Below, in pieces: positions 1 through 64,000 of a stretch of DNA of 64,000 nucleotides (its first letter is position 1; each line of letters opens with the position of its first letter). The notes beneath the pieces were generated by a model, which searched no databases, was not told the DNA's origin, and worked only from the letters and a program-made list of their open reading frames with translations. Location: positions 62,001 through 126,000 of the forward strand of contig NZ_FTPU01000002.1 of the NCBI RefSeq assembly GCF_900108115.1, in the 5' to 3' direction. The translations under genes and the position numbers were made by a program. The stretch is from Epilithonimonas bovis DSM 19482. GTDB taxonomy: Bacteria; Bacteroidota; Bacteroidia; Flavobacteriales; Weeksellaceae.

Positions 1-1923
1 TAACGGTTCTGGATACAAATCAACTAATTTCCCAATTCTTCTTGTCTGAGAACCGCTTAAATATTGGCTTACAACTCTACCCGTTGTCAACACAATCGGA
101 TAATCTTCGTCTGGTTCTTCGGTTGGTTTTTTATAAGGCGTTGGGTTGAAATGCGCCTTTTTATCATTGGTATTGAAAACTTTGTCTTCCCAAAGTCTCG
201 GTGTTCCGGGATGATCTTCGGTAGGACAAGGCCAGAAAATTCCGAGATTTTTTTCTACTCTTTCGTAAGTAATTCCGTAATAATCTGCAGCGCTTCCCCT
301 GGATGCAACTCTTAATTCATTAAAAGTTTCTTCGCTGTTTTTATAATTAAATTTATCTCCTTCGCCTAATCTTCTGGCGAGTTCCATTAAAATTTCGCTG
401 TCCCGTTTTGCTTTTCCGGGTGGGTCAACTACTGCACGGATTCTGATAACGCGACCTTCTGCAGAAGTTGTTGTTCCTTCTTCCTCTTCCTGCAATGAAC
501 CAGCGAGAATAATGTTGGCGTGGCGCAAAGTTTCTGATAAAAAGAAATCAATTCCGGCGTAAAACTCTAATTTTTCTAATGCTGCACGAACGTTACTGTT
601 ATTTGGCAAAGACACCAAAGGATTAAAACAAATTGAAAGTAAACCTTTAATCTCGCCTCTGTTGATAGCTTCAATAATTTCATAAGCACTTAAACCTTTT
701 CCGGGCATATCTTCTTCTTTGATTCCCCAGACATTGGCAACAAATTTTCGATGTTCGGGATTTTCGATGTCTCTGTTTCCTGGAAGTTGGTCGCATTTGT
801 GACCGTGTTCACGACCGCCTTGTCCGTTCCCTTGCCCGGTAATGGTTCCGTAACCGCAATAAGGTTTCCCGATTCTACCGGTTGCTAAAACTAAATTGAT
901 ACAGCTTGAAACATTTTGAACGCCTTTAGAATGATGTTCGATTCCACGAGCGTGCATCAGAAAACTGGTTTTGGCTTTACCCCACATTTCTGCGGCTTTA
1001 TAAATTAATTCTTTCGGAATTCCGGTTACTTCTTCTCCCCATTCCAAAGTGCAATCTTTTACAGCTTCGGCAGTTTCTTCAAATCCTGAAGTGTAATTAT
1101 GAATAAAATCGTTATCCAGCCAATTGTTATCAATTAAAACTTTCAACATTGTATTCGTCAATGCAGAATCGGTTCCGGGTCTCAATGGCAGATGAATATC
1201 GGCAGTTCTGGCAATCGGAATCTGACGTGGGTCGATGACAATCAATTTGGCTCCGTTATCACGAGCTTCCCAGATTTTATGGGTTAAAACTGGGAAACAT
1301 TCGCTCACATTTGCGCCGGTAATGATGATGACTTCTGCGTGCGCCAAATCTGCCCAACTGTTGGAAGACCTGTCCATTCCAAAGGCTTTTTTGTTTCCTG
1401 CACCGGCACTCACCATACAAAGACGACCGTTGTAATCGAGGTTTGCGGTTTTCAAAGCAACTCGGGCAAATTTCCCGATCATATAACTTTTCTCATTGGT
1501 AAGAGAAACGCCTGACAACATTGCGAAAGAATTTTTTCCGTATTTTTCCTGTATTCTTTTAATTTCATTAATCACAACATCGTACGCTTCATCCCATTCT
1601 ATCGGCACAAAACCTTTACCTTCTACTCTTTTGTATGGCGAAAGCAAACGGTCCGGATGATTATCCTGCATATAGCGCTGAACACCTTTTGGACAAAGTC
1701 TACCCTCATTAAAAGGGAAATCGTTCCAAGGTTCAAAACCTACGACTTTTTTGTCTTTTACTTTTAATTGAATGCCACATTGCAAACCACAAAAACAGCA
1801 ATGCGTTTTTACCAAAGCATCAGGATTTTGAGGATTAGACCTCACTGTACCTTTGTTTGGATAATGTTTGTGCGGTCCGAAAACATTGATGATTTCGTCG
1901 GCTGTTACAGGTAATTTTGCCAT
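1..1923 (-). CDS. Nitrate-reductase-like molybdopterin oxidoreductase, catalytic subunit (C-terminus cut by window edge)
   Basis: About 640 residues are visible from an ATG at 1923; the stop lies beyond the left edge. The N-terminus has the DMSO-reductase-superfamily [4Fe-4S] pattern CX2CX3CX27C: Cys42, Cys45 and Cys49 within HCCFCGLQC, then Cys77 in GRLCPKG. The molybdopterin-fold segments that follow resemble the NasA/NapA type ([32 protein letters not shown]). The family transfers two electrons to nitrate or a related oxoanion at a Mo-bis-MGD centre. It begins 13 bp after the NarI-like gene, so the two are probably one operon. The cytochrome b partner suggests quinol-linked respiration rather than assimilation, but the substrate is inferred. 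No twin-arginine signal is visible, so the enzyme is probably cytoplasmic. Confidence 0.8.
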
Positions 1924-1936
1924 TTTATTTTAAATT

Positions 1937-2992
1937 TTAACCAAAATAAGTTCCAGATTCTTGTCGTGCTTTTAGATGTGCTTTTGCAAGCATTGCCCGT
2001 TTTCCTTCCGGGCTGAAATCTAAATAACTTTTCCCCTCTTCATTTTCTAAATCGAATCCCATTTCCTGGGTTATTTCTTTTAAATCTTCGATGTGCATTG
2101 AAGTTGTGTATTCGTCGCCTGTGTGTGGACAAGTTTGCATTCCACGGCGCTTTCCTTCTATTTTATAGATATTTGCACCAACTTGTGCCGGTCTTTGAAA
2201 AATGTGAAAAAACTTCCCGAACGGAATCCACATCAGAAACATTGCAACCGTAATTGCGTGTGTGATTGCCATAAACTGACTCATCTTTCCTTCGAGATAA
2301 GAATAATCAAACCAAATTCCCAAACCAGTGACGGAAACTGCAACGAGTAAAATCAATGGAAGCCAATCTCTTTCGAACCATTGTGTTGCGATTAATCCCT
2401 CGTCTACAAATCTTCTGTGCATCATAATTAAGCAACCTATTATCACCATAATAGCAGTCCAAACCAAAATATGGAAAAGGATAAGTGCCATCACAGTATT
2501 AAGTGGAAAAGTCATTACTGTAATCCCCATCATATGGGTTTCATACATATCCGTTGTTCCAGCTTTTAACGTAAAGTGCATCCAGCCAAAGGTGAGCCCG
2601 AAAGTAACTCCGAAAGAAATTAAACATCCCGTTGCTAAAAGAAAGTGACCTAGCCATCGCATTCTTCCTCTTGGCATAATAAACCTTTGAAAGAGAATGT
2701 TGCGTACAGAAAGACGAATCACCTCCCTCATATAGATTGGATAATCTTTACTGAAGATAAATTCCCAGGTGCGTTTCCAATACTTTTGTGTAGCAGGACG
2801 CTGCTTCCAAACAGAATGATGGTAAACTACGCCAAAGGTCATACTTATTGTTCCGAAAAAGTATATGATCAAGGCTGCGTCAAAATTCTGTAAATTCAGA
2901 GAGCCTATCACTGTGATAGCAATTACAACGAACGTTGCAATAATAGCATTGAAAAATGCTTTCTTATTTATATTTGTAAAAATACTGAACAT
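1937..2992 (-). CDS. NarI-like membrane cytochrome b subunit
   Basis: This 351-residue protein has about six hydrophobic segments and paired histidines. The stretch IPFGKFFHIFQRP matches the last haem-ligand helix of NarI-type nitrate reductase gamma subunits (PFSRLVHIW-like). Other candidate haem histidines lie in RWLGHFLLATG, ILFHILVWTA and AITHAITVAM. It probably oxidises menaquinol and passes electrons to the catalytic subunit encoded 13 bp downstream. The reading frame also opens at a TTG (3067), but the first ATG is at 2992. A -7 box lies at 3050-3057, so translation from 3067 would start upstream of the predicted transcript; 2992 is therefore chosen. No NarH-like iron-sulfur subunit lies between the two genes, which is unusual for a respiratory NarGHI-type enzyme. 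Confidence 0.7.
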   Translation of the reverse strand: MFSIFTNINKKAFFNAIIATFVVIAITVIGSLNLQNFDAALIIYFFGTISMTFGVVYHHSVWKQRPATQKYWKRTWEFIFSKDYPIYMREVIRLSVRNILFQRFIMPRGRMRWLGHFLLATGCLISFGVTFGLTFGWMHFTLKAGTTDMYETHMMGITVMTFPLNTVMALILFHILVWTAIMVIIGCLIMMHRRFVDEGLIATQWFERDWLPLILLVAVSVTGLGIWFDYSYLEGKMSQFMAITHAITVAMFLMWIPFGKFFHIFQRPAQVGANIYKIEGKRRGMQTCPHTGDEYTTSMHIEDLKEITQEMGFDLENEEGKSYLDFSPEGKRAMLAKAHLKARQESGTYFG

Positions 2993-3049
2993 GTGCAAAG
3001 TTTTAAATGATAACTCACTTACAATCAAGAACCACTTTTTTTTCTTAAA

Positions 3050-3057
3050 CAAAGATA
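3050..3057 (-). promoter_or_regulatory. Predicted -7 box for the nitrate-reductase-like operon
   Basis: TATCTTTG on the minus strand matches the Bacteroidota -7 consensus TAnnTTTG exactly. No TTG lies 19-21 bp upstream. Instead an inverted repeat (3074-3095) sits there, centred about 39-41 bp before the predicted start near 3045. That is where a class II CRP/FNR activator binds. The transcription start is inferred. Confidence 0.5.
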
Positions 3058-3073
3058 CAATAACCAATTTTTG

Positions 3074-3095
3074 AATAAGACATAAATATCTTATT
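3074..3095. promoter_or_regulatory. Inverted repeat, candidate activator site
   Basis: AATAAGA (3074-3080), an 8-bp spacer, then TCTTATT (3089-3095): perfect 7-bp arms. The spacing and position relative to the -7 box at 3050-3057 fit an FNR/CRP-type activator. The region is very AT-rich, so a chance palindrome cannot be excluded. Confidence 0.4.
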
Positions 3096-3113
3096 TAAAA
3101 TCATTCAAAATAA

Positions 3114-3183
3114 ATGATGTAAATAATATAAAATACCTAATTGATTAACAATAACTTGTATTTAATATGATTTACATCATATT
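3114..3183. promoter_or_regulatory. Pair of inverted copies of a 14-bp motif, candidate operators
   Basis: ATGATGTAAATAAT (3114-3127) recurs in opposite orientation at 3167-3180, where the minus strand reads ATGATGTAAATCAT (13 of 14 identical). The second copy lies in a palindrome with 7-bp arms AATATGA and TCATATT around a 6-bp spacer (3164-3183). It is in the gap between the FNR-like gene and the nitrate-reductase-like operon, so that regulator is the natural candidate to bind it. Confidence 0.4.
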
Positions 3184-3221
3184 TTAAAAATGAGTTGAAA
3201 TTTCCCTTTTAATCTAGTACC

Positions 3222-3250
3222 TATAAAAAAAACACCTCAAAAAAGGTGTT
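3222..3250 (-). terminator. Intrinsic terminator of the FNR-like gene
   Basis: The stem is AACACCT (3231-3237) with AGGTGTT (3244-3250). On the minus strand it is followed by an uninterrupted T run, directly after the stop of the regulator gene. Confidence 0.75.
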
Positions 3251-3270
3251 AAATGATGATAATATAAAAG

Positions 3271-3951
3271 TTAAACAAAATCTAACTTCAATTTCTCTAA
3301 ATCTGCAATCTTTATTCGTTTTCCTGAAAATATGAGGATATTTTCGTTTTCCATTTCTGAAATTACCCGATGCATAGTTTCATAGGTTGTTCCTATATAT
3401 GCCGCCAAATCTGTCTTGGTTAGTTCAGCTTTTAAAACATTCTCCTTATCAAGTCCTAAATGATCGATAAGATATAAAAGGTTAACGATAAAACGTTCCT
3501 TTACAGACAACTGAACTAAACTTCCCATCTTTTGTTCAGACCAGTGCAGTTCCTCTGCGTAAAACATCATCAATTCATAAGCAAAAGTATTATTGGTTTT
3601 CAACAAGGTTTTAAAAAAATCCAGTTCTACAAAGCAGAGAACAGAATCTTTCATTGCCGTGGCAGAAATTGGAGAAAGTGAATTAGCCGTCGAAATTCCG
3701 CGGTGTCCGACTATATCGCCTTTTTTACCAAATCTCACAATCATTTCACGCTCTCCCCAATGCTTATGAACTTTTACAAAACCATCCTGTATAAAGTAAA
3801 CTCCTGACATCTCATTCCCTTCCTCTATGAATTTTTGCCCCTTTTTAACCTTGACCAAAAACCTTTTTAGGTCAATCATCTGCCACCAATCCTGCGTTAT
3901 GTTTTGACACATAAAACACGTATGACTACATTCACTTAATTTTTTATTCAT
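3271..3951 (-). CDS. FNR-type Crp/Fnr family transcriptional regulator
   Basis: The protein has 226 residues: an N-terminal cNMP-like sensor domain (about 25-145) and a C-terminal winged helix (about 160-226). The recognition helix reads TTYETMHR; its Glu and Arg correspond to the DNA-contacting residues of CRP (RETVGR) and FNR (VETISR). Cysteines at 8, 12, 15 and 106 resemble the three-plus-one arrangement of the FNR [4Fe-4S] cluster. Cys106 in VLCFVE aligns with FNR Cys122 (MVCEIP). An oxygen- or NO-sensing role is therefore likely. The start is the ATG at 3951; a TTG at 4005 also opens the frame but coincides with the -33 element. The gene lies on the same strand just upstream of the nitrate-reductase-like pair, its probable target. 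Confidence 0.85.
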   Translation of the reverse strand: MNKKLSECSHTCFMCQNITQDWWQMIDLKRFLVKVKKGQKFIEEGNEMSGVYFIQDGFVKVHKHWGEREMIVRFGKKGDIVGHRGISTANSLSPISATAMKDSVLCFVELDFFKTLLKTNNTFAYELMMFYAEELHWSEQKMGSLVQLSVKERFIVNLLYLIDHLGLDKENVLKAELTKTDLAAYIGTTYETMHRVISEMENENILIFSGKRIKIADLEKLKLDFV

Positions 3952-3975
3952 AGTTGAAAACTGAAGGATGTACTG

Positions 3976-4005
3976 CAAATGTAGGCTGAAAAATTGGAAT
4001 TTCAA
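3976..4005 (-). promoter_or_regulatory. Promoter of the FNR-like gene
   Basis: On the minus strand TTG (4003-4005), a 19-bp spacer and TACATTTG (3976-3983) give a full match to the Bacteroidota promoter TTG-N19-TAnnTTTG. The expected start near 3971 leaves a leader of about 20 nt before the ATG at 3951. Confidence 0.7.
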
Positions 4006-4080
4006 GAAACAGCATTTCGAACACCTAAATTGAATTCAGCATTAGCTCAAATACTATTGATTAACAATCAATTACGAAGT

Positions 4081-4118
4081 AAAAAAAAAGGAAAAATCAC
4101 TCCTAAAAGTGATTTTTC
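4081..4118 (-). terminator. Intrinsic terminator downstream of tRNA-Arg
   Basis: Arms GAAAAATCACT (4091-4101) and AGTGATTTTTC (4108-4118) pair perfectly. On the minus strand they are followed by a long T run (A run at 4081-4089). Confidence 0.8.
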
Positions 4119-4126
4119 CCGTCAAG

Positions 4127-4200
4127 TGACCCCGGAGGGATTCGAACCCCCAACCGTTGGAGCCGAAATCCAATATTCTATCCAGTTGAACTACGGAGCC
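4127..4200 (-). tRNA. tRNA-Arg (anticodon TCG)
   Basis: On the minus strand a 74-nt cloverleaf folds. The acceptor GGCTCCG pairs with CGGGGTC (two G-U pairs). The anticodon stem TTGGA/TCCAA encloses the 7-nt loop TTTCGGC, giving anticodon TCG after U33. The T arm carries GGTTCGAATCC. The discriminator is A, and CCA is not encoded. It reads CGN arginine codons. A strong terminator follows at 4081-4118. Confidence 0.95.
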
Positions 4201-4260
4201 AGTTTTCTATTAATGATCATTGATGATATAAATGATACAGAAATCATTCATCAACAATGC

Positions 4261-6042
4261 TTAGAAAGTAATTTTCACACCTCCAACAACCTGTGCACCC
4301 AAAACTTTGTAACCCAGGTAATTTTGGTACTTGGTGTTCAGAAGATTATTTCCGAGTGCGAAAATACTGAAATTTTTGTGAATTTTATACTCTGCGGAAA
4401 GATTTAAATCGACATAACCTCCAACTTTTTGATTTCTTGATTCTTCTGTATAATAATCTGTTGGTATAATCGGATTTACAGCAGATACAGCAAAAGAATT
4501 GGTTGTTCTGTCGGTTACAAAATAGGTTTTGAAGCCCAGATTAAGTTTCTTTTCCAACATCGTATATTTGGCACCGATATTAAATCTGAAAAGAGGCTTA
4601 TAGTACACCTGATCCAGATTATCCAGCTTGTATTTCATAAAATGAAGGCCGGCGTCTACAACCAGATTCTCCACAGGAAATGCCTGCAAATCACCTTTAA
4701 CTTCCATCAGCGTCCCATTATCATAAACAGAATTAAATGTATTGGCATAATCATAACCATTGCGGTTGCTGTTAAGATTAAAGTCAAAAAGATTATTGGC
4801 CATAAAAAACTGTGCTTGATTCACCTTGCTGAAACCTGCATTGAAATCGTATTTAAATGCCTGGTCTACATCACCTTTCATCCCAAAATAAAAATGGTAC
4901 TTGGTCTCAGTAGGCGCAAGATAAAGATCAGAAATCAAGTAAGGATTTTCGTCCAAAAGATTGCCATAGGTATTGAGTTTCAAGCCACCGTCAATCCCGC
5001 CATAAAATTTGAATTCGTCAGCTGCAGCAACCAAAACCTCGGCTCTGGGAAACCAGTAGAATTTATTATTCTTAGAATCGCCACCAATACTGGTATTTTT
5101 TGAATTAAGGAAGCTGAAATCAGAACCAATCAGGAAATAAGAATCGCCTTTGTAGAAAGTCACTTTTGGCGAAAGCGTGAAGTTAAACTGGTTGTTGGTA
5201 CTCTTATTAAGTATATTAAATTTAGAATTAACTGTTTCCAGATTGATTCCCAGATCGCCGTTGGCTGTAATGTCATCATAAACAGAAAAATCATGCTTAG
5301 ATAAGTTCACTTCTGCATTAGCATAATTTTCGCTTGCACCGAAATGATCGCTCAGGAAATAGGATTTTACACGCACATTATTCAGAATATCATTAGAGTA
5401 ATGGTCATAATAACCGTTCACACTGAATTTGTTGACTTTCTGCGTCAAATCCAAATCGTTAGTCTGTGGTGTCAAGGCATAGATACCATAATAATTATAA
5501 TTATTGAAGGCATAATTGGCATCAATGTTAAACTTTCCCGTTTCTGTATAAATATTGGAAAAGACACCAATTTTGGCTTCGTTTTGTTTAGAGTCCCAAT
5601 CGTAGTCTTTTTTCAAACCACTTGTAGAAAGATAATGCGCATCGGCACCAATCTCAACATTATCCTGAATCTTACCCGAGATATTAGCATCCGCCAAAAA
5701 TTTCCCATAATTCCCATAGCCCAATCTGAAATAATTGGACTGATAATCACTGGAGAATTTTGGAGAAATATCTTCACTCTGGATTTCGGTTGTTTTGAAA
5801 TCGGAAACCGGCGGAACATTCACTATATCATATTTCAGGTTAAGCGAATCTTCCTTTTTCTTATTATCTGGCGGATAGTTTTTTTCCTGAACAACAGATG
5901 TTTTCTTCTTCTCAATTTTCTTGACTTCAGGTTCCCGTTTTTTAGCGAGAATCAATTGCTCTTCTTTGATCTGAGCTCCCACTTCCGAAATGCCTACTGT
6001 ACTCAAAAATGCCAGAACGGCGATATATTTTAGTTTGTTCAT
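4261..6042 (-). CDS. Outer-membrane beta-barrel protein, TonB-receptor-like without a plug
   Basis: The 593-residue protein has a signal peptide (MNKLKYIAVLAFLSTVGISEVGAQ) and a charged Lys/Glu-rich linker (about 30-65). From about residue 95 there are repeating amphipathic beta strands. The C-terminus GNNLLNTKYQNYLGY...VKITF is typical of TonB-dependent receptor barrels, ending in the aromatic residue used for outer-membrane insertion. The usual plug domain (about 110-150 residues) is absent and no TonB box is evident, so it may be a structural or assembly barrel rather than an importer. It follows the TPR gene after about 200 bp on the same strand. Flavobacteria often carry such a TPR-barrel pair; a joint role is inferred. 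Confidence 0.75.
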   Translation of the reverse strand: MNKLKYIAVLAFLSTVGISEVGAQIKEEQLILAKKREPEVKKIEKKKTSVVQEKNYPPDNKKKEDSLNLKYDIVNVPPVSDFKTTEIQSEDISPKFSSDYQSNYFRLGYGNYGKFLADANISGKIQDNVEIGADAHYLSTSGLKKDYDWDSKQNEAKIGVFSNIYTETGKFNIDANYAFNNYNYYGIYALTPQTNDLDLTQKVNKFSVNGYYDHYSNDILNNVRVKSYFLSDHFGASENYANAEVNLSKHDFSVYDDITANGDLGINLETVNSKFNILNKSTNNQFNFTLSPKVTFYKGDSYFLIGSDFSFLNSKNTSIGGDSKNNKFYWFPRAEVLVAAADEFKFYGGIDGGLKLNTYGNLLDENPYLISDLYLAPTETKYHFYFGMKGDVDQAFKYDFNAGFSKVNQAQFFMANNLFDFNLNSNRNGYDYANTFNSVYDNGTLMEVKGDLQAFPVENLVVDAGLHFMKYKLDNLDQVYYKPLFRFNIGAKYTMLEKKLNLGFKTYFVTDRTTNSFAVSAVNPIIPTDYYTEESRNQKVGGYVDLNLSAEYKIHKNFSIFALGNNLLNTKYQNYLGYKVLGAQVVGGVKITF

Positions 6043-6244
6043 TCTTTAAAATAATGTTTTTTTAACGCAAAAAGCGCAAGGATTTTTTTTTACAAAATGT
6101 TTTTAAGTTCGCAAAGGCGTAAAACTTAGCAAAGAAAAAACAATAATCTCAATTTACTTTTTTGAACGAAGTGCCTTTGTGAACATTTTTTACATTATTA
6201 TAAATTTCTCTGTGTCCTTTGTGTTCAATTTATCTGATAATCTT

Positions 6245-9217
6245 TTACTTTTTGATCTGTGCTTTCACCTCCTTCGCTTCTGCAACCACTTCCGGGAAAT
6301 CGCCATAATTATTGATGATTTCATCTACGGTGTAACTGGCCTGGTAATTATCTTTCAGGGCCAGATAATTTTTCGCCATAATAACCAATGCTTTTGCGCC
6401 CCAATATTCTTCCGAAGCATAATTGTTCGCTAATTTGAAAATGGTTTCATTAGATGATTTGAAAGCTTTTCCTTTGTTCTGATAAAAAGCTTTGGCATAA
6501 AGAGCTTCCGCCGCAACTTCTGTATTAGAAGACTTTTCAAGAGCTGTATAAGCAGTTTGCGCATCCTTATCTTTACCTTGCTGCATCAGGCTTCTGGCTT
6601 TGATGACTTTCGCCTGTTCCAATGTTGCTGCCGAATTTTTGGTATTGGCAATTACAGCATTTGCATATTTTTCTGCTTCGGCAAAGTTCTTTTCGTCTGC
6701 GTAGATTTTCATCAGTTCAACTGAAGAGAAATTTTTAATGGTCACGTTCGTAGAACTAGCAGTTTGTTCCAAATACTTTTTCGCATCAGCAACTTTATCC
6801 TGAGCTAAATAAATCTGAGCTAATCTTACCTGCGCTTCCTGCTGATAATCATTCTGGAAATCAGCCACATTCTGTAACGGAAGCAATGCTTTATCGGTTT
6901 GTTTTAACTGATAATAACTTTCGCCTAACTCGTACTGCGCTTTGAAAAGATTGTCACCACTTGGACTTTGGTCAAGGTATTTTTCATAATAAGTTACTGC
7001 CTTTGTATAATCTTTTTTCGAGAAACTGTCTTGTGCAAGATTCAGGTTGATCTCGCTGATCTCTGTTCCGGAAACATTCACATTCAGCCCTTTTGCAAAC
7101 TGTTCATAACCGGCCACATCACCGTTTTTCACAAAAGCAGGTTTTGCTGCCGCCACAATTTTGTCAGCATAAGCCGTATTTTTGTATTGGTTTGCCAATT
7201 GGCGGAATTCTGCAATGGCTTTGTCATTTAGGTTTTGATCAATATAATTCTGAGCTCTGTAGATCTGGGAATTGGCGACCAGATCTTTATCAGGACTGGA
7301 TCTTATGACCTTATCAAAATAAGAATTCGATTGGTCAAATTCATCATTTTGTGCATAAGCCGTTGCAATCTCATAGCTCGCATCATCCACATATTCAGAA
7401 TTCGGGTATTTTGAGATCAAAGCTTTCAGTTCAGTAATTTTCGCAAGGGTATCACCTTTGAAACCTAAAGCCAAAGCTTTTTGATACAAGGTATAATCGC
7501 TGGCATTATCGGCTTTATTATAGATATCGAGAGCTTCGTTCAACTGATTGTTTGCATAATACGTATCAGCCAGGCGCAGTTCCGCATCTGCTTTATATTC
7601 CTGTTTGGGGAATCTCAGATATTCTTTGAAATATTCCTGCGCCGATGTAAAATCCTTTGATTTGAAATAAGCATAGCCTAAGTCATAATCTAATTGTTCA
7701 CGTTCCGGGAAACCATCTGCAGTTTCGTTTTCAAGCTTGGTATAGGCTGCAATCGCAGATTTGTAATCGCCTTTCTGGTAATAAGTTTGTCCCAGCCAAT
7801 ACTGTGCTTTCTTATAAAAATCCTTGTTCAGATTATACTGAAGACTTCGTTTAAAATAAGATTCAGCAGTATCAAAATTCCCTTTATTGAATTCCTCAGA
7901 ACCCAAAAGATAGGAAACCTCCTGCTCTATTTTTTTGGTTTCGTTGGTTTTCTGATCCAGTTTTGCCAGCGCGTCCAAAGTGGCTTTGTAATCTCCGGAA
8001 TAAAGATAAGATTTCACCAAAAGAGACCTCATTTCCTGAGTTTTTGCACTTTTAGGATATTTGTCCAAATATCTTTGTATCACTTTGGAAGAATTCTCAA
8101 ATGGATTTCCCAACTCGTAACCCAATTTGGCGTACTGTTCTAAAGCGAGTTGCTGGACTTTGGCATCGTAGTTCATCTGGGATGCATTACGATAAGCTGA
8201 CAAAGCCTCTTGTTTTTGATTATTTTGCAAATAAGCGTTACCAAGTTGATAATAAGCGTTTTGCGCCAACGGAGAATTACTGTTAATCAATTGATTGTAA
8301 TAACCAACGGCTTCGGCATTTTTCCCCACTTGAGAAGAAACAAATCCCATTTCGTAAAGATCACTTTCTGATGGCGACTGCTCTTTATCCAAAAATAACT
8401 TAAGGTGCGGATAAGCCGACTGATAATCACCTTTCATAAAGTAACTCTCTCCTACTATCTTATGGATTTCGGTATCATAAGCGGTTGTTTTGCCTGTATT
8501 AAGGATGTCATTCCCTTCAGAAATAGCCAGATCATATTTTTTCTGATTGTAATACATTTGCACATAATAAGGCTTTACCAGATGGGCATATTCCTCATTA
8601 TTTTTGATCTGATCAAAGTAGACAAAGGCATTTTCATTTTGCTTATCGGCATAGTAAAGATGCCCCAACATATAGGCAATAGCGGGTTTACTGGTTTCAT
8701 CTGCGGTTTTGAAAGATTCTTCCAACGCTTCGATTGCCCCGGCAGAGTCGCCCGTCATAAACTTGGCGTAACCCAGCTTCATAATATACTGCGTATTTTC
8801 CTCTTTGCTCAGCTGATATTGATTGACATTTTGCAATGCCTGCAGTGCTTTTTCAAAATCCTTTTTCCCCAGGTAATAATCGGCCAATGGTCCGTTGGCT
8901 TGAGCAAAATAAGCCGATTTTGGGTATTCTTTCATAAAAGCATTGAGGCCTTCTTCCGCATATTGCTGCTGAAGAATCACGCCAATGACGTTGCTGAAAA
9001 ACAATGCAGCTTCTTTTCTGGAATTGCTTAGGCTTTTGTTATAAAAATACTGGCTGGAATATTCGTATTGAGAAGCGTTATAAACTTTGGTGTTGTAGAG
9101 ATTCTCTGCCAATCCAAAATGATAGTCTTCTTTTTGAGTAAAATATTGAGATTGTTGTGCATCGGAAATTCCATAAAAAGAAATTAACGAGGCTAATAAT
9201 ACTTTTTTTGAATTCAT
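6245..9217 (-). CDS. Large tetratricopeptide-repeat protein, exported
   Basis: The first ATG, at 9217, gives 990 residues; an earlier TTG at 9229 is less likely. A signal peptide (MNSKKVLLASLISFYGISDAQ) is followed by TPR units along the whole length, for example YQLGNAYLQNNQKQEALSAY, YWLGQTYYQKGDYKSAIAAY and YELGESYYQLKQTDKALLPL. It is probably a periplasmic or outer-membrane-associated scaffold. The barrel gene follows downstream on the same strand, which suggests the two act on one cell-envelope process. No catalytic domain is visible. The specific partner is unknown. Confidence 0.85.
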   Translation of the reverse strand: MNSKKVLLASLISFYGISDAQQSQYFTQKEDYHFGLAENLYNTKVYNASQYEYSSQYFYNKSLSNSRKEAALFFSNVIGVILQQQYAEEGLNAFMKEYPKSAYFAQANGPLADYYLGKKDFEKALQALQNVNQYQLSKEENTQYIMKLGYAKFMTGDSAGAIEALEESFKTADETSKPAIAYMLGHLYYADKQNENAFVYFDQIKNNEEYAHLVKPYYVQMYYNQKKYDLAISEGNDILNTGKTTAYDTEIHKIVGESYFMKGDYQSAYPHLKLFLDKEQSPSESDLYEMGFVSSQVGKNAEAVGYYNQLINSNSPLAQNAYYQLGNAYLQNNQKQEALSAYRNASQMNYDAKVQQLALEQYAKLGYELGNPFENSSKVIQRYLDKYPKSAKTQEMRSLLVKSYLYSGDYKATLDALAKLDQKTNETKKIEQEVSYLLGSEEFNKGNFDTAESYFKRSLQYNLNKDFYKKAQYWLGQTYYQKGDYKSAIAAYTKLENETADGFPEREQLDYDLGYAYFKSKDFTSAQEYFKEYLRFPKQEYKADAELRLADTYYANNQLNEALDIYNKADNASDYTLYQKALALGFKGDTLAKITELKALISKYPNSEYVDDASYEIATAYAQNDEFDQSNSYFDKVIRSSPDKDLVANSQIYRAQNYIDQNLNDKAIAEFRQLANQYKNTAYADKIVAAAKPAFVKNGDVAGYEQFAKGLNVNVSGTEISEINLNLAQDSFSKKDYTKAVTYYEKYLDQSPSGDNLFKAQYELGESYYQLKQTDKALLPLQNVADFQNDYQQEAQVRLAQIYLAQDKVADAKKYLEQTASSTNVTIKNFSSVELMKIYADEKNFAEAEKYANAVIANTKNSAATLEQAKVIKARSLMQQGKDKDAQTAYTALEKSSNTEVAAEALYAKAFYQNKGKAFKSSNETIFKLANNYASEEYWGAKALVIMAKNYLALKDNYQASYTVDEIINNYGDFPEVVAEAKEVKAQIKK

Positions 9218-9378
9218 ATAGATTTTCAAAATTATTGTCGTTCTGAGCTTGTCGAGGACAGCTTCAACAAAGTTTGTTCCTTTTCAACGAAAATATGGAA
9301 AAGATATTACTTGACGGTGGTTAAAGCTTCAAAAATTATGATACTTTATGATAAGTAATTTTTTGGGAAAGCGGAGGA

Positions 9379-10284
9379 CTAACTTTTAGCTGAATTCAAA
9401 AGTTCAAAATATTTCACTCTTACATTTTCCGGAGAAATGATTTTCATTCTTCCTGTATGCGTGAGAAGTTCCTGATAGAAATCGTAAGTTGGAGCTAATG
9501 TCAATTCAATTCTGTATTCCGAATTATTATCGATGAGGACTTTCTGCGAATGGTGAATTGGTAATGACTTCACAAATTTGCCTTGTTCACAATCGAAAGA
9601 CAAAACAATGGTTTCCGGCGCTTGTCCTAACGTTGAAATAATCCCGAATGAATTGACAAACATTTGGTTGACATCGAACTCTTGTTTTGAATAGGTTTTT
9701 GTTGAAATCTCTAGGTCAGAGACCCTGTCAAGCCCAAAAGTTTTGAGAAAGAAATCTTTTCCATCATTTTCATTGGCCAAAAGATACCATCGGTTTTTGA
9801 ATTCTTTGAGTGCATAAGGTTCCAAAACTTTTTTATGCGGAATGCCCTCCCAATGTTTGGTATAATTAAAAGTGATGATTTTGGAATTTTTAATCGCATA
9901 GATAAGCCCCTCCAAATTATGCAATCCGGAGGCCTGGCGTTTCTCAAACAACATTATTTTGGAATCGTTTTCCGTCTGTTTATAAGCATTCATCAACATC
10001 AGGTTATCAAAAATTGTTTGAGAGGAATCGGTAAAGGCTTCATCTGTCAACCGATACGTCATGGTAGAACGCTTAAAACTAATCTCGATACCGAAAAGTT
10101 CTTCTAATAAATTTCGGTCACGTTTAAAGGTTTTTTCGCTGAATGCCAATTCATTACCAAAACTGTCTTTGTAATATTTTTCTTCCAGAAAATTTCTCAA
10201 CTCATTATAAGTTGCTCCATTTGGTCTGGATTTCAAATGGTTATAAATATACATCAAACGGTATAATTGCTCTCGCTTTGCCAT
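9379..10284 (-). CDS. WYL-domain transcriptional regulator
   Basis: The 301-residue protein starts with a winged-helix-like region (about 1-80, MAKREQLYRLMYIYNHLKSR). A WYL domain follows (about 125-205), with the core HKKVLEPYALKEFKNRWYLL, and then a C-terminal extension like WCX. WYL proteins sense ligands, probably nucleic acids or nucleotides, and often repress or activate phage-defence loci. The gene lies 45 bp beyond the metallophosphoesterase and on the same strand as the DUF262 genes. It is a candidate regulator of that block, though its own stand-alone transcription is possible. Confidence 0.8.
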   Translation of the reverse strand: MAKREQLYRLMYIYNHLKSRPNGATYNELRNFLEEKYYKDSFGNELAFSEKTFKRDRNLLEELFGIEISFKRSTMTYRLTDEAFTDSSQTIFDNLMLMNAYKQTENDSKIMLFEKRQASGLHNLEGLIYAIKNSKIITFNYTKHWEGIPHKKVLEPYALKEFKNRWYLLANENDGKDFFLKTFGLDRVSDLEISTKTYSKQEFDVNQMFVNSFGIISTLGQAPETIVLSFDCEQGKFVKSLPIHHSQKVLIDNNSEYRIELTLAPTYDFYQELLTHTGRMKIISPENVRVKYFELLNSAKS

Positions 10285-10329
10285 GATTTTAAATTTTGTA
10301 AAGCAAATATAAACAAGTAAACGGACATT

Positions 10330-10920
10330 TTAAGTCCGTTTACTTAATTTATTGGAATAGGATGCATTAACAAAGTTTACATTCTTGGTTTTACACCTAC
10401 CAAAACCATCGTGATTGTGTCCAAACACAACATATTTAGGTTTGATTGCGAAAATAAGATCTCTTAATTTCTCGTCTCCTATCCCATTATCCAAAATTCC
10501 AAACGATGGATAATGAAAAACGAGGATATCAATATCAGATCCTAAAATTCTATTATGAAAAATACAATAAGGATTGATCCCTGTTATTTTGATCCCTTTG
10601 AGTTTAATTGATTTTTCCCTCAGCCAAATTATATTATCAGGAATTAAGTCGATGGCGGAATCTGGTTCTAATTCGAAAGGCCAATCATGATTACCGTTGA
10701 CAAAAATTTTATGCGGAATTTCCAAACTGGAATACCAATTAAAAAAATCCTGTATTTCGTCTAAATCGCCATCATTACATATATCACCGCAATGTATAAT
10801 GATTTCTATATTTTGAGGAATTGTTAGTTTTCTGTGTTTGCCATGAGTATCAGAAATTATAAGAATATTTTGATTTTGAATGTGGATGAGTGGCATTGGA
10901 TTGTTTTTAAAAATCCTCAT
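10330..10920 (-). CDS. Calcineurin-like metallophosphoesterase
   Basis: The protein has 196 residues and the ordered metal-binding motifs of the family: ISDTHG (DxH), CGDICNDGD (GD), VNGNHDWP (GNHD), a histidine in VFHYPSFGI, and GHNHDG (GHxH). These bind two metal ions and hydrolyse phosphoester bonds. Such short single-domain members resemble YfcE/MPPED-like phosphodiesterases; the substrate cannot be read from the sequence. It begins 26 bp after the DUF262-DUF1524 gene and is probably cotranscribed with it. That makes it a possible nuclease or nucleotide-cleaving accessory of the locus (inference). A second in-frame ATG lies at 10896. Confidence 0.85.
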   Translation of the reverse strand: MRIFKNNPMPLIHIQNQNILIISDTHGKHRKLTIPQNIEIIIHCGDICNDGDLDEIQDFFNWYSSLEIPHKIFVNGNHDWPFELEPDSAIDLIPDNIIWLREKSIKLKGIKITGINPYCIFHNRILGSDIDILVFHYPSFGILDNGIGDEKLRDLIFAIKPKYVVFGHNHDGFGRCKTKNVNFVNASYSNKLSKRT

Positions 10921-10946
10921 TTTTTTGGAGTGAGGGGTTTGAAAGT

Positions 10947-12782
10947 TTACTTATTTTTAAAGTAATTCAATATTGCTTCCATTTCTTTTTGGTGTTGTAA
11001 TATTTCATTAGAATTCCATGTATTCCCCTTTTCTCCCGAAAATGTTTGGAGCATAACTAATCTTTTTAAACTTACATTGTTTTCTCCATACGTGTTCTTC
11101 TTGTATTCAGGATGATCTTTTCCTGCAGATGAATTTTCTGAATTTGAAATCAAACACAAATTACCAAAACAATTTAGTATTTTCTCTTTACTTTTATTTT
11201 CAATCTCCTCAACTTTATCTATATGATTCTGAGCGAACAAATGCTCAATAGAATTGAGTTGTCTAAACCTAAAATTTTCAAATAAGCCTTTATTAATTCT
11301 CTCTCCTATAAATAGTAAGTCCTTACTTAATTTAAGAAAGTTGTTCTCACCTTTCAAATAATCATTATAAACTTCCCACAACATATACTCGAAATAATAG
11401 AAATTTTTAGCTGCAAAATTTAGATAAAACAGATTCTCAACACTCAAGTTCTGAATATTTTTTTTGAAATCTGAAAATAAAATCTCGTACAATAGTTTAT
11501 CTGTTTTAGGTTGATATTTTAATATTTTCAACAACCACTCCTTTTTATTTTCAGAAACAGAAGAATAGTAAAACATAGATTGCAACATTTCAATCTTATC
11601 TTCCTCGTTACTATTTTCAAAAACAGATTCTGTAGTTGTAAATTCATTATTTTCTATCTTGTATTTTCTTATTCCCCATTTTGTATTTTTATCTTGTGTT
11701 GTTAAATCATTTTTAATAACATAGGTATCAAAATAAATTCTATTCTCTAATAATTTATTTATAAATAATTCTGCATTTTCATAATTTTTGAAAAACTCCA
11801 AAAGTTTTTTATCATCAAACGAATGATCCTTTTCTGGATGTAGAAGATTAAATGTATACAATAGTAATTGAGGAAAATCAAGTACAGAACGAAATTTGTC
11901 TGTTTTCTCCTGATCTTCTTGTGAAAAATTTTCAGGGATTTTGTGGATTTCCAAAATCTGTGCTATAGTTTTTTCTTTTTTTTCGGGATTTAAAGGATTA
12001 TAATTAGCTTCCCTATATAATATTTCTTCATTTAGTTTAGAAATACTGACTTCTACTTTAATATTATCTTTAAAAATATGATCTCGTAGTTTTCGGTTAA
12101 AATTATTCCATACATAATCTCCCATTTCAGAACAAGCACTCCAAATCTCATCAAATAATAATTTCTTAGAATCATCAACTTTGTCCATGAGCTCAGCCTT
12201 AAGAATTTCGTGTTTCTCCAATTGTTCACCACGATTGTTCATTATCTCGAAATAATGATTTAGGTCTGTATCTGCTGGTAATTTCGTCCGGAAAATGTAT
12301 GTACTTTCAAAGAGTTTTTCCCGAAATAAATCTTTATCGATATCCTGATCCTTAAAAACATCTTGGATTATAGTATAACCCTGTAAAAGGTTTTTGGACT
12401 TTTCATTTTCATAAAAAGGATCCTGTTCTGTCTTTCTATTACTCAAATGTCTGAAAAATTTTTCACATTCACTCCTTGCCTGAAAATGTATATTAAAATC
12501 CACTTCTTCTTTTTCTGACTTCAAAAAAGATTTTAACAGATTTAATGTTGTATGTCTTTGCTGGCCATCTATCAATTCAAATTCGTCATTATTATTCTTA
12601 AAAGTCACCAATGTTCCCAGATAATATTTTTCTTTTTTGGAAACACTATTTATATCATCAATAAGCTTAGAAATCTGTGGCTTATCCCATTCATAATTTC
12701 TTTGGTAAATAGGAATAATATATTGATCATTCTGTAATAGATTTTCTATTGAAATCGCCTCACTTTGTTGCTCCATTTTCAT
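10947..12782 (-). CDS. DUF262-DUF1524 protein, GmrSD/SspE-like putative nuclease
   Basis: The protein has 611 residues from the ATG at 12782 (a TTG lies one codon earlier). The N-terminal DUF262 (ParB/Srx-like) domain shows IPIYQRNYEW (about 23-32), LIDGQQRHTTL (about 75-85) and NNRGEQLEKHEILKAE. The C-terminal 110 residues show a DUF1524/HNH-like pattern: SIEHLFAQNH, then GNLCLISNSEN, then a Lys-rich segment. In GmrSD, BrxU and SspE, DUF262 binds and hydrolyses NTPs while DUF1524 nicks or cuts phage DNA. It overlaps the upstream DUF262 gene by about 20 bp, so the two are translationally coupled. A phage-restriction role is inferred from family and layout. Confidence 0.8.
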   Translation of the reverse strand: MKMEQQSEAISIENLLQNDQYIIPIYQRNYEWDKPQISKLIDDINSVSKKEKYYLGTLVTFKNNNDEFELIDGQQRHTTLNLLKSFLKSEKEEVDFNIHFQARSECEKFFRHLSNRKTEQDPFYENEKSKNLLQGYTIIQDVFKDQDIDKDLFREKLFESTYIFRTKLPADTDLNHYFEIMNNRGEQLEKHEILKAELMDKVDDSKKLLFDEIWSACSEMGDYVWNNFNRKLRDHIFKDNIKVEVSISKLNEEILYREANYNPLNPEKKEKTIAQILEIHKIPENFSQEDQEKTDKFRSVLDFPQLLLYTFNLLHPEKDHSFDDKKLLEFFKNYENAELFINKLLENRIYFDTYVIKNDLTTQDKNTKWGIRKYKIENNEFTTTESVFENSNEEDKIEMLQSMFYYSSVSENKKEWLLKILKYQPKTDKLLYEILFSDFKKNIQNLSVENLFYLNFAAKNFYYFEYMLWEVYNDYLKGENNFLKLSKDLLFIGERINKGLFENFRFRQLNSIEHLFAQNHIDKVEEIENKSKEKILNCFGNLCLISNSENSSAGKDHPEYKKNTYGENNVSLKRLVMLQTFSGEKGNTWNSNEILQHQKEMEAILNYFKNK

Positions 12783-14124
12783 CAATTTTATTGGTTAAAT
12801 ATTTATAAATTTTTTCAGAACCTTTCACAAAATTGCCTACAGACCATTCTTTATCGTAAACATAGTTGCAAAACAAACTTTGGTGCAATTCCTCAGGTTG
12901 ATATACATCAGGAATTTGATAGAAAAATTTTTGCCCTTTTTCATAATTTAAGACTGAATTATCGTTGATCGCTTTCTTATCTAATCTTAATTGATAGCAA
13001 TTCTTGTAAAATTCGGTATAGTACACTTTATCAAATTTATCTATACCAAAACGGTCTGTAAAAAGCATGCATATATTTTCAAACAAATTTTTCACTTTCA
13101 AATCTCCGATACGGTCAGATTTTTCATAGTTTGTAAATATTGTATAAAAATTTTGAAAATCCCTAAAAATTATATTTTCAAATAAATCTCTTTTTAATTC
13201 AATATAATGAAATACATAATCAAAAAAGACTTTTCCGTTAATAATAGGCATGGTGATCTGAAAAGGATATTGTTAAGAAATATTAAAATTTCTCAGCATT
13301 TTATCTTTTTGAGCATTCTGAATTGCTCCGTCTAATAATCTATAGATAATTTCATACGTATATTTATTTCCTTTATACAAACTTATGCCTTTGAATTCAG
13401 ATATATCATTCTTTGAAAAAAGGTATTTTTTTTCTCTTTTGGCCCATTTCCTAATTCGGAACAGATGATTTTCAAAAATAGATTTTAGCGGTTTATCGTT
13501 TTTTAAAAGATAATCTTCCCATTGCACAGCATACTTTTCAATTTCTGCTTCGGTATGGGCGTCATTTTCCATTTCTCTAAGATGAAAAGCTTTAAGTAAA
13601 TCGTAGGGTTCTAAAGGCTTTCCTCGAGAATTTTGTGAATCAAATAACTGGAATGCCTCATCCTGCTGATAAACAGTAATAATCACAAACTGACAACCTT
13701 TCTTTATTTTATCCAAGTAATCCTGCTTTTCAGAGGCCGAAAAAGATTTAGACAAAAACCAGTTTTCTATGAGTTGATAATTGTACTTTATATTGTTTTT
13801 TGAAATTTCATGCTTATAATTTTCATTTTGTAATAGGACATTCTGTTCTTTTAAATAGTGAAAAATTAGAGATAAAGTGGTTAACCTTTGTTGACCATCA
13901 ACAATATTATTATGGGTTTTGTCATCATGAATAATGATACTTCCAACACGATATATAGCATTCTTTTTCAGGTAGATATTTTCGTACAAATCATCCAACA
14001 ATTGTATCACATGTTCTTTTCTCCATTTATATGGTCTCTGATAATGCGGAATTTTAAATGTTGTTTGAAATAAATTGCCTAAAACTTCTTCTTTTAGAAA
14101 TGGTGATTTATTTGCTTGTTCCAT
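12760..14124 (-). pseudogene. DUF262 protein split by an in-frame TAA stop
   Basis: From the ATG at 14124 the frame encodes 283 residues with DUF262 signatures: IPHYQRPYKW, IVDGQQRLTTL and QNSRGKPLEPYDLLKAF. It ends at TAA (13273-13275). The same frame resumes without another stop for about 170 codons to 12760, with QYPFQITMPIINGKVFF directly after the stop. This block resembles the conserved PFQ..QPIINGKxFFEY segment of full-length DUF262 proteins. The ATG at 13251 would give only a 163-residue remnant lacking the NTPase core. The simplest reading is one gene of about 454 codons with a nonsense mutation (CAA to TAA is one possibility). Two coupled subunits, stop readthrough or a sequencing error are alternatives. 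It overlaps the DUF262-DUF1524 start. Confidence 0.75.
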
Positions 14125-14197
14125 AGTTCATCAATTTTCCCCAAATATATAAAAAACCCCCACTCTGTTTTTACGGTTTTCCATAATTCCGGGCTAT

Positions 14198-14398
14198 TTA
14201 CAGTTTTACCATATCAAAATTCCCCATATAGGTACCGTTTGAAGCGGTTTTGGCGCCATATTTTTGGTTAATGGCATCTATAACTTTTTTCTGATTGGGC
14301 TTTCTACTGGCATTCCTGACTACGATTTCCACCGTCATTACTTTAGCAATAGTGAAGCTGTCCCTTTTGGCGGTAACTTTCCATACATGATTTGCCAT
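14198..14398 (-). CDS. Small conserved hypothetical protein (DUF6140-like)
   Basis: This 66-residue basic protein has no signal or membrane segment. The middle TVEIVVRNASRKPNQKKV and the end resemble small Bacteroidota proteins annotated as DUF6140; I recall this family only loosely. It lies 10 bp after the 140-residue gene and 73 bp before the DUF262 gene on the same strand, so it may belong to the same transcript. Function unknown. Confidence 0.6.
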   Translation of the reverse strand: MANHVWKVTAKRDSFTIAKVMTVEIVVRNASRKPNQKKVIDAINQKYGAKTASNGTYMGNFDMVKL

Positions 14399-14408
14399 GA
14401 TCCTAGTT

Positions 14409-14831
14409 TTAAAAAATTAATAATTTATCTTCAACGATTTTTGAAATCGAAAAATTCTTATTCATGATATCGATCGGGTATTTGCGTTGGTTCAAAAAGT
14501 GTGGCCTTTCTGGGGAGAAGTCTTCCCATTCATTTATTTCTATCAATTTTTTATCCCGAAGCGTAAACAAAACTTGTATTTGAGCCAATACTTCAAACTT
14601 TGAAACCTCCAATCTCACCGCAATATCTTCCAACTGGCAGTTTTTATACTCTGTATTATTGATAATAATGGCGGTCAGAAAAATTGACTCCAACACATTG
14701 ATCTGAAACAATTCTGATATAACATTTAATTCTTTTTCAAAATCCTTTCGGTATTGCTCCAAAGTTTTGTAACTGTAAGCTGTCGTTTGATGGTAAATTT
14801 TGTCGATACTATCAATGAGTGTTTTTGTCAT
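14409..14831 (-). CDS. Hypothetical protein with helix-turn-helix-like region
   Basis: The 140 residues are mostly predicted helix. The segment about 65-110 (QLEDIAVRLEVSKFEVLAQIQ followed by a charged turn) looks like a winged helix. It resembles the N-terminal domain that precedes AAA+ modules in some Bacteroidota ATPases, but no ATPase follows here. It is the first gene of the minus-strand block that runs into the DUF262 genes. It may be a small regulator or a remnant. Function unknown. Confidence 0.55.
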   Translation of the reverse strand: MTKTLIDSIDKIYHQTTAYSYKTLEQYRKDFEKELNVISELFQINVLESIFLTAIIINNTEYKNCQLEDIAVRLEVSKFEVLAQIQVLFTLRDKKLIEINEWEDFSPERPHFLNQRKYPIDIMNKNFSISKIVEDKLLIF

Positions 14832-14972
14832 TAATCTGTATTTGAGGTTAATAATTTATTTTACGTTATTATTTTTGCGCAAACATAAAACACAAAACCG
14901 ACAAAACACGTCCGTTATAAATGCGGCAAAAAATATTTCAACAAGTCTTCATTCATAAAACACTAAAAACCC

Positions 14973-14980
14973 TAATTTTG
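14973..14980 (+). promoter_or_regulatory. -7 box upstream of the PBP4 gene
   Basis: TAATTTTG fits TAnnTTTG and ends 13 nt before the ATG at 14994. By the spacing seen at the SRP RNA gene, transcription would start near 14985. No clear -33 TTG is seen. Confidence 0.4.
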
Positions 14981-14993
14981 ATAAAATTTCCGG

Positions 14994-16367
14994 ATGAAAA
15001 CTTTTTTTCTCTTTGCTCTGCTCGGCGCTCAGCTGTATTCCTCACAATCTGTTTCAGACAAAATCGACAAATCTGTGAAGGACATGATGTCTTTACCCAA
15101 TGCATTAGCCGCCAATTTGTCCTTCTATATCACCGATGAAAATAGAAACCTGATCTATGACTACAACGGCAGCAAAGGCCTCTCCACAGCCAGTACACAA
15201 AAGATCTTCACCGCTGCTGCTGCGCTGGAGACGTTGGGGAAAAATTACCAATTCACAACTACGGCATCTTATTCCGGAAAATTATCCAATGGTAATCTGG
15301 ACGGTGATTTTTACATTACCTCCAACGGCGATCCCACTTTGGGCAGCTGGCGCTATGAGAATTACAAACCGGAAAATTTTAAACAAAAACTTTTGGAGGC
15401 GATTAAGAAAGCCGGAATCAAAAAAATCAACGGAAGCCTGATTATCGATGATTCTTATTTTGATTTTCAAAGTACGCCGGGTGGTTGGCCCTGGAATGAT
15501 TTGGGGAACTATTATGGTGCCGGAACGTTTGGTGTTAATTGGAAAGAAAATCAGTTTGACATTAGTATCACGGGTAGCCAATTCAAAAGTTTCTCTTATG
15601 ATCTGGATAAGGTTAATTGGATTAATGAACTGAAAACTGGCGGCATCTCTGACCAAAGCTTAATTTACACCGCACCACATTCTCATACCGCTTTAATTAA
15701 CGGCACATTACCTTCAAGTAAAACTTTAACTGTATCGGGTGCAACTCCCAATCCACCAATACAGTTAGGTTTAGAAATCGAAAATTTACTTCAAGACAAC
15801 AACATCCCTATTTCAGGAAAAGTAACAACATTCTATAATGAAAAACTAGCCGGAAAATCTGCTGGAAAAGCACCTGATAACAGTTTCATTTTTGAATACA
15901 AATCACCAACACTGGACAAGATCATCTATTGGTTTTTAAGAAAAAGTATCAATCTCTATGGTGAAACCCTGGTAAAGACAATGGCTAAAGAAAAGCTAAA
16001 TAACGCAACCTTTGAGACTGGTGTTGCCTTTCTGAAAGGTTTTTGGAAATCAAAAGGGATTAATCCAATAATGATTAATTTTGCTGACGGAAGCGGCCTT
16101 TCTCCACAGAATTATGTTTCTGCAAAAGCACAGGTACAGGCTTTGCTGTATGCTAAAAAACAAAGTTGGTTTGACCCGTTTTATGACGGTTTCCCTACGC
16201 AGAACGGCATTAAAATGAAAAGTGGAACCATCAAGGACAGCAAATCTTTTGCAGGCTATCATACAGCTAGTGATGGCAAAAAGTATGTCTTTTCAATTAT
16301 TCTTAATAATTATCAGGGTGGCAATATCAGCAATGAGCTATTCAAGATCCTGGAGAATTTAAAATAA
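14994..16367 (+). CDS. dacB: D-alanyl-D-alanine carboxypeptidase/endopeptidase (PBP4, S13 family)
   Basis: The 457-residue protein has a signal peptide (MKTFFLFALLGAQLYSS). The S13 serine-peptidase motifs occur in order: STQK (SxxK, about residue 69-72), SGLSPQN (SxN-type, about 370) and KSGT (about 405, in place of KTG). PBP4-type enzymes remove the terminal D-Ala from peptidoglycan stem peptides and cut D-Ala-mDAP cross-links in the periplasm. A downstream glycosylase gene starts 1 bp after its stop, so the two are cotranscribed. The length matches the family. Confidence 0.9.
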   Translation: MKTFFLFALLGAQLYSSQSVSDKIDKSVKDMMSLPNALAANLSFYITDENRNLIYDYNGSKGLSTASTQKIFTAAAALETLGKNYQFTTTASYSGKLSNGNLDGDFYITSNGDPTLGSWRYENYKPENFKQKLLEAIKKAGIKKINGSLIIDDSYFDFQSTPGGWPWNDLGNYYGAGTFGVNWKENQFDISITGSQFKSFSYDLDKVNWINELKTGGISDQSLIYTAPHSHTALINGTLPSSKTLTVSGATPNPPIQLGLEIENLLQDNNIPISGKVTTFYNEKLAGKSAGKAPDNSFIFEYKSPTLDKIIYWFLRKSINLYGETLVKTMAKEKLNNATFETGVAFLKGFWKSKGINPIMINFADGSGLSPQNYVSAKAQVQALLYAKKQSWFDPFYDGFPTQNGIKMKSGTIKDSKSFAGYHTASDGKKYVFSIILNNYQGGNISNELFKILENLK

Positions 16368-16368
16368 C

Positions 16369-16854
16369 ATGAGCAGAATCTCATCCTTACCTCCAATTGT
16401 TGACAACTCCTCAAAAATCCTGATTCTGGGCTCGGTTCCCGGGGTCAAATCCCTGCAGATGCAACAGTATTATGCGCATCCACAAAACAACTTCTGGAAA
16501 TTGATGTTTCATCTTTTGGACACAGAATTTTCTTCTGATTACCATACCAGACTGCAACTGCTGAAAAAGCACCGCATCGCGCTGTGGGATGTTATCGAAA
16601 GTTGTGAAAGAAAAGGCAGCAAAGACACGGATATAAAATCTGAAATTGATAATGATATCCAAGAATTGATTAACAGCCATCCGAACATTAAGATTATCTT
16701 TTGCAATGGCCAAAAATCATATAAAAACCTGCTAAAAGTGGTCGGGAAAAACTTCATAATTCCTATTGTTGTACTTCCTTCTACCAGCCCGCTGCATACC
16801 ATTAAGTTTGAGGAAAAACTGGAGCAGTGGAAGATTATCAAAGATTATTTGTAG
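16369..16854 (+). CDS. Hypoxanthine/uracil-DNA glycosylase (UDG superfamily)
   Basis: The 161-residue protein has the small UDG fold. The motif LGSVPGVKSLQMQQYYAHPQ (about 22-41) and the following NNFW match the DNA-deoxyinosine glycosylase family. The second catalytic loop is LPSTSPLH (about 138-145). The family excises deaminated bases such as hypoxanthine in base-excision repair. It starts 1 bp after dacB and ends 1 bp from the convergent aroE stop, so no terminator separates these genes. Confidence 0.85.
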   Translation: MSRISSLPPIVDNSSKILILGSVPGVKSLQMQQYYAHPQNNFWKLMFHLLDTEFSSDYHTRLQLLKKHRIALWDVIESCERKGSKDTDIKSEIDNDIQELINSHPNIKIIFCNGQKSYKNLLKVVGKNFIIPIVVLPSTSPLHTIKFEEKLEQWKIIKDYL

Positions 16855-16855
16855 A

Positions 16856-17581
16856 TCAGCTATTCCAAATCTCCCAGGCTTTTTCAGCCTGCTGCTCAAG
16901 CATAAAAAAACCATTGATTGTTGTGGCTCCATTTGCTGCACAGCGCTTCAGGAAAGCGGTTTCTGATGGATTATAAATCAAATCAATTACATAATGCTGA
17001 TCCGAAACGGCATCAAAAGGAAAAGAAACAGAATCTTCAACATTAGGAAAAGTGCCAACGGGCGTGGTCTGGATAATCAATAATGAATCTTTCACTAAGT
17101 CAGAAGGCAGGTTATCAAAATTGATTTCTGATTTTCTGGAAACAGTATGATAAGCGATGCCATGCTTTTGTAAAATATATTTAACGGCTTTTGCTGCACC
17201 GCCATCACCCAAAATAAGTGCTTTTCTGTGATCGTCTTTTTTATGGATCAAAAGTGTTTTCTCGAATCCAAAAGCATCGGTATTATAGCCTGTTTTTTTT
17301 CCGTCGCGGAAACTAACACAGTTGACCGCTCCAATGCTCCGCGCCTCTTCACTTAGATCATCAAGATATGGGATAATGGCCTGTTTATAAGGGATTGTAA
17401 CATTCATCCCAACAAGATTAGGATTTGTGAAAATAGCCGTTACGTCATTAATATCAGCAATATCAAAGAAATTGTAACTGTAATTTTTCAGGAACAGCTT
17501 CTTAAATTTTTCTTCGAAATATTTTTTAGAAAACGAATACGAAATATTTTTTCCCAGCAATCCAAAATCGTGTCTCTCCAT
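16856..17581 (-). CDS. aroE: Shikimate dehydrogenase
   Basis: The 241-residue protein carries the substrate-binding serines in GKNISYSFSKKYF, the catalytic-lysine region NVTIPYKQAI, GAVNCV, and the NADP-binding loop LGDGGAAKAV. It reduces 3-dehydroshikimate to shikimate in the aromatic amino-acid pathway. The length is slightly short, as is usual in Bacteroidota. It converges with the glycosylase gene, leaving 1 bp between the stops. Confidence 0.93.
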   Translation of the reverse strand: MERHDFGLLGKNISYSFSKKYFEEKFKKLFLKNYSYNFFDIADINDVTAIFTNPNLVGMNVTIPYKQAIIPYLDDLSEEARSIGAVNCVSFRDGKKTGYNTDAFGFEKTLLIHKKDDHRKALILGDGGAAKAVKYILQKHGIAYHTVSRKSEINFDNLPSDLVKDSLLIIQTTPVGTFPNVEDSVSFPFDAVSDQHYVIDLIYNPSETAFLKRCAANGATTINGFFMLEQQAEKAWEIWNS

Positions 17582-17706
17582 GGGTCCAAATTTATAAAAT
17601 ATCCTAAAATCAACACCTATTTTTTCCCTTTAATCATAACAATTATTTATTTTAAAAAGCCATTGGCTGGCTTGATTTTGGCATCCGAAGTAAAAAATTT
17701 AACAAA

Positions 17707-18540
17707 ATGAGTAATTTGATTCTTAACAACGGAACCGAAATTCCGGATATCGGTTTTGGAACCTGGCAAACAACAGAAAACGTACAGAAAACAGTAAAAT
17801 TGGCTTTGGAAGCTGGTTACAGACATATTGACACAGCAGCCATCTATGGCAACGAAGCCGAAATTGGCGAAGCTCTTGCTGACTCCAAAATCCCGAGGAA
17901 AGACTTGTATCTTACCACTAAAATATGGAACAGCAACAGAAGTACACTTGGCATAAAAACATCTGTAGAACAATCGCTTAAGAAACTGCAGACCAATTAT
18001 CTTGATCTGCTTCTGATTCATTGGCCAGCGAATGAAAAACAGTTTGCCAACTGGAAAGAAATCAATGCGGAAACCTGGAAAGCGATGGAAGAATTGTATA
18101 AAACAGGTGTTGTGAAAAGTATTGGTGTGAGTAATTTTATGCTACCACATATCAAAGCTTTGCTGGAAAGCGCGGAAATCATCCCTGCTGTTAACCAGAT
18201 TGAGTTCCATCCCGGATATACGCAACCGAAAGTTGTAGATTACTGCAAAGAAAAAGGCATTGCTATAGAAGCATGGAGCCCGATAGGATCCGGAAGGCTT
18301 CTTAAAGATCGCGACCTGAAAGCGATTGCAGACCAATATAACGTTTCGCCGGCTATCCTGTGCATCCAGTTTTGCCTGCAATGTGGCGTAGTTGTTTTAC
18401 CGAAATCGGAAAACAAAGAAAATATCAATAATAATCTCCATTTTAACCGATTCGAGATATCTGAAAGTGACATGGAGAAACTTAAAACACTTAAAGAGAC
18501 AGGCTTTTCAGGCTTAAATCCTGAGACGGTCGACTTCTAA
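17707..18540 (+). CDS. Aldo/keto reductase
   Basis: The 277-residue TIM-barrel oxidoreductase carries the AKR signatures GFGTWQT, HIDTAAIYGNEAEIG (catalytic Asp and Tyr), the lysine in TTKIWNS, LLIHWP (catalytic His), and the NADPH-binding end VVLPKSENKENINNN. It reduces carbonyls with NADPH. The size and motifs resemble 2,5-diketo-D-gluconate reductase-type enzymes, but the substrate is not predictable. It is a single gene between divergent aroE and convergent kdsB. Confidence 0.9.
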   Translation: MSNLILNNGTEIPDIGFGTWQTTENVQKTVKLALEAGYRHIDTAAIYGNEAEIGEALADSKIPRKDLYLTTKIWNSNRSTLGIKTSVEQSLKKLQTNYLDLLLIHWPANEKQFANWKEINAETWKAMEELYKTGVVKSIGVSNFMLPHIKALLESAEIIPAVNQIEFHPGYTQPKVVDYCKEKGIAIEAWSPIGSGRLLKDRDLKAIADQYNVSPAILCIQFCLQCGVVVLPKSENKENINNNLHFNRFEISESDMEKLKTLKETGFSGLNPETVDF

Positions 18541-18568
18541 AATCCAACTCCGGAAGAGTTGGTAAAAT

Positions 18569-19294
18569 TCAGATTAATTGTTTGGCTTTTTTCAGATCTT
18601 CCGGAGTATCTATTCCTACACCTACAAAATCAGTTTCGATCATTTTGATGCGTTTCCCATATTCCAGATAACGCAGCTGCTCCAGCTTTTCTGAGGTTTC
18701 TAGCGGTAACATTGGCAGTTTTGAAAATGCCAGCAAAGCTTCTTTCCGGAAAGCGTAGACACCAATATGCTTATAATATTTTACATCAAAAGCCAATTCT
18801 CTGTGGAACGGAATCACTGAGCGGCTAAAATATAAAGCAAATCCATCTCGGTCAGTAATGACTTTTACGTTATTAGGACTTTTGATTTCTTCCGCTTCTT
18901 TTAACTGAATTTTCAATGATGCTAAAGAAATTTCTTTCTTTTCGTCATTAGAAAAAACGTCAATCAACTGTTTCAGAGGATCTTTTTTCAGAAAAGGCTC
19001 ATCACCCTGAACATTAATCACAATATCACAATCAATATCCTGTACAGCTTCTGCTATCCGGTCGCTCCCTGTCTCGTGTTCGCCGGTCATCACGGCTTTC
19101 CCTCCGTTTTTGGAGATTTCGTCAAAAATCAATTCGGAATCTGTTGCCACAAAAACTTCATCAAATAATCCTGTTTCTACGACATTCTGATAAGTAGTTG
19201 TTATAATGGTTTTATCTCGCAGTACTTCCATCAATTTCCCAGGGAACCTTGTAGAATTATACCGGGCAGGTATAACGGCAATTACTTTGTTCAT
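18569..19294 (-). CDS. kdsB: 3-deoxy-manno-octulosonate cytidylyltransferase
   Basis: The 241-residue protein has the nucleotidyltransferase start [28 protein letters not shown] (metal-binding Asp) and [15 protein letters not shown]. It activates Kdo as CMP-Kdo for the lipopolysaccharide inner core, as expected for a Gram-negative flavobacterium. The RES toxin gene ends about 30 bp upstream on the same strand, but that module has its own promoter. Confidence 0.95.
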
Positions 19295-19324
19295 AACGTT
19301 TTTTGGGTATTATAATCTTCAGCT

Positions 19325-19795
19325 TTATGATTGATATTGTTTGATAATCTCTTCCAGCCTATTATCCGGCTCGAAATTAAGAACTTCTATTAACTTAACT
19401 TTTTTAAAATCTCTATGAAAGGTGTTGATAACCAAATTTTTATTCTCCGGCACGACAGCACTTGGGACTTTCAGACAAAGTTGCTCGCAAGCATCAAACC
19501 AGGAATTACCCAATTTTTGACAGATTTCGTAATTTCTGAAATCCCGCCAATTTTTAGGCAATTGTGACGATTCAACCTCCTGAATATCTGCATCCGAAGG
19601 AATCTCAATAATCATGATTTTAAAATCTTTGTTATATCCCAAACCTTTTCTGTGGGCAAAAGTTTCCAGATAAGCCAGCGAAACATTTTCCGCCGTGTAA
19701 ATTACTTTTTTACCTTCGGAATTCCATCGTCCTTCCAACCCGCTGGCAAACAGCGATTCGGCGTATCTCTTATGAACAATTCTGTAAACCAGCAT
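19325..19795 (-). CDS. RES-domain toxin (first RES-Xre pair)
   Basis: The 156-residue RES protein starts at the ATG at 19795. That ATG shares one base with the antitoxin stop (TAATG), which indicates translational coupling. A longer frame reaching to 19915 would run inside the antitoxin gene and is rejected. The RES motif residues are visible: Arg in LEGRWNSEG, Glu in AYLETFAHR and Ser in KVPSAVV. RES toxins such as MbcT and ParT consume NAD+ or ADP-ribosylate targets, arresting growth. The antitoxin gene precedes it, the usual order. Confidence 0.9.
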   Translation of the reverse strand: MLVYRIVHKRYAESLFASGLEGRWNSEGKKVIYTAENVSLAYLETFAHRKGLGYNKDFKIMIIEIPSDADIQEVESSQLPKNWRDFRNYEICQKLGNSWFDACEQLCLKVPSAVVPENKNLVINTFHRDFKKVKLIEVLNFEPDNRLEEIIKQYQS

Positions 19796-20268
19796 TATAC
19801 AGGATAACCTTGAGCCAGTTTTTCTACTTCCTGATAGATCAAATCTACGCCGCCAGAAGTTGAAACAAAATCTATTGGCTTCTCCTGAGAACTCCAAAAA
19901 GGGCGCTCCATCCAAAGATTGAACTCTTCTAATGAACCAAAAATCTCCTTACCAAAATTGTAAAGATTGATCAGTTTCAAAAGATGCTCGCTATAGATAG
20001 GATCCAGCTCTTTCTCCTGATCTCTGTAATTACTAATTGTTCTTGGAGAGAGGTTGATCATAGAAGCCAAAGTCTTCTCCGGCATTTTTATAGCATCAGC
20101 AAGAGAATAAAAAACCTCAGTTTTTACACCTTCTCTCGCTTTTTTCAAAAGCTTATAATCGTCTTGTATTGAAAACCTATTAAAGACAGAAGGTCTTGTA
20201 CTGTAAGCCGCCATTGGTTCTTCTATTTTAGATTTTTTTGGATTATCTTTTTGTTTGTAATTTCCCAT
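19795..20268 (-). CDS. Xre/MbcA/ParS-family antitoxin (first RES-Xre pair)
   Basis: The 157 residues comprise an N-terminal helix-turn-helix (about 55-85, INLSPRTISNYRDQEKEL) and a C-terminal MbcA/ParS toxin-binding domain (about 95-157, YNFGKEIFGSLEEFNLWMERP...GVDLIYQEVEKLAQG). It neutralises the RES toxin and represses its own promoter. Two tandem palindromes immediately upstream (20294-20325) are the likely operators. Confidence 0.9.
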   Translation of the reverse strand: MGNYKQKDNPKKSKIEEPMAAYSTRPSVFNRFSIQDDYKLLKKAREGVKTEVFYSLADAIKMPEKTLASMINLSPRTISNYRDQEKELDPIYSEHLLKLINLYNFGKEIFGSLEEFNLWMERPFWSSQEKPIDFVSTSGGVDLIYQEVEKLAQGYPV

Positions 20269-20285
20269 CTCTGTATTTCTTTACA

Positions 20286-20325
20286 CAAAGATAGAATTTT
20301 TTCCAAAGCAAAGATGAATTTTTTC
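20286..20325 (-). promoter_or_regulatory. Promoter and tandem operators of the first RES-Xre pair
   Basis: The minus-strand -7 box TATCTTTG lies at 20286-20293. Next to it are two copies of GAATTTTTTC (20294-20303 and 20316-20325), each a palindrome GAA-TTTT-TTC, 22 bp apart. They lie within a longer direct repeat, CAAAGAT(A)GAATTTTTTCC. The -7 box ends 18 bp before the antitoxin ATG. Autorepression by the Xre protein is inferred. Confidence 0.6.
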
Positions 20326-20328
20326 CAT

Positions 20329-21582
20329 TTATTTTAAATCTCTCAAAGCTTTTTCCAACCTTGGTAGGCAATCTTTGATATCATCTAATGAACATCCACC
20401 CACAGAAGCTCTAAACCATGGGACTGATTTATCATTACCAAATGCGGAAAAAGGCACCAAAGCCATGCCTGCATTATTAATCAGGTAGAAAACCAAGTCT
20501 GTAGAATTATCAATAACTTTTCCTTCTGGAGTAGTTTTCCCGAGGTAATCTAATTTGATGGTTAAATAGAGTGCACCCATTGGTGAAATACTTTCAACTG
20601 CAAAACCTTTTGCTTTCAAATCTTGAATTCCCTTGTGAAGTTCTTTCAAACTTGTATTCAGCTTTTGTTTGTAGTCATCTAAAAATGTATCAACAGCAGA
20701 ATCATCAGCCAAAAACTCAGCAACAGCTTCCTGCTCTGGTTTCGGTGCCCAGGCTCCAACGTGTGTCAACAATGCTTTCATCTTATCAATGACCAAACTC
20801 GGCCCAAATCCCCAACCTACTCTTACACCGGTGGCAGCAAAACATTTGGATGTTCCATCTATATAAATGGTGTAATCTTTCATTTCAGGGAAAAGGCTCA
20901 CCGGATTGTAATGCTCTGACCCGAAAGTCAACATGGCGTAGATCTGGTCGTACATCAGATAAAGCGGCTTGTCATCCGCACTTCTTTTCTTGTTTTCTTC
21001 CAAAACCAACTCACAAATCTCAGATAATTGCTCTTTTGTGAACATGGTGCCCGTTGGGTTAAGTGGAGAACAAAGGCATAGCAAAACTGCTCCATCCAAA
21101 TGTGGTCTCAAATCTTCAGCTGTTGGCAAGAAATTATTAGATTCTTTAGTTTGGACTTCCACTGCATTAGCCGTCGTTAAATAAGAATAATGATTGTTAT
21201 TCCAGGACGGGATCGGATAGATCACTTTATCGCCTTCGTCTACAATAGTTTTAAACACCGCATAAATCAAAGGCCTGGAACCCGCAGTAATCAGAATATC
21301 ATTAGGTGAATAATCTAAACCCCAACGTTTTTTGAGATCATTACTTACCGAAGTTCTCAGGGACAACATCCCGTTGGCAGGTGGATAATTGGTCAAATTA
21401 TTATTGTAAGCTTTCTCAATCCCTTTTTTTAATTCAGACGGAATTGGATAGATGTTAGAATTAAGGTCTCCAATGGTAAGATTGGTAATTTTTGCACCTT
21501 TGGCTTTGAGATCATTGACTTCATTACCTATTTTCACAATTTCTGACCCAACAAGATTAGAGGCTAGTTTTGATACTTTCAC
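20329..21582 (-). CDS. PLP-dependent aminotransferase, class I/II
   Basis: The 417-residue fold-type I aminotransferase starts at GTG (21582). It shows LCSPLNPTGTMF (Asn binding the cofactor), YLMYDQIYAML (Asp/Tyr), the PLP lysine in DGTSKCFAATGVRVGWGFG, and a carboxylate-binding Arg near the end (PWFRASVGG). It transfers amino groups between an amino acid (possibly aspartate) and a 2-oxo acid; the exact substrate is uncertain. Downstream, only about 60 bp separate its stop from the antitoxin start. Confidence 0.88.
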   Translation of the reverse strand: MKVSKLASNLVGSEIVKIGNEVNDLKAKGAKITNLTIGDLNSNIYPIPSELKKGIEKAYNNNLTNYPPANGMLSLRTSVSNDLKKRWGLDYSPNDILITAGSRPLIYAVFKTIVDEGDKVIYPIPSWNNNHYSYLTTANAVEVQTKESNNFLPTAEDLRPHLDGAVLLCLCSPLNPTGTMFTKEQLSEICELVLEENKKRSADDKPLYLMYDQIYAMLTFGSEHYNPVSLFPEMKDYTIYIDGTSKCFAATGVRVGWGFGPSLVIDKMKALLTHVGAWAPKPEQEAVAEFLADDSAVDTFLDDYKQKLNTSLKELHKGIQDLKAKGFAVESISPMGALYLTIKLDYLGKTTPEGKVIDNSTDLVFYLINNAGMALVPFSAFGNDKSVPWFRASVGGCSLDDIKDCLPRLEKALRDLK

Positions 21583-21681
21583 TGGACTATTTTTTGAGGA
21601 TTTACCGAACTGATCCGGATTTTACTTTTTATAATTTACAAATGTCTTAAATGTAACCAATTAATTCAAACGATTACAAAA

Positions 21682-21725
21682 AAAAGTTCTCAAAAATTAA
21701 ACTGCTTTAATAATTGAGAACTTTT
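21682..21725 (-). terminator. Intrinsic terminator downstream of the phosphohexomutase
   Basis: Arms AAAAGTTCTCAA (21682-21693) and TTGAGAACTTTT (21714-21725) pair perfectly. On the minus strand a T run follows. Confidence 0.7.
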
Positions 21726-21772
21726 CATTAAAAATATGCTTTGTTATATTCTTTTTGAATAAAAATTTTCAA

Positions 21773-23494
21773 TTAAAGATTAAGATCCTGTTTGACCAAA
21801 TTGATTTTTTCCTGAAGCTTAGGCAGCTTGGCAACAAACTCTTCCTGAGAGTGGATGCTGTCTTTCACAGAAACATAAAATTTGATTTTCGGCTCCGTTC
21901 CGGACGGGCGCACACAAACTTTTGTGCCATCCTGAGTATAGAAAATCAACACATTGGATTTTGGGATATCATCCATCACAGATTTTTCTCCCGTGGCCAC
22001 GTCCAGCATCGTCTGTTCTTTAAAATCCTTCAGCTCAGCAACGGGTGATCCGGCGATTTCTTTGGGCGGATTGTTTCTAAAATCGCTCATCATCTGATTA
22101 ATTTCTTCTGCGCCTGTTCTACCCTTTCTTACCACATTGATGAGGCCCTCATAATAAAATCCGACTTCTTTATAGATGTCGATTAAATATTGATAAACTG
22201 TTGTCCCATTGGCTTTGCACCATGCGGCAATCTCGCAGGCTGTTAGGATAGATCCGCACGAATCTTTGTCTCTGACGAAATCTCCTGTCATAAAACCGAA
22301 ACTCTCTTCGCCGCCGCAAATGAATTTTTCCTGGCCTTCAAAATCACGAATCATTTTCCCAATCCATTTGAAGCCCGTCAATCCCACTTTGCAGTCCACA
22401 CCAAATTTCTCAGCAATATCAAAGAAAATATCCGAAGTTACGATGGTAGATCCTATGAACTCTTTACCGGTAATTTTCCCCGCTTTTTTCCATCGGTCAA
22501 GGATATAATAAGTCAGGATTGTATTGGTCTGATTCCCGTTGAGAAGCTGCATTTTGCCCTCGAGATTCCTCACTGCAATGCCCAATCTATCACCGTCCGG
22601 ATCTGTTCCTATCACAATATCCGCATTGGTAATCTCGGCCAAATCCGTCGCCATAGAAAGTGCTGCAGGCTCTTCCGGGTTTGGAGAATCTACGGTTGGG
22701 AAATTGCCGCTTGGGATCATCTGCTCGTGAACCAAATCCACTTTTTTAAAGCCTGCTTTTGCCAAAGCTTTCGGAACGGTTGTATAAGTTGTTCCGTGGA
22801 TAGATGTGAAAACGATGTTTAGATTATCCCTTCCAACATTTTGGTAAAGAGAATTCTCCATACAGGCATCGATGTAAACATCATCTTGGTCTTCCCCAAC
22901 CCATTCGATTAGGTCGTCATTTCCATTGAATTTGATATCCTCAAACTTAGTTGCGTAAACTTCTCTGATAATATTTTCATCATTAGGCGGTACAATCTGT
23001 GCACCGTCATTCCAATAGACTTTGTAGCCATTATATTCCGGTGGATTGTGCGAAGCCGTTAAAACAATTCCGGCATTACATTGTTTATTTCTTACCGTAA
23101 AAGACAATTCCGGCGTTGGACGGTGCTCTTTGAACAGCAGAACTTTGATTCCGTTAGCAGTTAAAACATCGGCAACGATTTTACCAAATTCTTTTGAATT
23201 GTGACGAACATCGTAAGCAATGGCTACTTTGATCTCTTCGTGTGGAAAAGATTGATGAAGGTAATTGGCTAATCCCTGAGTGGCTTGTCCCAATGTGTAT
23301 TTATTAAGACGATTGGTTCCAACGCCCATTACACCACGCATTCCGCCGGTTCCGAATTCTAATTCCCTGTAAAAAGAGTCTTCGAGGTCGGGCGAATTAG
23401 AATCGATTAAGGTTTGAACGGCAGTTCTGGTTTCCTCGTCAAAGGCTTCTCCAAGCCAAAGTTTTGCTTTATCTAATGTTGATTGTACTGACAT
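21773..23494 (-). CDS. Phosphoglucomutase/phosphomannomutase family phosphohexomutase
   Basis: The 573-residue protein has the four landmarks of alpha-D-phosphohexomutases in order: the active-site serine loop TASHNPPEYNGYK, the metal loop DPDGDRLG, the sugar loop GGEESFG, and the phosphate loop RPSGTEPKIKFY. It interconverts hexose 1- and 6-phosphates and so feeds glycolysis and sugar-nucleotide synthesis. The length matches the PGM2/PgcA-like group. A terminator follows at 21682-21725. Confidence 0.93.
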   Translation of the reverse strand: MSVQSTLDKAKLWLGEAFDEETRTAVQTLIDSNSPDLEDSFYRELEFGTGGMRGVMGVGTNRLNKYTLGQATQGLANYLHQSFPHEEIKVAIAYDVRHNSKEFGKIVADVLTANGIKVLLFKEHRPTPELSFTVRNKQCNAGIVLTASHNPPEYNGYKVYWNDGAQIVPPNDENIIREVYATKFEDIKFNGNDDLIEWVGEDQDDVYIDACMENSLYQNVGRDNLNIVFTSIHGTTYTTVPKALAKAGFKKVDLVHEQMIPSGNFPTVDSPNPEEPAALSMATDLAEITNADIVIGTDPDGDRLGIAVRNLEGKMQLLNGNQTNTILTYYILDRWKKAGKITGKEFIGSTIVTSDIFFDIAEKFGVDCKVGLTGFKWIGKMIRDFEGQEKFICGGEESFGFMTGDFVRDKDSCGSILTACEIAAWCKANGTTVYQYLIDIYKEVGFYYEGLINVVRKGRTGAEEINQMMSDFRNNPPKEIAGSPVAELKDFKEQTMLDVATGEKSVMDDIPKSNVLIFYTQDGTKVCVRPSGTEPKIKFYVSVKDSIHSQEEFVAKLPKLQEKINLVKQDLNL

Positions 23495-23516
23495 TTTTAT
23501 TGATAGTTTTTAATTT

Positions 23517-24236
23517 TTAATTCAATTTTTTGTTTTGGATCATTGCTTTTTCTGTCACTTTGAGTTTTTTGGACGGATTTCCGTAAAAAATAAGTTTTGC
23601 AGTATTACCAATTTTTCCTTTGATCTCTTCATCTACGTTCAGTTCTGCATAATTTCCGTTCTGAGAATCGATATCCAGATCCTGAATATACCAATAAGGC
23701 GAAATAATGCTCGCGGTATCTCTGATACTGATCTTGGCTAAGGCTGTTTTCCCCAGCAGATTAGCCCTGCTTTTGTTCGCCATATCAATCATTGATTTCT
23801 CTGAGATGACCGATCCTATAAATTTAGCATTATCTTTTAAATGAAGTGAAAATTGGTCAACTTTCATCTGGCTTGATATATTAAGCTCCACAGAATCAGC
23901 TATTTTTATTTCATTAAAAGGGTTTTTACCATAAACCGTAATATTATAAAAATCGACTTTCTCAGTCGGTCTGTTTTCTGTTATATCCAACTGATTGTTT
24001 TTGACTTCTATAGTAAGATTATCCGAAATGTTGGGATAAGTTTCCACGTTCACAAAGTTATGTGGACTTTGAACATAAAACACCCGGAATTTTCCTTTCA
24101 AATCCAATTTGGAAAACTCAGCCAATTCTACATCTTTGGATTGGATATCGCCTTTTGGAGAGACTTTTCCGCAGGAAATTACAATTATGGAAAAGATAAA
24201 AAGATATGTAAAGGAATTTAGAATTTGTTTCAATTG
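23517..24236 (-). CDS. GIN-domain (DUF2807) lipoprotein
   Basis: There is no ATG before the lipobox; TTG codons at 24257 and 24236 can start it. The TTG at 24236 gives an ideal lipoprotein signal (MKQILNSFTYLFIFSIIVISC), so 239 residues are proposed. The mature part has the DUF2807 pattern: LDLKGKFRVFYVQS, NQLDIT, then beta-rich repeats. These surface or periplasmic proteins are predicted beta-helices of unknown function. It lies 22 bp beyond the phosphohexomutase start on the same strand. A second family member lies at 30278. Confidence 0.75.
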   Translation of the reverse strand, partial: QLKQILNSFTYLFIFSIIVISCGKVSPKGDIQSKDVELAEFSKLDLKGKFRVFYVQSPHNFVNVETYPNISDNLTIEVKNNQLDITENRPTEKVDFYNITVYGKNPFNEIKIADSVELNISSQMKVDQFSLHLKDNAKFIGSVISEKSMIDMANKSRANLLGKTALAKISIRDTASIISPYWYIQDLDIDSQNGNYAELNVDEEIKGKIGNTAKLIFYGNPSKKLKVTEKAMIQNKKLN

Positions 24237-24295
24237 AGTAATTTTTATTTGAAGCAATTTACAATTATTTTAAGAAAATCAGAAGATGACTTTAA

Positions 24296-24745
24296 TCAAA
24301 AAGAAAGTCCGCCATATCTCACGAAACTTCCCAATAACAGCATCAAAACACCGATTGTTGTAACCGACAAAATGTGAAAAGCCATTAATGGTAGAGTTTT
24401 AGCAGTCAGTTTTGGAATCACAAAAAAATTAGCGCTGATTGCAAACAAGACCGTTATCAGAAGTAAAATCAATTTCAAAGAAATAACAGTTTCTATTGGA
24501 TTCGAAAAATGAAACCAATTTGAAAATCCAATTCCGAATTTGTGAGACATCCAAACGCCAGAAATGACCATCAAAAGCAAAGCAGGAATTCCTATTTTCT
24601 CATATTTCCTTTCAAAATCGAGGAGAATTTCCACGTCTTTCTTTTTGAGAACTTCAGGCAAAATTGATATTGACAAAATCAAATGTCCGCCAACCCAAAT
24701 CGAAGCGCCAAGAAGATGGATAATCAATAACAAATGATGACTCAT
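24296..24745 (-). CDS. CopD-family membrane protein
   Basis: The 149-residue protein has four transmembrane helices. The first contains LLIIHLLGASIWVGGHLIL, with the histidines typical of the CopD/PcoD family; KLILLL and AFHIL histidine-containing helices follow. The family is linked to copper tolerance or to cytochrome-b-like haem binding. It starts 2 bp after the glycosyltransferase stop and is translationally close to it, but no functional link is obvious. Confidence 0.75.
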   Translation of the reverse strand: MSHHLLLIIHLLGASIWVGGHLILSISILPEVLKKKDVEILLDFERKYEKIGIPALLLMVISGVWMSHKFGIGFSNWFHFSNPIETVISLKLILLLITVLFAISANFFVIPKLTAKTLPLMAFHILSVTTIGVLMLLLGSFVRYGGLSF

Positions 24746-24747
24746 AA

Positions 24748-25701
24748 TTAAATCATTTCTTCGATATGATAATTCTTATGCTCGCGGTTGCTTCTGATAA
24801 TCAATTCTCCTAAAAATCCTGCTACAAATAATAAACTTCCCAAAATCATCATGGTCAAAGCAATAAAAAACCAAGGATTGTTTGCAATTAGGTTTCCATA
24901 GATTTTGAAAATATAAACGTCAATAAGCTTTGAAACACCTAACCAAATGGCAGATAAAAATCCGATAATGAACATCAAAGTTCCTGCTGCACCAAAGAAA
25001 TGCATTGGCCTCCCACCAAATCTGCTCACAAACCAAAGCGTTACCAAATCCAAAAATCCACGAACAAAACGTTCTGTCCCGAATTTCGAAGTTCCATAAG
25101 GTCTTGCCTGATGCTGAACGGGTTTTTCCGTGATATTTCTGAAACCTGCATTGGCAGCCAAAACCGGAATATAACGGTGCATATCACCATAAACATCAAT
25201 AGATTTCACAACTTGTTTCCTATAAGCTTTCAGTCCGCAATTGAAATCGTGTAGCGAAACTCCTGAAACCTTTCTAGCCGCCGCATTGAAAAGTTTTGAA
25301 GGAAGATTCTTGGTCATCACATTATCGAATCGTTTCTTTTTCCAACCGCTTACGATATCGTAATTGCCCGCGACAACCATCTCATACAACTCCGGAATCT
25401 CTTCCGGGAAGTCCTGTAGATCAGCATCCATCGTAATCACAACGTCACCATTCACTTTTTCAAAAGCTGCGTGCAATGCCTGGGATTTTCCGTAATTTTT
25501 GGAGAACTTGATCCCGTGAATCTGCGGATACTGGATTTTCAAATTTTCTATGATAGACCAGGACAAGTCTGTACTGCCGTCATCTATAAACCAAACCTCG
25601 TAAGACAATCGGTTTTGCTGACAAACTTTGTCAATCCTTGTAAATAACTCTTCCAGAGATTCTTGCTCGTTGAGTAATGGGATAATTATAGAGAGATTCA
25701 T
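24748..25701 (-). CDS. Family 2 glycosyltransferase, polyprenyl-phosphate type
   Basis: The 317-residue protein has a GT-A domain (about 1-215) and two C-terminal transmembrane helices (about 232-255 and 270-295). Visible signatures are SIIIPLLNEQESLEELF, WFIDDGSTD, TMDADLQDFPEE (DxD metal site) and the HQARPYGTSKFG loop. The architecture matches GtrB/ArnC/DPM1-like enzymes that transfer a sugar to undecaprenyl phosphate at the inner membrane for later use in the envelope. The sugar is unknown. Confidence 0.9.
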   Translation of the reverse strand: MNLSIIIPLLNEQESLEELFTRIDKVCQQNRLSYEVWFIDDGSTDLSWSIIENLKIQYPQIHGIKFSKNYGKSQALHAAFEKVNGDVVITMDADLQDFPEEIPELYEMVVAGNYDIVSGWKKKRFDNVMTKNLPSKLFNAAARKVSGVSLHDFNCGLKAYRKQVVKSIDVYGDMHRYIPVLAANAGFRNITEKPVQHQARPYGTSKFGTERFVRGFLDLVTLWFVSRFGGRPMHFFGAAGTLMFIIGFLSAIWLGVSKLIDVYIFKIYGNLIANNPWFFIALTMMILGSLLFVAGFLGELIIRSNREHKNYHIEEMI

Positions 25702-25802
25702 TTTTTTTATAAAGATATTAGATGTTAGGCATTAGCTATCAGATTTTAATATTAGGATAAATAATCACTTACATATCCATTAACTGTTTATTATTTAATA
25801 CC

Positions 25803-26390
25803 TTACTCGTAGCGTTTTTTGTTCTTCAAAAATCCTGCGATAATAATAGACAAAAGTAGATAAAACAGCATAAATCCACCAAACACGGCTGACAAAAACT
25901 GAAAAGAAAAATAGTTCCTGTTCTCCTTTTGTGCTACCACTCTGGCCTCTTTTGCATTTTTATAATCAGTATCCAGCTCCTTTATTTTCGTTTGGTCTTT
26001 TAGATTGGATGCCTCCACTTTTTTCTGCGCATAAGCTTCATCCAGATTATTAAGTTCGGTTTGGATATACTGATGATTCAGCAAATCCCGTGCATCGGTA
26101 TCACCATAATTAAGAAAAGCAAAAATGGACAGTACAGAAAGTAAACCGCCTACAAACAAGGTTACAAAAGATTGCTTAAAAGCCTGAGGATAAGTAATTT
26201 TGCCATCACCGCGCAACCACAAAACTGAAAGGAAACCTCCCAAAACATAGAGAAAAGTCATCCCAAAGGCATTCACCTGCATGGTAGTATTCCAGTAATT
26301 GGCATTGGCAAAAAAATAATAAACCGTAAAAAATACGAGCATTGTCGCTAAATATAAACCTAAGCCAACTGCTAAAGGATTTTTTGTCAT
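25803..26390 (-). CDS. DUF4199 membrane protein
   Basis: The 195-residue protein has four transmembrane helices and a charged cytoplasmic or periplasmic loop (about 105-150, rich in Lys, Asp and Gln) between helices 3 and 4. The layout fits the Bacteroidota DUF4199 family (TYPQAFKQSFVTLFVGGLLS). Function unknown. It is a separate gene, about 100 bp from the glycosyltransferase. Confidence 0.75.
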   Translation of the reverse strand: MTKNPLAVGLGLYLATMLVFFTVYYFFANANYWNTTMQVNAFGMTFLYVLGGFLSVLWLRGDGKITYPQAFKQSFVTLFVGGLLSVLSIFAFLNYGDTDARDLLNHQYIQTELNNLDEAYAQKKVEASNLKDQTKIKELDTDYKNAKEARVVAQKENRNYFSFQFLSAVFGGFMLFYLLLSIIIAGFLKNKKRYE

Positions 26391-26522
26391 AATTTTTATT
26401 TTAAAAGTGAGAGTTGGGATAATTAAAAGTGAATTTGAAATTTATTATTTTAACAATCAGCTATTTAAAGCTGTTTCCAAAGTCTTTGCACTTTTTTCTT
26501 TTATCTTTTCTCTTTATTTTTC

Positions 26523-26530
26523 TATCTTTG
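26523..26530 (+). promoter_or_regulatory. -7 box of the SRP RNA gene
   Basis: TATCTTTG matches TAnnTTTG and ends 5 nt before the predicted 5' end of the SRP RNA at 26535. A TTG at 26486-26488 is too far away (34 bp), so the -33 element is not clear. Confidence 0.7.
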
Positions 26531-26534
26531 CAAC

Positions 26535-26627
26535 GGCAAGTCCTAAACAACCAGCTCCTGAGAATCCTCCAGGGTGGGAACGCAGCAAAGGTAATCGGTT
26601 GTAGCGGTGTGATTTAGGTAGCTTGCC
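26535..26627 (+). ncRNA. ffs: 4.5S signal recognition particle RNA
   Basis: The conserved SRP apical domain is present: CCTCCAGGGTGGGAACGCAG followed by CAAAGG, with the asymmetric GGAAC...AGCA loop that binds Ffh. The ends close as a long hairpin: GGCAAG (26535-26540) with CTTGCC (26622-26627), and CCTAAA with TTTAGG. The length is about 93 nt, the small bacterial type. A T run follows at once. The RNA targets nascent membrane and secreted proteins. A short reading frame over the gene is spurious. Confidence 0.9.
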
Positions 26628-26645
26628 ATTTTTTGTTTCTATATG

Positions 26646-26700
26646 TTAAGAGATTAAGTTATATTCAAAATTTTGAATTGACTTAATCTCTTAATTTTTT
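26646..26700. terminator. Bidirectional terminator between ffs and the hydrolase gene
   Basis: Arms TTAAGAGATTAAGT (26646-26659) and ACTTAATCTCTTAA (26681-26694) form a 14-bp stem, with an inner ATTCAAAA/TTTTGAAT stem. A T run follows on the plus strand. It separates two convergent transcripts. Confidence 0.75.
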
Positions 26701-26707
26701 TGTTTGT

Positions 26708-27391
26708 TTAAAATTCAAATTCTTCGCCTAATTCTGGCAATATAAAATCTATCTGTTTTGCAGAAAAGTGTTTTTTAGCCTCTTCATGATTGATTTCAAT
26801 CGGTGGAAAAGTATCGAAATGGCAACCAATCACTTTTGGTGTTTTCAATAATTCCGAAGCGGCAAAAGCGGCCTTTCTCGGGCACATGGTATAATGCTTA
26901 CCAACCGGAATAATCGACAAATCCAGCTTCCCAAAAACTTGCGGCAAAATACTCATCTCCGCAGATACACCGGTATCTCCTGCCAAATAAAGATTTCTGC
27001 CGTCTGCAAACCTAAAAACATAACCTGATGCCAATCCGCCATAAGTCCCGTCTGGAAAAGAACTGGTGTGCAATGCAGGAACCATAGAAATCTTAAGACC
27101 ATCCAATTTGGCAGAACCTCCAAAGTTGATATCAATATTTTTCTTATGCTTAAAATATCCGCAAATCTCTGGTTGTCCTATTATTGTTGCATCCGGATGA
27201 TTATCAAGCACTTCTACAACATCTGCAATATGGTCGCCGTGGGCATGCGTAATCAAAACATAGTCTATTTTTTGAGCTTTTATATCAAAATTAGTCTGAT
27301 CTTTCTGATAATTATAAAAGGGATCAGAAAGAATGGTTTGCCCGTTATAGGTGAACAAAAAACAATTTTGTCCAAGGAATTTTATTTTCAT
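26708..27391 (-). CDS. UPF0173-type metal-dependent hydrolase (beta-lactamase fold)
   Basis: The 227-residue protein carries the metallo-beta-lactamase signature THAHGDHIADV, a later metal ligand in LAGDTGVSAEMS, and a His near the end (IGCHFDTFPP). The length matches the UPF0173 hydrolases. The substrate is unknown. It lies 12 bp after menA on the same strand, so the two are likely cotranscribed. Confidence 0.85.
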   Translation of the reverse strand: MKIKFLGQNCFLFTYNGQTILSDPFYNYQKDQTNFDIKAQKIDYVLITHAHGDHIADVVEVLDNHPDATIIGQPEICGYFKHKKNIDINFGGSAKLDGLKISMVPALHTSSFPDGTYGGLASGYVFRFADGRNLYLAGDTGVSAEMSILPQVFGKLDLSIIPVGKHYTMCPRKAAFAASELLKTPKVIGCHFDTFPPIEINHEEAKKHFSAKQIDFILPELGEEFEF

Positions 27392-27403
27392 TTTTATCTC
27401 TTA

Positions 27404-28333
27404 TCAATTAAAATAGTTAAGGCCAAAAGCGGTTAAGATTGCCATAACAAAAGTTAGAATACCGACCTGTTTCAAAAAAGGGTCCAATTGTTTTGGTTCT
27501 TTTACGGCCATGATATTTCTTCTTAATTTCATAAACGGGAACATAAGCACAACTACTATGAAAGGGTAAAAATTCTGATGCTGCTGCCCAAAATTAATCA
27601 TAAGAAAAAGAAATATCAGCAATATTGGTAACTGCAGCAGAATGATCTCATAAACCATTGCCTTCCGAAAGCCCAGCCTGAGTGCCAGTGTTTTTTTGCC
27701 AGACAATTCATCATTCACAATATCCCTCATGTTATTGAGATTAAGGACGGCCATACTCAATATCCCTATTGCAGAAGCCGGAATCAAAACGTCATAGTCA
27801 AAGGTTTTGGTAAAAAGGAAATAACTTCCACACACAGACACCAATCCAAAGAAAATAAAGACAAATATATCACCCAATCCCATGTAGCCATAAGGTTTTT
27901 TACCTACCGTATAACCAATCGCTGCCAAGATACAGGCGATCCCGAGCCCTATGAAAATCCAGAATTCCTTGGTATAATCCGGGTAAAACGCAACATAAAG
28001 TAAAGCGACCGTTGCCACAAATGACAACACAGACAATAAGATAACAGCATTTCTCATCTGATTAGCTGTAATTTTCCCTGAGGCTACTGCCCTGCTTTCT
28101 GCTTCGCCAATCCTGTTGTGGTCTGTCCCTTTTATCCCGTCACCATAATCATTTGCAAAATTGGAAAGGATCTGATACAAAAGTGTGACTAAAAGTGCCA
28201 ACGCAAATATCCGCCAGTCCCAATTGCCGCCTTCCTGAGAAATCCGCCATCGTGCTATAAAAGACCCCATGATTATCCCACTCAGTGACAGTGGTAATGT
28301 TCTAAGCCGTGCGGCTTGTATCCAATATTTCAT
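27404..28333 (-). CDS. menA: 1,4-dihydroxy-2-naphthoate polyprenyltransferase
   Basis: The 309-residue UbiA-family membrane protein has about eight to nine helices. Its first prenyl-diphosphate motif is NFANDYGDGIKGTDHNR (DxxxD type) and the second is NNMRDIVNDELSGKKTLA. It attaches the isoprenoid tail to DHNA, making demethylmenaquinone. This is the quinone step that feeds the menaquinol needed by the NarI-like subunit at 1.9-3.0 kb. The menB gene lies about 100 bp upstream on the same strand. Confidence 0.93.
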   Translation of the reverse strand: MKYWIQAARLRTLPLSLSGIIMGSFIARWRISQEGGNWDWRIFALALLVTLLYQILSNFANDYGDGIKGTDHNRIGEAESRAVASGKITANQMRNAVILLSVLSFVATVALLYVAFYPDYTKEFWIFIGLGIACILAAIGYTVGKKPYGYMGLGDIFVFIFFGLVSVCGSYFLFTKTFDYDVLIPASAIGILSMAVLNLNNMRDIVNDELSGKKTLALRLGFRKAMVYEIILLQLPILLIFLFLMINFGQQHQNFYPFIVVVLMFPFMKLRRNIMAVKEPKQLDPFLKQVGILTFVMAILTAFGLNYFN

Positions 28334-28434
28334 AAATTAGTTGTCGGTTGTTAGTTGTCGGTTGATGGAAAAAATGTCAAAAAATAATGTTGAATAAAAT
28401 ACTATTAACTAGAAACTGACAACCATCAACCAAA

Positions 28435-29271
28435 TTAAGATATCCACTGATCGTCTCCGAAATTTGGTTTCCTTTTTTCGAGGAAGGCATTTCTGCCTTC
28501 TTTGGCTTCTTCGGTCATATAAGCCAAACGGGTTGCTTCGCCAGCAAAAACCTGCTGCCCAACCATTCCGTCGTCTGTGAGATTCATTGCAAACTTCAGC
28601 ATTCTGATAGACATTGGTGATTTGGCCAGGATTTCCTGAGCCCATTCGTAAGCCGTATCTTCTAATTCTGCATGCGGAATTACGGCATTTACCATTCCCA
28701 TATCAGCAGCTTCCTGAGCCGAATAATTTCTTCCTAAGAAAAAGATCTCCCTGGCTTTTTTCTGACCTACCATTTTTGCCAAATAAGCAGAACCATAACC
28801 ACCATCAAAACTGGTCACATCAGCATCGGTTTGTTTAAATATAGCATGCTCCTTACTTGCCAAAGTCAAATCGCAAACCACATGCAGCGAGTGTCCTCCT
28901 CCAACAGCCCAACCATTAACAACAGCAATCACTACTTTCGGCATAAAACGGATCAAACGCTGAACTTCCAAAATATTGAGGCGGTGCCTGCCGTCTTCGC
29001 CAACGTAACCTTTTTGGCCGCGTGCTTTCTGATCGCCACCACTGCAAAATGCATGACCGCCGTCTTTGGGACTTGGCCCTTCGCCTGTCAATAAAACGAC
29101 ACCGATGGATGGATCCTCGGAAGCGTCATAAAAAGCATCATAAAGTTCTGAAGTGGTTTTTGGCCGGAAAGCGTTCCTGACCTCTGGTCTGTTAATCGCA
29201 ATTCTTGCGACGCCATTTGATTTTTTATAGGTAATATCTTCGTATTCTTTAGCGGTTTTCCAGTCTGCCAT
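28435..29271 (-). CDS. menB: 1,4-dihydroxy-2-naphthoyl-CoA synthase
   Basis: The 278-residue crotonase-fold enzyme carries the MenB-specific features AFCSGGDQKARG, VNGWAVGGGHSLHVVCDLT (oxyanion hole), and DADVTSFDGGYGSAYLA. It closes the second ring of the naphthoate from o-succinylbenzoyl-CoA. With menA downstream it forms part of the menaquinone pathway. A short inverted repeat (GGTTGATGG at 28360-28368 with CCATCAACC at 28423-28431) lies in the gap between the two genes. Confidence 0.95.
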   Translation of the reverse strand: MADWKTAKEYEDITYKKSNGVARIAINRPEVRNAFRPKTTSELYDAFYDASEDPSIGVVLLTGEGPSPKDGGHAFCSGGDQKARGQKGYVGEDGRHRLNILEVQRLIRFMPKVVIAVVNGWAVGGGHSLHVVCDLTLASKEHAIFKQTDADVTSFDGGYGSAYLAKMVGQKKAREIFFLGRNYSAQEAADMGMVNAVIPHAELEDTAYEWAQEILAKSPMSIRMLKFAMNLTDDGMVGQQVFAGEATRLAYMTEEAKEGRNAFLEKRKPNFGDDQWIS

Positions 29272-29364
29272 TTTTTGAAAATTTTCCCCAAATATACGCA
29301 GATTAATTGGAATTAGGAACGGTAATAATAACGTGAAAAGTTTGAATTTTGCGCAGCTGCGTAA

Positions 29365-29460
29365 GGGATAGCAGCGGTTATCCTTTTGTTTTTTTTATGA
29401 CCTAGGCACTACGGCCAGAGAAATGTTGATGAAAAAACAAAAGATAGTAGCGGATAGCCC
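29365..29460. repeat. Dispersed intergenic hairpin element, copy 1
   Basis: The core is AGCGG-TTATCCTTTTG (29373-29388), then a variable loop, then CAAAAGATA-GT-AGCGGA (29438-29454). The inner ATCCTTTTGTTTT and AAAACAAAAGAT arms pair. The same core occurs at about 41181-41285 and 59952-60027. Confidence 0.7.
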
Positions 29461-29539
29461 GACCCGCTTGTTTTTCTATGGATAAGTTTTGATCTTTTCA
29501 TAAATGCACTGGAAAAACAAAGGGTTACGCCCAAACAAA

Positions 29540-29564
29540 AAAGCTCCAGTCTTACTGAAGCTTT
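29540..29564 (-). terminator. Intrinsic terminator of the DUF4920 gene
   Basis: AAAAGCTCCAGT and ACTGAAGCTTT pair with one mismatch around a CTT loop. On the minus strand the stem is followed by a T run. Confidence 0.6.
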
Positions 29565-29585
29565 ACAATTATTATAGCATTAGAA

Positions 29586-30074
29586 TTATTCTACAACCTT
29601 GATCGCATTGGCCAAAAAGCGGGTTTCGGTTTTGGGTTCTGTAATAGCATCAATCTCAGCCTGTGACTTTTTTGCATCCTCGGCGTAATGCTGCAATTCT
29701 TTAACTGAGGTTGTTTTGCTCTCTGCAGTACCTTCTAAAACGACGGTTTTCCCTTCTAAAGCCGTTGGGACAAAAAATGCGTAATCCTTCATCTTTACAA
29801 AAAAGGTTTCGCCACTATCAGTCGCGAGGCTTACCCAACATCCTTTTTTGGGACAAACGCCAGTCACTTTACCTTTTACCGCAACATTAGTAATTTTATT
29901 TTTGCTTTTCAGTTCCTTATTAAGTTCGTCTGTAGAAACGGCTTTTTTTACCAATTTGGAAGGGACATCCTTGCCATAGAAATCACCCACTTTTGCATCA
30001 CCTGCCGGCGGGCCGGATTGTGCATAAAATGATAAGGATACTCCCAACAAAAGGACAGAAAACAGATTTTTCAT
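29586..30074 (-). CDS. DUF4920 exported protein
   Basis: The 162-residue protein has a signal peptide (MKNLFSVLLLGVSLSFYAQS) and an OB-fold-like DUF4920 domain. The domain contains VKGKVTGVCPKKGCWVSLAT, whose two cysteines (CPKKGC) could bind a metal or form a disulfide, then TFFVKMKDYAFFVP. It is probably periplasmic. Function unknown. A terminator follows at 29540-29564. Confidence 0.8.
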   Translation of the reverse strand: MKNLFSVLLLGVSLSFYAQSGPPAGDAKVGDFYGKDVPSKLVKKAVSTDELNKELKSKNKITNVAVKGKVTGVCPKKGCWVSLATDSGETFFVKMKDYAFFVPTALEGKTVVLEGTAESKTTSVKELQHYAEDAKKSQAEIDAITEPKTETRFLANAIKVVE

Positions 30075-30277
30075 ATTGTCGATTTTTATTTTTTTTCAGA
30101 TGTTAAATGCAGTCGCGCTCATCACAATTGGTGTATGATTACAAGATAGAAAGGCGATTTTATAGTTTTAATTTTAATAATGTAAATTTATAAAATTATT
30201 CAGAATGAGAAAAAATAATCATCAGATGTAATATTCTTCCTCACTAAAATGTCTTACCTATTATAAAATATAACATT

Positions 30278-31093
30278 ATGAAAATAAAACTTTTATCTCT
30301 CATCCTTCTGGCCTCGGTAGGGAATTTTTCTTGTATACAAAGCAAAAACGGCTCTAATGACGTGATGTTTTCGCATATCCTGTCAGACTCCGGCAAGGGC
30401 GAAGTCATTGAGAAAACTTACGCACTGGATTTTGATGAACTGCAGATCTCCACAGGCCTGAATGCAGAAGTTTATAAATCTCAAAAAGAGCAGATTGTTG
30501 TCTATGCGCCATCTGACCTGATGCAGTATGTCATAGTGAAACAGGAAGGCCGGAAAGTGACTGTAAAAATAGAATCGAAAGGGTTTAAAAATATCTCAAC
30601 AGACCGAATCAAAATCAAGGTCTATGCAAGGGAATTTGATAAACTGGCAGCCAGCTCCAGCGGTAGTGTGGTGCTAAAGGATGATTTCAGTTTTTCTGAT
30701 CTTGATGTAAAAGTATCAAGCTCCGGAAATGTAAAAGGGAATATCAGCGGTAATAATATTAATATCCAGGCTTCCAGCAGCGGTGATTTTTACGGTGATG
30801 TTGTTGCTAAGAATCTTAACCTGCAAACCTCCTCATCCGGCGGGATTAATATCAAAGGGAAAGCAAATAATGTAACTGCACAGGCATCGTCATCCGGTGA
30901 TATAAAAGCAGAAAACCTGACTGCCGAAAACGCCATTCTCACAACATCTTCTTCCGCAGATATTACTTTAGGCGTCAGCCAGAGCCTTACTGCAAGCGCA
31001 TCTTCCAGTGGCGACATCAATGTTGTAAAAAGAGGTAGCCTGAATAAAGTGATGAAAAACGAAAGCAGTTCCGGATCAGTTAATATCAGATAA
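30278..31093 (+). CDS. GIN-domain (DUF2807) lipoprotein with SSSG repeats
   Basis: The 271-residue protein starts with a lipoprotein signal ending in NFSC. From about residue 125 the motif SSSG (or SSSA) recurs about every 20 residues, eight times: SSSGSV, SSSGNV, SSSGDF, SSSGGI, SSSGDI, SSSADI, SSSGDI, SSSGSV. This is the turn of a right-handed beta-helix expected for DUF2807. It is probably surface or periplasmic; function unknown. An insertion sequence begins about 20 bp after the stop. Confidence 0.85.
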   Translation: MKIKLLSLILLASVGNFSCIQSKNGSNDVMFSHILSDSGKGEVIEKTYALDFDELQISTGLNAEVYKSQKEQIVVYAPSDLMQYVIVKQEGRKVTVKIESKGFKNISTDRIKIKVYAREFDKLAASSSGSVVLKDDFSFSDLDVKVSSSGNVKGNISGNNINIQASSSGDFYGDVVAKNLNLQTSSSGGINIKGKANNVTAQASSSGDIKAENLTAENAILTTSSSADITLGVSQSLTASASSSGDINVVKRGSLNKVMKNESSSGSVNIR

Positions 31094-31114
31094 TAATACA
31101 CTTATGGCATAAAA

Positions 31115-32837
31115 AAAGAATCCGTCTCACAACAAAATTTGAGGCGGATTTTTTATTTCAGTAAAATGTATATTATTTTGGAAAATAGAAAAAGTTGTCC
31201 TCTTTAGGCAACTTTCTTTCTTAGATTGTGTGCTAAAGCGTGTAAACCGAACTCCAATTCTACTTTTTTCAGACCTTTGAGGGTAAACCGCTTAAAATTA
31301 TTGCAATGTTTGAGATGTGCAAACACAGGTTCTACTTCAACCGAGCGTTGTTTTCTTTTTTTAATGCCTTTTTCACTGTTTAAAAGTTTTCGTATTTTCT
31401 CTTTGTAATCTTCCAAATGATGGTTCCGTTCGATGCTTCGGTTTTCTTTGGAACTGTGGCAAACGCCTCTAATTGGGCATCCATCGCAGTTTTTAGCCTG
31501 ATAATGGGAGAGCTTTTGAGGATAACCGGTCTTGGTTTTGCGCGTGCTTTCGTGCGTTTTTTCCATCTTTTGTCCCATCGGACAAACGTAAAAATCGTCT
31601 TCCCCGTTGTAATGCAGATTTTCTTTGCTGAAAATCTTGTGTTTCGCCTGATAACGGGCATTCTGCTCTTTGTCGAAAGTATTGTATTTTACAAATGGTG
31701 TAATATTGTTCTGTTCCAATAATTCGTAGTTCTGCTCGCTTCCGTACCCCGCATCAGCAGTGAGTTCTTCCAACTCTTCCATTCTTTTTTTACCAAACAA
31801 TTTCTCAAAATTTTCCAAATGACGCTCCAAAGTATTGATATCATTGGTTTGCTGATGGATGGTATAATTGACGATGATTTGATTCTCTGTGGAAATCTGT
31901 GCATTATAAGCCGGTTTGAGCTGTCCATTCATCATGTGATCGTCCTTCATTCTCATGAAAGTAGCATCTTCATCGGTCTTGCTGTAGGAATTCCGCTCTG
32001 CTAAAATAGCTTCCTGAGCTTCGTATTTATCGAGGTTTTTCTCAAAATTTTTTTTAATGTAATTCAGTTTGGCTTTGGCTTTTTTGTCGGAATCGGTTTT
32101 ACCCCCGCTGCCTTTTAATTTGGCATTGATATTTTCTGCCGTTTGCCGGATTTTTTCTTTGCTGATCTCTTTGAACTCCGGCGGTTCAGGGTCTTTATCT
32201 TCTTCCTTTGCCACACTTTGAGCGTATTTCCAGAGCTCTTCCAGCTGACGAAGCATTTTTTCTTTGTTGGTTTTGATGGCATTTGCCCAGACAAAAGTGT
32301 AGCGACCCGCCTGTGCTTCAATTTTGGTTCCGTCTACAAACACCTGTTTCAGGCTCACCAAACCTTCTTCTGCCAAAAGCAAAACCACCTGTGAGAAAAT
32401 ATTTTTGAAGGCGGCTTCAAGTTTATGGGTACGAAAACGGTTCACGGTATTGTGATCCACGATGCTCATGTTGGAGAGCCACATGAAGTTGATGTTTTCA
32501 CGAAGCGCTTTTTCGATTTTCCGCGATGAATAAATATTGTTCATATACGCAAAAACCATCACCTTGAGCATCATCACGGGATGATAACTGGGATTTCCTT
32601 CTTTGCTGTAAGCTTTCAGGAGCGGGTCAATGTTTACCTTCTCCAAAATATCATTAACGATCCGAACAGGATGATTTTCGGGAATCAAATCCTCAAAACT
32701 ACAAGGAAACAAAACCAACTGATTTTGATTGTAATGCTTAAAATTCATAAACAACTGTCTGATTATCAGATATAAATATACAAAAACCCTCAATAATAAC
32801 CAAAAAAAATCCGCCTCAGTTGTGAGACGGATTCTTT
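31115..32837. mobile_element. IS1182-type insertion sequence, apparently complete
   Basis: Terminal inverted repeats match over 19 bp: AAAGAATCCGTCTCACAAC at 31115-31133 and its complement at 32819-32837. Each end folds into a hairpin (AATCCGTCTCA with TGAGGCGGATT) followed inward by a T run, which could stop readthrough into the transposase. A single intact transposase (31204-32748) fills the element. No convincing target duplication is visible; the flanking bases are A/T runs, so the outermost few bases are uncertain. It sits between a GIN-domain gene and a coiled-coil gene, and both appear intact. Confidence 0.85.
31204..32748 (-). CDS. IS1182-family transposase
   Basis: The protein has 514 residues from the ATG at 32748 (upstream TTG rejected). 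The N-terminal domain (about 1-110) has the DUF772-type pattern YSRKIEKALRENINFMWL. A DDE region follows with FVDGTKIEA, ELTADAGYGSEQNYELL, and a C-terminal segment EPVFAHLKHCNNFKRFTL. The middle section (about 150-260) is Lys/Glu-rich. The frame is uninterrupted, so the element may be active. It catalyses cut-and-paste or copy movement of the surrounding element. Confidence 0.93.
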   Translation of the reverse strand: MNFKHYNQNQLVLFPCSFEDLIPENHPVRIVNDILEKVNIDPLLKAYSKEGNPSYHPVMMLKVMVFAYMNNIYSSRKIEKALRENINFMWLSNMSIVDHNTVNRFRTHKLEAAFKNIFSQVVLLLAEEGLVSLKQVFVDGTKIEAQAGRYTFVWANAIKTNKEKMLRQLEELWKYAQSVAKEEDKDPEPPEFKEISKEKIRQTAENINAKLKGSGGKTDSDKKAKAKLNYIKKNFEKNLDKYEAQEAILAERNSYSKTDEDATFMRMKDDHMMNGQLKPAYNAQISTENQIIVNYTIHQQTNDINTLERHLENFEKLFGKKRMEELEELTADAGYGSEQNYELLEQNNITPFVKYNTFDKEQNARYQAKHKIFSKENLHYNGEDDFYVCPMGQKMEKTHESTRKTKTGYPQKLSHYQAKNCDGCPIRGVCHSSKENRSIERNHHLEDYKEKIRKLLNSEKGIKKRKQRSVEVEPVFAHLKHCNNFKRFTLKGLKKVELEFGLHALAHNLRKKVA

Positions 32838-32857
32838 ATTTTATATCGTGTATGATA

Positions 32858-33637
32858 TTAGCTAAACTTAATGATATCCTGCATTTTTGCAGTTTCTTCG
32901 TTAACCAGCTCATCATCAACCAGGATTTTACCAGAATGCTCATCAATAATGATTTTTTTTCTTTGGGCGATTTCCATTTGTTTTTGTGGCGGAACGGTAA
33001 AGAATGACCCTTTTGGCGCGCCTCTTTCCAAACCTACAACCGCAAGACCTGTTTTAGACCCATTACGGATTCTCTGATAAGAAACCAACAGCCTGTCATC
33101 AATTTTTTCTGAGAACTCTTTTGATTTTTCCAGAAGATATTCTTCTTCTTTCTGAGTCTCGGCAATCAGCGTGTCCAACTCATTTTTCTTGTGAGTAAGG
33201 TGATTTTTCAGCTCTTCTATTTTTACATTAAGGTCAGACAAAGTTTCTTTCTTATGATCAATCTTTGCACCATATTCCTTAATTCTTTTGTCAGCTAACT
33301 GAACTTCCAATTCCTGATATTCAACTTCCTTGGCAAGCGCTTCAAATTCTTTGTTATTCCTAACATTGTCTTGTTGCGTTTTATATTTTTCCATCAGGTT
33401 CTGAGCCTGCTTTATCAATTCTTTTTTATCATTGATTTCTGCGTTTTGCTCAGCAATTTCTGCTTCAAACTTTTGGGCTCTTTTCTCAAGACCTTCTATC
33501 TCTATTTCGAGATCCTCTACTTCAATCGGCAATTCACCCCTTGTGTTGCGGATCTCATCAAGACGAGAGTCTATAATCTGCAAATCGTAAAGAGCTCTTA
33601 GTTTTTCTTCTACAGAAATTTCGTTTACTTTAGCCAT
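32858..33637 (-). CDS. Coiled-coil protein related to C4-zinc-ribbon (PF02591-like) proteins, zinc cysteines lost
   Basis: In this 259-residue protein, residues about 15-185 form a long coiled coil (EVEDLEIEIEGLEKRAQKFE and similar heptads). The C-terminal ribbon is recognisable from RGAPKGSFFTVPPQKQMEI and IIIDEHSGKILVD. In relatives this region reads CxxC...CxxC (for example CGGC...CEHCG). Here all four cysteines are replaced (PKGS and DEHS). The fold may be kept without zinc. The function of the family is unknown. The Nif3-like gene lies 2 bp upstream on the same strand, an association common in bacteria. Confidence 0.8.
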   Translation of the reverse strand: MAKVNEISVEEKLRALYDLQIIDSRLDEIRNTRGELPIEVEDLEIEIEGLEKRAQKFEAEIAEQNAEINDKKELIKQAQNLMEKYKTQQDNVRNNKEFEALAKEVEYQELEVQLADKRIKEYGAKIDHKKETLSDLNVKIEELKNHLTHKKNELDTLIAETQKEEEYLLEKSKEFSEKIDDRLLVSYQRIRNGSKTGLAVVGLERGAPKGSFFTVPPQKQMEIAQRKKIIIDEHSGKILVDDELVNEETAKMQDIIKFS

Positions 33638-33639
33638 AT

Positions 33640-34737
33640 CTATATAAAATAATTAACCGGATTTGTTTTTTTTGTCGTTTTAGCGATGGCAAAGGTAGTG
33701 AATTTTTCGGACAAAATTTCAAATAATTGTTGAGTAACAAATTGTTCTGACTCAAAATGGCCAATATCACAAATTAGCATTTTACCTTCTCCTGCAAAAA
33801 AATCATGGTACTTGATATCACCCGTTAGGTAAGCATCACATTTAACCGATAACGCAGCCCTGATTCCGCGGGCACCACTGCCGCCTAAAACACCTACTCT
33901 TCTGATCTTTTTTCGCCCAAAAGAACTGTGCCTGATGACATTAAGATTAAATTTATCTTTTACGTATTGTAAAAAATAACCTTCATCCATTTCTGTTTCC
34001 AGATCTCCGAATCTCCCCAAACCCGTGTATTGATTCTCATTATCCAAAGAAATCAGCTGATAGGCCACTTCTTCGTAAGGATGGTTTTGGCGCATCGCAA
34101 AAAGGATCTGGTGTTTTTTATAATCTTCAAAAATTACAGATAGCAGAACCTCATCAGTCTTTTCCCTCACATCATGACTGCCAACTTTTGGCTGCGAACC
34201 CTTTAACGGGCGAAACGTCCCTGTCCCGTTGATTGCAAAACTACACTCGTCATAAAAACCAATATCTCCGGCACCGGCTGCAAAAAGCGAATCTTTCAGG
34301 CGCTCTGCAGAATCTGCCGGAACATACACTTCCAGTTTCTTCAATTGGTTTTGCTTAGGCAACAATACCTGTTGGTTTGTAAGCCCTAGAACCTCACAAA
34401 TTTTATAATTGACACCAAAATAGTCATTATCAAATGCTGTATGGATGGCATAGATAGCAATCTTATTTTCCAGAGCCTTGAGAACAGCATTTTCAACATA
34501 GTTTTTTCCGGTAATAGATTTGAGCCCCGAAAAAATAATTGGATGGAAACATACTACAAGATTAAACCCCTTATCAATTGCTTCATCAATGACAGGTTCC
34601 AGGGCATCGTGCGCAATCAACAGGCCGGATATTTCGCGATCCGGATTACCGCATAGCAAACCTACATTATCAAAATCTTCCGCCTGTTGCGCCGGAATTA
34701 TTTTTTCGAATGCGGAAATAAATTCTTTAATTTTCAT
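33640..34737 (-). CDS. Nif3-like dinuclear metal centre protein
   Basis: The protein has 365 residues from the ATG at 34737; earlier TTG/ATG codons would overlap the RES gene. Metal-site motifs are VVCFHPIIFSGLKS near the N-terminus and TGDIKYHDFFAGEGKMLICDIGHFESEQF near the C-terminus. A PII-like insert (about 130-235) matches the long form of the family (YqfO/YbgI). These form hexameric toroids with a di-metal site; the reaction is uncertain (GTP cyclohydrolase I type 2-like annotation is doubtful). It is cotranscribed with the coiled-coil gene, 2 bp away. Confidence 0.88.
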   Translation of the reverse strand: MKIKEFISAFEKIIPAQQAEDFDNVGLLCGNPDREISGLLIAHDALEPVIDEAIDKGFNLVVCFHPIIFSGLKSITGKNYVENAVLKALENKIAIYAIHTAFDNDYFGVNYKICEVLGLTNQQVLLPKQNQLKKLEVYVPADSAERLKDSLFAAGAGDIGFYDECSFAINGTGTFRPLKGSQPKVGSHDVREKTDEVLLSVIFEDYKKHQILFAMRQNHPYEEVAYQLISLDNENQYTGLGRFGDLETEMDEGYFLQYVKDKFNLNVIRHSSFGRKKIRRVGVLGGSGARGIRAALSVKCDAYLTGDIKYHDFFAGEGKMLICDIGHFESEQFVTQQLFEILSEKFTTFAIAKTTKKTNPVNYFI

Positions 34738-34747
34738 GATTGATAAA

Positions 34748-35200
34748 TTATCTGATGAACAGCCTGTCATCAAAAGTAAATTTTTCTGTTTTTTTAATAA
34801 TAAGCCCCGGGAAGTTAAGGTGCCTTGGATTTATAATATAATTAAATTCTCCCTGCACCGTAGCAGAAGGTACTCTCATCACCAGGAACTTATTGTCTTT
34901 TAGAAATTTGTCCACCATTTTTTGAGTACCGTCAGAGTGTGGGAAAGTATTCCATTCCTTTGGCAACCGCTTTGGCTGATAAACCTCCACATCAGGTATT
35001 TCTATATGCACAAGCCGGTAATCCTTTGGTAAAATACCCAAAGGGATATGCACCGCAATCTCAGTTACACACAAAGCTATAGACTGCGCTGTGTACAGCG
35101 CTGCGTTGCCTTTGCTGTTCCATCTTCCGCCTGCTATTTCCGCTCCTTTTCCTGAGAGATCATCGGCATACATCTCTTTAGCAAGTCTGTAAACAATCAT
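34748..35200 (-). CDS. RES-domain toxin (second RES-Xre pair)
   Basis: The 150-residue RES protein has GGRWNSKGN (Arg), CVTEIAVHIP (Glu) and VPSATVQGE (Ser), the three residues that define the family. It starts 3 bp after the antitoxin stop. RES toxins deplete NAD+ or ADP-ribosylate targets such as phosphoribosyl pyrophosphate synthetase. It is clearly diverged from the first RES protein at 19325. Confidence 0.9.
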   Translation of the reverse strand: MIVYRLAKEMYADDLSGKGAEIAGGRWNSKGNAALYTAQSIALCVTEIAVHIPLGILPKDYRLVHIEIPDVEVYQPKRLPKEWNTFPHSDGTQKMVDKFLKDNKFLVMRVPSATVQGEFNYIINPRHLNFPGLIIKKTEKFTFDDRLFIR

Positions 35201-35203
35201 CCC

Positions 35204-35662
35204 TTATGCCAAAACACCATGTTCTATACGCGTAAGCTCATCCATAAGAAGCGCTATACCAAAACTACTGCCTAACAGATCCTGAGGTTTTGTTTTTCCC
35301 AGAGCTAAATTTTCTGCCTGCAGCCAAATCATAAAATTATCCGCAGAATCAAAAACCTCTTCTCCCCTGGTATACAACATCTCTATCTGCAAAATCTTTT
35401 CTGACTGAAGTGTATCAAAGGTTTTATCTTCTTTTTGGTAACGGGATAATGTCTTTCCCGAAATATGAAGGAAACCAGCCCACTCCTGAAAACTAAAAGG
35501 AAACTTCTTAACAAGACTATCAAAAAACTTAAAGCTAATACCTTTTTCCGCAACATCTATGATACGGAAAATACCGGCATCATCATAGTTATGATAGCCA
35601 TATACAGCTAATGACTCCTGAATGGTATTGATATTGTCTGATGTCTTAATATTTTTCATCAT
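35204..35662 (-). CDS. Xre/MbcA/ParS-family antitoxin (second RES-Xre pair)
   Basis: The ATG at 35662 (or the next codon) gives 152 residues. A TTG frame at 35680 would begin inside the -7 box and is rejected. The HTH segment (about 60-85, LHISGKTLSRYQKEDKTF) and the C-terminal domain (LYTRGEEVFDSADNFMIWLQ...GIALLMDELTRIEHGV) match ParS/MbcA antitoxins. It neutralises the RES protein and should repress its own promoter at 35678-35719. Confidence 0.9.
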   Translation of the reverse strand: MMKNIKTSDNINTIQESLAVYGYHNYDDAGIFRIIDVAEKGISFKFFDSLVKKFPFSFQEWAGFLHISGKTLSRYQKEDKTFDTLQSEKILQIEMLYTRGEEVFDSADNFMIWLQAENLALGKTKPQDLLGSSFGIALLMDELTRIEHGVLA

Positions 35663-35677
35663 TCTTCTTTTACAACA

Positions 35678-35719
35678 CAAATATAAGACTTTTGTCTTAA
35701 TATAAAAGACTTTTGTCTA
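35678..35719 (-). promoter_or_regulatory. Promoter and tandem operators of the second RES-Xre pair
   Basis: The minus-strand -7 box TATATTTG (35678-35685) abuts AAGACTTTTGTCTT (35685-35698). A second copy, AAGACTTTTGTCTA, lies at 35706-35719. Each is a palindrome AGAC-TTTT-GTCT and the copies are 21 bp apart, two helical turns. They cover the -7 to -33 region, as expected for autorepression. Confidence 0.7.
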
Positions 35720-35778
35720 TTATTTTATTATAAATTTTATAGTTTATTTTTATTAACTTCAAGTTTTATTTATAACTA

Positions 35779-36612
35779 ATGAAAGTTAAAATTAAATCCG
35801 AATTTGACCTGATTCCGGAAGAAGGCTGGCGAAGAAAAATCTACGAGGTTGTCTATCTGTCGGAGACCAGAGCCGGTAAAATTTTCGATATCATATTGCT
35901 GATCCTTATCCTGACAAGTACAGTTTTATTGATGGTGGAGACCATACCAATCATCAGGCTGCAGTACCATAAAGAGTTCTATTATATCGAGTTTTTTATC
36001 ACGTTGATTTTTACAGCAGAATATTTCCTCAGAATAATATGTGTCAAAGACCGCGACGAATATATTTTCAGCCCACTAGGCATTATTGACTTCTTATCCA
36101 TAGTCCCTTTTTACATCAGTCTGTTTTTTCCTGTTTGGCATTTTGTCGGCATTATAAGAATGTTGAGAATCCTTAGAATTTTCAGGATATTCAACCTCGC
36201 TGATTATATGCACGACGGGAAATTTATTGTATCAGCTTTGCGCCACAGTTCCAGGAAAATCTATATTTTTTTACTCTTCATGGTTATTTTCATTGTCATC
36301 ATTGGAGCATTGATGTACGTGATAGAAGGAGGGAAAAACGGTTTCAGCAGCATCCCGCAAAGCGTCTATTGGGCCGTCGTAACGATTACCACCGTCGGCT
36401 ATGGCGATATCTCACCGGGCACGCCATTAGGTAAGATACTCTCGATAGTGGTTATGTTGTGTGGTTACAGCATTATTGCGGTTCCAACAGGCATTGTAAC
36501 TTCAGAATTCAGGAGACAAAGAAAAAATCATATTGTATGCAACCGCTGTGGCAACGATGATAATGATGATAATGCAAGATACTGTAAAATCTGTGGCGAA
36601 AAAATAATCTAA
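35779..36612 (+). CDS. Voltage-gated-type potassium channel with C-terminal zinc ribbon
   Basis: The 277-residue protein has six transmembrane helices. S4 carries regularly spaced arginines (IIRMLRILRIFRIF), and the selectivity filter is TTVGYGD. It belongs to the Kv-like 6TM channels of bacteria and should move K+ across the inner membrane. The last about 35 residues hold CNRCG and CKICG, a small zinc ribbon not usual in simple Kv channels. It lies divergent from the second RES-Xre pair and 4 bp before the M28 peptidase gene, so it is cotranscribed with that. Confidence 0.9.
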   Translation: MKVKIKSEFDLIPEEGWRRKIYEVVYLSETRAGKIFDIILLILILTSTVLLMVETIPIIRLQYHKEFYYIEFFITLIFTAEYFLRIICVKDRDEYIFSPLGIIDFLSIVPFYISLFFPVWHFVGIIRMLRILRIFRIFNLADYMHDGKFIVSALRHSSRKIYIFLLFMVIFIVIIGALMYVIEGGKNGFSSIPQSVYWAVVTITTVGYGDISPGTPLGKILSIVVMLCGYSIIAVPTGIVTSEFRRQRKNHIVCNRCGNDDNDDNARYCKICGEKII

Positions 36613-36616
36613 AATC

Positions 36617-37975
36617 ATGAAAGGAACATTAACATCAATAGCGCTGTTAAGCTTTTTATCGGCATTTTCTCAAACAAAAAATGACTCTTTAACGTTCAGA
36701 AACATAGCAGATGTAACAATGGATAGCGGAAAAGCTTATTCTAACCTCTATGAACTTACCAAAACGATAGGACACCGGCTTAGCGGATCAACTGCTTATG
36801 AAAAAGCAACAGACTGGGCAGCACAAAAACTTAAAGAGGCGGGCGCTGATAAAGTCTGGAAACAGGAAGTAAAAGTCCCTGTCTGGACAAGAGGGAAAGA
36901 ATCTTTACAAATCCAGGGGAAAGACGGCCAGTGGAGATCTGTTAAAATGCTTTCTCTGGGTAATTCCGAAGGGACAAAAGGCAATGACCTGACAGGCGAA
37001 ATCATCGTTGTAAAATCAATTGATGAATTTGAGAAAATGCCTGATTCTAAAATCAAGGACAAAATCATTCTGTTTAATTATCCATTTCCTCAAAATTATA
37101 TTTACACGATGGAAGGTTACAGAGAAGCAAGTCCTTACCGGAGAAATACGGCAACTCTTGTAGCTAAGAAAGGCGGGAAAGCAGTTCTGGTAAGATCCCT
37201 GAGCACTGCCTTTGATGACGTTCCGCATACCGGAGGAATGAGATATGAAGATGGCGTCAAAAAAATCCCGGCTATTGCAGTTGGCCCCAAAACCGCAGAT
37301 GAGCTGGAGAGTCTTGCCCAGCAACAGAAAATTACAGCCAAAATCAACTCTCACTGTGGTATGAATGGCGAAAAATTAACCTATAACGTCATTGGCGAAA
37401 TATCCGGCAAAAAGGATAACAAAGTAATTGTTGCAGGTGGACATCTTGACTCTTGGGACGTGGGAGAAGGTGCTCATGATGATGGCGCCGGCATTGTGCA
37501 GGCTATCGAAATTATCAATATTTTCAAAAAACTGAATATCCAGAACAACCATACCATCCGTGTTGTATGTTTTGCAAACGAAGAAAACGGAACCCGCGGC
37601 GGAGATGCTTATGCAGATTCTATAAAGGTTAAAAATGAAAATCATCTTTTTGCTATAGAAAGCGACTCCGGAGGTTACGCACCCAGAGGGATATCTTTGG
37701 AAATGGATGAGAGCAAGAGAATGCAAATACAATCCTGGCAATCACTTTTCTTACCATATGGTGTATATGATTTTTCCTTAACCCACAGCGGGTCTGACAT
37801 AGAACCTATGAAAATGCAAAATGTACCACTATCAGGACTAATCCCCGATTCTCAAAGATATTTTGATTTGCATCACAGCGAATCTGATACTTTTGAGAAA
37901 GTCAACCGCAGAGAATTGCTTCTGGGAGCCGTCACAATGGCTCAGATTGTATATCTGATCGATAAAAACTGGTAA
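36617..37975 (+). CDS. M28-family zinc aminopeptidase, exported
   Basis: The 452-residue protein has a signal peptide (MKGTLTSIALLSFLSAFSQ). A PA-like insert (about 120-240) precedes the peptidase domain. Metal and catalytic residues are visible in GGHLDSWDVGEGAHDDGAG (His, Asp), FANEENGTRGG (Glu-Glu), IESDSGG (Asp) and DLHHSESDTFE (His). It removes N-terminal residues from peptides outside the cytoplasm. It follows the channel gene by 4 bp. Confidence 0.9.
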   Translation: MKGTLTSIALLSFLSAFSQTKNDSLTFRNIADVTMDSGKAYSNLYELTKTIGHRLSGSTAYEKATDWAAQKLKEAGADKVWKQEVKVPVWTRGKESLQIQGKDGQWRSVKMLSLGNSEGTKGNDLTGEIIVVKSIDEFEKMPDSKIKDKIILFNYPFPQNYIYTMEGYREASPYRRNTATLVAKKGGKAVLVRSLSTAFDDVPHTGGMRYEDGVKKIPAIAVGPKTADELESLAQQQKITAKINSHCGMNGEKLTYNVIGEISGKKDNKVIVAGGHLDSWDVGEGAHDDGAGIVQAIEIINIFKKLNIQNNHTIRVVCFANEENGTRGGDAYADSIKVKNENHLFAIESDSGGYAPRGISLEMDESKRMQIQSWQSLFLPYGVYDFSLTHSGSDIEPMKMQNVPLSGLIPDSQRYFDLHHSESDTFEKVNRRELLLGAVTMAQIVYLIDKNW

Positions 37976-37977
37976 AA

Positions 37978-38775
37978 TTATTTTGAAAATAGAGATTTGA
38001 AATCTTCCTCATTTTCAGAGAAAGTCCGTTTAGCCTCCTCATATCCAATTTGGAAAATCTCTTCCAACCGTTGAGGCTTTCTCTCAAACGTGCCGTATTT
38101 TGACAGCCTTTTTGAAGTGATGAACCAGTCACAAAATGCAAATTTGTAGATCTCTGTTCGGTGAGAGAGCAATTCATACGCCCGCGTGGTGACAGAACGT
38201 ATGCTCCTGAGATCGCTTTGCTCTACATCCTGCGGTGGTGTTACATAAACACCAATCATCTTATCACATTCGCTATGGATGACATCTGCCGGGAAGTTAT
38301 TAAGGACACCGCCGTCACTATACATCTCTTTCCCTATAAAATAGGGCGTAGAAATCCCCGGGATACAGGATGATGCAATGATTGCATCTACTACTTTATA
38401 GTTTTTTTCAAAAACCTTTTGCTGACCTGTTATCAGCTCTGTTGCAACAATCCGGACATCTTTATCCAGGTCGCCAATGGTAACATCCTCAAAAATAGGA
38501 ATCAGGTAATTAAGGAAAATAGAAGACGATACCAGACCAGGCTGGTTAAAGGTAAAATGCTTCCAGTTGAAGAAGTAAATAGACTGAAAAAAATCCAAAA
38601 TCTCCTCCGGTGATTTGCCTATTGCATACAGAGATCCCACAATAGAGCCAGCACTGCAACAGGACAGGATATCCGGTTTTATATGTTTTTCCTGAAGAAA
38701 CTTCAGTACCCCTGCATGTGCTAAACCTCTTGTCCCGCCACCAGAGAGAACCAGGCCTATTTTAGAATTTTCCAT
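37978..38775 (-). CDS. Patatin-like phospholipase, variant nucleophile elbow
   Basis: The 265-residue protein has the oxyanion-hole loop GLVLSGGGTRGLAHAGVL and the catalytic dyad Asp in YSDGGVLNNFP. The nucleophile motif reads CCSAGS instead of the usual GxSxG: the serine and second glycine are kept, but the first glycine is cysteine. No signal peptide is present, so it is likely cytoplasmic or type-IX independent. It probably hydrolyses acyl esters of lipids. Its stop lies 2 bp from the convergent M28 stop. Confidence 0.88.
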   Translation of the reverse strand: MENSKIGLVLSGGGTRGLAHAGVLKFLQEKHIKPDILSCCSAGSIVGSLYAIGKSPEEILDFFQSIYFFNWKHFTFNQPGLVSSSIFLNYLIPIFEDVTIGDLDKDVRIVATELITGQQKVFEKNYKVVDAIIASSCIPGISTPYFIGKEMYSDGGVLNNFPADVIHSECDKMIGVYVTPPQDVEQSDLRSIRSVTTRAYELLSHRTEIYKFAFCDWFITSKRLSKYGTFERKPQRLEEIFQIGYEEAKRTFSENEEDFKSLFSK

Positions 38776-38789
38776 TAAGTAAATTTAAA

Positions 38790-38815
38790 AAAACCACAGA
38801 ACAATCTGTGGTTTT
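38790..38815 (-). terminator. Intrinsic terminator of lpdA
   Basis: AAAACCACAGA (38790-38800) pairs with TCTGTGGTTTT (38805-38815) around ACAA. T-rich sequence follows on the minus strand. Confidence 0.75.
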
Positions 38816-38841
38816 AGTTAATGAATATTATGTAATTCTTA

Positions 38842-40233
38842 TTAAATATGAATCACTTCTCCATAAGCTGCAGCAACAGCTTCCATCACGGTTTCGGAAA
38901 GCGTTGGGTGCGGGTGGATTGATTTCAGAATCTCGTGGCCTGTTGTTTCCAGCTTTCTGGCGACAACTGCTTCTGCAATCATATCTGTTACGCCGTCTCC
39001 TACCATATGAGCACCAAGCCATTCGCCGTATTTGGCATCAAAAATAACTTTGATAAATCCATCTACATCACCATTAGCAGTTGCTTTTCCGGAAGCAGAG
39101 AATGGGAATTTCCCGACCTTGATCTCGTAACCTTTTTCTTTGGCTTGCTTTTCTGTTAAACCAACAGATGCAATCTCCGGATGGCAATAGGTACAGCCCG
39201 GGATGTTGCCGTAATCTATTTTTTCTGTATGGATGCCTTTAATCTTTTCTACACACGTGATACCTTCTGCAGAAGCTACGTGAGCCAATGCCTGAGTTGG
39301 GATAATATCACCGATGGCATAATAACCAGGAACCGACGTCTGGTACCATTCGTTAACCAGTACGCGTCCTTTATCAGTTTTAATACCTACTTCTTCCAGG
39401 CCAATCCCTTCTATATTAGCAGAGATACCTACTGCAGATAACAGAATATCAGCCTCCAGCGTTATCTCGCCTGTGGCCGTTTTTACTTTAGCTTTTACGC
39501 CTTCTCCGGAAGTGTCAACAGACTCTACAGAAGCATTAGTCATAATGTCTATTCCAGATTTTTTCAAAGATTTCTCTACATGTTTGGAAACTTCTTCGTC
39601 CTCCAAAGGAACAATGTTTGGCAGGAACTCTACCATGGTCACTTTGGTTCCCATTGTGTTGTAGAAATCAGCAAACTCGATCCCGATAGCTCCAGAACCG
39701 ACAACAATCATAGATTTTGGCTGTTCGGGCAATGATAATGCCTGTCTGTAACCAATTACTTTTTTACCGTCCTGAGGCAGGTTTGGCAACTCACGGGAGC
39801 GTGCTCCTGTCGCGATAATGATGTTCTGAGCAGCATACTCTGTTGTTTTGCCTTCGGCATCTACCACAGAAACTTTTTTGCCTGGTTTTACCTTGGCAGT
39901 TCCAAGGATGACATCGATTTTATTTTTTTTCATCAGGAATTGGATTCCGCCACTCATTTTAGAGGCCACACCTCTACTTCTCTGAATGACTTTTGTGAAA
40001 TCAAAGCCCGGATTATCTACTTTATTAAGGCCATATTCTTCTGCATGTTTGAGATAATTAAAAACATGGGCAGACTTAAGAAGCGCTTTGGTTGGGATAC
40101 ATCCCCAGTTAAGACAAATACCTCCAAGATTTTCTTTTTCTATAATTGCGGTTTTGAAACCTAACTGAGCAGCTCTGATTGCAGTTACATAACCACCAGG
40201 CCCACTACCAATAACAATGATATCGTAGTTCAT
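38842..40233 (-). CDS. lpdA: Dihydrolipoyl dehydrogenase
   Basis: The 463-residue flavoprotein has the FAD-binding start DIIVIGSGPGGYVTAIRAAQ. The redox-active disulfide is in GGICLNWGCIPTK, the NAD-binding GSGAIGIEFADF follows, and the catalytic His-Glu is in HPHPTLSE. It reoxidises lipoamide in the E3 position of pyruvate, 2-oxoglutarate or branched-chain complexes. No E1/E2 genes are adjacent, so it may serve several complexes. Confidence 0.95.
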   Translation of the reverse strand: MNYDIIVIGSGPGGYVTAIRAAQLGFKTAIIEKENLGGICLNWGCIPTKALLKSAHVFNYLKHAEEYGLNKVDNPGFDFTKVIQRSRGVASKMSGGIQFLMKKNKIDVILGTAKVKPGKKVSVVDAEGKTTEYAAQNIIIATGARSRELPNLPQDGKKVIGYRQALSLPEQPKSMIVVGSGAIGIEFADFYNTMGTKVTMVEFLPNIVPLEDEEVSKHVEKSLKKSGIDIMTNASVESVDTSGEGVKAKVKTATGEITLEADILLSAVGISANIEGIGLEEVGIKTDKGRVLVNEWYQTSVPGYYAIGDIIPTQALAHVASAEGITCVEKIKGIHTEKIDYGNIPGCTYCHPEIASVGLTEKQAKEKGYEIKVGKFPFSASGKATANGDVDGFIKVIFDAKYGEWLGAHMVGDGVTDMIAEAVVARKLETTGHEILKSIHPHPTLSETVMEAVAAAYGEVIHI

Positions 40234-40395
40234 CTGATTAAAATTTTATGCGAATTTACGGAAAATTATTTGATGGCAACGACCATGTAGGAACTGTATG
40301 GCAAAGAGCAATTCAGCTGATGAGTCGTATCGCCGGATTTTTTATTTTATTTGTATCAATGGAGCCAAGAGACAATATGATTTACATATGTTGTT

Positions 40396-41103
40396 TTACC
40401 CTCTTTTTGTCAGTTTTGCCAGGTAAGAATCCTCATCCTGCAAAACTTTTTCTATATTAAAGTTATTATGTTCTGCGGCATTTTTAAGTGTGTTATAATC
40501 TAAATAAAGCCACTTTATGGGGTCTTCTGACTCACCTTTGTAATGGACAATGTAATCAAGTTCGCCATAGTAGCCGTCTGCCGGGATATAGACACCGCCG
40601 TCTTCATCGGCATCAAACATATAGAGAATATCGGTACTGTCTATCAGGATTTGCCCGTTTTTATTGAGTAAACCGTATAGTTTCTGAAGATAAATATCAA
40701 TCACATTCAGGCTTTGAAAAATCCCGGTACCATTCATCAACAGGAGAATCGTGTCATAGGTCCCACCGGAAAAATGCAACAAATCCTGAGAAATGGCTTT
40801 TCTGATGCCTCTCTCTTTACAGATTTCTATCGATTTTGGAGAAATATCCAGTGCGGTAACATCCAGTTTTTTCTCATCCTGAAGATAGAGTGCGTGAGAA
40901 CCGGCGCCGGCGCCAACATCCAAAACTTTACCGGAAGCCAATTGCAGCGCTTTTTGCTCGACCATGTTCATTGACGTAAAATCGCGGAAGAGGTAATTGA
41001 CAGGTAATTCATCCAGCTCGGATATGGATGTTTCGGTCTGCAGGTCTTCGGGATTATGTTGGTGGTAAAAATCCCAAATCGCCTGCCCCATTAGATCTTT
41101 CAT
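40396..41103 (-). CDS. Class I SAM-dependent methyltransferase
   Basis: The 235-residue protein has motif I VLDVGAGAGSHALYL (about 58-72), motif II VTALDISPKSIEIC, and motif IV TILLLMNGTGIF. The substrate is unknown. The N-terminal ERDF-type helix is short. The gene is flanked by a dispersed hairpin repeat upstream (41181-41285). Confidence 0.85.
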   Translation of the reverse strand: MKDLMGQAIWDFYHQHNPEDLQTETSISELDELPVNYLFRDFTSMNMVEQKALQLASGKVLDVGAGAGSHALYLQDEKKLDVTALDISPKSIEICKERGIRKAISQDLLHFSGGTYDTILLLMNGTGIFQSLNVIDIYLQKLYGLLNKNGQILIDSTDILYMFDADEDGGVYIPADGYYGELDYIVHYKGESEDPIKWLYLDYNTLKNAAEHNNFNIEKVLQDEDSYLAKLTKRG

Positions 41104-41180
41104 AATTAATCTGTGATTGTCGGTTTCTAATATTTTACAAAGATAAATACAATTTGCTGTAAAGTTTTAACGAAGGACAA

Positions 41181-41285
41181 AGCCCATAGCCCCGATGGAA
41201 GCGGCATCCTTTTGTTTTGAGCGAGGTGGCGGAGCGAAGCGGAGCCAACCGAGCGAAAAAACAAAAGATACAGCGGACAGCGGGA
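41181..41285. repeat. Dispersed intergenic hairpin element, copy 2
   Basis: AGCGG (41200-41204), CATCCTTTTGTTTT, a GC-rich loop with GAGCGAGG and GGAGCCAACCGAGC, then ACAAAAGATA (41261-41270) and CAGCGGA. Loop bases differ from copies 1 and 3, while the two flanking blocks are conserved. Confidence 0.7.
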
Positions 41286-41349
41286 ATCAGCTCCGGAAAA
41301 ACTTAACTAGATGTCAGGAAATCATTACTGAAATCAACTGCTTCCCTGC

Positions 41350-42750
41350 CTAAAACTGGCCGCCGCCCAAGGCTCTGTAAAACTCGGTAACAGCCTTCAA
41401 CTGCTGTAATTTATCATTTACAGCGGCTAATTTTGCGGCTAACAGGGATTGCTCAGAGGTTAAAACATTCACATAATTGGTACTGGAAGAATAGGTTAGC
41501 AATTCTTTGTTAAACTCCACTGCCTTTTCCAAAGACTGAATCTGCAATTGCCTTGTAGTCTCTTTTTCCCTGGCTTTCTGATAAGAAAGTAATGCATTGG
41601 AAACCTCGGAACCGGCTGTAAGCAGGGTTTTCTCAAATGTATAGTAAGCCTGCATCTTCCTGGCCTCCATAATTTTGACCTGAGCTTTTCTGTTGCCCAT
41701 CTGGAAGATATTCTGTGTAAGTGTGCCGCCTGCAGTGTAAAAAAGCGAATTGGTAAAAAAGTTTTCCAAAGTTCTGGATGACAAGCCTAATGTCCCGGTA
41801 ATACTGAATGTGGGATAAACCTGAGCCATCGCCATATTTTTGTTTTCGAATGCCTGGCGGAAAGATAATTCTGCTGCCTGAACGTCCGGACGGTTTTTGA
41901 GCAATGATGCGGGAATGCCTGTTTTAAGATCGGTATATATTACCTGTGAATCGAAAGAGTTTCTGTCTACAGGTTGTGGATTGTCATTCATCAGGATGCT
42001 CAAAGCATTTTCGGTTTGCTGGATCTGCAACTCAAGGTCCGGAACAGATAGCTGCGCCGAGTAGAGGTTAGCTTTGCTCTGTTCTACGTCAGCTCCTGTG
42101 AGATAGGCTGCGGTCATCAGAGCCTGCACTGTTTCTACATCTTGTTTTCTCAGTTCTATCGTTTGATTTGTAATTTCCAGCTGTTTATCTAGGGAGACCA
42201 ACTGATAGTAAAGACCGGCCGCCTGCGCTACAAGCTGCGTCTGCACCGCCCTTTTAGCAGCATCGGTTTGTAGAAAACCCGCATAAGCGGATCTCTTTAG
42301 CGATGCAATCCTGCCCCAGATATCAACTTCCCAACCTGTACTGATCCCCAACTGATAATTCATAAGATCGGGCATTACGAACGTACTGGCTTGGGCAGCG
42401 CTACTATTTTTAGTTTCCTTAATACCGGCTACAGCGTCCAGGCTTGGGAGATTCTGCAGTTTTGACTGTCTGAAAACAGCATCCGCTTCCTGGATTTTTG
42501 CAATGGCCACTTTGAGATCTGCATTGTTAGCGATGGTCTTCCTGATGATATTTTGCAGTTTGTCATCGGTAAAGATCTGGCTCCATGAGACATTGGCGAC
42601 AGAAAGGCTGTCTGTATTGGTTTTTTCCCGGAAGAGATTATCCCGGTTCTGCTCTATTTTGGGACTTTGGTAAGTGTCGGTTACTTTGCATGAATGGAAA
42701 AAACCAGCAACACCTGCCATTAGGATTAAATTTGATATTCTAATTTTCAT
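41350..42750 (-). CDS. Outer-membrane efflux lipoprotein (NodT/OprM family)
   Basis: The 466-residue lipoprotein has the signal MKIRISNLILMAGVAGFFHSC. Two TolC-type repeats of long helices carry conserved blocks such as GWEVDIWGRIASLKRSAYA and ENRPDVQAAE-like segments (LLKNRPDVQAAELSFRQAF). It forms the exit duct of the RND pump encoded by the two genes upstream, completing a tripartite export system. Confidence 0.93.
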   Translation of the reverse strand: MKIRISNLILMAGVAGFFHSCKVTDTYQSPKIEQNRDNLFREKTNTDSLSVANVSWSQIFTDDKLQNIIRKTIANNADLKVAIAKIQEADAVFRQSKLQNLPSLDAVAGIKETKNSSAAQASTFVMPDLMNYQLGISTGWEVDIWGRIASLKRSAYAGFLQTDAAKRAVQTQLVAQAAGLYYQLVSLDKQLEITNQTIELRKQDVETVQALMTAAYLTGADVEQSKANLYSAQLSVPDLELQIQQTENALSILMNDNPQPVDRNSFDSQVIYTDLKTGIPASLLKNRPDVQAAELSFRQAFENKNMAMAQVYPTFSITGTLGLSSRTLENFFTNSLFYTAGGTLTQNIFQMGNRKAQVKIMEARKMQAYYTFEKTLLTAGSEVSNALLSYQKAREKETTRQLQIQSLEKAVEFNKELLTYSSSTNYVNVLTSEQSLLAAKLAAVNDKLQQLKAVTEFYRALGGGQF

Positions 42751-42771
42751 CTGATTACAACTTGTTTTTGG

Positions 42772-45700
42772 TTATTCGCTTAATTCGCCTTCATATTTCT
42801 GTAGATCTTTTTTCCCACTGACTCTTTCCTGTAAGTACATAAATATTGCAAATAGAATTGGTATAAAAAACACCCCGAAAACTGTCCCGAACAACATGCC
42901 GCCAATCGCACCAATCCCAATAGACTGGTTACCCACAGCTCCGGCTCCTGTAGAAATCGCTAACGGAATCAAACCGAATATAAATGCAAATGAGGTCATC
43001 AGAATTGGCCGAATCCTTTGCCTGGCACCACTAATGGCCGCATGGGCAATGGTGTAACCTTTTTTCCTGGCATCCAGGGCAAACTCTACAATAAGAATCG
43101 CATTTTTGGCTAATAACCCAATCAACATAATCAGGGAAATCTGAGTATAGATATTATTAGAACCGCCAATCCAGCTGCTAAACATCATAACACCGGCTAA
43201 ACCAACCGGTAACGAAAGCATTACCGCAAATGGCAAAAGATAACTCTCATACTGTGCTGCCAAAAGAAAATACACAAATACACAACATAAGATGAATATA
43301 TAAACTGTCTGACTACCTGCCGTAACTTCTTCCCTCGTTAAGCCCGAAAATTCATAGCCATAACCCTGAGGCAATGTCTCCTGAGCTACACGCTCTACCG
43401 TATTGATGGCATCTCCGGAAGAAAAACCCGGGTTGGGTGTGCCATTAAGAGAAATGGCAGTAAACAAATTAAAACGGCCAACGGCCTGAGGGCCATAAAC
43501 TTTTTTAGCGGTGATAAAACGGCTTAGCGGTGCCATATCTCCTTGTGAATTACGAACCTGAATCATATTTAAACTTTCCAGGTTTTCTCTGTCCTGATAA
43601 GGTGCCTGATAGATGACACGGTACTGTTTACCAAACAAATTAATATTAGATGAATAAACACCACCATAATAGCCCTGCATAGTACTGAGTATATCAGAAA
43701 CCGAGAATCCAGCAGATTTTGCTGTCGCCACATCTATGTCAATCATATACTGCGGGTAATTTGGGTTGAAGGACGTAAATGCTCTTTGGATCTCTGGCTG
43801 CTGATTCATTTTATCAATAAAATCATTGGTCACCTTGGTAAGATCAGCAATATTGCCACCTTTCTGATCCTGGATCTGCATTTCAAAACCGGCTGCATTA
43901 CCAAAACCCTGCAAGGTCGGGCGACCAAAAAATGTCATCTTAGCATCCTTGATACCGGCTGTTTCTTTATACATTCTTGCAACAAAGGATTGCAGGTCAG
44001 AACCTTTTGCTGTTCTGTCTTTCCAGTCTTTCAGTTTTACAATCAACATCCCGTTATTGGAACCAGTCCCACTGATCATCCCTCTTCCCGAAACCTTGAA
44101 GATATGGAGAACTTCGGGTTGTTTTTTGACAATATTTTCAACTTTAGCCATCACTTCTTTGGTTCGGTTTTCATTAGAACCAATCGGCAACGAAATATCC
44201 ATAAAAACACCTCCCATATCTTCACTTGGTACAAATGACTTAGGCGTGGTATTCATCAGCCAGACAAAAATACCGGCAAAAACAGCCAGACCTGCAAATG
44301 CGATCCACTTTCTCTTGAGTAAAAATAATATCCCGCGTGAGTATCTTGCTACAAAAACATCAAAAACAGTATTGAAATTATCAAAAAAACGCTGTATAAA
44401 ATTCTTCTTCTTATCCTCATGAGAATGCGGTTTAAGGAAAATGGCACACAATGCCGGGCTTAATGTCAATGCATTGACCGCAGATAATATAATGGAAATA
44501 GCCAGCGTCAAACCAAACTGTTTGTAAAAAACACCTGCAGAACCAGAGATAAAACTTACTGGTATAAACACAGCAGCCATCACAAGCGTGATACTGATAA
44601 TGGCACCACTAATCTCATCCATTGCACTTACAGATGCTCTTAACGGTGATTTCTCACCTTGTTCCAGCTTACTGTGGACCGCCTCTACCACAACAATGGC
44701 GTCATCTACCACAATACCCACTGCCAAAATCAATGCAAAAAGTGTAAGCAAGTTAATCGTAAAGCCAAAAATATCCAGGAAAAAGAAAGTCCCTACAATT
44801 GCTACCGGAACCGAGATTGCCGGTATCAGCGTAGAGCGCCAGTCCTGAAGGAATATAAACACTACGATAAATACAAGTATAAAAGCTTCAAATAATGTAT
44901 GGACCACTTTATCAATTGATGCATCCAGAAAGTCGTTGGCGTTTACCAGCGCCTCATACTTGATTCCTTTGGGGAAAGAAGCCTGTGCTTTATCCAGAAC
45001 AGCGATAGACTGATTGATCACATCCTGAGCATTGGAGCCTGCTGTCTGTGCAACAGCCATCCCAATAGACGGATAGCCGTCTGTGGCACTACTTCCTGTG
45101 TAATCCTGTGCACCCAATTCTATTTTGGCGACATCTTTTAGCTTAAGGATCTGCCCATTTTCTGTGGCTTTAATAACAATATTATCAAATTCCGGAATCT
45201 GAGTGAGCCTTCCTTTATATTTCAAAGTATAACGGAAACTCTGGTCGCTCTCATCGCCTAAACTTCCGGGCGCAGCTTCTATATTCTGCTCCGCCAAAAC
45301 GCTGTTGATATCCGAAGGTACGAGCCCGTAAGATGCCATCTTATTAGGATCAAGCCAAATCCGCATAGAATAATCCTTGGTACCAAAAACCGTTACATCA
45401 CCTACACCTGTTACCCTTTTGATCTGAGGTACGATATTAATATTGGTATAGTTTTGCAGAAAGGTCATGTCATAAGCAGGATTCTCACTATACAGTGAGA
45501 AAATCAGCACGTTGGAACTCTGTCTTTTGGTCGTTGTAACCCCGGCTTTAGTAACTTCTGCCGGTAACAGAGGCGTTGCTCTGGAAACCCTGTTCTGTAC
45601 ATTTACCGCAGCGATATCGGGATTGACACCTTGCTTGAAATAAACGGTTACCGAACCTGTCCCGTCATTGGTTGCAGTGGATCTCATGTAGGTCATCCCT

Positions 45701-45918
45701 TCCACACCATTGATCTGCTCTTCCAAAGGAACTATAACACTTTTTAGGATTACATCAGCATTGGCACCCTGATAACTTGCACTTACAACAACTGTTGGCG
45801 GTGCAATTTCCGGATATTGTGAGATTGGCAGGGTCAAAATTCCTAAAACACCAAGAATAACAATGATGATAGAAATAACCGTGGACAATACGGGACGTTC
45901 TATAAATTTTTTAAACAT
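42772..45918 (-). CDS. RND efflux transporter permease (HAE1/AcrB-type)
   Basis: The 1048-residue, 12-TM pump begins MFKKFIERPVLSTVISIIIV. The proton-relay aspartates lie in AVGIVVDDAIVVVEAV and the relay lysine in LIGLLAKNAILIVEFA, as in AcrB. The duplicated periplasmic loops (about 40-335 and 560-870) have the usual porter features (GVGDVTVFGTKDYSMRIWLD). It exports drugs, detergents or dyes, driven by protons. It lies in an operon with the adaptor upstream and the OMF downstream (22 bp). Confidence 0.96.
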   Translation of the reverse strand: MFKKFIERPVLSTVISIIIVILGVLGILTLPISQYPEIAPPTVVVSASYQGANADVILKSVIVPLEEQINGVEGMTYMRSTATNDGTGSVTVYFKQGVNPDIAAVNVQNRVSRATPLLPAEVTKAGVTTTKRQSSNVLIFSLYSENPAYDMTFLQNYTNINIVPQIKRVTGVGDVTVFGTKDYSMRIWLDPNKMASYGLVPSDINSVLAEQNIEAAPGSLGDESDQSFRYTLKYKGRLTQIPEFDNIVIKATENGQILKLKDVAKIELGAQDYTGSSATDGYPSIGMAVAQTAGSNAQDVINQSIAVLDKAQASFPKGIKYEALVNANDFLDASIDKVVHTLFEAFILVFIVVFIFLQDWRSTLIPAISVPVAIVGTFFFLDIFGFTINLLTLFALILAVGIVVDDAIVVVEAVHSKLEQGEKSPLRASVSAMDEISGAIISITLVMAAVFIPVSFISGSAGVFYKQFGLTLAISIILSAVNALTLSPALCAIFLKPHSHEDKKKNFIQRFFDNFNTVFDVFVARYSRGILFLLKRKWIAFAGLAVFAGIFVWLMNTTPKSFVPSEDMGGVFMDISLPIGSNENRTKEVMAKVENIVKKQPEVLHIFKVSGRGMISGTGSNNGMLIVKLKDWKDRTAKGSDLQSFVARMYKETAGIKDAKMTFFGRPTLQGFGNAAGFEMQIQDQKGGNIADLTKVTNDFIDKMNQQPEIQRAFTSFNPNYPQYMIDIDVATAKSAGFSVSDILSTMQGYYGGVYSSNINLFGKQYRVIYQAPYQDRENLESLNMIQVRNSQGDMAPLSRFITAKKVYGPQAVGRFNLFTAISLNGTPNPGFSSGDAINTVERVAQETLPQGYGYEFSGLTREEVTAGSQTVYIFILCCVFVYFLLAAQYESYLLPFAVMLSLPVGLAGVMMFSSWIGGSNNIYTQISLIMLIGLLAKNAILIVEFALDARKKGYTIAHAAISGARQRIRPILMTSFAFIFGLIPLAISTGAGAVGNQSIGIGAIGGMLFGTVFGVFFIPILFAIFMYLQERVSGKKDLQKYEGELSE

Positions 45919-46015
45919 ATTTTTTAGACTAAAAGAAAAAAGATGAAGGATAAAGGCTTTTAAAATTAAAAGCTGTCAACACTCACTTTTGACAATAATA
46001 AAATATTTTAGAAGA

Positions 46016-47164
46016 CTATTTTTTGTTGAGTACGCTCTGCAAACTGGTCTCTTTTGGCACGACCTGCGTATCATCCTTGAGAAGGCCAATACCTTCCACA
46101 ACAATTTTATCCCCTTTTTTAAGGCCAGAAGTCACAGCATAGGTAACACCGTCCGGCAAATCTTCAACCTTGATTTCGGTGGATTTTACCTTGTTATTGC
46201 TACCAATCAGGTAAACAAATACTTTACCCTGAAGTTCATACGTAGCAGCCTGAGGAATAATAATCACATCCTCCATATTGTTGGGCAACTGGACTGTTGC
46301 ACTATATCCGCTTCTTAGTAAACCATTAGGGTTTGCAAAAGTGGCCCTCATAGAAAAAGATCCGGTGTTGGGATCTACGAGTCCGCTGATAGATTCTATT
46401 TTGCCTTTTTCGTCATACTTACTACCATCAGATAAAATCAAATCCACAAGCGGCGAATTTTTTATCTTATCCTGAATAGTTGCGCCTGGAGAATGTTTGA
46501 AAAACTCCAGCTGCTGCTTCTCATTAATTGAAAAATAAGCATAAATCCTCGAAATATTAGAAACAGTAGTAAGAGCCTGCGCAGTCGCACTGCTGATGTA
46601 ACTGCCGGCTTTATAAGGCAAGGTTCCCACCACGCCATTCACAGGGCTGTATAACCTGGTGTAACCCTGATTAACCTGCGCATTGCTCAACTGAGCCTGA
46701 GTCTCTGCCAAAGCTGCTTTGGCTGACTTGAGCGCCAATTCTGCAGCCTGAAGTTCATAGGCAGATATGATTTTTTTATCTACAAGCGGTTTGGTTTTTG
46801 TAACCTGCATCTGTGCGGTGGCCACTTGTGCCCTTGCACTGTTTACCGTAGCTTGCGCTGCTAATACCGATTGCTCGTACTGGGGGTTTCTTATAAGAAA
46901 TAACAATTGCCCTTTCTTCACCTGGCTGCCTTCGTCCACGTAGATTTTTTCTACAAAACCATCAATCTTAGGACGGATTTCCACATTTTCCACACCCTCC
47001 AGCCTTGCGGGATATTGTGTGAGATTTTCAGCCGGACCGCTGTTGGCCACAATATACTGATAAGGTTGTGGAGGCAATTCTTTATTGTCATCTTTTTTTT
47101 CTGACTTGGAGCATGATGTCAAAAGACCTAAAACAACAAAAAAACTAAGCGCGATATTCCTCAT
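46016..47164 (-). CDS. RND efflux periplasmic adaptor (MFP) lipoprotein
   Basis: The protein has 382 residues from the ATG at 47164 (TTG at 47203 rejected). A lipobox is present in FVVLGLLTSCSKSE. The barrel-sandwich hybrid fragment VEIRPKIDGFVEKIYVDEG and its return strand TRLYSPVNGVVGTLPYKAGS flank a coiled-coil hairpin (about 95-150). It bridges the inner-membrane pump and the outer-membrane duct. It is first in the RND operon. A palindrome pair upstream (47291-47352) may bind a regulator, but no TetR gene is adjacent. Confidence 0.93.
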   Translation of the reverse strand: MRNIALSFFVVLGLLTSCSKSEKKDDNKELPPQPYQYIVANSGPAENLTQYPARLEGVENVEIRPKIDGFVEKIYVDEGSQVKKGQLLFLIRNPQYEQSVLAAQATVNSARAQVATAQMQVTKTKPLVDKKIISAYELQAAELALKSAKAALAETQAQLSNAQVNQGYTRLYSPVNGVVGTLPYKAGSYISSATAQALTTVSNISRIYAYFSINEKQQLEFFKHSPGATIQDKIKNSPLVDLILSDGSKYDEKGKIESISGLVDPNTGSFSMRATFANPNGLLRSGYSATVQLPNNMEDVIIIPQAATYELQGKVFVYLIGSNNKVKSTEIKVEDLPDGVTYAVTSGLKKGDKIVVEGIGLLKDDTQVVPKETSLQSVLNKK

Positions 47165-47255
47165 AGATAATAATTTAAGATGCGTTTTCAAACAAACGTT
47201 CAAATTTATTGATTAATTATAAAACGTATGTTATGTAATTAATAATAAAATCTAT

Positions 47256-47352
47256 CAAAGATAATCAACAAAAACTATTATTGCTGACCATCAAACTGTT
47301 GAGGAATAATTTTATTGAATATTTAACACAATTCAATCAAACAATTGTTTGA
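47256..47352 (-). promoter_or_regulatory. Candidate promoter and palindromic operators of the RND operon
   Basis: The minus-strand -7 box TATCTTTG lies at 47256-47263; an alternative TAAATTTG is at 47201-47208. The perfect 16-bp palindrome TCAAACAATTGTTTGA lies at 47337-47352, and the related TCAAACTGTTGA at 47291-47302. The latter is centred about 45 bp before the expected start. Confidence 0.45.
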
Positions 47353-47360
47353 CCGATGTG

Positions 47361-48131
47361 TCAAACTGGCTTAGAAACAACCGGAAGAATCTCGTTTCTG
47401 TTAAGGCCAAATTTTTTGGTATCAGATTCTGAGAATTTTTGAGAATAAAAATTAATTTCGGCCTGGAAACCGACACTTCGTAGCCGGTCAAAATAATCCA
47501 TGCCATACCAGCGGACATGGTCGTACTGCCCAAAATGTTTTTGACGCTCTTTGGGATCGGTAATTGTAAAATCTTCGTAAGTTTTCTCCAGTGAATTTTT
47601 CATTGGAACCTGAAGGATTCCCCAGCCGCCGGGTTTCATCACGCGGTAAAGTTCAGACATTGCTTTTTTGTCATCTACAATATGCTCCAGAACATGATTA
47701 CATATGATAACATCAAAACTGTTATCAGCAAAAGGCAGATCAAGAATATCGGCTTTTACATCAACAATGGGAGAAAAAAGATCCGCAGAAGTGTAATCCA
47801 GATTATCCATTTTTTTGAAACGGCGCAAAAACTCCTGCTCCGGCGCAATGTGAAGGACTTTTAGTTTTTCGGTGAAAAATTGGGTTTCGTTTTGCAGGTA
47901 AAGCCACATCTGGCGGTGTCTCTCCAGAGATAAAGTCCCCGGAGACAGCGCATTAGCCCTCTGCTTACCGTAACCATAGGGCAAAAACCTGCGGTACGAT
48001 CTGCCATCAATGGGATCATAAAAATTATTCCCTTTAAAAATCTGATAAATAACAGGCCTTGCAAGGATGCTAAGCTGGATCAGCGCAGGCCTTGGGATAC
48101 TGTTTAAGAGAAATTTGGCGAGTTTTTTCAA
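47361..48131 (-). CDS. Class I SAM-dependent methyltransferase, TTG start
   Basis: No ATG precedes the conserved domain; the frame opens at TTG 48131 and gives 256 residues. Motif I is KVLHIAPEQEFLRRF (variant of the usual GxGxG), followed by DVKADILDLPFADNSFDVI and CNHVLEHIVDDKKA, typical of methyltransferase family 11. The substrate is unknown. It begins 24 bp downstream of map on the same strand. Confidence 0.8.
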   Translation of the reverse strand: MKKLAKFLLNSIPRPALIQLSILARPVIYQIFKGNNFYDPIDGRSYRRFLPYGYGKQRANALSPGTLSLERHRQMWLYLQNETQFFTEKLKVLHIAPEQEFLRRFKKMDNLDYTSADLFSPIVDVKADILDLPFADNSFDVIICNHVLEHIVDDKKAMSELYRVMKPGGWGILQVPMKNSLEKTYEDFTITDPKERQKHFGQYDHVRWYGMDYFDRLRSVGFQAEINFYSQKFSESDTKKFGLNRNEILPVVSKPV

Positions 48132-48155
48132 GGTTTTACCGATGGATTAATCCGA

Positions 48156-48965
48156 TTAAAAATCGATCTGAAAAGCTTTTTCTTCATCAGACTGGATTCC
48201 TAACGCATCATAAATGTATTGATAGGTTGACAGCAAAACGGGTTTTCCGCCAATAATACAGACATCATGCTCAAAATGTGCCGATGGTTTGTTATCTGCA
48301 GTAGTCACCGTCCAGCCGTCTTTGTGGAACTTCACTTTTTCGGTTCCCAAATTAATCATTGGTTCTATGGCGAGCGCGATACCGTCTTTCAAAACCTTGC
48401 CGCTACCGCTTCTGCCATAATTAGGAACTTGCGGATCCTCATGCATAACGCGGCCAACACCATGGCCAACTAATTCGCGGACAACACCGTAACCTACCTT
48501 CTCGCAGTAGCTTTGGATAGCATAAGAAATATCACCTACACGCTTGCCACGCACACACTGTTCGATGCCTTTGTATAAAGATTCCTTGGTAACTTTCAAT
48601 AGCTTTTTGACTTCCGGAGACACCTCACCTACCTCAAACGTGTAAGCATGATCACCCACAAAACCGTTCCAGTCTACACCGCAATCCACGGATAAAATGG
48701 TACCATCCTCCACAGGAGCAGAATTTGGGATGCCATGAACAACCTGCTCATTGGGTGAGATGCAAAGCGATGCCGGAAAACCGCCATAGCCTAGAAATGC
48801 AGGCTCTGCCCCATGATCTTTTATAAAATCGTGGGCTAATTTGTCCAAATGAAGCGTTGTAACGCCAGGTTTTATCTCTTTGGCCAGCATTCCTAAAGTT
48901 TGGGAAACCAGTCTTGCACTTTGCTTCATCAACCGAAGCTCTTCTATTGTTTTAAGTTGAATCAT
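48156..48965 (-). CDS. map: Type I methionine aminopeptidase
   Basis: The 269-residue protein has the pita-bread metal residues in order: SVDCGVDWNGFVGDHAYTF (two Asp), GHGVGRVMHEDPQVP (His), AIEPMIN (Glu), and SAHFEHDVCI (Glu). It removes the initiator Met from nascent proteins. The N-terminal MIQLKTIEELRLMK fits the family start. Confidence 0.95.
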   Translation of the reverse strand: MIQLKTIEELRLMKQSARLVSQTLGMLAKEIKPGVTTLHLDKLAHDFIKDHGAEPAFLGYGGFPASLCISPNEQVVHGIPNSAPVEDGTILSVDCGVDWNGFVGDHAYTFEVGEVSPEVKKLLKVTKESLYKGIEQCVRGKRVGDISYAIQSYCEKVGYGVVRELVGHGVGRVMHEDPQVPNYGRSGSGKVLKDGIALAIEPMINLGTEKVKFHKDGWTVTTADNKPSAHFEHDVCIIGGKPVLLSTYQYIYDALGIQSDEEKAFQIDF

Positions 48966-49015
48966 ATCTGTAGTGAGAAATCAAGATAAAAGTAAAAAGA
49001 AACAATTTTTCACCT

Positions 49016-49366
49016 TTAATCCAATTTCGTTTTATTTAATATTGCTCCTAAAATATTTTTAATTTCAAAACTTTCTTTCAGAAGTTTCGTTAAATGTTCC
49101 TCATCCGAAACTTCCAATTCCTTGATAATTCTAAGCCAATAGTTTGTTTCTCTGGCTTCTCGTAAGGAAATTCTGATTTTATTCCGAAAATCAGCTTTAG
49201 AAGAACCTGCCTGAGATTCTTCATAATTAGCTCCAATTGAAGTAGAAGATTTTGATAATTGAACTTTTATGACATTCAATTCATAAGAACTGGGCAAAGT
49301 TTTCAAAAATTTCAGACAATTGACACCGAATATGAATGTTCTATAAAGCAAATCATTTTCCTTCAT
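49016..49366 (-). CDS. Four-helix-bundle protein (23S rRNA intervening-sequence type)
   Basis: The 116-residue helical protein has the family patterns SYELNVIKVQLSKSSTSIGANYEES and KADFRNKIRISLREARETNYWLRI. These proteins (S23/IVP-like) were first found within 23S rRNA intervening sequences but are also free-standing, as here; they assemble as pentamers. Function unknown. No rRNA lies nearby. Confidence 0.85.
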   Translation of the reverse strand: MKENDLLYRTFIFGVNCLKFLKTLPSSYELNVIKVQLSKSSTSIGANYEESQAGSSKADFRNKIRISLREARETNYWLRIIKELEVSDEEHLTKLLKESFEIKNILGAILNKTKLD

Positions 49367-49404
49367 ACTTGAATCTTTTGCCTTTATTCTTGTTTATTTT
49401 TAAA

Positions 49405-49839
49405 TTACCAAAAAAGACCTTTTTTCTTTTCTTTTTTCATTTTGGAGTAGGCATGAACTTCGCCACCTGCAACCTGAAACTCAATCCTTTCGTTAATAAT
49501 CTGGTAGATCTCTCCCCATCCCGGGAAACCACCCAAATTCCTGTCATCAATAAAAAGATCTGCATCTATTTTTCGGGATTGGGTTTCTGAGTCAAAAACT
49601 TCGCCCTCAAAACTTGAATTAACAGCGTAGAACTCCAGCCCGTTTTTTCTGCAGAATTCTATAGCATCTTCCAGAGATTTGCCATGGCGATACGTCCATA
49701 AGATAAGTCTGTAACCTTCGCCCTGAAGTTTTTTGAGTGTTTCGAATGCAAATGTTTTTGCTTTGCCAATGCCCGGGTAGGCATCCTCTACTACAGTGCC
49801 ATCAAAATCGATTGCCAGCTTTTTGTTGCTTTTTATCAT
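49405..49839 (-). CDS. Small HAD-superfamily hydrolase (BT0820-like)
   Basis: The 144-residue protein begins KLAIDFDGTVVED, the HAD motif I with nucleophile Asp and acid/base Asp. WTYRHG matches the motif II region, and DADLFIDDRNLGG gives the acidic motif IV. It is cap-less and small. Such proteins resemble polynucleotide or sugar phosphatases; the substrate is unknown. The C-terminus is Lys-rich. Confidence 0.8.
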   Translation of the reverse strand: MIKSNKKLAIDFDGTVVEDAYPGIGKAKTFAFETLKKLQGEGYRLILWTYRHGKSLEDAIEFCRKNGLEFYAVNSSFEGEVFDSETQSRKIDADLFIDDRNLGGFPGWGEIYQIINERIEFQVAGGEVHAYSKMKKEKKKGLFW

Positions 49840-49955
49840 TGCTGTGTTATCTCATAAATAAAGATGCAAATATACAAATTATATCATTTCTTAATCCAAG
49901 AAATCATTGAGTATGTATGATATAAAAAATACGCCTGAGGCGCAATTTATTAATT

Positions 49956-50933
49956 TTAGCTTTTAACCCATTTGAAACTGTATGGCAAATGCGGTGTGGC
50001 AATCCGGTCTGATATTTTCTGAAGCCTGTCGGGCAACTTCATAACATAATCCCTTGCTCTCTCTGCTTTATCATTCAGGTTTTTGAGGCTGTCAATTTTC
50101 CATTCATCAATCAAGTCTTTAAAAATATCGATGTAATCCTGTGCGGTGTACACCATCGCCCTTTGAGCTGCATCAGAAAAATGCTCCCAAAGTTCGCCAG
50201 CTTTTTGTCCTGACTCTCTTAATAAATGCGCCGGCATCACAATTTTCCTGCGCATCATATCTTCAAACGCGAGCATCATTCCGCTGGCATCCATGTCAAA
50301 AATCCGTGAAGCAAAATCTTTATATGCCTTAGCATGTCGGGCCTCGTCGGCAGCAATGACACCACACATCTGCGCCAGCTTTTTGTTGCCGGACTGCTTG
50401 GCCAAAGTGCCCACTCTCCTGTGCGAAATATTGGTTGCGGTTTCCTGAAAACTGGTGTAGACAAAATTCTTGTACGGGTCTGAGCTCGTTCCGATATCGA
50501 ATCCGTCATTGATGAGATGATGCGTAGTGATCTCCATCTCACGCATATTGACACGGCCACAGAGATAGAGATATTTGCCAAGAAGATCACCATGCCTGTT
50601 TTCTTCGGCAGTCCATGCTCTTATCCATTGGGTCCAGCCAACGTTTTCCTGCTGGTTGACACCATCCAGATCCATCAGCCAGGATTCGTAAGTTGGGAGT
50701 GCCTCTTCTGTGATGCAGTCGCCAATCAAAGTTACAAAAAGATCATAAGGCATCTCTCTTGCAAAGGTTTGCAGTTCCTCTATCTCATATCTAAAATTGT
50801 CACTGGAACTATCTGGCAAAAAATCTGAAGGTTGCCAAATTTTCTCTATCGGGGTAAGGTAGGAACTGATGAACTCAGGCATATTCCCCTCCAGAGTTTT
50901 CATTACTTCCAATTGCAATTGTTTATCGTGCAT
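49956..50933 (-). CDS. Acyl-ACP desaturase (soluble di-iron)
   Basis: The 325-residue ferritin-like protein shows two iron-binding motifs of the family: WTAEENRHGDLL (EExRH) and AADEARHAKAYKDF (DEARH). Soluble acyl-ACP desaturases introduce a double bond into acyl carrier protein-linked fatty acids using O2 and ferredoxin, which tunes membrane fluidity. The oxygen requirement fits an aerobic lifestyle. Confidence 0.92.
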   Translation of the reverse strand: MHDKQLQLEVMKTLEGNMPEFISSYLTPIEKIWQPSDFLPDSSSDNFRYEIEELQTFAREMPYDLFVTLIGDCITEEALPTYESWLMDLDGVNQQENVGWTQWIRAWTAEENRHGDLLGKYLYLCGRVNMREMEITTHHLINDGFDIGTSSDPYKNFVYTSFQETATNISHRRVGTLAKQSGNKKLAQMCGVIAADEARHAKAYKDFASRIFDMDASGMMLAFEDMMRRKIVMPAHLLRESGQKAGELWEHFSDAAQRAMVYTAQDYIDIFKDLIDEWKIDSLKNLNDKAERARDYVMKLPDRLQKISDRIATPHLPYSFKWVKS

Positions 50934-51015
50934 CTATAATTATTTGAATTAGCAAAGCTAAACATAAAATATTAATCATTGCATAATTTTATGATCTTTA
51001 ACTTTTCTGCATTAT

Positions 51016-51042
51016 AAAAAGAGCCGGTTAAAAAACCGGCTC
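51016..51042 (-). terminator. Intrinsic terminator of gpmI
   Basis: GAGCCGGTT (51021-51029) pairs with AACCGGCTC (51034-51042). On the minus strand a TTTTT run follows. Confidence 0.85.
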
Positions 51043-51062
51043 AATGATTTTAATTTATATTT

Positions 51063-52589
51063 CTAACTGACAAGGATATTGCCTGTCATTTCTTTGGGTA
51101 TGTCAACGCCCATTACTTTGAGAATCGTTGGCGCCACATCTCCTAATTTACCAGGTTTTAGGTTCCAGGTATGATCTTTATCCATTACTATAAAAGGAAC
51201 CAGATTGGTAGAGTGTTGCGTATTAGGTGTACCGTCAGGGTTAATCATTACGTCAGAATTACCATGATCTGCCAGGATAAATACAGCATAACCATGCTCG
51301 TAAGCTGTGGTAGCTACTTTCTGTATACAGGCGTCAACTGTTTCAGCTGCTTTTACGGCGGCAGAAAAAACACCCGTGTGCCCTACCATATCTGTATTGG
51401 CAAAATTAAGGCAAACAAAATCTGCAGATTCATTTTCCAGCACCGGTACAATGGCATTGGTGATATCATAAGCCGACATTTCCGGTTTCAGGTCATAAGT
51501 GGCCACATCTTTGGGACTTGGGCAAAGCAAACGCTTCTCCTGAACAAATTCTGCCTCTCTGCCTCCGGAGAAAAAGAAGGTAACATGGGGATATTTTTCG
51601 GTTTCAGCAATTCTGATTTGTGATTTACCTGCAGCTTCCAAAACTTCGCCCATTGTATTTTGAAGTACATTTTCATCAAAAACAACACGTACATTCTGGA
51701 AGGTTTTATCGTAATTGGTTAAGGTTACATAGTACAGATCCAGTTTTTTCATCCCATACTCAGGGAAATCCTGCTGAGACAAGACCTCTGTAATCTCACG
51801 GCCTCTGTCTGTACGGAAGTTGAAGCAAATCACAACATCATGATCCTCGATCATGGCCACAGGAAAGTGGTTGTTGGCACAAACAATTGGTTGGATAAAC
51901 TCATCGGTAATACCCTCGTCATAAGAATCCTGAATCGCCTGCAAAGGATCTTTGGTCTCTTTACCTACGCCATTTACCAAAAGGTCGTACGCTAATTTCA
52001 CACGCTCCCAGCGCTTATCTCTGTCCATGGCGTAATATCTACCAATGACGGATGCCAGTTTTCCTGTAGTCGCATCCATATGGTTAATAAGATCTTGTAT
52101 AAAGCCTTTCCCTGAATGCGGGTCACAGTCGCGCCCATCGGTAAAAGCATGCACAAAAACATTCTCTGTAAACCCATATTCATACGCAGCTGTCAACAAG
52201 CCTTTTAGGTGGTTGATATGCGAATGCACACCACCATTGGAAACCAATCCAATAAAATGAACTTTTTTATTATTAGCTTTGGCATATTCAAAAGCTTGCT
52301 GGATCACAGGTTCTTTACCCAGGCTGCCATTTTCTACGGCCATATTCAGTTTGACCAGGTTTTGGTAGACAACACGCCCGGCACCAAGATTCATATGCCC
52401 CACTTCGGAGTTTCCCATTTGGCCTGCAGGCAATCCTACAGCCAGTCCGCTGGCCTCCAGCGTGGTATTGGGAAACGTTTTGAGCGCATAATCTATAAAT
52501 GGTGTATTGGCCTGAGCAAGGGCTGACACATTAGGATTTGGTCCTAGTCCCCAGCCGTCTAATATGGCAAGAATTGCTTTTTTTGACAT
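51063..52589 (-). CDS. gpmI: 2,3-bisphosphoglycerate-independent phosphoglycerate mutase
   Basis: The 508-residue alkaline-phosphatase-fold enzyme has the phosphorylated serine in GQMGNSEVGHMNLGAGRVVYQ-type sequence (about residue 61), HAFTDGRDCDPHSG, and the Mn-binding ILADHGNSDVM with DMVGHTG. It interconverts 3- and 2-phosphoglycerate in glycolysis. It is a single gene with a strong terminator at 51016-51042. Confidence 0.96.
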   Translation of the reverse strand: MSKKAILAILDGWGLGPNPNVSALAQANTPFIDYALKTFPNTTLEASGLAVGLPAGQMGNSEVGHMNLGAGRVVYQNLVKLNMAVENGSLGKEPVIQQAFEYAKANNKKVHFIGLVSNGGVHSHINHLKGLLTAAYEYGFTENVFVHAFTDGRDCDPHSGKGFIQDLINHMDATTGKLASVIGRYYAMDRDKRWERVKLAYDLLVNGVGKETKDPLQAIQDSYDEGITDEFIQPIVCANNHFPVAMIEDHDVVICFNFRTDRGREITEVLSQQDFPEYGMKKLDLYYVTLTNYDKTFQNVRVVFDENVLQNTMGEVLEAAGKSQIRIAETEKYPHVTFFFSGGREAEFVQEKRLLCPSPKDVATYDLKPEMSAYDITNAIVPVLENESADFVCLNFANTDMVGHTGVFSAAVKAAETVDACIQKVATTAYEHGYAVFILADHGNSDVMINPDGTPNTQHSTNLVPFIVMDKDHTWNLKPGKLGDVAPTILKVMGVDIPKEMTGNILVS

Positions 52590-52709
52590 TTTGATTTTAA
52601 TTTTGTTATTACAAATTTACTGTAATTTTCCTAAAGAACAGAAAATCGTAAGCCAGTAATAACATTAATATTATTTGATTCTAAGGCATGATTGATTATC
52701 ATCAAACTA

Positions 52710-52739
52710 TTGTCTATTTAATAAATATGATTAACTTTA
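52710..52739 (+). promoter_or_regulatory. Promoter of the SUI1-like gene
   Basis: TTG (52710-52712), a 19-bp spacer and TAACTTTA (52732-52739) match the Bacteroidota promoter at 7 of 8 bases in the -7 box. The expected start leaves a leader of about 18 nt. Confidence 0.5.
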
Positions 52740-52761
52740 GATTCTTTTTTAAAACATAAAA

Positions 52762-53085
52762 ATGGACTTGAGAGACCAACTGAAAAACCTTTTCCCGGAG
52801 CATGAAGAACAGGATTTTGAACTGCCAAAAGAAGTTTTTAAGCAAAAAGAACCTTTGGTTTGTAAATTTGAGAAAAAAGGCCGGAACGGAAAACCTGTCA
52901 CCCTGATAGAAGGCTGGGAAGGCGATGATGAAGGCCTGAAAGAAATCTCAAAAAAAATAAAAACCAAACTGGGTATTGGCGGTTCTGAGAAAGACGGCAT
53001 CATCATCATACAGGGCGATAACCGAGACAAAATTATGGCCATCCTAAAAGATATGGGCTACAAAACAAAACGTGTAGGAGGTTGA
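52762..53085 (+). CDS. SUI1/YciH-like translation factor
   Basis: The 107-residue protein has the eIF1/SUI1 fold from about residue 28: EKKGRNGKPVTLIEGWEGD, KEISKKIKTKLGIGGSEKD (loop that contacts the ribosome in eIF1), and GIIIIQGDNRDKIMAIL. Bacterial YciH-type proteins influence start-codon selection. It is a single-gene unit. Confidence 0.88.
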   Translation: MDLRDQLKNLFPEHEEQDFELPKEVFKQKEPLVCKFEKKGRNGKPVTLIEGWEGDDEGLKEISKKIKTKLGIGGSEKDGIIIIQGDNRDKIMAILKDMGYKTKRVGG

Positions 53086-53312
53086 GAATAATTATGAATG
53101 GTTAATTCTAAATGATCCATGATTTTATCTTTGTCCTTTAGACACAAAAAACTAGTCAATAACAATAAAATTTAAGGCACTGGAAAAATCGTTGATTTTT
53201 GCTGACGCCAAACTTGGTGCACAAAAAAAGCAATCCTTTTTATTGATAATCTTTTGCGCCGTTGTGTAGTTTCTCAAATCCCTAAATTCCTCAGAAAACA
53301 AACTCCCCATTT

Positions 53313-54488
53313 TTGAAACAAATCCCAGATAATCAAATCATCATTATTGGCGCTGGCCCCGCAGGTCTGATGGCAGCGCAAACGCTTGCCGAAAAAGGCT
53401 GTAAAGTCCAGATTTTTGAACAGAATAAAGCTGCGGCCAGAAAGTTTTTGGTTGCAGGACATGGCGGCTTCAACCTGACACACAGTGAAGAGTTAGAAAC
53501 ATTCATCCAAAAATATGACGCGCCCGAAATCCAAAATATCGTTAAAAGTTTTGATAACAAAAGCGTTGTAAACTGGCTTTCTGATCTGAGTATAACAACT
53601 TACACCGGAAGCTCTGGCAAGATATTCCCCACAAAAAATTTTAAACCGATTCAGGTTTTGAAAGCTTGGCTGGATAGGCTGGAACAACTTGGCGTTACGA
53701 TTCATTATGAACATACTTTTATAGACTTTACAGACGATGAGGTAACTTTGAGAAACAGAGAAAAAGAAATCACAGTCCAATACAGCAAACTGATTCTGGC
53801 AATGGGTGGCGGCTCATGGAAAAAAACAGGTTCTGATGCAAAATGGGTTAATATTTTAAGGTCAAAAAACATAACAATTACACCTTTAGCATCTGCCAAT
53901 TCCGGTTACAATACAGACTCCAGATTTCATCAGCTACAGGGGCAATACCTCAAGAATATCAAAATCTCTTTTGATGGCAATGATAAAATTGGCGAAGTTG
54001 TTTTCACAAAATATGGCATAGAAGGAAGCCCAGTTTATTACCTAAACCGCTTCACAAGACCACATCATTTTCCGTTGACTTTAGAAATCGATCTAAAACC
54101 CCGTCTTACAGAAGCTGAGATTTCAGAACAATTGAGCAAAACTGATAAAATAAGCCCCATCCTGAAGAGGCAACTGAAACTGTCCACAACAGCAATTAAT
54201 CTTCTGAAAACGCTAGACAAAGAAAATTACACCAACAAAGAAAAACTCTCCGTAATGATCAAAAGATTCCCTATAGAGGTTTTAAGTCTCCGCCCTATTG
54301 ATGAAGTCATTTCCACTGCCGGTGGCGTCGCTTTCTCCGCTTTGAACAGCAAGCTGGAACTCAAAGATTATCCCAATGTTTTTTGTGCCGGAGAAATGAT
54401 AGATTGGGAAGCTCCAACCGGTGGTTACCTTTTGCAGGCCTGTTTCAGTACAGGATTTTGGGTGGCTAACGAAATTGTAAATTCTTGA
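53313..54488 (+). CDS. BaiN/HI0933-like FAD-dependent oxidoreductase, TTG start
   Basis: The frame contains no ATG before the FAD motif; TTG at 53313 (or ATT at 53286) must start it, giving 391 residues. The dinucleotide-binding start is IIIIGAGPAGLMAAQTL. The family loops AARKFLVAGHGGFNLTHSE and the C-terminal TAGGVAFSALNSKLEL and FCAGEMIDWEAPTGGYLLQ follow. BaiN-family proteins reduce steroid or other substrates in gut bacteria, but in most genomes the role is unknown. The TTG start may keep expression low. Confidence 0.85.
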   Translation: MKQIPDNQIIIIGAGPAGLMAAQTLAEKGCKVQIFEQNKAAARKFLVAGHGGFNLTHSEELETFIQKYDAPEIQNIVKSFDNKSVVNWLSDLSITTYTGSSGKIFPTKNFKPIQVLKAWLDRLEQLGVTIHYEHTFIDFTDDEVTLRNREKEITVQYSKLILAMGGGSWKKTGSDAKWVNILRSKNITITPLASANSGYNTDSRFHQLQGQYLKNIKISFDGNDKIGEVVFTKYGIEGSPVYYLNRFTRPHHFPLTLEIDLKPRLTEAEISEQLSKTDKISPILKRQLKLSTTAINLLKTLDKENYTNKEKLSVMIKRFPIEVLSLRPIDEVISTAGGVAFSALNSKLELKDYPNVFCAGEMIDWEAPTGGYLLQACFSTGFWVANEIVNS

Positions 54489-54748
54489 ATTGAACCATAA
54501 AAGTCAAAAAGATAATACACCAATAAAGATGCTCAAAACAGAACAAAATAAACAGCTATCAAACTAATTCCTATTTTGCTCTTCGCTGGAAAAAATTAAA
54601 TAATAAAAGCCTTTGTGACTCTTGTAGTTTTAATTACAATAAAAAAAGCTTTTATGACTTTTGTGCTTGCAAATAAAGAATTTTGTTAACTTTAAAACCT
54701 TTTTCAACATCTAGATAATTCAATCTTTTAATAAAATAAATTATAAAT

Positions 54749-55603
54749 ATGATCAACAAATTAGCAGCTTCCGAACTGGTTCTTAACGATGACGGAAGTG
54801 TTTACCACCTCAATCTTCTGCCCGAAGATCTTGCGGGAAAAGTGATTTTGGTAGGCGATCCGGACAGGGTTCCCAAAGTGTCAAAATTATTTGATAAAAT
54901 TGAAGTAAAAAAGAATAAAAGAGAATTTTACACCCATACGGGCACGCTGCGTGGCGAGAGGATTACCGTGATGTCTACAGGTATCGGGACAGAAAATATC
55001 GATATAGTAATGAATGAGCTGGATGCTCTGGTGAATATTGACCTAAAAGAAAAAGAATTCAAAAAAGAGCATCAGTCGCTGGAGCTTTTCCGCCTGGGAA
55101 CCTGTGGCAGCGTGAACCCTGATATTGAAGTCGACAATATGCTGGTCACCGAAAATGTGGTAGGTCTCGACGGGCTTTTGCACTTCTATCAGGATTATCA
55201 ATTTGAGAATGAATTCAGCAAGAATTTTCTGGAAAAATTCCCTTATGAGAACATCAAACCTATGCTCTATTTCTCGGATTGGGCCAAAGATATCTCAGGC
55301 TATTATGCGGATGCAAAATACAAAGGAAACACAGCAACATTTCCAGGATTCTATGCTCCACAAGGTCGCCAGCTAAGATTAAAAGCGCTGGATGACCAGT
55401 TCCTGGAAACCCTTAATGACCTGGGCGTATCCAATTTTGAAATGGAGACCTCCGCGATCTATGGCTTATCAAAACTATTGGGGCACAAAGCCTTAACGGT
55501 GAATTGTGTGATTGCCAACAGACGACGTGGCGAGTTTGCCAGCGATCATCACGCTTCAGAAAAAATGATGATAGAATGGGTATTGGACCGTATCATTAAA
55601 TAA
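54749..55603 (+). CDS. Nucleoside phosphorylase (uridine-phosphorylase-like)
   Basis: The 284-residue protein has the PNP/UDP family motifs KVILVGDPDRVPKVS, STGIGTENIDIVMNELDA, FRLGTCGSVNPDI and FEMETSAIYGLSKLLG. It releases a base from a nucleoside with phosphate in salvage. The base specificity is not fixed by the visible residues. Confidence 0.88.
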   Translation: MINKLAASELVLNDDGSVYHLNLLPEDLAGKVILVGDPDRVPKVSKLFDKIEVKKNKREFYTHTGTLRGERITVMSTGIGTENIDIVMNELDALVNIDLKEKEFKKEHQSLELFRLGTCGSVNPDIEVDNMLVTENVVGLDGLLHFYQDYQFENEFSKNFLEKFPYENIKPMLYFSDWAKDISGYYADAKYKGNTATFPGFYAPQGRQLRLKALDDQFLETLNDLGVSNFEMETSAIYGLSKLLGHKALTVNCVIANRRRGEFASDHHASEKMMIEWVLDRIIK

Positions 55604-55772
55604 TTCTATCAATCATACAACAATATTAAAGGCAGTATTTTCTAAGGAATTGCTGCTTTTTGTTTTATTTATAATTTAATTAACATTCCTTAAGATTTAA
55701 CGGCATCTTAATTGGATAAACTGTAGCATCAATTCAAATCAAATTTTTTAATAATCAAAAAAACAAAGTATT

Positions 55773-56111
55773 ATGAGCACACAAGAAGAACAATACAATG
55801 ATGCAGAAAGAGCTGTAAACAGAACTGAGAATTCATTAGAAAACGCTGCTGACCATGCAAAAAATAAAGTAAGCGAATATGCCGACAAAGCCCGTTCTTA
55901 TATAGAAGAACAGAAAAGCAAAAATGAGACACCAACCAAGGAAGGCTTCTTTGAGAATCTAAAATCTAATGTCGCTGATGCATGGGAAGATACCAAGGAT
56001 TTTGCTGACAAAGCGTGGGAAGCTACAAAAGATACCGCTTCCGATGCCTGGGAAAAAACCAAAGATGCAGCTGAAGACGTAAAAGCAGAAGTAAGAAAAG
56101 CAACCAATTAG
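55773..56111 (+). CDS. LEA-like / YtxH-like small stress protein
   Basis: The 112-residue, highly charged, predicted helical protein has no membrane segment. The second half has 11-residue repeats resembling LEA group 3: DAWEDTKDFADKAWEATKD, DTASDAWEKTKDAAEDVKAE. Such sequences are disordered until dried or crowded and protect proteins or membranes. The name is by pattern only; it could also be a CsbD-like or YtxH tail. Confidence 0.75.
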   Translation: MSTQEEQYNDAERAVNRTENSLENAADHAKNKVSEYADKARSYIEEQKSKNETPTKEGFFENLKSNVADAWEDTKDFADKAWEATKDTASDAWEKTKDAAEDVKAEVRKATN

Positions 56112-56137
56112 TTTTTAAGTTAGTAATAGTTTTTCAG

Positions 56138-56170
56138 AAAGGAGAAGACGGTTTCCCGCTCTTCTCCTTT
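56138..56170 (+). terminator. Intrinsic terminator of the LEA-like gene
   Basis: AAAGGAGAAGA (56138-56148) pairs with TCTTCTCCTTT (56160-56170), followed by T. Confidence 0.75.
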
Positions 56171-56259
56171 TATGTTGTTAACTAGCACTTAATACCAATT
56201 TTCACCCACATTATTTTTTATACAAACATTAATTGTTTAGTTTTACAAAGTTAAATTCA

Positions 56260-56267
56260 TATCTTTG
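56260..56267 (+). promoter_or_regulatory. -7 box at the start of the NtrC-like gene
   Basis: TATCTTTG ends only 5 nt before the ATG at 56273. At the SRP RNA gene the same distance separates box and transcript start, so the transcript should begin at or next to the ATG. A TTG 24 bp upstream (56233-56235) is slightly too far for a good -33. Confidence 0.6.
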
Positions 56268-56272
56268 CATCT

Positions 56273-57457
56273 ATGCAGAAAATCTTAATAGTAGAAGACG
56301 AAAAAGCGATATCTGGCGTTTTGCACAGTATCCTGTCTGATGAATTACCAGAATACGAATTCGAGATTGCAGAAGACGGTCTTGAAGGCTTCAAATTTAT
56401 TGAAAAGGAAGATTTTGCACTGGTGATTTCTGACATCAAAATGCCAAAAATATCCGGTACAGAGTTGCTTAAGCAGAGCCTGCAACTGAAACCGGAAAGC
56501 ACATTCGTCATGATATCCGGCCATGCCGATATTGAGACTGCCGTAAGCTGCCTAAAAGAAGGCGCGTACGATTTTATCTCAAAACCGATTGATATCAACA
56601 GGCTGATGACCAGTGTAAAAAATGCTTTGCACAAAGGTGATCTTCAAAAAGATAACAAATACCTGAAGCAAGAGAATACGCAGCTTAAGAAAAAAGTCAA
56701 TAAAAAATACCAAATGATTGGCGAATCTGCGGCGCTCAAAAAAATCCAGGATATTATAGATAAAGTAGCTCCGTCTGATGCAAGAGTCCTGATAACCGGG
56801 CCTAACGGATCGGGGAAAGAATTGGTTGCACACGCCATCCACTCGCAAAGCGAAAGAAGCCGTGGGCCTATGGTGGAGGTTAACTGTGCCGCAATACCGT
56901 CTGAGCTGATAGAAAGTGAACTCTTTGGGCATGTAAAAGGCTCTTTTACCGGTGCTATCAAGGATAAGTCAGGTAAATTTGAACAGGCCACCGGCGGGAC
57001 TATATTTCTAGATGAGATTGGCGATATGAGCCTTGTTGCCCAGGCCAAGGTTTTGCGTGCCCTGCAGGAAAGCAAAGTATCTCCGGTAGGTAGTGATAAA
57101 GAGATTAAAGTTGATGTACGTGTAATAGCTGCAACCAACAAAGATCTTGCAAAGGAAATTGCTGCAGGAAAATTTAGAGAAGATTTATTTCACAGGCTGT
57201 CTGTAATCGAAATTAACGTCCCTTCTCTTAATGACAGGAAAGAAGATATCCCATTGCTGGTCCAATATTTTACCCAGCTGATTGCCAATGATAATGGCAC
57301 ATCTCCTAAAAAATTTGATGATCAGTCTCTCAAAGCATTACAACAATATGACTGGACGGGTAATATCAGAGAACTGAGAAACGTTGTAGAACGTCTTATT
57401 ATTTTAGGCGCTGATCCTGTGACCGCTGATGATGTTACCAACTTTGTAAAAAAGTAA
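56273..57457 (+). CDS. Sigma-54 activator-type response regulator lacking a DNA-binding domain
   Basis: The 394-residue protein has a receiver domain (about 1-120; phosphoacceptor Asp54 in VISDIKMPKI, Lys in FISKPID). The AAA+ domain (about 140-385) has Walker A GPNGSGKE (usual GESGTGKE), the sigma-54 loop GSFTGA (usual GAFTGA) and Walker B GGTIFLDEIGD. It ends at ADDVTNFVKK, directly after the AAA+ lid, so the Fis-type helix-turn-helix is missing. Family members without it activate from solution or bind other partners. A terminator follows. It is a single gene with no adjacent histidine kinase. Confidence 0.9.
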   Translation: MQKILIVEDEKAISGVLHSILSDELPEYEFEIAEDGLEGFKFIEKEDFALVISDIKMPKISGTELLKQSLQLKPESTFVMISGHADIETAVSCLKEGAYDFISKPIDINRLMTSVKNALHKGDLQKDNKYLKQENTQLKKKVNKKYQMIGESAALKKIQDIIDKVAPSDARVLITGPNGSGKELVAHAIHSQSERSRGPMVEVNCAAIPSELIESELFGHVKGSFTGAIKDKSGKFEQATGGTIFLDEIGDMSLVAQAKVLRALQESKVSPVGSDKEIKVDVRVIAATNKDLAKEIAAGKFREDLFHRLSVIEINVPSLNDRKEDIPLLVQYFTQLIANDNGTSPKKFDDQSLKALQQYDWTGNIRELRNVVERLIILGADPVTADDVTNFVKK

Positions 57458-57484
57458 TTCCACCAAATTAATTTATAAAATAGA

Positions 57485-57515
57485 AAAACCAAAGCTATGG
57501 CTTTGGTTTTTTTTT
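57485..57515 (+). terminator. Intrinsic terminator of the NtrC-like gene
   Basis: AAAACCAAAGC (57485-57495) pairs with GCTTTGGTTTT (57500-57510), followed by a T run. Confidence 0.8.
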
Positions 57516-57535
57516 GCTGAATTCCCAGGAAAATC

Positions 57536-58231
57536 TTAACAGATGAGAAGCAAACGTAATTGCCCGTCTTTTTCCTCAGGCGCTCTGTGGACACAAGGTA
57601 AAACTTCCTGACCAGGATGATCTACAGCCAATCTCCAAAGATTGCCATTCCCAAGGTTTGTGGGTTGGGCTCCTGGCAAAGCCTGATAATGAAGATCAAA
57701 ATAATTATCGGCCAAAAATTCCTCAAAGTCTTTACTCGAATCATCATATAATTGCATCAGTTTTTCCCGAATCTCCGGGATATCCATTTTTCTTATGCAT
57801 TCCTGATTGGGCACTATATCACTCGCAGCGCCATAATAGGTGCACAAAAAGGTATCTGTGGCTACAGGCGATCGGTCTACATGATAAGAATAGACGTCTG
57901 TAGAAATATAATCTAAACTATCATCTCGGTCATAGCATCTGATAAGATTAAGCGATGGTGAGCCACCATAATCTGTTAATAACAACAAATCATTCATAAT
58001 AATTCCCCTGGCTTCTTCACCTGCCGGTAGCAACTGAAGCGAATTAAGATCATCAATAGAAATTTCAGTAATGTTACTGCTTAATGTTAACTTATCTACA
58101 ATCTCCTGAAAATCAGCCACCAAGTTTCTTTGCCAGCAAACGGCATTATTATCATTGTGAAACCTGTGCCCAATCAAGTCCTGAAAGTTGGAAACTATAG
58201 CAACCTGATTGCTCTCCTTAATTTTGTTCAT
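57536..58231 (-). CDS. Unknown protein with an HxD...H oxygenase-like pattern (DUF1826-like)
   Basis: The 231-residue protein resembles the DUF1826 family: NAVCWQRNLVADFQEIVDKL near the N-terminus and SYHVDRSPVATDTFLCTYYG in the middle. The pattern HVD, then VHRAPEE, then RLLL near the end recalls the HxD...H...R metal and 2-oxoglutarate site of Fe(II) dioxygenases. I recognise the pattern but not a reaction. DUF1826 genes are often in zinc-responsive loci elsewhere; nothing here supports or excludes that. Confidence 0.6.
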   Translation of the reverse strand: MNKIKESNQVAIVSNFQDLIGHRFHNDNNAVCWQRNLVADFQEIVDKLTLSSNITEISIDDLNSLQLLPAGEEARGIIMNDLLLLTDYGGSPSLNLIRCYDRDDSLDYISTDVYSYHVDRSPVATDTFLCTYYGAASDIVPNQECIRKMDIPEIREKLMQLYDDSSKDFEEFLADNYFDLHYQALPGAQPTNLGNGNLWRLAVDHPGQEVLPCVHRAPEEKDGQLRLLLIC

Positions 58232-58424
58232 GATCTTAAAAACTCTCTAAAATTAATAAAAATATCAGCAAAAATTTCATTAAAACTCCTTTTATCTCAC
58301 ACCCGACAGATTAGCCAATGTTTCAAGAAGCAATGTCGGTCTGAAAGGTTTTGCGTACTTTTGCATATTCTGGCAAACAGCTACGGTTATTGAGGTGTTT
58401 GCTTAAAAATTAAAGATTACAATA

Positions 58425-59789
58425 ATGAAATTTCTTGATAAAACATACACCCAACAGACGCTTAAGTTAGCTCTGCCGGTAATGCTGACACAGGTTGGAC
58501 AGGTCTCTGTAAACCTGTTTGACAACATTATTGTGGGGAAACTTTTGGGGGCTCAGGCGCTGGCATCGGTATCGTTGGGTAATGCGTTGTTTTTTTCAAT
58601 TTTCGTATTGGCGTTGGGATTCTCGTTTGCGATTCCGCCATTGGTATCAGAGGCTAATTCTCAACAGAAACACGATGTTATTAATTCGGTTTTCAGGCAC
58701 GGTTTTATCATCAACTTAGGAATCGGAACCTTACTCATGGTCATCCTGCTATGTGCCCTTCCGCTCATTTATCATATGGATCAGCCAAAAGAGATCATCC
58801 CGAATACAATCAGTTTCCTGAGTATCATGGCCTTTACAATGATCCCATTTATGATTTTCCAGACGATGAGGGAAGTATCAGAGGGACTATCGTTTACAAT
58901 TGGGGTAACCAAAGCTACGATTATCGCCAACGTCATCAACATCATCCTGAATTATGTTTTTATCAAAGGGCTTTTTGGACTGCCGGCGATGGGCGTTCAG
59001 GGTTCTGCACTGGCTACCCTGTTGGCAAGAATCTTCATGGTCGTTTTCCTGTATTATGTATTGGTAAAAGAGCCTAAAACCAGAAAGTATGTTAAGGCAT
59101 TTTCCCTTAAAATAGCATCTTTCAGCAGAGAGATGTTTAAGAAAATGATAAAACTGGGTTTGCCAACAGCGTTGCAGATGTTTTTTGAAGTAACAGCCTT
59201 TGCCGCAGCGGCCTTCATTTGCGGGTTGATCAGTTCCACTGATATTGCATCGCATCAGATTGCACTTTCTATGGCATCATTCACTTTTAACCTTTGTATC
59301 GGTTTCAGTGTAGCATCAACCGTGATGATTGGCAACCGAATGGGCGTCGGCGATTATAAAGGGCTTAGAAAAATCGGGATCAATAATTTTAAATTAACGT
59401 TGATCTATATGGGATTCTGCGGACTGATGTTTATCCTTTTCCGAAATATACTGCCGCATTTTTTTACCAAAGAAAGTGATGTTTTAGTAATCAACCTGGC
59501 TTCAAAATTAATGATTGTGGCCGCATTTTTTCAGCTTTCTGATGGGATTCAGGTGACAGCGCTGGGATGCCTGAGAGGGATCCAAGATGTAAAAATACCG
59601 AGTATCATTACCTTTGTAGCCTATTGGGTTTTCACAATTCCGGTTGGTTTTTTCCTGTGTGTCACGTTGAAAATGGGAGCGTTCGGGATGTGGATTGCGC
59701 TGGGAATCGGCTTGACCATTTCCGCCATTTTTTTGGTAATCAGGTTCCTGAGACTGAGCAAAAGGAGAGCTTTGGCTTTAACTAATTAA
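58425..59789 (+). CDS. MATE-family efflux transporter
   Basis: The 454-residue, 12-TM protein has two six-helix halves. The first half starts LALPVMLTQVGQVSVNLFDNIIVGKLLG and has SLGNALFFSIF; the second repeats IKLGLPTALQMFFEVTAFAAAAFICG. MATE pumps use Na+ or H+ to export cationic drugs. It reads away from the gene at 58231, with a 193-bp shared upstream region. Confidence 0.93.
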   Translation: MKFLDKTYTQQTLKLALPVMLTQVGQVSVNLFDNIIVGKLLGAQALASVSLGNALFFSIFVLALGFSFAIPPLVSEANSQQKHDVINSVFRHGFIINLGIGTLLMVILLCALPLIYHMDQPKEIIPNTISFLSIMAFTMIPFMIFQTMREVSEGLSFTIGVTKATIIANVINIILNYVFIKGLFGLPAMGVQGSALATLLARIFMVVFLYYVLVKEPKTRKYVKAFSLKIASFSREMFKKMIKLGLPTALQMFFEVTAFAAAAFICGLISSTDIASHQIALSMASFTFNLCIGFSVASTVMIGNRMGVGDYKGLRKIGINNFKLTLIYMGFCGLMFILFRNILPHFFTKESDVLVINLASKLMIVAAFFQLSDGIQVTALGCLRGIQDVKIPSIITFVAYWVFTIPVGFFLCVTLKMGAFGMWIALGIGLTISAIFLVIRFLRLSKRRALALTN

Positions 59790-59951
59790 TTTATTACAAA
59801 AGCGCTTTTTATTCATTAATGAAATATTAAGTCGCCTAGTTGAAGCTAAAAATGCCTTCAGTGGCATTGTGCAAAACATTGAGTAAAGCTGTCACACTGA
59901 CCGGAGCCGAAGCGCTCCTATCAACATCTGTTTTGAACAGTGAATTGCACG

Positions 59952-60027
59952 CAGCCCGACTTGAGCGGTTATCCTTTTTGCGAGAGGCCATGCCGAGCAA
60001 AAAGATAATAGCGGAAGGCGGAATAGC
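59952..60027. repeat. Dispersed intergenic hairpin element, copy 3
   Basis: CAGCCCGACTTGAGCGGTTA is followed by TCCTTTTTGC, a 20-nt loop, then GCAAAAAGATAATAGCGGA. Copies 1 and 2 share both flanking blocks. This copy is the most compact and shows the perfect inner stem CTTTTTGC/GCAAAAAG. Confidence 0.75.
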
Positions 60028-60075
60028 TGCCCTAATAATTATTATTAATTGGCGCGAAAAACCTATTTTAAATTT

Positions 60076-60083
60076 TTAAATTT
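60076..60083 (+). promoter_or_regulatory. -7 box upstream of argS
   Basis: TAAATTTG fits TAnnTTTG, and the predicted start leaves a leader of about 14 nt. The nearest TTG (60049-60051) is 24 bp away, so the match is partial. Confidence 0.4.
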
Positions 60084-60101
60084 GCAACACAAAAATTTGA
60101 C

Positions 60102-61865
60102 ATGAATATCAAACAGCATATACAATCCAAACTAACAGAGATTATTGCCAAACTGTATGGCATAGATAATGTGAACCTGGATGTCCAAAAAAATAAAACC
60201 GAGTTTGATGGTGATTTTACCATTGTTATATTCCCGTTGGTAAAACTGGCTAAAAAAAGCCCGGATATCATTGGAAATGAACTTGGAAATGAGGTTAAAG
60301 CGCAAATTGATTTTATAGAAAACGTAAGTGTTGTAAAGGGTTTCCTTAATCTTAAAATCAAAGACCAAGTTTTTGCGGATCAATTATCAGAAATTCAACA
60401 GGATTTTGACTCGGTTACGCCAAAAAATCAGACTGTAATGGTGGAATATTCTTCTCCCAATACCAACAAACCGCTCCACCTTGGCCACATCCGTAACAAT
60501 CTGCTCGGCTATTCTGTTGCAGAAATCCTAAAGGCGGACGGCTATAATGTTATCAAAACCCAAATCATCAATGACCGCGGTATCCATATCTGCAAATCTA
60601 TGCTGGCATGGGAAAAATTTGGGAATGGTGAAACGCCGGACTCCACAGGCCTGAAAGGCGATAAACTGGTTGGGAATTATTATGTAGAATTTGATAAACT
60701 CTATAAATCCGAAATCAAAGCGCAGGTTGCTGACGGCGTAGAGGAAGAAACAGCAAAAAAACAGGCACCATCGATTTTAGAAGCGCAAGAAATGCTCCTG
60801 AAGTGGGAACAGAACGATCCACAGGTTCGCCAACTTTGGGAAATGATGAATGCCTGGGTCTATGCAGGGTTTAACCAGACTTATGCAAGATTAGGCGTTA
60901 ATTTTGATCAGGTTCAGTACGAGAGCAATACTTATATTCTTGGGAAAGATCTGATCCACAAAGGTTTGTCAGACGGCGTTCTTTATAAAAAAGAAGATGG
61001 TTCTGTATGGTGTGACCTGACAGACGAAGGCCTTGATCAAAAACTTCTGCTGCGATCCGACGGAACTTCGGTTTACATGACCCAGGATTTGGGAACGGCC
61101 GTAGAGCGTTTTAAAAACAACGATATCCAAAAGTTGATTTATACTGTTGGTAATGAGCAGGATTACCACTTTCAGGTTCTGTTTAAAATCCTGAAAAAAT
61201 TAGGATACCAATGGGCAGACCAGCTGTACCACCTGTCTTACGGAATGGTAGAGTTACCGGAAGGTAAAATGAAATCCCGCGAAGGGACTGTGGTAGATGC
61301 CGATGATCTAATCCAGGAAATGTACCAGACCGCAAAAGAAAAATCTCAGGAGTTGGGGAAATTGGAAACACTTTCTGAAGAAGACAAAGAAAAATCCTAT
61401 GAAACGGTTGGCCTTGGTGCGTTGAAATATTTTATCCTGAAGGTAGATCCCAAAAAGAAAATGATGTTTAATCCGGCAGAAAGTATTGATTTCAATGGTA
61501 ATACAGGGCCGTTTATACAATACACTTATGCAAGGATCCAGTCTCTTTTGGCTAAGGCTGATTATTCCGCAAAAGGAGATACTGCTAATTACCTCCCCAA
61601 TGAAAGTGAGAAAGACCTGATTATGCTTTTAGCTGAATTACGGGATGTGATAAGCAAAGCAGCCGAATCCCTCAGCCCGGCGCTGGTAGCAAATTATGTG
61701 TATGAACTGGTAAAAACTTACAACTCTTTTTATCAAAACAACCCTATCCTTAATCAGGAAAATGAAGCGGCAAAACAGTTCCGGCTTCAGTTATCGGATA
61801 TTACCGGCAGAACTATCAAAAAATGCCTGTCCCTTTTAGGAATCAACGTGGTGAACAGAATGTAA
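60102..61865 (+). CDS. argS: Arginyl-tRNA synthetase
   Basis: The 587-residue class I synthetase has HLGHIRNNLLG (HIGH signature), GKMKSREGTVV in the KMSKS position, and an N-terminal arginyl-tRNA recognition domain (about 1-100). It charges the arginine tRNAs, including the tRNA-Arg(UCG) at 4127. A hairpin terminator shared with recQ follows. Confidence 0.96.
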   Translation: MNIKQHIQSKLTEIIAKLYGIDNVNLDVQKNKTEFDGDFTIVIFPLVKLAKKSPDIIGNELGNEVKAQIDFIENVSVVKGFLNLKIKDQVFADQLSEIQQDFDSVTPKNQTVMVEYSSPNTNKPLHLGHIRNNLLGYSVAEILKADGYNVIKTQIINDRGIHICKSMLAWEKFGNGETPDSTGLKGDKLVGNYYVEFDKLYKSEIKAQVADGVEEETAKKQAPSILEAQEMLLKWEQNDPQVRQLWEMMNAWVYAGFNQTYARLGVNFDQVQYESNTYILGKDLIHKGLSDGVLYKKEDGSVWCDLTDEGLDQKLLLRSDGTSVYMTQDLGTAVERFKNNDIQKLIYTVGNEQDYHFQVLFKILKKLGYQWADQLYHLSYGMVELPEGKMKSREGTVVDADDLIQEMYQTAKEKSQELGKLETLSEEDKEKSYETVGLGALKYFILKVDPKKKMMFNPAESIDFNGNTGPFIQYTYARIQSLLAKADYSAKGDTANYLPNESEKDLIMLLAELRDVISKAAESLSPALVANYVYELVKTYNSFYQNNPILNQENEAAKQFRLQLSDITGRTIKKCLSLLGINVVNRM

Positions 61866-61880
61866 TCTCAAAATACAATA

Positions 61881-61919
61881 CAAAAAAAATGTCGGAAACA
61901 AGTTTCCGACTTTTTTTTT
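61881..61919. terminator. Bidirectional terminator between argS and recQ
   Basis: GTCGGAAAC (61891-61899) pairs with GTTTCCGAC (61902-61910). An A run precedes and a T run follows, so it serves both convergent genes. Confidence 0.85.
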
Positions 61920-64000
61920 AGTTAGCTACATCGCTAATAAACTTTATCCTGAGAATCCGTACCTCATCATCGGTAAGATCGTCTCCATACTCAGCAAGCA
62001 AAGTTTTCATACTGTCACTTTCTGAGTTTTTCATAAAATCCATAAAATCGTCTACCACATCTTCATCAAAGTTTTCATCAATATAATAATCAATATTGAG
62101 CTTGGTACCCTGGTAAACGATACTTTCCAATTCAGAAAGCAAATCACTCATAGATAGATGTTTGGCCTTGGCAATATCCTCGAGATCAATTTTCTTATCG
62201 GTATTTTGTATAATAAATACTTTGTGGCTGGATTTGTTGGCCACCTGCTTCATCACGAGATCCTGAGTTCTCTCGATACCATTGTCTTCTACATACTTTT
62301 TAATAAAATCGGCGAAATCTTTTCCGTATTTTCGGGCTTTACCCTCACCTACACCATAGATTTTAGCAACCTCTTCTACAGTTACAGGATATTGCACCGT
62401 CATATCCTCAAGGCTCGGATCCATAAAGACAGTGTATGGCGGTATACCGTGTTTCTTGGCAATTGTTTTCCGTAGTTCTTTGAGCTGCCCAAATAAAACC
62501 TGATCCAGACCGCCACCAGCCTGAATCTGAATCTGATCGCTGTCCGATTTCTGCTTGATTTGTGAAAGATCATACTCACGGTCTTCTGCGATGAGAAAAG
62601 CATCTTTGTATTGCCCTGCTATCAGTTGGTTTCCTTTTTCAGAAATCTTTAAAACCCCATACGTTTCTATATCTTTTTTCAAAAAATCCTGTACGGTAGC
62701 CTGTCTTATAATAGATTTCCAATAGTTATCGGTTTTTGATTTACCAAAACCAAAAAAAGGTGTCTGCTCCAGTTTATATGATTTGGTAACTGCCGACTCT
62801 TTCCCTACAATAATGGATATCAGGTCTTTGGTACGAAATTTCTCACCCAGTGATTTAATCATCTCGAGGACTTTTTTCAGGTCATCACCAGCATCTACCA
62901 GTTTAGGCGGATTTTGAGAATTATCACACATTTTGGCACCGTCACCATTAACAGGATCAAATTTCTCCCCAAAATAATAGAGCAAATACTGCCGGCGGCT
63001 CATAGAGGTCTCCGCATAGCCAACCACTTCGTTCAGCAACTGAAGGCCTATTTCACGTTCCGAGACTGGTTTCTGAGCCAAAAATTTCTCCAGTTTTTCT
63101 ATATCCTTGGGATCATAAAAAGCCAGGCAATACCCTTCTCCTCCATCTCTTCCGGCGCGGCCGGTTTCCTGATAATAACTTTCCAGGGACTTTGGGATAT
63201 CATAATGGATCACAAATCTTACGTCAGGCTTGTCAATCCCCATCCCAAAAGCTATGGTTGCAACAATGACATCCACTTCTTCCATCAGGAACTTATCCTG
63301 ATTAGCGACTCTGGTTTTCTGGTCAAGGCCAGCATGATAAGGCAATGCATTGATACCATTAACCTGCAACAGCTGAGCAAATTCTTCTACTTTTCTGCGG
63401 CTGAGGCAATACACGATACCGGATTTACCTTTATGCTGGTTGATAAATTTAACAATCTCTTTATCCACATTCACTTTTGGACGGATCTCATAAAAAAGAT
63501 TGGCACGGTTAAAACTTTCCTTATAAACCACAGCATTATTCATCCCCAAAGTTTTTTGGATGTCATCCTGCACTTTAGGCGTGGCTGTCGCTGTAAGCGC
63601 AATGACAGGAACATCGGCAATCCTGTCGATAATCCCTTTCAGGTTCCTGTATTCCGGGCGAAAATCATGTCCCCATTCCGAAATACAGTGCGCCTCATCT
63701 ATAGCCACAAAAGAAATTTTCACAGCGCGGAGAAACTCCAGGTATTCTTCTTTTATAAGCGATTCCGGAGCGACATACAGCAACTTTGTTTTGCCGTTGG
63801 TAATATCATCCATTACCTGTTTTGTCTGGGATTTGTTGAGAGAAGAATTAAGCACGTGAGCCACACCCTCGTCTGATGACAAACCATTGACGGCGTCTAC
63901 CTGATTTTTCATCAGCGCAATTAGCGGTGAAACAACAATCGCGGTACCTTCGGAGATCAGGGCAGGCAGCTGGTAACATAATGATTTGCCACCTCCTGTC
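61918..64000 (-). CDS. recQ: RecQ-family DNA helicase (N-terminus beyond window), zinc cysteines lost
   Basis: About 693 residues are visible; the start lies past the right edge. At the edge Walker [15 protein letters not shown] is present. [28 protein letters not shown], and [20 protein letters not shown] follow. The RQC region keeps [12 protein letters not shown] but has S in place of the first zinc cysteine; the later CxxCxxC block reads MCDNSQNPP with one cysteine left (about 62926-62928). A winged helix and an HRDC domain (about 520-600) complete the protein. It unwinds DNA 3' to 5' in repair and recombination. It converges with argS. Confidence 0.93.

Follow-up and report, generated by a model that had tools for sequence, protein, structure and literature searches.

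A two-gene GmrSD variant in a WYL-linked exchange cassette with a putative operator

A run of minus-strand genes in Epilithonimonas bovis DSM 19482 (contig NZ_FTPU01000002.1) raises the question of whether a pair of DUF262 genes, a metallophosphoesterase gene and a WYL regulator gene make up a single uncharacterised defence system, as a reading of the sequence alone had proposed, or how else these parts belong together. We analysed the locus within a stretch of 64,000 nucleotides, referred to here as the window. All the genes named by that sequence-only reading are present in the ORF listing, on the minus strand and inside positions 9379-14831, and are transcribed in the order P140, P66, D1 (in two pieces), D2, MPE and WYL (Table 1). 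Pfam searches confirmed what had been said of the domains of D2 (GmrSD_N/DUF262, 7.8e-31; GmrSD_C/DUF1524, 1.3e-11), of MPE (Metallophos, 2.6e-12) and of the WYL gene (WYL, 1.6e-11, with a WCX score only equal to the cut-off), and the reading frames of all three are open. The upstream piece of D1 matches GmrSD_N (2.2e-31) and the first part of DUF7834, and its downstream piece matches the remainder of DUF7834 (2e-23). The N-terminus of the WYL protein gave no Pfam HTH match. A scan for sigma-70-type promoters gave 36 vs 30.6 +/- 6.0 in shuffles and was set aside. Promoters of the Bacteroidota type carry the pattern TTTG and TAnnTTTG, which occurs 12 times in the window vs 5.5 expected; none of these occurrences precedes P140 or WYL.

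Table 1. Coordinates, within the window, of the cassette genes and of the two putative operator sites.
Feature	Position	Strand	Basis
P140 (140-aa ORF)	14409..14831	-	ORF call; weak AAA N-terminal similarity
P66 (66-aa ORF), small protein without assigned function	14198..14398	-	homologue in the G011 cassette
D1 N-terminal piece: DUF262 with DGQQR present, then the beginning of DUF7834; ends at in-frame TAA	13273..14124	-	Pfam
D1 C-terminal piece: remaining DUF7834, frame unchanged	12760..13251	-	Pfam
D2: DUF262 and DUF1524 (HNH), overlaps end of D1; DGQQR, EH and GNL kept	10947..12785	-	Pfam and motifs
MPE: calcineurin-like metallophosphoesterase, PADLOC PDC-S10 family, optional gene	10330..10920	-	PADLOC and motifs
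WYL-WCX transcriptional regulator	9379..10284	-	Pfam, PADLOC, homologues
Putative WYL operator 1: inverted repeat, spacer 7	14895..14917	.	PWM score 26.5; site outside the training set of that PWM
Putative WYL operator 2: perfect 8+8 inverted repeat, spacer 7	10319..10341	.	among the PWM training sites

To describe the relationship between the two DUF262 genes, we located DUF7834 in 26 genomes among 296 of the family (E<=0.001) and in 5 more among 395 of the phylum (E<=1e-8), leaving out a weak second place in G028. In 29 of these 31 places D2 is the gene immediately downstream of D1: both profile models identify 27 of them, and the other 2, which lie at contig ends, were assigned from position. 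The remaining two are G053, with a fragment, and G134, where the match scores under the family cut-off. In complete cases the two ORFs overlap or touch. Comparison of the D1 and D2 distance matrices for 17 pairs revealed a correlation of r 0.977, with 0 of 2000 permutations as high, a match to which shared descent can contribute. By gene order and matching divergence, D1 and D2 are thus a fixed gene pair. A full-text literature search, covering few subscription papers and main texts without supplements, found no paper on DUF7834 and no description of a DUF7834 partner beside a GmrSD-type protein. The adjoining HNH protein, present in all but two of the DUF7834 places, gives this domain a testable partner role.

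The kinship of the pair with GmrSD, BrxU and SspE that the sequence-only reading had claimed is borne out by Pfam, with GmrSD_N in both proteins and GmrSD_C in D2. The DUF262 domains of D1 and D2 align with each other (hhalign, 99.9%), DGQQR is present in both, and the DGQQR, EH and GNL motifs of D2 are invariant in 18 of 18 sequences. The HNH motif given for this family in PMC8565348 is DHIYP; the D2 of the window is missing the usual proline after EH, which we count against our best explanation. In a PADLOC search D1 and D2 matched HEC-06, Orf5 and SspE models with the best stretches N-terminal, except that one Orf5 model runs over D2 residues 18-405. D2 scores 97 bits against HEC-06; two or three stretches pass, and the best of them, the one listed, spans about the initial 140 of the ~560 model positions. 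No PADLOC model matched the DUF7834-bearing C-terminal piece of D1. Among the best solved structures by sequence are the DUF262 proteins 20yv, 9jfl and SspE (6jiv), a likeness to SspE and to the protein of PDB 9jfl; the BrxU-like 7p9k is weaker. We also considered DUF7834 as a degenerate HNH domain and rejected this, as hhalign against the HNH part of D2 returned nothing (E 0.26-0.34).

Like GmrSD and BrxU, D2 joins a DUF262 DGQQR to a DUF1524 HNH, and defence-island and type I RM neighbourhoods of the kind reported in PMC4619093 are shared as well. GmrSD is either one fused protein or one DUF262 protein with one DUF1524 protein, the latter being the split form described in PMC10952713 and PMC8565348. 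Here, by contrast, D2 alone already has the fused DUF262-DUF1524 architecture and D1 adds a second DUF262, bearing DUF7834 where the nuclease would be expected. BrxU itself, as described in PMC8565348, is an intertwined dimer of DUF262-DUF1524 chains that nucleotide binding shifts to monomers. The fixed pairing, the shared DUF262 and the lack of a nuclease in D1 together suggest that D1-D2 is a BrxU-type machine made asymmetric. In such a machine D2 would supply the nucleotide-binding DUF262 and the HNH nuclease, and D1 the second DUF262 together with DUF7834; the two would form a heteromer in which D1 replaces one BrxU protomer as sensor or gate, and D2 would cut phage DNA or that of other mobile elements.

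The sequence-only reading had described the first of the two genes as a split DUF262 protein. The DUF262 assignment holds, and the division into two separate genes does not: D1 is one frame cut by a single in-frame TAA, the two pieces sharing one reading frame with no frameshift between them. The Pfam match to DUF7834 spans the break, and relatives with a full-length match have a single unbroken frame, mostly of 440-490 aa. Against the D1 of the congener G011, dN is 0.34 downstream of the stop and 0.33 upstream, dS being saturated or not computable. Sequence past the stop has thus changed at no higher rate than that before it, and the stop may be recent, tolerated or an assembly error. Because D1 is interrupted, the effector may be inactive in this strain. 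A search of phage records for D1 gave one fragmentary match.

Two small ORFs precede D1. The 66-residue unknown of the sequence-only reading, P66, is present as an ORF and is probably a real gene, since a 65% identical homologue lies in the same cassette of G011; further homologues occur in the WYL loci L145, L150, L155 and L169 among the fetched loci that were searched. P140 had been called a small helix-turn-helix-like protein, a description that finds no Pfam HTH match; its single-sequence structure prediction was of low confidence (mean pLDDT 44.5) and was set aside. P140 has two congeneric homologues in the loci searched. In G091 (L045) D1-D2 is followed by an AAA ATPase whose residues 8-104 P140 resembles (HMM E 1e-4), as it does the AAA ATPase behind a second kind of DUF262 pair in L163 (HMM E 1e-4). 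The hhalign comparison with AAA gave E 2.8e-5 at a probability of 74%, with controls at 0.12-0.64. From this weak match, P140 may be a stand-alone version of one domain, the N-terminal one, of the ATPase that partners DUF262 pairs elsewhere. The in-frame TAA, and the resemblance of P140 to the N-terminal domain of an ATPase that is itself missing here, could alternatively be signs of a decaying locus in which D1 is a pseudogene and the remaining cassette is being lost; we regard this as very unlikely, given that D1 is free of frameshifts and its downstream piece is not diverging faster, that D2, MPE and WYL have open frames, that P140 is kept at similar size in the window and two congeners, and that an assembly error could lie behind the stop.

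We determined the distribution of the phosphoesterase to define its place in the cassette. MPE matches PDC-S10 (E 1.1e-49, over residues 16-191), which, like the HEC-06 matched by D2, is a PADLOC candidate family; the literature search found no paper under the name PDC-S10. Its sequence contains SDTH, GD, GNHD and GHNH, which we take to be the motifs of a calcineurin-like phosphoesterase, and its nearest solved structure by sequence is MPPED2. Among 23 genomes of the genus, a query with the window protein detected MPE only in the one from which the window comes. The PDC-S10 profile matches 253 of 296 family genomes, with only 15 places above 150 bits and the next at 49; these 15, together with 11 from 395 genomes of the order, make up 26 MPE places; contig ends truncate part of these stretches, and the set includes closely related loci. 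A WYL gene lies within seven ORFs at 12 of the 26, and a DUF262 pair, by raw count, at 3 (the window, L149 and L228). A scan of a named genome collection gave one weak match, which was set aside, and the one viewed of four plasmid matches, on a Prevotella plasmid, has a WYL gene, an exonuclease gene and two DUF262 genes near the phosphoesterase.

These data bear directly on the proposal that the DUF262 pair, MPE and WYL form one unit, in which MPE would process a nucleotide signal or a DNA end. The three recur together in the window and in G265 (L149), both of one family, in G447 (L228), of another family, and likewise, with the exonuclease in addition, on the Prevotella plasmid, the type of pair differing between the cases. 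Yet MPE is found in only one of the 29 D1-D2 loci, the window's own; the other 28 lack it, G011, whose cassette is otherwise the same, among them, and 23 of the 26 MPE places, some of them cut by contig ends, have no DUF262 pair within seven ORFs. A single four-part unit is therefore unlikely, and MPE as a core subunit was rejected on this co-occurrence. Rather, its distribution is that of a recurring island companion, optional and not a fixed subunit. The sequence-only reading had named, as evidence that would speak against it, conservation of the phosphoesterase and WYL genes in all relatives without DUF262 genes. As worded, this pattern was not observed: a query with the window protein finds the phosphoesterase in a single genome of the genus, and the WYL half does have a counterpart, in that a close homologue occupies the same site with other cargo in G018 and G020.

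The chromosomal site of the WYL gene was compared across the genus. At 72-75% identity, the gene is found at the same site in G011, G018 and G020, between one TPR gene and variable cargo: D1-D2, P66 and P140 in G011; another DUF262 protein, a DEDDh exonuclease and P140 in G018; and two genes with no Pfam or PADLOC match in G020, a cargo that counts against the cassette reading. We read the same flank in 18 other congeners, labelling genes by similarity. In 11 the site is empty, no more than one short ORF separating the TPR gene from a divergent ~560-aa gene; in 3 there are type I RM-like genes, between these landmarks in L196 and L206 and next to the TPR gene in L202. L208 has a single 664-aa gene, and L199, L201 and L211 gave no clear reading. 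The varied cargo and the empty flanks mark this site, on comparison of gene content, as a defence hotspot. More broadly, a DUF262 gene lies within 5 kb at 11 of 71 WYL places vs 0.43 expected under uniform placement, a null that is lenient since defence genes cluster in islands; the count covers 57 of the 60 genomes with WYL homologues, three of lower completeness (4 of 75 places) being left out. The tie between WYL regulator and DUF262 genes in a defence-island setting is upheld to this extent, and it is from this setting of the pair and WYL that we infer a candidate defence role, as had been proposed. Co-location overstates function, because defence islands attract unrelated genes.

A more specific link between the WYL gene and its cargo comes from a 23-bp inverted repeat, AAACGGAC-N7-GTCCGTTT, which forms a perfect 8+8 palindrome between MPE and WYL. 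This copy lies 35 bp upstream of the WYL gene, within a terminator-like hairpin (10314-10346); the other is found 64 bp ahead of P140 and 76 bp ahead of a divergent PBP4 gene. The two are the only PWM sites >=13 in the window, one at each cassette end (shuffles 0.8), and the only places with <=1 mismatch in a pattern search, which found four further places at 2 or 3. A first PWM, made from eight sites of four congeners, was run against the upstream regions of 58 WYL homologues. At p<=0.01 it located a site in 30 of them (26 of 54 without the training genomes), the site starting 51-60 bp ahead of the start codon in 26 of the 30. The count became 29 of 58 under a first-order Markov null, and with similar upstream regions removed it was 21 of 42 outside the training genomes. 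A second PWM, built from WYL-upstream sites alone, turned up sites at the first cargo gene, or shortly ahead of it, in the window, G011, G018 and G020; it also placed sites in front of AAA-ATPase genes in L160, L161, L163 and L170. Thirty chosen loci contain 56 sites vs 4 in shuffles, training sites included, and a site with PWM>=13 occurs within 120 bp upstream of 35 of 58 WYL genes (19 of which built the PWM) vs 19 of 765 other genes, cargo included.

The repeat is not found everywhere. Where the DUF262 pair is of the second kind, six of seven loci (L137, L149, L183, L184, L228 and L234) are without a site >=13 and L163, the seventh, has two; the switch is therefore not a general one. A genome-wide pattern search gave counts near those of the reversed control; the places inside the cassette were both of those in G020, 2 of 4 in G018, 2 of 5 in the window's genome and 0 of 2 in G011, whose two cassette sites both escape the search at this stringency. 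No feature stood out at the expected place in an unsupervised palindrome profile taken at fixed offsets, though palindromes of 7-8 pairs fall in the expected interval in 12 of 58 cases vs 1 of 58 in a control interval. The argument for an operator is thus one of where the sites lie, not of how many there are, and on this ground we regard the 23-bp repeat as the putative operator of the WYL protein. Location also bears on whether the DUF262 pair, MPE and WYL are passengers that merely share a hotspot, with WYL regulating nothing here. The highly mixed cargo around WYL homologues fits such an account, as does the neglect of island clustering in the uniform null used for the WYL-DUF262 link, but in the window, G011 and G020 the two ends of the cassette carry inverted repeats that match, and WYL is retained while the cargo changes, which makes it improbable.

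The arrangement resembles that of BrxR and CapW, in which a WYL regulator stands beside defence genes and an inverted repeat precedes both its own gene and the operon, as is seen here by sequence; the window regulator likewise has a WYL domain, with a borderline WCX. BrxR has two boxes and represses, according to PMC9122601, and the CapW site is palindromic according to PMC9122588, so that the two-box layout of the window matches both. Unlike those regulators, the WYL gene lies at the 3' end of its cassette, and the BrxR boxes are 11+11 bp with a 5-bp spacer (PMC9122601) as against the 8+8 repeats and 7-bp spacer of the window. Matching repeats at the cassette ends, together with a constant WYL amid changing cargo, point to a BrxR/CapW-like repressor of interchangeable modules. 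The WYL protein would bind the repeats in front of its own gene and of the leading cassette gene and hold operon expression down, with a ligand lifting the block, in the manner of BrxR and CapW; MPE would be an optional accessory inserted between effector and regulator.

Our preferred reading, which we hold with moderate confidence, is of a WYL-repressed, cargo-swapping defence cassette at a hotspot, with a two-gene relative of GmrSD/BrxU as its effector. What the comparative evidence leaves of the locus is a GmrSD variant made of two genes, together with an exchange cassette that is linked to WYL and has a specific, testable putative operator; the four-part system is unsupported. A wider proposal, to which we give slightly less than an even chance, is that D1-D2 represents an unnamed, widespread, obligately heteromeric branch of the GmrSD superfamily, an asymmetric BrxU, and that a single lineage of WYL repressors in this family, with its conserved inverted-repeat operator, governs a slot that can take D1-D2, other defence modules, or the second kind of DUF262 pair accompanied by AAA ATPase and DEDDh exonuclease. 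The operator could serve to locate other operons under the same WYL lineage, and would change the observation that WYL genes lie near defence genes into a predicted regulon.

The settings of D1-D2 outside the window differ from that of the WYL cassette. In the 29 D1-D2 loci, which are stretches of 5 to 20 kb in which neighbour counts are lower bounds, type I RM-like genes accompany the pair in at least 10, a WYL gene in at least 4 and an AAA ATPase in at least 1; Pfam supplied the typing of the RM query genes and of the L045 AAA, and a relative of the latter, in L149, is IetA-like in PADLOC. By gene order the pair sits between hsdS and hsdR in L043, L044, L052, L218 and L221, and also on an E. 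coli plasmid, a position like that of the DUF262 gene rloF; the window pair is unlike RloF in being tied to a WYL gene, and hsd genes are absent from its cassette by ORF list, Pfam and locus comparison. The clustering of DUF262 genes beside GmrSD homologues and type I RM genes was already reported by Machnicka et al. 2015 (PMC4619093), who also pointed back to RloF; the neighbourhood is therefore known, and the DUF7834 partner is what our analysis would add. Relatives of D2 occur in 1036 of 72,556 plasmid records. Besides the E. coli plasmid, a K. pneumoniae IncF plasmid carries D1-D2, both confirmed by Pfam and profile, and one plasmid record bearing the pair names RloF. The Klebsiella pair is >=99% identical in 468 plasmid records, of which 454 cover >=80% of the pair and 394 are called conjugative.

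The chromosomal flank of the TPR gene, which neighbours the WYL side of the cassette, is a hotspot, because its content varies among the congeners: it holds nothing, type I restriction-modification-like genes or the WYL cassette. On the other side of the cassette, the PBP4-UDG-AroE-AKR block is inverted in the window relative to most of the congeners read, and the genes for 562 and 621 amino acids that border the empty site in congeners have no match anywhere in the 64-kb window. Together, these differences suggest a local rearrangement.

Features discussed and their coordinates
Feature	Sequence	Coordinates	Remark
TPR-gene flank with cassette	window	9229-14994	
P66	window	14198-14398	
PBP4-UDG-AroE-AKR block	window	14994-18540	directly adjoins cassette
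D1-D2 pair	L235 (K. pneumoniae plasmid)	3724-6953	

The proposed two-gene effector, D1-D2, is also carried on plasmids: the pair of L235 recurs at ≥99% identity in 468 plasmid records, 464 of them from Klebsiella. Two other loci are further modification-linked surroundings for D1-D2, one (L047) with a DndB-like gene and an N6/N4 methylase plus helicase nearby, the other (L048) with a type III-like restriction subunit. Homologues of the 66-residue protein P66 occurred, among the fetched loci searched, in WYL loci with different cargo (L145, L150, L155 and L169); thus, P66 may go with the regulator rather than the effector.

WYL genes are repeatedly adjoined by a second type of DUF262 pair, with proteins of ~550–650 and ~700–760 amino acids (L137, L149, L163, L183, L184, L228, L234 and the Prevotella plasmid L237). 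With its companions, which vary among loci (a DEDDh exonuclease, an IetA-like AAA ATPase), this pair looks like a multi-gene system of its own.
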